From Herminiimonas sp. (GTDB taxonomy: Bacteria > Pseudomonadota > Gammaproteobacteria > Burkholderiales > Burkholderiaceae): a stretch of DNA of 6,328 bases. A program made the position numbers and the translations under genes. The stretch is from the NCBI GenBank assembly GCA_014377155.1, contig JACMQD010000006.1, positions 1 through 6,328 on the forward strand, read 5' to 3'. The notes below the pieces were generated by a model that was not told the origin of the DNA, ran no database searches, and saw only the letters and a program-made list of their open reading frames with translations. Position 1 is the first letter of the stretch, and every line of letters starts with the position of its first letter. Shown piece by piece: positions 1 to 6,328 of the stretch.

Positions 1-1840
1 CCCCCATCAAGCCGGCGTTGACGATACCCATGGTCATGCCGGCCTGGATCGCGTGGTACAGGAACACGGTATGGATTGCCTCGCGCGCCGGATCGTTACC
101 GCGGAAGCTGAAGCTGACATTGGAGACGCCGCCGCTGATCTTGGCATGCGGCAGATTATCGCGAATCCATCGTGTCGCATTGATGAAATCGACCGCGTAA
201 TTGTTGTGCTCGTCGATGCCCGTGGCGATGGCAAAGATATTCGGATCGAAGATGATATCTTCCGGCGGAAAATCGATCTTCGACACCAGCAGGTCATAAG
301 CGCGCTTGCAGATCTCGATCTTCCGTTCGAACGTATCAGCCTGACCTTTTTCATCGAACGCCATGACGATCACGGCTGCGCCATAGCGTCGGCACAACCG
401 GGCCTGGCGCAGGAATTCGGCCTCGCCTTCCTTCATCGAAATCGAATTGACGATGGGCTTGCCCTGCACACATTTCAGGCCGGCTTCGATCACCGACCAT
501 TTGGACGAGTCGATCATGATCGGCACCCGCGCGATGTCGGGCTCGGACGCGATCAGGTTCAGGAAGCGCGACATGGCGGCGACGGAATCGAGCATCGCCT
601 CGTCCATATTGATGTCGATGACTTGCGCCCCATTCTCGACTTGCTGGCGCGCTACAGTCAGCGCCTCGTCGTATTGCTCGTTGAGGATCAGCCGTGCAAA
701 GGCTTTGGAGCCGGTGACGTTGGTACGCTCGCCGACGTTGACGAATAGCGAATCATCGTCGATGACGAATGGTTCCAGGCCGGACAGCTTCATCGACGGC
801 GATACGATTGGTACCTGGCGCGGCGCGATGTTGGCGACAATGTCAGCGACCGCGCGGATATGATCCGGGGTAGTGCCGCAGCAGCCGCCGGCGATATTGA
901 CGAAGCCGCTCTCGGCAAAATCCTGCAGCAAAGATGACGTCACGTCGGGCGTCTCGTCGAAGCCGGTGTCGCTCATCGGGTTGGGCAAGCCGGCGTTCGG
1001 ATAAATGCACACGAAGGTGTCGGCGATCTTCGACAGTTCTTCGGCATAAGGACGCATCAGCGCCGCACCGAGCGCGCAGTTCAGGCCGATCGTCAGCGGC
1101 TTGGCATGGCGCACCGAATTCCAGAAGGCCGGCACGGTCTGTCCCGACAGGATGCGCCCGGAAGCGTCGGTTACGGTGCCGGAAATCATGATCGGCAAAC
1201 GCTTGCCGGATTCCTCGAAATAAGTGTCGATCGCAAACAGCGCTGCCTTGCAATTGAGCGTGTCGAAAATAGTCTCGACCAACAGCACGTCGGAGCCGCC
1301 TTCGATCAGCGCCCGCGTCTGGTCCAGGTACGCCGCCACCAGCTGATCGAAGGTGACGTTGCGCGCGGCCGGATCATTGACGTCGGGCGAGATCGATGCG
1401 GTCTTCGGGGTCGGCCCGAGCGCGCCGCAGACGAAGCGCGGCTTGTCCGGGGTTGAATACTTGTCGCAGGCCGCGCGTGCCAGCCGCGCCGCTTCGAGAT
1501 TCATCTCGAAGGACAGGTGCGCCATGTGGTAATCGTCCTGCGCCACGGTGGTCGCGCCGAAGGTATTGGTCTCGATCAGGTCGGCACCGGCGGCCAGGTA
1601 CTGCCCGTGGATTTCGCTGATGATCTGCGGCTGTGTCAGGGTCAGCAGTTCATTGTTGCCCTTGACGAAAATTTCCTTGCCCGGCACCGAGAAATCGGCG
1701 AAGCGCGGACCACGATAATCCTCTTCCGTCAGCTTGTATTGCTGGATCATGGTACCCATGGCGCCATCCAGGATCAGGATGCGGCGGGTCAGCAAATCGC
1801 GCAAATGCGCTTCAGTCAGGGAAATGGCGTCGCGTTTCAT
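1..1840 (-). CDS. metH: Cobalamin-dependent methionine synthase, N-terminal half (partial at left edge)
   Basis: Cytosolic 5-methyltetrahydrofolate-homocysteine methyltransferase. It moves a methyl group from methyl-folate through cobalamin to homocysteine, giving methionine. The frame runs from the ATG at 1840 to the window edge without a stop: 613 of the roughly 1230-1260 residues usual for the family. Residues ~17-335 are the homocysteine-binding barrel, with [10 protein letters not shown] near the start and the expected zinc-ligand cysteines visible as Cys255 (GLNCALG) and Cys320-Cys321 (GGCCGTTP). Residues ~365-613 are the pterin-binding barrel ([12 protein letters not shown] at 367-378, [13 protein letters not shown] at 443-455, [13 protein letters not shown] at 569-581). 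The B12-binding and AdoMet-reactivation domains would lie outside the window. The start is supported by homology to the family N-terminus and a weak AAGAG five bases upstream. Hcy and pterin domains are in one frame here, whereas some Burkholderiales encode them separately. It lies downstream of fmt, separated by a structured leader (see aptamer and terminator). Confidence 0.95.
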
Positions 1841-1885
1841 GATGGCTCTTTTCAATATTTAACAGGCTGTCAAACCTTAAAATGC

Positions 1886-1917
1886 AAAAACCCGGCCGCA
1901 AAAAACGGAGCCGGGTT
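1886..1917 (-). terminator. Intrinsic terminator in the metH leader
   Basis: Read on the minus strand, AACCCGGC (1917-1910) pairs perfectly with GCCGGGTT (1896-1889). The stem runs into a U tract (1890-1886), with more U residues shortly after. The loop is 13 bases and could extend the stem with CCG/CGG. There is no U tract on the opposite strand, so it acts in the fmt-to-metH direction only. It sits between fmt and metH, 46 bases before the metH ATG. It could simply end the def-fmt transcript. Because a likely promoter and a structured RNA lie upstream of it, I infer that it is the off-state of a metH attenuator. Confidence 0.8.
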
Positions 1918-1964
1918 AGGCACATCCGCTTTAGCAGTATTTTATTTAGGGTGGAAACCCCGGC
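1910..1964 (-). promoter_or_regulatory. Candidate antiterminator pairing in the metH leader
   Basis: GCCGGGGTT (1964-1956), the 3' strand of P1 plus the next bases, is complementary to AACCCGGC (1917-1910), the 5' arm of the terminator, apart from one extra G. The two pairings exclude each other. If P1 is held by ligand, the terminator arm is free and transcription stops. If P1 opens, the antiterminator can form and metH is read. This is the usual layout of a ligand-off attenuation switch. It is a pairing prediction only. Confidence 0.45.
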
Positions 1965-2005
1965 GCCCGCAAGCTGGGTTTGACTTGTTCAATCAAATCG
2001 GCGCC
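1926..2005 (-). promoter_or_regulatory. Candidate SAM-II-like riboswitch aptamer upstream of metH
   Basis: On the minus strand GGCGCC (2005-2000) and GGCGCC (1967-1962) form a 6-bp P1 helix. The loop begins GATTTGA (1999-1993), like the conserved GAUUU of SAM-II. The end of the loop, CCAGCTTGC (1977-1969), can pair with GCTAAAGCGG (1935-1926) as a pseudoknot. The pairs are C1977-G1926, C1976-G1927, G1974-C1928, C1973-G1929, U1972-A1931, U1971-A1932, G1970-C1934 and C1969-G1935. A1975, A1930 and U1933 are unpaired. UUGC against GC(U)AA, the single unpaired base before P1', and an A-rich strand before GCUAAA are all features I recall of the SAM-II (metA) class. Two small hairpins look inserted: UUGA/UCAA (1992-1980) in loop 1, and GGGU/ACCC (1960-1949) just after P1. 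No B12 box and no SAH-riboswitch core were seen. The structure is folded by hand and the ligand is inferred. Confidence 0.55.
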
Positions 2006-2010
2006 AGAAA

Positions 2011-2016
2011 ATTATA
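2011..2016 (-). promoter_or_regulatory. Consensus -10 box (TATAAT) for a metH leader transcript
   Basis: A perfect TATAAT lies on the minus strand, with 7 bases between it and the fmt stop codon (2026-2024). A start site 6-8 bases downstream would fall at about 2003-2005, at the first bases of the P1 helix, the position expected if this promoter makes the riboswitch transcript. I found no good -35 hexamer at 16-18 bases and no extended -10 TG, so it may need an activator or may be fortuitous. fmt readthrough could supply the leader instead. Confidence 0.4.
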
Positions 2017-2023
2017 CGTCACT

Positions 2024-2974
2024 TCAGCCGAAGCGTCCGCCTTCCATCGGAAAACCCTTGAGGAATTCAGGCGCCGGCAAGCGCTTGGCGCCGGGTTTTT
2101 GCAACTGCGCCAACCGTAATGCACCCCCCCCCCCCGCCACCACGACGCCGGCGTGGGCGTCGCCCGCCAGGATATCGCCCGGCGCGCCGGAGGTTTCGCC
2201 GAGCGCCTCGGCTTGCCATAGCTTCAGCGTGACGCCGTTGAAAACAGCCGACGCGCCTGGGAACGGATTGAAGGCGCGAATCTTGCGCGCGATGACTTCG
2301 GCCGGCTGCGTGAAATCGAGCGCCGCTTCGTCTTTGGCGATCTTTGCCGCATACGTGACACCGGCTTCGGGCTGCGGCTGCGCCGCCAGCGGCGCTCGTT
2401 CCAGCTTGCGCAGGGCATCGACGATCATGCGCCCACCCATCAGCGCCAGTTTGTCGTGCAGGCTGCCGGTGGTATCGCCAGCGTCGATCGGCAGCCGTTC
2501 CATCGCCAGCATCGGCCCGGTGTCGAGTCCTTCTTCCATGTGCATGATGGTGACGCCGGTGTCGGTATCGCCGGCTTCGATGGCACGGTGGATCGGTGCC
2601 GCGCCACGCCAGCGCGGCAGCAGCGAGGCATGGATGTTGATACAGCCTTGCGCCGGAATATCGAGCGTCGAGCGCGGCAGGATCAGGCCGTAGGCGGCCA
2701 CCACCATGACATCGTGCGGTGTGGCCCGTAGCAAGGAATGCGCTTCGGCGGCGACCTCGGGATATTTGCCGTCCAGGCGCAAGGACACTGGTTGCGCGAC
2801 CGGGATGGCGTGCGCGAGGGCGAACTGCTTGACGGCGGACGCCTGCAGTTGCATGCCACGTCCGGCCGGGCGGTCGGGCTGGGTCAGCACCAGGGAGATA
2901 GGGAATCCCGCATCATGCAGCGATTTCAATGCAACCGCGGCGAATTCGGGCGTGCCGGCAAAGACGATGTTCAT
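2024..2974 (-). CDS. fmt: Methionyl-tRNA formyltransferase
   Basis: Cytosolic enzyme that formylates Met-tRNA(fMet) using 10-formyl-tetrahydrofolate, to start protein synthesis. It is 316 residues, about the family length of 315. The N-terminal Rossmann-type domain starts [12 protein letters not shown]. The folate-binding/catalytic loop [12 protein letters not shown] is at 117-128, and the Asn-His-Asp catalytic set fits N113, H115 (INIHAS) and D151 (GLDTGP). The C-terminal tRNA-binding domain (~210-316) has [11 protein letters not shown] and ends [11 protein letters not shown], as in the family. The ATG at 2974 gives the expected N-terminus, though no clear Shine-Dalgarno is present. It follows def by 82 bases on the same strand, the common def-fmt pairing. 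A run of 12 G (see repeat) encodes part of A280-G284. The frame is intact in this copy. Confidence 0.97.
2124..2135 (-). repeat. 12-G homopolymer inside fmt
   Basis: Twelve consecutive C on the plus strand (G in the fmt coding strand) cover the last base of the A280 codon and the G281-G284 codons, in the C-terminal domain. Frame and downstream protein match the Fmt family at this length. Gain or loss of one G would replace about the last 32 residues, so the tract is a possible slippage site. It is also a place where sequencing errors are common. Confidence 0.95.
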
Positions 2975-3013
2975 GCAATGTACCCAGCTTGAGAAAAGTT
3001 CGACCTGACGCCG

Positions 3014-3059
3014 TGAGCGCTTGTAGCCGGGCAGGGAGTGGGCAGCGCCGGGGCGCTCA
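3014..3059 (-). repeat. Alternative inverted repeats at the def stop / fmt leader
   Basis: Two mutually exclusive stems share the def stop region. One is AGCGCC/GGCGCT (3057-3052 with 3049-3044 on the minus strand), a tight hairpin. The other is TGAGCGC (3059-3053) with GCGCTCA (3020-3014), a 7-bp stem with a 32-base loop. Neither is followed by a U tract, so a terminator is unlikely. They occupy most of the 82-base def-fmt gap and may influence mRNA stability or fmt translation. Function is unknown. Confidence 0.5.
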
Positions 3060-3584
3060 ACGGGCCTTTTGCCGGTCGCGCTGCATTTCGCGCTCTTCCT
3101 TGAGCATGCGGGTCTTGATCCGGTTGCGCTTGAGCGGCGACAGGTATTCGACGAAGACCTTGCCTTTCAAGTGATCCATTTCATGCTGTACGCATACCGC
3201 CAGCAAGCCTTCGGCGTCGATTTCGAAGGGCTTGCCATGTTCGTTCTGGGCGCGCACCTTGACGCGCGCATGACGTTCGACACCGTCGTAGATGCCCGGC
3301 ACCGACAGGCAGCCTTCGTCGTACATCTGCATTTCTTCAGAGGCCCAGACAATTTCCGGATTGACGAATACGCGCAGGTCGGTGCCGGTTTCGGAGGTAT
3401 CGATTACCAGCAACTGCTGATGCACGTCGACTTGCGACGCGGCCAGGCCGACGCCCGGGGCGTCATACATGGTTTCGGCCATGTCGGCTGCCAGCTTCTT
3501 CAAGCGGTCGTCGAACAAGGTCACGGGCTTGGCGATCTTGTGCAGGCGTGGATCGGGGTAACGCAAGATATTTAATAATGACAT
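3057..3584 (-). CDS. def: Peptide deformylase
   Basis: Iron-dependent cytosolic hydrolase that removes the N-formyl group from new proteins, reversing at the protein level what fmt adds. It is 175 residues, normal for the family. All three signature motifs are present: GVGLAASQ at 44-51, EGCLS at 90-94 with metal ligand Cys92, and QHEMDH at 133-138 with metal ligands His134 and His138 and catalytic Glu135. The basic C-terminal tail ([14 protein letters not shown]) fits type 1 enzymes. The start at the ATG of 3584 gives the typical N-terminus [18 protein letters not shown] six codons upstream is in frame but adds nothing family-like. No strong Shine-Dalgarno is visible. It is first of the minus-strand group def-fmt and divergent from the LysM gene. 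Confidence 0.97.
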
Positions 3585-3613
3585 ACGACTTTTGCGCAAC
3601 AAGGCGACGGGTA

Positions 3614-3631
3614 AAGAGAAGGGTTTCTCTT
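3614..3631. repeat. Perfect 7-bp inverted repeat upstream of def
   Basis: AAGAGAA (3614-3620), spacer GGGT, then TTCTCTT (3625-3631). It lies about 30 bases upstream of the def ATG, so it is either a hairpin in the def 5' untranslated region or an operator. It has no U tract in the def direction and a terminator role is unlikely. Confidence 0.6.
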
Positions 3632-3658
3632 GCTAGTTCAAGGATTTATGTGCAGAAT
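3630..3658 (+). promoter_or_regulatory. Weak candidate promoter for the LysM-dprA pair
   Basis: TTGCTA (3630-3635) and CAGAAT (3653-3658) are separated by 17 bases, each matching four of six sigma-70 consensus positions. It would start transcription about 95 bases before the LysM ATG and leave the 3692-3723 inverted repeat in the transcript. The match is weak, and this is only the best of several poor candidates. Confidence 0.2.
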
Positions 3659-3691
3659 TTGATTCAATTTGGCAAGTATTGTGACGGTTCG

Positions 3692-3723
3692 TTCTTGCGT
3701 ACAACATGCCGTAACCGCAAGAA
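3692..3723. repeat. Perfect 8-bp inverted repeat upstream of the LysM gene
   Basis: TTCTTGCG (3692-3699) and CGCAAGAA (3716-3723) are exact reverse complements with a 16-base spacer, ending 38 bases before the LysM ATG. It could be a split operator (arm centres about 24 bases apart) or a stem in the 5' leader. Nothing identifies a binding protein. Confidence 0.55.
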
Positions 3724-3761
3724 ACAGAACGACATACCTCGCCGTACTCACCGGATAAATC

Positions 3762-4856
3762 ATGAAAAAGTTTAGCACAGCTACCCTCGTCCTTGCTCTT
3801 GCGTCTTTTTCTTTTCCATTGGCAGGGTTCGCGGCCACGCCCAACGCGGCGGCGCCCGCAGCGTCGCGCTGTCTTTTTTTACCGAACGCGCCCGATCAGC
3901 ATCTGGTCGTCAAGGGCGATACGCTGTGGGGTATTGCCGGTAAATTTCTCGAGCATCCTTGGTGCTGGCCGCAAGTCTGGGGCATGAACCGCGAAGAAAT
4001 CCGCAATCCGCACTGGATCTATCCCGGCCAGATCGTCTACTTCGACCGTGTGGCGGGAAGACTGCGCCTCGGCAAGCCAACCGGCAGCAGTACGCCGTCC
4101 GGCACGGTTCGGCTATCGCCGCAGGTGCGCCTGCAATCGATGGCGACCGACCAGGCCATCTCTGCCATTCCGGCGGGCGTGATCGAACCGTTCCTGACGC
4201 AGCCGCTGATCATCGAAAAAGACGGCATGAAGGACGCGTTGCGTATCGTCGCCACCCAGGAAGGACGCGTCAACATCGGTAAGGGCGACAAAGCGTTCGT
4301 GCTGGGCGATCTCGATGGCAAGACGGTGTTTCAGGGCTTCCGCCAGGGCATTGCGCTCAAGGATCCGGTCACCAAAGAAATCATCGGCTACGAAGCCGTC
4401 TATCTCGGTACGCTGCGGTTGCAGCGCATTGGCAAGGAAGACAACGAAGCACACAGTTTCGTGGTGCAGGACTCGAAGGAAGAAATGGGCGTTGGCGACC
4501 GCCTGTTGCCGATGCCGCCGACACCGGTCATCAATTACATGCCGCATGCTCCCGCCCGCGCGGTCGATGCCCGCATCGTGTCGATCTATGGTGGCGTTGC
4601 CAATGCCGGCCAGAACCAGATCGTGTCGATTAACCGTGGCAAGGATGAAGGGATCGATCTCGGTACCGTATTGCAACTGTCACGGCTTGGCCCGACCATC
4701 CCCGACAAAACAGGTGGCAAAATACCAATTAAATTACCAAATCAGCAATACGGAACCTTGTTTATTTTCCGGGCGTTCGATAGCATCTCGTATGGCTTGA
4801 TCATGCAAGTCACCGAGCCGGTGCAGATCGGCGATATCGCTCAATCTCCGGAGTAA
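3762..4856 (+). CDS. Secreted LysM peptidoglycan-binding domain protein
   Basis: A 364-residue exported protein, probably acting at the cell wall in the periplasm. Residues 1-24 form a Sec signal peptide (MKK charged start, hydrophobic core, AGFA before a likely cut at Ala25). No lipobox cysteine is present, so it is not an obvious lipoprotein. One LysM domain lies at ~46-95, opening HLVVKGDTLWGIAGKF and closing NPHWIYPGQIVYF. LysM binds N-acetylglucosamine chains of peptidoglycan. The remaining ~265 residues show no catalytic motif I recognise. It resembles the family of LysM proteins often found just before dprA in betaproteobacteria (from memory). Only weak ribosome-binding sequence precedes the ATG. 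The TAA is 34 bases before dprA on the same strand, suggesting co-transcription. Exact function is unknown; a scaffold or wall-remodelling helper is possible. Confidence 0.9.
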   Translation: MKKFSTATLVLALASFSFPLAGFAATPNAAAPAASRCLFLPNAPDQHLVVKGDTLWGIAGKFLEHPWCWPQVWGMNREEIRNPHWIYPGQIVYFDRVAGRLRLGKPTGSSTPSGTVRLSPQVRLQSMATDQAISAIPAGVIEPFLTQPLIIEKDGMKDALRIVATQEGRVNIGKGDKAFVLGDLDGKTVFQGFRQGIALKDPVTKEIIGYEAVYLGTLRLQRIGKEDNEAHSFVVQDSKEEMGVGDRLLPMPPTPVINYMPHAPARAVDARIVSIYGGVANAGQNQIVSINRGKDEGIDLGTVLQLSRLGPTIPDKTGGKIPIKLPNQQYGTLFIFRAFDSISYGLIMQVTEPVQIGDIAQSPE

Positions 4857-4860
4857 GGAA

Positions 4861-4875
4861 GGAGGCTTTGCCTCC
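4861..4875 (+). promoter_or_regulatory. Shine-Dalgarno-containing hairpin before dprA
   Basis: GGAGGC, loop TTT, GCCTCC: a perfect 6-bp stem right after the LysM stop. The best Shine-Dalgarno sequence in the neighbourhood, AAGGAGG (4859-4865), is mostly inside the 5' arm. It is also 25 bases from the dprA TTG, too far for normal use. No U tract follows, so it is not a standard terminator. It could protect the LysM mRNA 3' end or dampen dprA translation. Confidence 0.5.
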
Positions 4876-4890
4876 CACTTAATATGCGCC

Positions 4891-6012
4891 TTGCCATTTG
4901 CTGATGAACTGACGGACTGGCTCCGCCTTGAACAAACCCCTGGCGTAGGACCCGATACCGGGCGCAAGTTGCTGGCTAGCTTCGGCCTGCCGGGAAACAT
5001 TTTTTCTGCAAACCTGCCGGCCTTGCAGGCGGTCGTACCAGACCGCGTCGCCCGCGCACTGGCCGGGCCCACGCCGGTGCCGACGCAGGACCTGATCGAT
5101 CGCGTTCGCCTCTGGCTTGCAATCGATGGCAACCACGTGCTGACACTGGGAGACCAATCTTACCCGCGCACGTTGCTCGACATTCCCGATCCGCCACTTT
5201 TGCTGTACGTCAAAGGCCGACTGGACTTGCTGTCGGCACCGACCATTGCCGTCGTCGGCAGCCGCAACGCCACGACGCAGGGCATCGCCAATGCCGACAG
5301 TTTTTCTGAAATCCTGGCTCAATCGGGTTATACGATTTCGTCCGGCATGGCATTGGGCATCGATACCGCAGCCCATCACGGCAGTCTGCGTGGCGGTAGG
5401 TTATCGACCAATGACGCGGCCACCATAGCCGTGATCGGCACCGGTATCGACATTGTCTATCCCGCCCGCAATCGCGCACTGGCGCATCAGATCGCTGAAC
5501 AGGGCTGCATCGTCAGCGAGTATCCACTCGGCATGCCGGCAATTGCCGCCAATTTTCCGCGTCGAAACCGCATCATCAGTGGTCTTGCGCGCGGCGTGCT
5601 GGTCATCGAGGCGGCAGCGCAATCAGGTTCGCTGATCACTGCGCGCATGGCGGCCGAACAAGGACGCGATGTGTTTGCCATTCCCGGGTCGATTCATGCG
5701 CCTTTGTCCAAGGGCTGCCATCAGCTGATCAAGCAGGGCGCGAAGCTAGTCGAATCGGCACTTGATATCCTTGACGAACTGCACTACTACGATGCCGCCC
5801 GCACGCCGTCGCGTGCTGCGCAACATGCCTCAAAGACAGACGAGACGAGCGACTGCCTGCTGGCAGCCATCGGTTTCGATCCTGTCCATATCGACATGAT
5901 CGCTTTCCGCAGCAATCTGGATATGCCGGCTATCACCGCGCAATTATTACCTCTGGAACTTGACGGAAAAATCGAAATGTTGCCAGGCGGCCTGTATCGC
6001 AGGTTGGGTTAG
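4891..6012 (+). CDS. dprA: DNA-processing protein DprA (Smf)
   Basis: Cytosolic protein that binds incoming single-stranded DNA during natural transformation and loads RecA. It is 373 residues, usual length. The N-terminus carries a helix-hairpin-helix-like segment (TPGVGPDTGRKLLASFG, 16-32). The Rossmann-like core (~80-290) shows all family motifs: VVGSRNAT at 121-128, SGMALGIDTAAHHGSL at 151-166, GTGIDIVYPARN at 183-194, FPRRNRIISGL at 222-232 and EAAAQSGSLITA at 240-251. The C-terminal ~75 residues fit the winged-helix domain. The start is uncertain. TTG at 4891 is the best in-frame start, since upstream codons back to a TGA at 4798 give no ATG or GTG. ATG 4884 is out of frame and stops after six codons. 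The gene follows the LysM gene by 34 bases. Presence suggests competence for DNA uptake, but does not prove it. Confidence 0.95.
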   Translation: MPFADELTDWLRLEQTPGVGPDTGRKLLASFGLPGNIFSANLPALQAVVPDRVARALAGPTPVPTQDLIDRVRLWLAIDGNHVLTLGDQSYPRTLLDIPDPPLLLYVKGRLDLLSAPTIAVVGSRNATTQGIANADSFSEILAQSGYTISSGMALGIDTAAHHGSLRGGRLSTNDAATIAVIGTGIDIVYPARNRALAHQIAEQGCIVSEYPLGMPAIAANFPRRNRIISGLARGVLVIEAAAQSGSLITARMAAEQGRDVFAIPGSIHAPLSKGCHQLIKQGAKLVESALDILDELHYYDAARTPSRAAQHASKTDETSDCLLAAIGFDPVHIDMIAFRSNLDMPAITAQLLPLELDGKIEMLPGGLYRRLG

Positions 6013-6120
6013 GTGAAAGCCACCAACGTACTTACGGTGATCGGGTCGACCGAGACGGCTTGTTCTATTTTTGCTCCTTTTGGCAGCAGGTTTTTAGAGT
6101 ATGCTTAACCCATGGCGGCA

Positions 6121-6168
6121 AAAAGCGTGTTAAAAGCGTTTGAAACTTCCCTAAAAGCACGTTTGAAC
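6121..6168 (+). repeat. AAAAGC repeats at helical spacing
   Basis: AAAAGC occurs at 6121, 6132 and 6153, that is at offsets of 11 and 21 bases, close to one and two DNA turns. The last two copies extend into a longer near-repeat: TAAAAGCGTTTGAAAC (6131-6146) and TAAAAGCACGTTTGAAC (6152-6168). The spacing would place copies on one face of the helix, which suits a multi-site DNA-binding protein, but AT-rich sequence can produce such patterns by chance. Confidence 0.4.
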
Positions 6169-6215
6169 CTGTTTCCGATTGCGCTATTGCTGTTTTGACC
6201 TGTCTTTCTTGCTCG

Positions 6216-6233
6216 TAAAACAGAACTGTTTTA
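6216..6233. repeat. 18-bp perfect palindrome, candidate operator
   Basis: TAAAACAG, centre AA, CTGTTTTA: 8-bp arms without mismatch. The half-site order (ACAG then CTGT) is the reverse of a LexA box (CTGT then ACAG), so it is not an SOS box. There is no following U tract. An operator for a dimeric regulator is plausible; the regulator is unknown. Confidence 0.5.
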
Positions 6234-6253
6234 ATGCGACAAGTTTTTGAAAG

Positions 6254-6288
6254 TGTCATTTATCTGCGACCTGTCATTTCGGTGTCAT
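6254..6288 (+). repeat. Three TGTCAT motifs
   Basis: TGTCAT appears at 6254-6259, 6272-6277 and 6283-6288, all in the same direction, within 35 bases. The first two extend to TGTCATTT. Offsets are 18 and 11 bases. They may be regulator half-sites upstream of the next gene. Evidence is only the clustering. Confidence 0.3.
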
Positions 6289-6328
6289 GGCCCCCGGCTC
6301 ATGCCGCTCTAACCTTAGCGCTACACTA

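Follow-up and report, generated by a model that had tools for sequence, protein, structure and literature searches.

There is a strong case, built from the sequence, that the gap between fmt and metH in a 6,328-nucleotide stretch of Herminiimonas DNA (the window, meaning the whole stretch that was analysed) encodes an aptamer of the SAM-II class, and this aptamer very probably belongs to a riboswitch that controls metH through transcription attenuation. The riboswitch class itself is known, and what we describe is an ordinary class in a new setting and with a new twist. The metH subfamily, its pocket-masking hairpin, the likely identity of the metXZ element and an element before metK are undescribed in the literature searched; among the matches listed, which were judged by title or the start of the abstract and drawn mostly from outside subscription journals, none describes a SAM-II element at metH. 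The assignment provides a regulator for the B12-dependent methionine synthase in Oxalobacteraceae, shows that modest insertions can conceal riboswitches from curated models, proposes a ligand for metXZ, an orphan element, gives a testable example of competition between a hairpin and a ligand pocket, and suggests that the Rfam sRNA family Bp2_287 was modelled on the strand opposite a riboswitch.

On the minus strand of the window the order is fmt, the gap, and then metH (Table 1). The 613 residues of MetH inside the window score 1113 bits against NCBIfam PRK09490 and 945 bits against TIGR02082, values that fall under the whole-protein cut-offs because the gene is truncated by the window edge, and the nearest MetH relatives are those of a Burkholderiales MAG (90%) and of Noviherbaspirillum (88%), which makes Oxalobacteraceae the most likely family of the source. 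Read 5' to 3', the gap consists of TATAAT (2016-2011), GGCGCC-GAUUUGA (2005-1993), an insert within loop 1, CCAGCUUGC-G-GGCGCC (1977-1962), a second insert, an A-rich strand, GCUAAAGCGG (1935-1926) and a terminator (1917-1886).

Table 1. Coordinates of genes and RNA features at the fmt-metH gap of the window
Feature	Position	Strand	Basis or remark
metH (methionine synthase)	2..1840	(-)	start ATG 1840; runs off window
fmt (methionyl-tRNA formyltransferase), gene upstream	2024..2974	(-)	NCBIfam TIGR00460, 270 bits, cut-off 201.5
TATAAT -10-like box, ends 5 nt before P1	2011..2016	(-)	sequence; start expected at or near first P1 base
P1 5' strand GGCGCC; conserved core 2004-2000	2000..2005	(-)	sequence, conservation
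GAUUU, start of loop 1	1995..1999	(-)	U1997-U1995 correspond to pocket U10-U12 (positions from the available part of PMC3764141)
Loop-1 insert hairpin UUUGAUU/AGUCAAA (1997-1991/1985-1979), overlapping U10-U12	1979..1997	(-)	pairing counts; -3.7 kcal/mol
P2 pseudoknot 5' strand CCAGCUUGC	1969..1977	(-)	sequence, conservation
P1 3' strand GGCGCC	1962..1967	(-)	sequence, conservation
Insert hairpin after P1 (1961-1957/1952-1948)	1948..1961	(-)	fold against shuffles
A-rich L3 strand	1937..1947	(-)	AAAUAAAAUAC in window; AUAAAUAC or similar in most relatives
P2 pseudoknot 3' strand GCUAAAGCGG, with pocket U44 and A45-A47	1926..1935	(-)	sequence, conservation, positions from the available part of PMC3764141
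Proposed antiterminator 1937-1934/1899-1896 and 1932-1925/1909-1902, U1933 bulged	1896..1937	(-)	nascent-RNA folds; complementarity test
Intrinsic terminator (1917-1909/1897-1889) and U run 1890-1886	1886..1917	(-)	folding

A first-pass annotation, made from the letters of the window, had drawn a 6-bp P1, a GAUUU at the start of loop 1 and an eight-pair pseudoknot in this gap. The GAUUU is present and the eight pseudoknot pairs (1977-1969/1935-1926) were placed exactly, with the same element recurring in 20 of the 80 metH loci that a protein-similarity search had gathered. The five core pairs of P1 (2004-2000/1967-1963) also hold as drawn, but the outer pair 2005-1962 is not conserved, being unpaired in 11 of the 20 distinct rows of alignment A1. 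Applied to a first alignment of 21 rows, the complete structure as originally proposed pairs 85.6% of cells, compared with 34.6-44.4% for slid versions, and 87.7% are paired once the loop-1 hairpin is shifted as described below.

Wider counts were obtained from 182 sequences, of which 158 were parsed into 149 unique leaders and 145 unique Burkholderiales aptamers; since the sequences are related these counts overstate independence, and as the loci come mostly from the best rows among the matches listed, the sample leans towards good matches. The 24 unparsed sequences comprise eight loci matched by RF02424 (L155-L162), eight weak or different matches (L090, L092-L098) to R1, a model built on metH leaders, and eight probably true copies that the pattern missed (L106, L109, L120, L176, L193, L214, L236, L241). 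Within the 145 aptamers P1 reads GCGCC/GGCGC in 144 and GCGCU/GGCGC in one, and the inner C-G and G-C pairs of P2 are standard in 136 and 131, respectively. Covariation support at P1 and most of P2 is thin because P1 is identical in 144 of 145 and most P2 pairs hardly vary. The end pair of P2 (1977-1926) does covary: 112 of the 145 aptamers have a standard pair there, where shuffling gives a mean of 90.5 (sd 3.7). It is C-G 48 times, U-A 45, U.G 15 and A-U 4, and sliding it by one position lowers the number of standard pairs to 62 and 71. The expectation that P1 and pseudoknot would recur in related metH leaders has thus been borne out for both, with covariation at the P2 end pair but without it at P1. 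The pairs that would extend P2 beyond this end are unsupported, forming in 42 and 39 of the 145 aptamers where shuffling gives means of 52.6 and 38.6. The A-rich L3 strand keeps a conserved AUAAAU in the relatives, with one additional A in the window.

The SAM-II binding pocket, as given in the available part of PMC3764141, is composed of U10-U12, of U20, U21, G22 and C23, and of G42, C43, U44 and A45-A47. Going by those positions, all 13 nucleotides occur in the window, as UUU (1997-1995), UUGC (1972-1969) and GCUAAA (1935-1930).

Curated models nevertheless miss this aptamer. At gathering thresholds no Rfam family exceeds its cut-off in the window, and RF00521 (36 bits) finds no match in the window or in 19 of the 20 element-bearing metH loci, L034 having been outside that search. 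Relaxed thresholds, which had been recommended as a check on the gap, yield no full SAM-II or SAM-V match: the window's 3' half alone matches RF01726 (SAM-II long loops; 11.7 bits, E 6, cut-off 44), and the SAM-V model, whose accession we take to be RF01826, finds nothing in the gap at E up to 10. A search of plasmid DNA returned no match. The suggestion that the inserted hairpins hide the aptamer from standard models was right. Neither insert is present in five Undibacterium loci (L016, L023, L024, L026, L030) and one MAG (L034), all of which resemble plain SAM-II; L016 matches RF00521 on the correct strand at 19.6 bits (E 0.0053).

Two purpose-built models were also searched. Model R2 derives from 11 RNAs, each taken from a place at which RF00521 scores above its cut-off; none of the 11 has inserts, the window was excluded, and one member (L125), typed metH by motif, is without either insert. 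R2 picks up the window aptamer in two collinear parts. One spans 2004-1963 and contains an insertion of 13 bases (13.8 bits, E 0.0018); the other spans 1956-1924 (18.5 bits, E 5.6e-5). The next-best place in the window has E 0.22. Among the 80 metH loci R2 recovers the same 20 leaders at E of at most 0.0023 (L002, L009 and L019 as halves), and two further matches fall under 0.01, both on the minus strand (L034, E 0.00023; L032, E 0.009). Model R1, built on 21 metH leaders including that of the window, matches 266 of 399 Burkholderiales genomes at E 0.01 or better; RF00521, with the same order and search size, matches 184 of 399 at E 0.01 and exceeds its cut-off in 69. Among the matches listed, the places of the two models coincide, as at G107:C1 (52.5 bits). 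In view of these 69 genomes and of the available part of PMC2258182, a betaproteobacterial SAM-II, which the first-pass annotation had thought notable, is not in itself new. Its assignment of the class is upheld by the complete pocket, by R2, by the plain Undibacterium form, and by relatives that exceed the RF00521 (SAM_alpha) cut-off in front of other methionine genes, such as L114 and L127 before metZ. SAM is the presumed ligand, and both ligand and off direction are argued from membership in the SAM-II class.

The window thus shares with SAM_alpha the H-type pseudoknot, the GAUUU of loop 1, the UUGC and GCUAAA strands, the A-rich L3, a terminator and a methionine gene, and differs from it in the two inserted hairpins, one of them over U10-U12, in the metH target and in falling below Rfam detection. 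SAM-II long loops resembles it as a long-loop SAM-II by name and in the 3' strand (AAAAAAAUGCUAAAgCAG), and differs in matching the 3' half alone, at the score given above; a table in the available part of PMC2864571 places that family in Bacteroidetes and marine sources.

Both inserted hairpins exist. Shuffles in the insert-fold, UCAA, -10 and nascent-pairing tests were of letters, and those for complementarity and terminators kept dinucleotides. The hairpin proposed just after P1 (1960-1949) is real and well supported, its pairs being 1961-1957/1952-1948. An insert of at least 12 nt follows P1 in 93 of 145 aptamers, and 64 of these rank in the top 5% when their folds are compared with those of letter shuffles; the fold of the window's own insert is equalled by only 1 of 200 shuffles. 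In loop 1 a hairpin had likewise been predicted correctly (1992-1980), but in the wrong register, its four pairs (1992-1989/1983-1980) being complete in only 22 of 45 leaders. That register was rejected: in the shifted one the third pair, Y1992-R1984, forms in 45 of 45 (U.G 39, C-G 4, U-A 2), and the fourth forms in 37 of the 41 leaders whose loop is long enough. These 45 sequences, in which UUGA is followed by UCAA, comprise 44 metH-typed aptamers and L150, whose downstream frame likewise reads as MetH. UCAA, the complement of the pocket UUGA, is found in all 44 metH-typed aptamers with a loop of at least 21 nt, rows that were chosen without regard to UCAA; they represent 34 unique inserts, all 34 with UCAA where letter shuffles lead one to expect 4.5.

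The loop-1 hairpin is weak (19 nt, -3.7 kcal/mol) and covers part of the pocket. In the crystal structure, according to the available part of PMC3764141, U11 and U12 form the triples U11-A45-U21 and U12-A46-U20, and for this reason the outer pairs of the hairpin and SAM binding should be mutually exclusive; its inner pairs alone (GAY/RUC) would not exclude binding. In the unbound RNA the hairpin would pair U10-U12 and would have to open, at least in part, for SAM to bind. Any effect on regulation is presumptive, and would probably be a tuning of threshold or kinetics. We offer only tentatively, as the less probable outcome, the broader proposal that UUUGAY...RUCAAA is a pocket-masking stem of the metH subfamily which pairs U11 and U12 and acts as an internal competitor, closed in the unbound RNA and open in the bound one, beside the contest of P2 and antiterminator, within a wide and poorly annotated Burkholderiales SAM-II network that includes the unannotated metK relative. 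If true, the stem would represent a new means of setting a riboswitch threshold. Several metX copies (e.g. L175, L179, L187, L189) carry unrelated loop-1 hairpins, and loop 1 therefore tolerates insertions generally.

A promoter-like box and a terminator frame the aptamer. No clear -35 was seen in the window sequence before the TATAAT box. Among the 64 unique metH-typed aptamers, 52 have a -10 match of at least 5/6 in the 25 nt 5' of P1, as do 10% of letter shuffles. The metH-typed boxes stand mostly 6-7 nt before the conserved P1; among metX leaders just 1 of 35 has one. Downstream, 133 of the 149 leaders have a terminator, against 2% of shuffled sequences; for metH the count is 63 of 66. The 3' strand of P2 finds a complement at the 5% level within the next 75 nt in 59 of the 149 leaders, where about 8 would be expected; by group the counts are 33 of 66 for metH, 6 of 6 for genes like cystathionine gamma-synthase, 3 of 36 for metX, 2 of 2 for metK and 15 of 39 untyped. 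In the window itself 11 of 200 shuffles do equally well, which is just outside the 5% level. Given the metX figure, the idea of one antiterminator common to all copies was dropped.

Folding of the growing RNA of the window pairs AAAGCGGA with UCCGUUUU and then CUGC with GCGG (-17.8 kcal/mol), and this antiterminator is the best nascent fold until most of the 3' arm of the terminator has been made. When the antiterminator strand is blocked in silico, mimicking the effect expected of SAM binding, the terminator is the only structure to form. The complete terminator structure (-20.1 kcal/mol) is more stable than the antiterminator, and switching would therefore depend on kinetics. A nascent-pairing test was positive in 59 of 64, yet its shuffled control already reached 59%. 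With z -1.11, the minimum-energy fold of the whole leader shows no unusual stability, and it is uninformative because it cannot show a pseudoknot and is dominated by the terminator.

Transcription attenuation at this leader is probable, and competition between pseudoknot and antiterminator under kinetic control is its likely mechanism; promoter activity, direction of control (SAM-off) and switching path are read from the arrangement of the leader. Transcription would begin at P1, from a promoter just upstream. When SAM is plentiful, an H-type pseudoknot would be closed around the ligand by loop 1 together with the GCUAAAGCGG strand, and with that strand sequestered the terminator (1917-1889) would form and leave metH untranscribed. 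At low SAM the same strand would pair with UCCGUUUU...GCGG in the terminator region, permitting read-through into metH.

A SAM-II aptamer might instead work without any antiterminator, the terminator serving only to end fmt or stray transcription and SAM acting on translation or RNA stability. That the complete terminator outcompetes the antiterminator in silico is in line with this, as is the terminator after the SAM-II aptamer of S. meliloti metA, which the available part of PMC9373788 does not predict to be SAM-dependent. We regard it as improbable nonetheless, since complementarity between the 3' strand of P2 and the terminator region is found in more leaders than expected. Moreover, the metH start codon lies 85 nt past the aptamer, a distance at which occlusion of the ribosome site by P2 is not obvious, and the promoter-like box between fmt and aptamer means that the terminator follows a new start and not fmt alone.

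Two further readings question the sensor itself. The failure of any Rfam SAM-II model to match the window at gathering, with no more than the RF01726 fragment when relaxed, could mean a new class that resembles SAM-II and senses, for example, SAH or methionine; this is highly unlikely, for the pocket of PMC3764141, in its available part, is kept in full, and the insert-free versions among these leaders pass gradually into SAM-II that Rfam accepts. It is a shade less probable still that the conserved letters are a DNA site for a protein regulator, beside a simple terminator and with no RNA sensor. Near-invariance of P1 and most of P2, with little covariation, is what such a site would look like, but both insert hairpins stay paired as their sequences change, the end pair of P2 covaries, and the P1 closing pair of the metK relative described below is of four types (C-G 7, U-A 7, G-C 6, A-U 1) and paired in 21 of 21 rows.

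Genes in the leader counts were typed by short motifs, and 10 frames were checked by NCBIfam. This upheld metH (L104, L111) and metX (L088), showed metK for L092, and identified the untyped L102, L114 and L127 as metZ and L107 as threonine ammonia-lyase. L091, typed 'metZ' by motif, was placed in the cystathionine-gamma-synthase family, and that family is the better label for all six leaders that the motif script called 'metZ', L091 being the one checked. Close copies of the element accordingly precede metX (L088), metZ (L102, L114, L127), a cystathionine-gamma-synthase-family gene (L091) and other metH genes (L104, L111). At L107 a canonical copy has a threonine ammonia-lyase gene 70 nt after the aptamer, an unexpected target. 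Canonical SAM-II over the RF00521 cut-off also stands about 57 nt directly before metK (gene by motif) at L216 and L235, and SAM synthetase itself is thus probably a target in some Burkholderiales.

Six other metH leaders, of Herminiimonas (L004, L010) and Herbaspirillum (L008, L011-L013), have no aptamer matching the search pattern; a TATAAT box and a close terminator-like hairpin occur 100-136 nt before metH, with a poor U run in L013, and the sensor may have been lost or replaced in these short leaders. A Betaproteobacteria toxic sRNA (RF02278) lies just upstream of the riboswitch at L006:2148-2208 and L001:2232-2296.

One published element deserves comparison. PMC4239095, in its available part, reports SAM_alpha only from Rhizobiales and Rhodobacterales, and describes a metXZ element that precedes metX or metZ in most studied beta-proteobacteria, with six conserved regions, pseudoknot pairings 1-4 and 2-6, a terminator and no assigned ligand. 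That description fits the metX and metZ copies found here, from which we infer that the metXZ element is SAM-II; the comparison is with the text description, and metH is not among the targets named in that part of the source.

The Burkholderia sRNA family Bp2_287 (RF02424) has sub-threshold matches that coincide with the element. Its consensus corresponds to the core in reverse complement, and in the best 8 of the 31 matches listed, those compared (L155-L162), it lies on the strand opposite to the R1 match in 8 of 8. None of 100 genomes exceeds its cut-off (best 37.3 bits against 70), and a sub-threshold match also occurs in the E. coli control. The view of Bp2_287 as an unrelated sRNA was dropped once strands were compared, and what RF02424 models seems to be a SAM-II leader in reverse complement.

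A divergent SAM-II-like relative is found mostly before metK (L092:1500-1559; L245-L259; L262-L290), the gene being identified by NCBIfam for L092 and by motif for the others. Its pattern, CGCC-GAGUUAA...ACAACUUGCG-GGCG...CGCUAAAGCG, is present in 25 of 300 genomes and in none of the reversed control, and in 6 loci no Rfam family matches it at E up to 1. The 30 best loci of model R3, many of them R3's own training places, lie before metK (15), before a small M[YF]DC frame (8) or before another gene (1), or are without the core (6). The R3 tally of 255 of 399 mixes metK-type and canonical SAM-II, because R3 cross-matches the latter; a canonical copy lies upstream in 4 of 24 typed R3 loci. Tandem copies occur at L156 (1528-1582 and 1696-1752) and L159 (1524-1578 and 1692-1748), where a SAM-II copy with a terminator-like hairpin is followed by a promoter-like box, a divergent metK-type copy and a small frame, that of L156 having no NCBIfam match. 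Further downstream in the metK locus L245 there is a SAH riboswitch (L245:2818-2905; RF01057, 61.4 bits).
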